A DNA stretch of 6,520 bases from Thermoprotei archaeon. GTDB lineage: Archaea; Thermoproteota; Thermoprotei; Thermofilales; B15-G2. The stretch covers positions 1 through 6,520 of the forward strand of contig QMRV01000104.1 in the NCBI GenBank assembly GCA_003649445.1. The letters are read 5' to 3'. The notes beneath the pieces are model-generated. The model was not told the DNA's origin. It ran no database searches and was given only the letters and a program-made list of their open reading frames with translations. The translations under genes and the position numbers were made by a program. Shown here piece by piece: positions 1-6,520 of the stretch; within the stretch, counting starts at the first letter, position 1, and each line of letters starts with the position of its first letter.

Positions 1-183
1 GAAATCACAAATACACTTTCTCCTATAAACACCCAACTTAGCAGCCTCCACTATATGGATTATTAAAAAACTTTCTATTAAACCATGTACTAAGCTAAGT
101 TAACACGTACTTCGAAAACATACCTAGCTTATAGCCTAGCAGGAAAGTTAATAGTGAAATAAGGTAAAAATAATGGTTGGAGC
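1..183. other. Left-edge intergenic region
   Basis: No convincing complete gene is seen here. The plus strand carries an in-frame TAA at 160-162 just before the first gene. Upstream of that gene, the stretch around 143-153 (AGTTAATAG) is the only TATA-like element at a suitable distance, and it is weak. On the minus strand a GTG at 51 opens a frame of 17 codons that runs off the left edge (encoding MEAAKLGVYRRKCICDF). It could be the start of a leftward gene, but it is too short to judge. Confidence 0.4.
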
Positions 184-1017
184 TTGAGAGCTTTGGGATG
201 GAACGTAATTAATAAACGTATAAAAGAGTGCGAACAACGGTATAAGAGCCCTTCAGATATTATTGAGTGTTTAAAGAGGTTAATCGATGTGTATGGAAGA
301 GATGGAATGATCCTTTACAGGATCGGTGTATGGTATGAAAACTTAGGTATATATGATAAAGCAATGGAATACTATAGAGAAGCTATTGAGAAGTTTCCGC
401 TTCCCAAATATAGGAGACTGGCTGAGGAAAGTTATAGGAGGGTTAAGCATATTGTTGAAGGAAAGCCTTCTGTTTCTAAAGAAATTTCAACTCTAATAAT
501 AGATGATGACACATTGTTCGTAGTTAACTGTACGAAAACAAAAACATGGAATTTAGCTAAAAGCTTAGGCTGCAATGTACCAAAACAATTACCCGCCATG
601 TTAGCATATCAGGGAAAATCTTTCCATGAATTCCTAGCTTTAATCAGAGAAATCGAAAAGTCCATCGGAAAACGTGTACACTGGGTCATACTTAGTGCTA
701 AATACGGCTTCCTAACACCCTGCGACATTATTATGGACTACGATGTAACCTTTGGACAAAAAGGCAGTATAAGCGACGATAAGCTTGCAGAACAGGTAAA
801 TTATAAGGAAATCGGTGGAAGAAAACTCTCAACCTTCAAAAGAATATACGTATACACAAAGAACCCTCAATACTACAGAAAAGCATGCAATGCTTTCAAA
901 AACGCTACCGAATGCATACAGTTATCAACATTGCGTCCATCACTAATAATTTCAACTAAACATAGTACTCAACTAAACAATGTTCCAAGCCTAACAAATA
1001 CTACGAAAACAAAGTAA
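184..1017 (+). CDS. TPR-like plus DUF6884/YaaA-like domain protein
   Basis: This 277-residue protein is soluble, with no signal peptide or membrane segment. Residues about 38-92 form paired amphipathic helices of TPR type (YRIGVWYENLGIYDKAMEYY, then AIEKFP), which suggests protein-protein contact. Residues about 108-245 match the DUF6884/YaaA-like pattern: a beta strand ending in NCTKTKTW (115-122), an AYQGKSF segment (141-147), and the hallmark ILSAKYGFL followed by P and a DYD (169-187). Members of this group are widespread in prokaryotes and phages, and their biochemical role is poorly defined. Residues 246-277 are a Ser/Thr/Asn-rich tail that is probably disordered. TTG at 184 is the first possible start after the in-frame TAA at 160. 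The GGAG at 179-182 is too close to serve it, so TTG at 193 is a real alternative. The domain call is fairly sure; the function is unknown. Confidence 0.8.
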   Translation: MRALGWNVINKRIKECEQRYKSPSDIIECLKRLIDVYGRDGMILYRIGVWYENLGIYDKAMEYYREAIEKFPLPKYRRLAEESYRRVKHIVEGKPSVSKEISTLIIDDDTLFVVNCTKTKTWNLAKSLGCNVPKQLPAMLAYQGKSFHEFLALIREIEKSIGKRVHWVILSAKYGFLTPCDIIMDYDVTFGQKGSISDDKLAEQVNYKEIGGRKLSTFKRIYVYTKNPQYYRKACNAFKNATECIQLSTLRPSLIISTKHSTQLNNVPSLTNTTKTK

Positions 1018-1437
1018 AAATATTTAAAACCATAAGTAAAGACCCTATAACAAACAAAAACATAAACTACAAATGCATAAAACTAGCAAAAACCACAACA
1101 ATCTTCTAAGCAAGCACAGAAAAGCATCGTTAATTAACAATAGATAATAATATAATAATAGTAAAAATATAGAATATAAAACATGGCAAAACATTCTCAT
1201 CAATACCTTTAACCATAAAAGATTTGACAAGAAAACAAACATACTAGATGTATCTAAGACTATATGCCATATACTATTCTTTTATTACAACATGATGTTT
1301 TAGCTTAATATGCATCCTTAATAATTATGTATTCTTTTCATGTTCTTTACCGACATAGAGCGATAACGGTTGGTTAAAGTTTTCTTGTAACTAATGCATA
1401 ATTTTATTTTGAAAACTGTAGGCAGAGATGCAAGCTA
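1018..1437. other. Gene-poor spacer of about 420 bases
   Basis: I see no supported gene or RNA here. The first part (about 1018-1250) is rich in A and C on the plus strand and almost lacks G. The second part (about 1250-1420) is T-rich. The open minus-strand frame at 1045-1242 encodes an almost pure Leu/Phe/Cys/Tyr string, which T-rich sequence produces by default. No CRISPR-like repeat, tRNA arm or strong hairpin was found. The right end holds the likely promoter of the next gene. Confidence 0.5.
1396..1408 (+). promoter_or_regulatory. Putative TATA box for the PD-(D/E)XK gene
   Basis: The A/T-only stretch ATAATTTTATTT lies about 30-40 bases before the ATG at 1438. An archaeal TATA box here would start transcription near 1428-1430, leaving a leader of about 10 bases. 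The region is A+T-rich throughout, so the match is only suggestive. Confidence 0.35.
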
Positions 1438-2106
1438 ATGCTACAAGAAAACATTTACGATAAAGAACAACTTCAAATAGTAAAGGAGGATTGGAAAATC
1501 AGGGATCAAATAAAGGAGGAAAGAAGCAAGTTAAGTGAAGAGGAAAGAGAGAAGCTTCGACTTAGCTACAATAGATTTCTAGGAGATACATCATGCCGTA
1601 TAGTTAAGGAATTCTTACATAAACATGTCCCTGAAAAATATGATATTACCGTGTCAGGATACATATGGCCTTTACCTAGAGAATACGATCTATTAATTGT
1701 TAGAAGAGAAGCTAAACCGCGCAAGTACACGAGAGCATATAATATTGACGATGTATTCTTCATCATCGAAGTAAAAGCAAGAGGAATGTTTCCGGAGAAA
1801 GATGGTAAAGAAAAAGGACTAAAGAGAGCAGTAGATAAACTGGCAAAAAACCTAAAAGAACCGATAACTAAGTTCAAGAAACCTCATGTCAAGTTGGCAT
1901 GTTTGCTCATAGGTGAGGCTGTACCAAAGAGAGAGGACGCCTTGAAGTGGACGAAAAAAGTCAGAGAGTTTATGAAAGAACATAATATTCCAGTATTCAT
2001 TTTGTCAAATACACGTGCAAAAACACCAGAAGAAGCTGTGAAACCATTTAAGGGGGAATGGAAGAAGTTTGTGAAATACGTAGTTGAAAACCTGCCGAAA
2101 ACATAA
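1438..2106 (+). CDS. Predicted PD-(D/E)XK nuclease
   Basis: This 222-residue soluble protein starts with a charged helical region (1-48) and continues into a restriction-nuclease-like core. The core has a helix with a conserved-looking Glu (RIVKEFL, 55-61), a strand carrying an acidic residue (EYDLLIV, Asp84), a spacer, and the strand FFIIEVKARG (108-116) with the E-x-K pair Glu111/Lys113. A further strand (KLACLLIGE, 152-160) and a helix/strand pair follow (KVREFMKEHNIPVFILS). Asp84 with Glu111-x-Lys113 is the classic metal-binding and catalytic set of the PD-(D/E)XK fold, so DNA cleavage or nicking is the likely activity. The layout recalls DUF6602-type nucleases, but I cannot confirm the family. 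The ATG at 1438 is the first start in frame after a TAA at 1399, and it has no clear Shine-Dalgarno. The gene appears monocistronic and converges on the operon to its right. No methyltransferase partner is visible. Confidence 0.78.
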   Translation: MLQENIYDKEQLQIVKEDWKIRDQIKEERSKLSEEEREKLRLSYNRFLGDTSCRIVKEFLHKHVPEKYDITVSGYIWPLPREYDLLIVRREAKPRKYTRAYNIDDVFFIIEVKARGMFPEKDGKEKGLKRAVDKLAKNLKEPITKFKKPHVKLACLLIGEAVPKREDALKWTKKVREFMKEHNIPVFILSNTRAKTPEEAVKPFKGEWKKFVKYVVENLPKT

Positions 2107-2109
2107 TTA

Positions 2110-2124
2110 AATTATTTTTTCTCC
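2110..2124 (+). terminator. U-rich terminator after the PD-(D/E)XK gene
   Basis: A run of T with few interruptions (ATTATTTTTTCTCC) begins a few bases after the stop codon at 2104-2106. Archaeal transcription usually ends at U-rich stretches without a strong hairpin. It also lies in the 45-base gap between convergent genes, where a terminator is expected. Confidence 0.5.
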
Positions 2125-2151
2125 CATCCTCTATAGTGCACAGCCATAAAC

Positions 2152-2466
2152 TTACATAATCTCCTTTACCACATATCTCTTCTCTAACATCAGAATCTTA
2201 AGCTTCAGTTTTCGCTTAAGTTCCTCAGGTATCTTCCTTACTAACTCCACATGCTTACTCTCAGTTAACACTAGAGCATATTCTGCGTTAAGACCCTTCA
2301 TAAGCATTAGAAGCTCCCCTAACGCTATATAGAAGTTTGTTTTAGCATCTCTAGTTTCCTTCCTAACAATCCTAGTTATGAGCCCCATTCCTTGCTTTTT
2401 CAGACGCAATATCAGTATCAAAATACCAAGTTTAAACATAAAAGCCCTTAAACACGTTATTGGCAT
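2152..2466 (-). CDS. Small protein resembling a PD-(D/E)XK C-terminal half
   Basis: This 104-residue protein is the third gene of a leftward operon and starts 8 bases after the stop of the preceding gene. It reads as a hydrophobic strand (LGILILILRLKKQG, 13-26), a long helix (KTNFYIALGELLMLMKG), a strand (YALVLT), a Lys/Glu-rich linker with IPEEL, and a final strand (LKLKILML). This strand-helix-strand order is what follows the E-x-K strand in many PD-(D/E)XK proteins. However, where E-x-K is expected there is LRLKK, and no Asp partner lies upstream, so it would be catalytically dead or a remnant. A short hydrophobic anchor is the other reading of residues 13-21. ATG at 2466 is used here; Met10 and Met27 are possible later starts. 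No family is recognised with confidence. Confidence 0.55.
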   Translation of the reverse strand: MPITCLRAFMFKLGILILILRLKKQGMGLITRIVRKETRDAKTNFYIALGELLMLMKGLNAEYALVLTESKHVELVRKIPEELKRKLKLKILMLEKRYVVKEIM

Positions 2467-2474
2467 CTTATTGC

Positions 2475-2711
2475 TTAAAGCTTCTTGTCGATATATTTCA
2501 GCACCTTATTTTTGCGGTATACCTCAGGTTTAACGACTTTGATAGAACCAATAACTAGGTCTTTAGTAACTTCAAGCCTACCCAAAGGGCCAATAATGTT
2601 TAATATGAATTTAGAAACCTGCCTAATACCTTCATTCCTAATACGTGTGTTCCAAGCTTTAATAGCTGCTCTTCTCCTCTTCCAATGGCTTTTTACTCTC
2701 CTCTTACCCAT
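2475..2711 (-). CDS. Hypothetical small basic protein
   Basis: This 78-residue protein has a very basic N-terminus (residues 2-29 hold about ten Lys/Arg plus two Trp, including WKRRRAAIKAWNTR), which suggests nucleic acid binding. A helix (IRQVSKFILNII) and a strand-rich C-terminal half (LGRLEV, LVIGSIKVVK) follow. No known family is recognised. The ATG at 2711 is preceded by GAAGGTAAGG, an acceptable Shine-Dalgarno region. The gene lies 24 bases after the 58-residue membrane-protein gene and 8 bases before the 104-residue gene, so the three are probably one transcript. It is not a frameshifted front half of the next gene: the next gene's frame is closed by a TAA a short way upstream and has no start codon before 2466. 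Confidence 0.6.
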   Translation of the reverse strand: MGKRRVKSHWKRRRAAIKAWNTRIRNEGIRQVSKFILNIIGPLGRLEVTKDLVIGSIKVVKPEVYRKNKVLKYIDKKL

Positions 2712-2735
2712 AAATACCTTACCTTCAAGATAGAA

Positions 2736-2912
2736 TTAACCTTTAGAGAATAATATTCCGGCAGCTATCATAAGAACCCCTAGAAACCCTAACGTTACCC
2801 TAGTATTGAAGTCTAAGTTACCTGAGAATATTGCTATTAATTCAGCTGAAAATCCTAATAAGACTGCCATAGCTGTACCTGAAATTATAGGTCTTTCGCC
2901 CATTCTTGTCAT
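2736..2912 (-). CDS. Small two-helix membrane protein
   Basis: This 58-residue reading frame runs from ATG at 2912 to TAA at 2736-2738. It has a short charged N-terminus (MTRMGERP), a first hydrophobic helix of about residues 9-31 (IISGTAMAVLLGFSAELIAI), a polar turn (GNLDFNTR, 31-38), and a second helix of about 39-55 (VTLGFLGVLMIAAGILF) ending in SKG. That is a complete helical hairpin, a far more orderly pattern than chance translation gives. ATG at 2903 (Met4) is an alternative start. It is the first gene of the leftward operon, and its promoter lies in the 100-base region shared with the winged-helix regulator. The function is unknown; small holin-like, toxin-like or membrane-anchor roles are conceivable but unsupported. 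Confidence 0.7.
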   Translation of the reverse strand: MTRMGERPIISGTAMAVLLGFSAELIAIFSGNLDFNTRVTLGFLGVLMIAAGILFSKG

Positions 2913-2937
2913 CTGTGCACTTTTTTAGCACAAATAA

Positions 2938-2961
2938 CTGATATATCTTATATTTAAATAT
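2938..2961 (-). promoter_or_regulatory. Leftward promoter of the three-gene operon
   Basis: Two A/T elements lie upstream of the ATG at 2912: GATATATC (2940-2947, centred 31 bases away) and the ATATTTAAATAT stretch (2950-2961, about 43 bases away). The first would give an almost leaderless transcript, the second a leader of about 17 bases. I cannot choose between them. Confidence 0.45.
2950..2961. promoter_or_regulatory. Perfect 12-base palindrome, possible operator
   Basis: ATATTTAAATAT reads the same on both strands and lies in the middle of the divergent promoter region between the operon and the winged-helix gene. A dimeric winged-helix protein could bind here and repress both directions. 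A/T-only palindromes arise easily in A+T-rich DNA, so this is a candidate only. Confidence 0.35.
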
Positions 2962-2984
2962 TTTGCACATCTATGACTAAAAAG

Positions 2985-2994
2985 TTTATATATA
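2985..2994 (+). promoter_or_regulatory. TATA box of the winged-helix gene
   Basis: TTTATATATA, preceded by the purine-rich AAAAAG (a BRE-like flank), is centred about 24 bases before the ATG at 3013. Transcription would begin at or within a few bases of that ATG, so the mRNA should be leaderless. No Shine-Dalgarno is present, which agrees with this. Confidence 0.7.
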
Positions 2995-3012
2995 CACGAT
3001 ATCTAGCAATAC

Positions 3013-3729
3013 ATGGTGTACGTCTTGGTCTATAAGAAAAAGTACGTTCCTACAAGTGCTAAAGCAGAAATTATAATAGAGGCTCTATGTAAAAAATCTC
3101 CTAGAACAATAAATGAACTAGCAGAAATTTTAGTTAATAAACTTGGGCTAAAGTTTACAACAGCCAGATCAGCTGTTTCCCGAATTATAAGCGAATTTAC
3201 AGAACTTGATATAATGGAGGAGGTCGGTACAGATAAGAGAGGCTCTAGACTCATCGACATTTCCCCTTCAGGAGCTTACGTCATAGCATGTAATCTACCA
3301 GACCTTAAAACGGAATTCCTTAAAAAAGAAGATCTAATAGAGCTCCTCCGTAGAAAAAACAATGAAGCAGCTGACGCTTTAGAAGTATACTACATGCTCA
3401 AAAAGGAAACAGAAGAAGAACTAGAAAGTATCGATTTCTATGATGCCATAACTTTAACCATGGAGTTAGAAGATATTGAAGTTAATAGCTGGAAAGGATT
3501 AGCTGACGAAATAATATCCCTCTGCACAAGCGAAATAGAACGTTACTTAGACAAAAAAGGCGGAATCCTAGACCTAAGAGAACTAACAAAAGAAATACCA
3601 GACAAAACAAAGAAAGCATACATAAAAATACTCTACGCATACTTAGACGAAATAGATGAAGAACTAAGAAAACTAACGCTCAGAAAGGAAAAAATAAAAG
3701 AACTAATTAAAGAAGCAGAGACCACATAA
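3013..3729 (+). CDS. Winged-helix DNA-binding protein with helical C-terminus
   Basis: This 238-residue soluble protein is probably a transcription regulator. The N-terminal winged helix has helix 1 at about 16-27 (AKAEIIIEALCK), helix 2 at 32-43 (TINELAEILVNK), a recognition helix at about 47-62 (KFTTARSAVSRIISEF), and a wing at about 67-84 (IMEEVGTDKRGSRLIDI). The remainder is mostly charged helix: 100-140 with ELLRRK and KKETEEELE, and a coiled-coil-like end (210-236, LDEIDEELRKLTLRKEKIKE), probably for dimerisation or partner binding. The start is set by the TATA box about 24 bases upstream. It diverges from the three-gene operon across 100 bases, an arrangement typical of a local regulator controlling itself and its neighbours. 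The exact family is not recognised. Wobble bases in the last 60 codons are nearly all A or C, unlike the first part of the gene. Confidence 0.8.
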   Translation: MVYVLVYKKKYVPTSAKAEIIIEALCKKSPRTINELAEILVNKLGLKFTTARSAVSRIISEFTELDIMEEVGTDKRGSRLIDISPSGAYVIACNLPDLKTEFLKKEDLIELLRRKNNEAADALEVYYMLKKETEEELESIDFYDAITLTMELEDIEVNSWKGLADEIISLCTSEIERYLDKKGGILDLRELTKEIPDKTKKAYIKILYAYLDEIDEELRKLTLRKEKIKELIKEAETT

Positions 3730-3775
3730 GTGCTATGAAAAATAGCCACAATGAAAAATGCTAAGAGGTACCCAT

Positions 3776-3799
3776 AGAATAATTTCTTTATTTTATTCT
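3776..3799 (+). terminator. Hairpin and T-rich terminator after the winged-helix gene
   Basis: AGAATAA (3776-3782) pairs with TTATTCT (3793-3799) around a 10-base, mainly T loop. The T-rich stretch follows the gene's stop codon by about 50 bases and would give a U-rich RNA end. The stem is only 7 A/T-rich pairs, so the U-rich run is probably the active part. Confidence 0.4.
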
Positions 3800-3932
3800 C
3801 TGGTCATTTAAGAATACGCGGATAGAAAGATTATTGAGTATTGTTAATTGAGGAAGCTAATGGAAAGGATGGAAGGACCTAGGTTTTCCAGTAATATGTA
3901 AGGATTAGGTTTCATGAATATCACCTATACCA

Positions 3933-6164
3933 TTACCTGTACTTTAATTCTAACTTTGTTTTGTACATTTTAGTTTTCATCCATCCCATTATGCCTTTAT
4001 GTTTACGGAGGACATCATGTTCTATTATTTTTCCTGTACGGTTATCTACGAAAGCGTAGTAATAGTTTTCTTCAGGGTCTTTTAATTTGACAACATAGGC
4101 ATTAGGCTTCGTTGAGGATTGCTTAACCTGAACTATTTCCAAATTACTTACTTTATACATGTTTGTAACGTATTGTTTGAAGAATATCTCGGCTCCTTCA
4201 GCTTTCAATAAGTTTTCTTGCTTAGCAATGTTGCCTTTAACCTTGTCTATGTGGAACGTCCTATACCATAGAGGAGTTTCAACCACAATTACCCAATTCT
4301 TTTCTGCTAATGTTCTTCTTGCTATGTTTAATGGCGTATCTTTAATTTGTTTAACAGCATTAATAGCTATATTGTCGACAATTTCTTCTTTTAAGTACAT
4401 GTTTTCTAACATGTAGTCAAGTGTTGAGGCATCAACTTTGTACTCGTATACGTAGTCTTTATCGAATGCTTTAAGACTGTAAGTTTTCGTTTCTTCGTTA
4501 AAGGTTAGTGTGGCAATGTTCTTATCCGGATATTTCTTAAGGAACGTTTCTCTTACTCTTTTCTCACTAAACACTACTTCATAGTTTACAATATTACCTG
4601 TTTTTGCATCTATGCTGATTGTAGATGATCCATCAGGTGAAGTAGTGTTAAAGCTCCAAACCCTATGGTTGACAAGCTTATAGTCAAGTATTTTTAAATC
4701 TTGCAGACCATATCTATTTCTTAAAAATTCCTCTGCAATGGTAAATGCCTTAACGTGACTGATTAGGTCTTTTTCTATACTATATTTTCCTGTTTGCGCA
4801 TCTATGGTAATGAGGTATAACTTATTTTCATCTTCTATGTCTACAATTATTTCCTCTTCTTTCTCTTCAACACCTATAATGCTTCCTTCAGCAATTAGAG
4901 CTTTAGCCAATGATATAGCTGCTTCCTTCTTGAACCTAGTGCTAACCTCTAGTACTTCACCAGAATACCTGTTTACCGTAGACTTAACAGTGAACCTTGG
5001 AGTCTCACCTTCAAATACAACTTTGTATTTTTCATGGCCCACAGGCTCTAGACTAACGACGTTTTCGTTAACTTTCTCTTCTATAACCTTACTTACAATG
5101 TCCTTTAGCGTTTCATTATCTAAAGGTTCGAAATCAAGTTTAAGCTTATCCTTAACCATGTCAACTTCAAATCTACCGCTATTGTATGTTAGTGCGAAAT
5201 CTAAAACCCATTTTAGGCCTAGATATAGATTTTTCCAAGAAATTATTGATACATCTCTTGTAGAGCAATCGTATTTTGAAGCTACCTTGGATTTAACAAT
5301 GCGTTTAGCTGCTGTTATACCTACTCCTTTACCCTTAATGAGTTTCGATGCTTTAACCCTACCATACCTTAATCTAGCTTTTCTTCTAACTTCAGAAGCA
5401 ATCCATGATTTCCCTTCTTTGCTAACGTCGAGTATAACATGTCCATCATGAAGTACAAGTGCTTTGCCGCTAGCTGTTCTCTGCCGTACTCTACCAGCTG
5501 AATCATAGCCTATATAATATGCTTTCCATTCAACAAGGTGCAGTGGAGCATATTCTAAAACGGCTTTTTCAATAGAAAACTTTTCAACACCATACTTTTC
5601 CTTTAAAATCTCACCTAGCCTATCGGCAATACCCTCATAGTCGTATCTTAGAATAATAGGGTATTCTAGTTCGAAAACTCTCAAGACCTCACGTGGTCTT
5701 TCCTTTTTCACTTTAACGGGAGGTTTCAAAACTGTTTCAGGAACAGCGGTAGGTATGGGAACACCGTACTGTTTAATAAGGTCTAAAAGTTTAAACCCAT
5801 TAACCAAGAAAACCTTGCTTTTAAACTCGTAATTACTCTCAATAAATTCAACAGCAGAACGAGTGAAGTCAGAGGTAGTAACGAAAATGCCTTTATCAGC
5901 TCTAGCAGCTTTAAGAGCAATAATAAAATGTTGTAAATCAGTATGGCCAACCTTCCTACCGGAACTATACCTCTTCACCTGGACAACATATTTTTCCCTA
6001 AAACCAAACTCGTTAACCTTAAAAGCCTCAATATCAACACCCTTATCGCTAGGACCACCAACAACCCTAATATCCTTAAACCCCATCCTCCTAAGAAGCT
6101 CAGCAACAATCTCCTCTAAAACACTAGGAGGAACATTCTGAAGGAGCCTAAGCTCATAACTCAC
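3933..6164 (-). CDS. Mrr-type nuclease fused to PepSY-like repeats
   Basis: The 743-residue product (counted from GTG at 6164) starts with an Mrr-type restriction-nuclease domain (about 5-138). It has helix-1 Glu17/Glu18 and MGF, GGPSDKGVDIEAF with Asp44, YVVQVKRY with Gln62-x-Lys64, and GIFVTTSDFTRSA (92-104). These are the complete D...QxK catalytic features of the family, whose members cut DNA, often methylated. A basic linker (147-158) leads to a domain at about 160-330, which includes a Lys/Arg-rich stretch (258-297) that may bind DNA. From about 340 to 715 there are about six PepSY-like units with strands ending in D-x-x-T-G-type turns at 398-402, 455-459, 519-523, 578-582, 640-644 and 707-711. 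No signal peptide or membrane segment is clear. Start: an open frame extends to TTG 6191, but the TATA box at 6200-6210 puts transcription near 6179, leaving GTG 6173 or GTG 6164. GTG 6164 has GGTG six bases upstream. Confidence 0.85.
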   Translation of the reverse strand: MSYELRLLQNVPPSVLEEIVAELLRRMGFKDIRVVGGPSDKGVDIEAFKVNEFGFREKYVVQVKRYSSGRKVGHTDLQHFIIALKAARADKGIFVTTSDFTRSAVEFIESNYEFKSKVFLVNGFKLLDLIKQYGVPIPTAVPETVLKPPVKVKKERPREVLRVFELEYPIILRYDYEGIADRLGEILKEKYGVEKFSIEKAVLEYAPLHLVEWKAYYIGYDSAGRVRQRTASGKALVLHDGHVILDVSKEGKSWIASEVRRKARLRYGRVKASKLIKGKGVGITAAKRIVKSKVASKYDCSTRDVSIISWKNLYLGLKWVLDFALTYNSGRFEVDMVKDKLKLDFEPLDNETLKDIVSKVIEEKVNENVVSLEPVGHEKYKVVFEGETPRFTVKSTVNRYSGEVLEVSTRFKKEAAISLAKALIAEGSIIGVEEKEEEIIVDIEDENKLYLITIDAQTGKYSIEKDLISHVKAFTIAEEFLRNRYGLQDLKILDYKLVNHRVWSFNTTSPDGSSTISIDAKTGNIVNYEVVFSEKRVRETFLKKYPDKNIATLTFNEETKTYSLKAFDKDYVYEYKVDASTLDYMLENMYLKEEIVDNIAINAVKQIKDTPLNIARRTLAEKNWVIVVETPLWYRTFHIDKVKGNIAKQENLLKAEGAEIFFKQYVTNMYKVSNLEIVQVKQSSTKPNAYVVKLKDPEENYYYAFVDNRTGKIIEHDVLRKHKGIMGWMKTKMYKTKLELKYR

Positions 6165-6198
6165 ACAAAACACCAAAATAAAATCTAACAAACCAAAT

Positions 6199-6211
6199 AC
6201 TTATATCTTAA
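6199..6211 (-). promoter_or_regulatory. TATA box of the Mrr-repeat gene
   Basis: On the minus strand this reads TAAGATATAAGTA. Its centre is near 6205, so transcription should start near 6178-6180. That is downstream of the TTG at 6191, which argues that the true start is GTG at 6173 or 6164. Confidence 0.55.
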
Positions 6212-6307
6212 AACAAAAAAACATTAAACAACAATTCTAACCAAACCAAAACATAATAAGAACACTTAAACATAATAACCCATAACACACTGCTTCAGGG
6301 ACCAAGA

Positions 6308-6520
6308 TTGATTGATAGGCTTTACTGGGCTGCTAAAACATACTTCTCAAGTTATGGTGTTGCATGGTTTGATTTAGAACTTTTTCTGAAAATTCTCAGA
6401 TACGTCGGCTTAAAAGGCCAGATTACCGATAGAGAACTTAGCAAGTTCATTTACGAGCAGGCTGGGGTAAAGTTTGCTAGAACAGGTAGGGAAGGATACT
6501 ATTTTGCTAAACTGCTAAGA
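6308..6520 (+). CDS. Unrecognised gene, 5' end only
   Basis: An open frame begins at TTG 6308, with AGGGAC (6297-6302) at Shine-Dalgarno distance, and runs without a stop to the right edge (71 codons seen). The frame is closed upstream by TAA at 6257 and offers no ATG or GTG start. The visible protein has aromatic-rich helices (LIDRLYWAAKTYFSSYGVAW), then DLELFLKILRYVGLKG, ITDRELSKFIYEQAGVKF, and TGREGYYFAKLLR. The DLELFLKIL...TDRELSKFIYEQ spacing could be a helix-turn-helix, but I recognise no family. The base composition turns richer in G right at about 6290, as expected on entering a real gene. It is divergent from the Mrr-repeat gene, with 143 bases between their starts. Confidence 0.6.
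   Translation, partial: MIDRLYWAAKTYFSSYGVAWFDLELFLKILRYVGLKGQITDRELSKFIYEQAGVKFARTGREGYYFAKLLR

Follow-up and report, generated by a model that had tools for sequence, protein, structure and literature searches.

A predicted cytoplasmic Mrr nuclease joined to a tandem array of PepSY-like units in a Thermoprotei archaeon

The window, by which we mean the whole stretch of 6,520 nucleotides of Thermoprotei archaeon DNA that was analysed, carries on its minus strand a gene whose product joins an N-terminal Mrr nuclease domain to a long array of PepSY-like units. The frames flanking this gene on either side lie on the opposite strand: a frame of 238 amino acids (3013-3729, plus), convergent with the nuclease gene, which matches no family above cut-off but has a weak match to a helix-turn-helix at its start and a charged end, and a frame from 6308 onward (plus) with no family. 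Pfam further places a TPR repeat followed by a DUF6884/YaaA-like domain at 184-1017 (plus) and DUF6602 at 1438-2106 (plus). No tRNA, and no Rfam family at the gathering score, was found in the window. The features of the nuclease gene are the following, U0 to U7 being the successive units of the array.

3933-6164, minus: whole gene, 743 amino acids plus stop; GTG start, with GTG 6173 and TTG 6191 as alternatives; full-length relatives
6201-6213, minus: possible TATA-like stretch upstream of the gene, picked by eye and unscored
5775-6140, minus: Mrr_cat nuclease domain, residues 9-130 (Pfam PF04471, E 6.4e-26; catalytic residues in 5 of 5)
6033-6035, 5979-5981 and 5973-5975, minus: catalytic codons of D44, Q62 and K64 (sequence)
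5691-5750, minus: flexible linker, residues 139-158 (pLDDT below 50; dense differences from relative P0003 start at residue 145)
5406-5645, minus: U0, divergent PepSY-like unit, residues 174-253, with a long first strand (model; mostly weak profile matches, the best being U0-U7 at 16.2)
5127-5405, minus: basic segment, residues 254-346, net +13, candidate DNA contact, of which 281-346 form the divergent unit U1 (charge count, model, U1-U4 profile match of 17.6 over 58 columns)
4932-5123, minus: U2, PepSY-like, residues 348-411, turn at 398 (model, profiles, Pfam E 0.031)
4761-4931, minus: U3, PepSY-like, residues 412-468, turn at 455, net -7 (model, profiles, charge, Pfam E 0.035)
4569-4760, minus: U4, PepSY-like, residues 469-532, turn at 519 (model, profiles, Pfam E 0.0017)
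4392-4568, minus: U5, PepSY-like, residues 533-591, degenerate turn at 578 (model, profiles, Pfam E 0.0035)
4206-4391, minus: U6, PepSY-like, residues 592-653, turn at 640 (model, profiles; no PepSY match singly)
4008-4205, minus: U7, PepSY-like, residues 654-719, turn at 707 (model, profiles, Pfam E 0.001)
3936-4001, minus: C-terminal basic helix, residues 722-743, net +6 (model, charge count, alignment)

The reading frame, strand and coordinates given in the initial annotation proved correct on re-checking. The exact start is uncertain among the three in-frame candidates, P0002 beginning at the equivalent of 6173 and P0003 at that of GTG 6164. Relatives align over the full length of the gene (P0002 at 97% and P0003 at 80% identity, over 100% of the query; P0005 at 30%, over 99%), and we thus consider it real and intact. 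A promoter scan, with a bacterial consensus, stayed at chance level (7 found, 7.8 expected), and terminator-like sites numbered 2 for 1.1 expected.

The Mrr_cat match reaches 91.2 bits against a curated cut-off of 21 (Pfam, whole protein), and the domain has the nuclease fold. The catalytic set D44, Q62-x-K64 had been described as intact; it is indeed present, and identical in the five nuclease-bearing sequences (the window protein, P0002, P0003, P0005 and P0006, P0004 being a fragment without the nuclease domain). The protein resembles the Mrr and Type IV nucleases (EcoKMrr, the MspJI family) in its Mrr_cat domain with the D...QxK motif, in the combination of a nuclease with a long non-nuclease part, and in having no NTPase family (Pfam, whole protein, E up to 1). 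EcoKMrr has an N-terminal Mrr-N domain and MspJI an N-terminal SRA-like domain, according to sections of a review (PMC3874153), whereas the part added here is the C-terminal array. Since only 8 residues precede the Mrr_cat match, and since no known reader domain (Mrr_N, SRA, winged helix) appears among Pfam families at E up to 1 over the whole protein, we do not class it as EcoKMrr- or MspJI-type: it is a known nuclease type with an unusual arm.

The array was modelled with AlphaFold2 from a six-sequence alignment (pLDDT 86, pTM 0.44, a pTM so low that the mutual placement of the parts is not given by the model). Residues 350-719 are predicted to form six consecutive units of one helix and four strands each, with helices of 11-16 residues at 350-365, 413-423, 470-485, 534-544, 593-606 and 655-670. 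Two longer, divergent units precede them in the model, one with helix 176-191 and strands 197-220 and 226-237, the other with helix 283-297 and strands 305-324, 329-335 and 340-344. The earlier count of "about six" repeats thus holds for the six clear units, but leaves out the two divergent ones (174-253 and 281-346). Turns had been proposed as markers of the unit ends: all six lie where they were placed, at 398, 455, 519, 578, 640 and 707 (spacings of 57, 64, 59, 62 and 67), and each is the last residue of strand 3 of its predicted unit. Describing two of them as degenerate is fair, as 578 (DASTLDY) has no glycine and 640 (DKVKGN) no T/S.

When the units were compared as profiles (hhalign), all 15 core pairs scored above 11.9 and 10 of them above 16.0, which are the 95th percentile and the maximum of 224 column-shuffled pairs (mean 18.0 vs 8.6 shuffled). 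Among the 13 pairs involving U0 or U1, 5 exceeded the lower and 2 the higher value. A harsher control paired the core units with four further pieces of this protein, some of them overlapping; its 24 pairs had a mean of 9.6 and a maximum of 17.4, the latter exceeded by 9 of the 15 core pairs. By these scores the array appears to stand out as a whole, whereas individual weak pairs do not; U0 and U1 would count as units mainly on the strength of the model. In the DNA, a 26-base direct repeat falls at the turns of U3 and U4 (4786-4811 and 4594-4619, 81% identical, in frame, 192 bases or 64 codons apart). The window has 16 listed families of direct repeats, many of which probably arose by chance; this one is possibly a trace of the unit repeat.

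PepSY (PF03413) matches the whole protein in three stretches at E 1e-10 (42.2 bits, cut-off 24), and is above cut-off in P0002, P0003 and P0004 as well; P0005 and P0006 have no Pfam PepSY match. Among the eight units cut out singly, PepSY is the best Pfam family in five (U2, U3, U4, U5 and U7), each below the 24-bit cut-off (best 19.8 bits), and does not match U0, U1 or U6. The eight shuffled controls (six single units and two whole arrays) never gave PepSY, but two of them matched another family, one at E 0.0098, so that little weight can be put on the weaker E-values of single units by themselves; what seems to count is the recurrence of PepSY as best family in five units. No known non-PepSY domain covers residues 340-715: Pfam has none above cut-off, NCBIfam nothing and PADLOC no match to the array. 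The one match in PHROGs, a weak one to a tail spike, lies at 501-592 (E 0.011). We give no credence to the sequence-only search of the PDB with the single sequence (three rows, led by a fragment of a glutamate receptor at E 0.00058, with an SMC chain at 0.0084), nor to the single row of the profile search (E 0.69). Pfam, the AlphaFold2 model and the unit profiles thus confirm the initial observation of an Mrr nuclease followed by a PepSY-like array, and support its interpretation.

A hydrophobicity scan shows no stretch that would suit export or membrane insertion (best 19-residue mean 1.34), in line with the earlier remark that the protein has no signal peptide. The extracytoplasmic location that is usual, but not defining, for PepSY is therefore not found here, and we hold it as highly probable that the architecture is that of a cytoplasmic Mrr_cat domain with tandem PepSY-like units. 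Charge is unevenly spread along the arm. The segment 254-346 has a net charge of +13 in the window protein and of +13, +14, +12, +12 and +4 in P0002 to P0006, in which 97%, 82%, 65%, 29% and 22% of it is identical to the window; the C-terminal helix, in the same order, has +6, +6, +8, +6 and +3. For the core units the net charge lies between -7 and +2 in the window protein, and between -8 and +5 among the relatives. This distribution suggests that the basic parts hold DNA and that the core units are turned towards a protein or a ligand of another kind. The C-terminal helix (22 residues) ends in LELKYR, with LDLKYR in P0005 and LDNEYK inside the tail of P0006, and is better conserved than any array unit in P0003 (91%), P0005 (44%) and P0006 (39%).

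Three protein searches, each scoring about 8,000 candidates, place at least six proteins, including that of the window and the fragment P0004, in the family; this count is a lower bound, and the third search did not recover P0005 or P0006, which were part of its own query. Other relatives match over 14-21% of the query, through the nuclease according to their listed domains. The C-terminal part of P0005 aligns with the family profile over almost its entire length (hhalign E 4e-34, 569 columns). The same domain order, which the initial annotation had suggested seeking in other archaea, is predicted for P0006, a protein of a 2.58-Mb contig of Acidianus sp. HS-5 annotated only as a restriction endonuclease. 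It differs from the window protein in its 24% identity and in having no Pfam PepSY, and its C-terminal part matches the family profile only modestly, with a score of 40.0 over 190 columns and a probability of 43%, where 20 shuffles scored no higher than about 19. Its model (pLDDT 71), which is not fully independent as its alignment included the window protein, contains the nuclease, followed by two divergent units whose helices lie at 163 and 251 and which fall partly below pLDDT 50, then five clear helix-plus-four-strand units with helices at 318, 378, 430, 490 and 544 and one of low confidence at 602. No relative turned up in viral contigs (two scans with family queries including P0005) or in phage records (searched with the protein and with the window DNA). 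Plasmid records gave 51 matches, none over 80% of the query, and the best 20 of these 51 cover the nuclease part only, 19 being annotated as restriction endonuclease and one without annotation. Two single-protein scans of genome contigs, which find close relatives only, also gave none, a weak negative since the genomes of the window and of P0006 were themselves absent.

The two parts of the protein have diverged unequally. Relative to the window, P0002 differs at 3 of 137 nuclease positions (one being the start codon) and 23 of 584 array positions, P0005 at 61 of 128 and 430 of 573, and P0006 at 77 of 129 and 415 of 513, with array-to-nuclease distance ratios of 1.8, 2.1 and 1.8. P0003 differs at 2 of 137 nuclease positions and 136 of 584 array positions (23%), a distance ratio of 18, and P0002 compared with P0003 gives the same picture (5 of 142 and 140 of 601). 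Were the ratio about 2, P0003 should show 16-19 differences in the nuclease instead of the 2 observed (P 8e-6 to 6e-7), P rising to 0.025 under a ratio of 5. P0003 has no differences between residues 72 and 145, and from 145, inside the flexible linker, they are dense. The simplest reading would be that one part was exchanged at the hinge; alternatively, the nuclease may be strongly constrained, or the assembly chimeric.

M4 propeptides belong to secreted proteases. The window protein differs from these, and likewise from YpeB and DbfQ, in having no visible export signal, six to eight units and an attached nuclease. It resembles YpeB in its PF03413 match and in its series of more than one unit, as in the YpeB C-terminal domain (5boi). 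In Bacillus spores YpeB works with the lytic enzyme SleB (PMC6660665, in part), and DbfQ is a periplasmic regulator of a sensor kinase (PMC12714742, in part). No paper on an Mrr-PepSY fusion was found in the open-licence literature searched; one paper on PepSY and Sulfolobus, in the portion consulted, names PepSY once, in a likely secreted protease (PMC4158269).

These observations lead us to propose a single-gene, cytoplasmic, restriction-type nuclease. Its N-terminal Mrr_cat domain, to judge from the intact catalytic residues, would cut DNA. A flexible hinge of about 20 residues would link it to the arm, in which two divergent PepSY-like units precede six typical ones. The basic segment 254-346 of this arm, together with the basic C-terminal helix, may hold DNA, as their conserved charge suggests. 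The six typical units would bind a cue of infection, be it a protein or something else, and restrain or aim the nuclease until this cue comes; we see them as the part for recognition and control because of the roles of PepSY elsewhere and the divergence of the array. That the nuclease serves in defence is somewhat favoured, and that the array controls or aims it has an even chance or slightly better. For the mechanism as a whole, a one-gene defence nuclease whose array is a recognition or autoinhibitory arm and whose basic segment grips DNA, our estimate is a probability of about 0.45.

An arm that reads DNA is one alternative. For the Mrr_cat enzymes covered by a review, the role of the attached domain is the reading of DNA, established or presumed (PMC3874153). 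Modified or otherwise special DNA would then be recognised by the PepSY-like units, chiefly by the basic U0 and U1, the protein being a Type IV enzyme with a new reader and the remaining array a spacer. The segment 254-346 is compatible with this, being basic in all five relatives and well kept in P0003 and P0004. However, the six typical units of the window protein have charges from near neutral to acidic, other parts are equally or better conserved in P0003 (U3 88%, the C-terminal helix as noted) and in P0004 (U0 69%, U7 and the C-terminal helix 68%), and the open-licence literature searched held no DNA-reading PepSY module, so that we consider such a reader rather unlikely. It is more doubtful still that the array is a scaffold, for oligomerisation or for tethering to a cellular complex, and the nuclease an enzyme of repair or genome maintenance. 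Crosslinking suggested a dimer or larger multimer of YpeB, potentially through its C-terminal PepSY domains (PMC6660665, in part), and nothing in the window proves defence; yet the few relatives found, their count being a lower bound, are unlike a housekeeping gene, the plasmid matches listed above are nearly all annotated as restriction endonucleases, and the best PADLOC match of the gene is mREase_IV.

That the C-terminal part is a beta-propeller or another known repeat fold is very improbable. The best 50 of 1545 Foldseek matches in the PDB (E up to 10) are mostly proteins that we take to be beta-propellers, with E-values down to 1e-8. These rows have a TM below 0.2 and an rmsd of about 28-41 A, so that the hairpin pattern is common to both but the overall shape is not, and we rejected the identification. 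Propeller blades also lack an initial helix such as that with which each core unit starts, and Pfam yields PepSY above cut-off and no propeller family. Returning to the control of the nuclease by its array, one might speculate further that the protein represents a new class of standalone archaeal immune nuclease. Its intracellular PepSY array would be an exchangeable protein-sensing tripwire, which silences Mrr and binds a viral protein through those of its units that vary. Like the specificity parts of restriction enzymes, it would be exchanged or diversified at the hinge, next to a constant nuclease; this extension we regard as unlikely.

If the proposed mechanism is right, a module otherwise known from spores, from the propeptides of proteases and from regulators in the periplasm has found a second use within cells, probably those of archaea, as the control of an enzyme that cuts DNA. 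A new type of sensor would thereby join the Mrr group, in which the added domains known so far are established or presumed DNA readers, and would do so in a one-gene system where the control of a nuclease by a protein-binding array is directly testable. Acidianus belongs to the Crenarchaeota. As these are generally depleted in restriction-modification systems, according to a survey consulted in part (PMC10609329), an overlooked nuclease type among them would count.

The neighbourhood is no more than compatible with a one-gene unit in a stretch that may be rich in defence genes. No partner gene was seen, and Pfam finds no methyltransferase among the eight frames searched. The neighbours at 3013-3729, 1438-2106 and 184-1017 have no relative in viral contigs, and three neighbours, 3013-3729 among them, have no match in plasmid records. 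The DUF6602 frame matches PD-DExK in PADLOC (E 4.3e-6), and is perhaps a second nuclease-fold protein within the same 6.5 kb. The fusion at 184-1017, which is uncharacterised, matches PDC-M57A (E 0.001) and DpdC (E 0.043) in PADLOC, both weakly. A small, very basic frame of 78 amino acids without a Pfam match (2475-2711, minus; KRRVKSHWKRRRAAIKAW) could encode a DNA- or RNA-binding protein.
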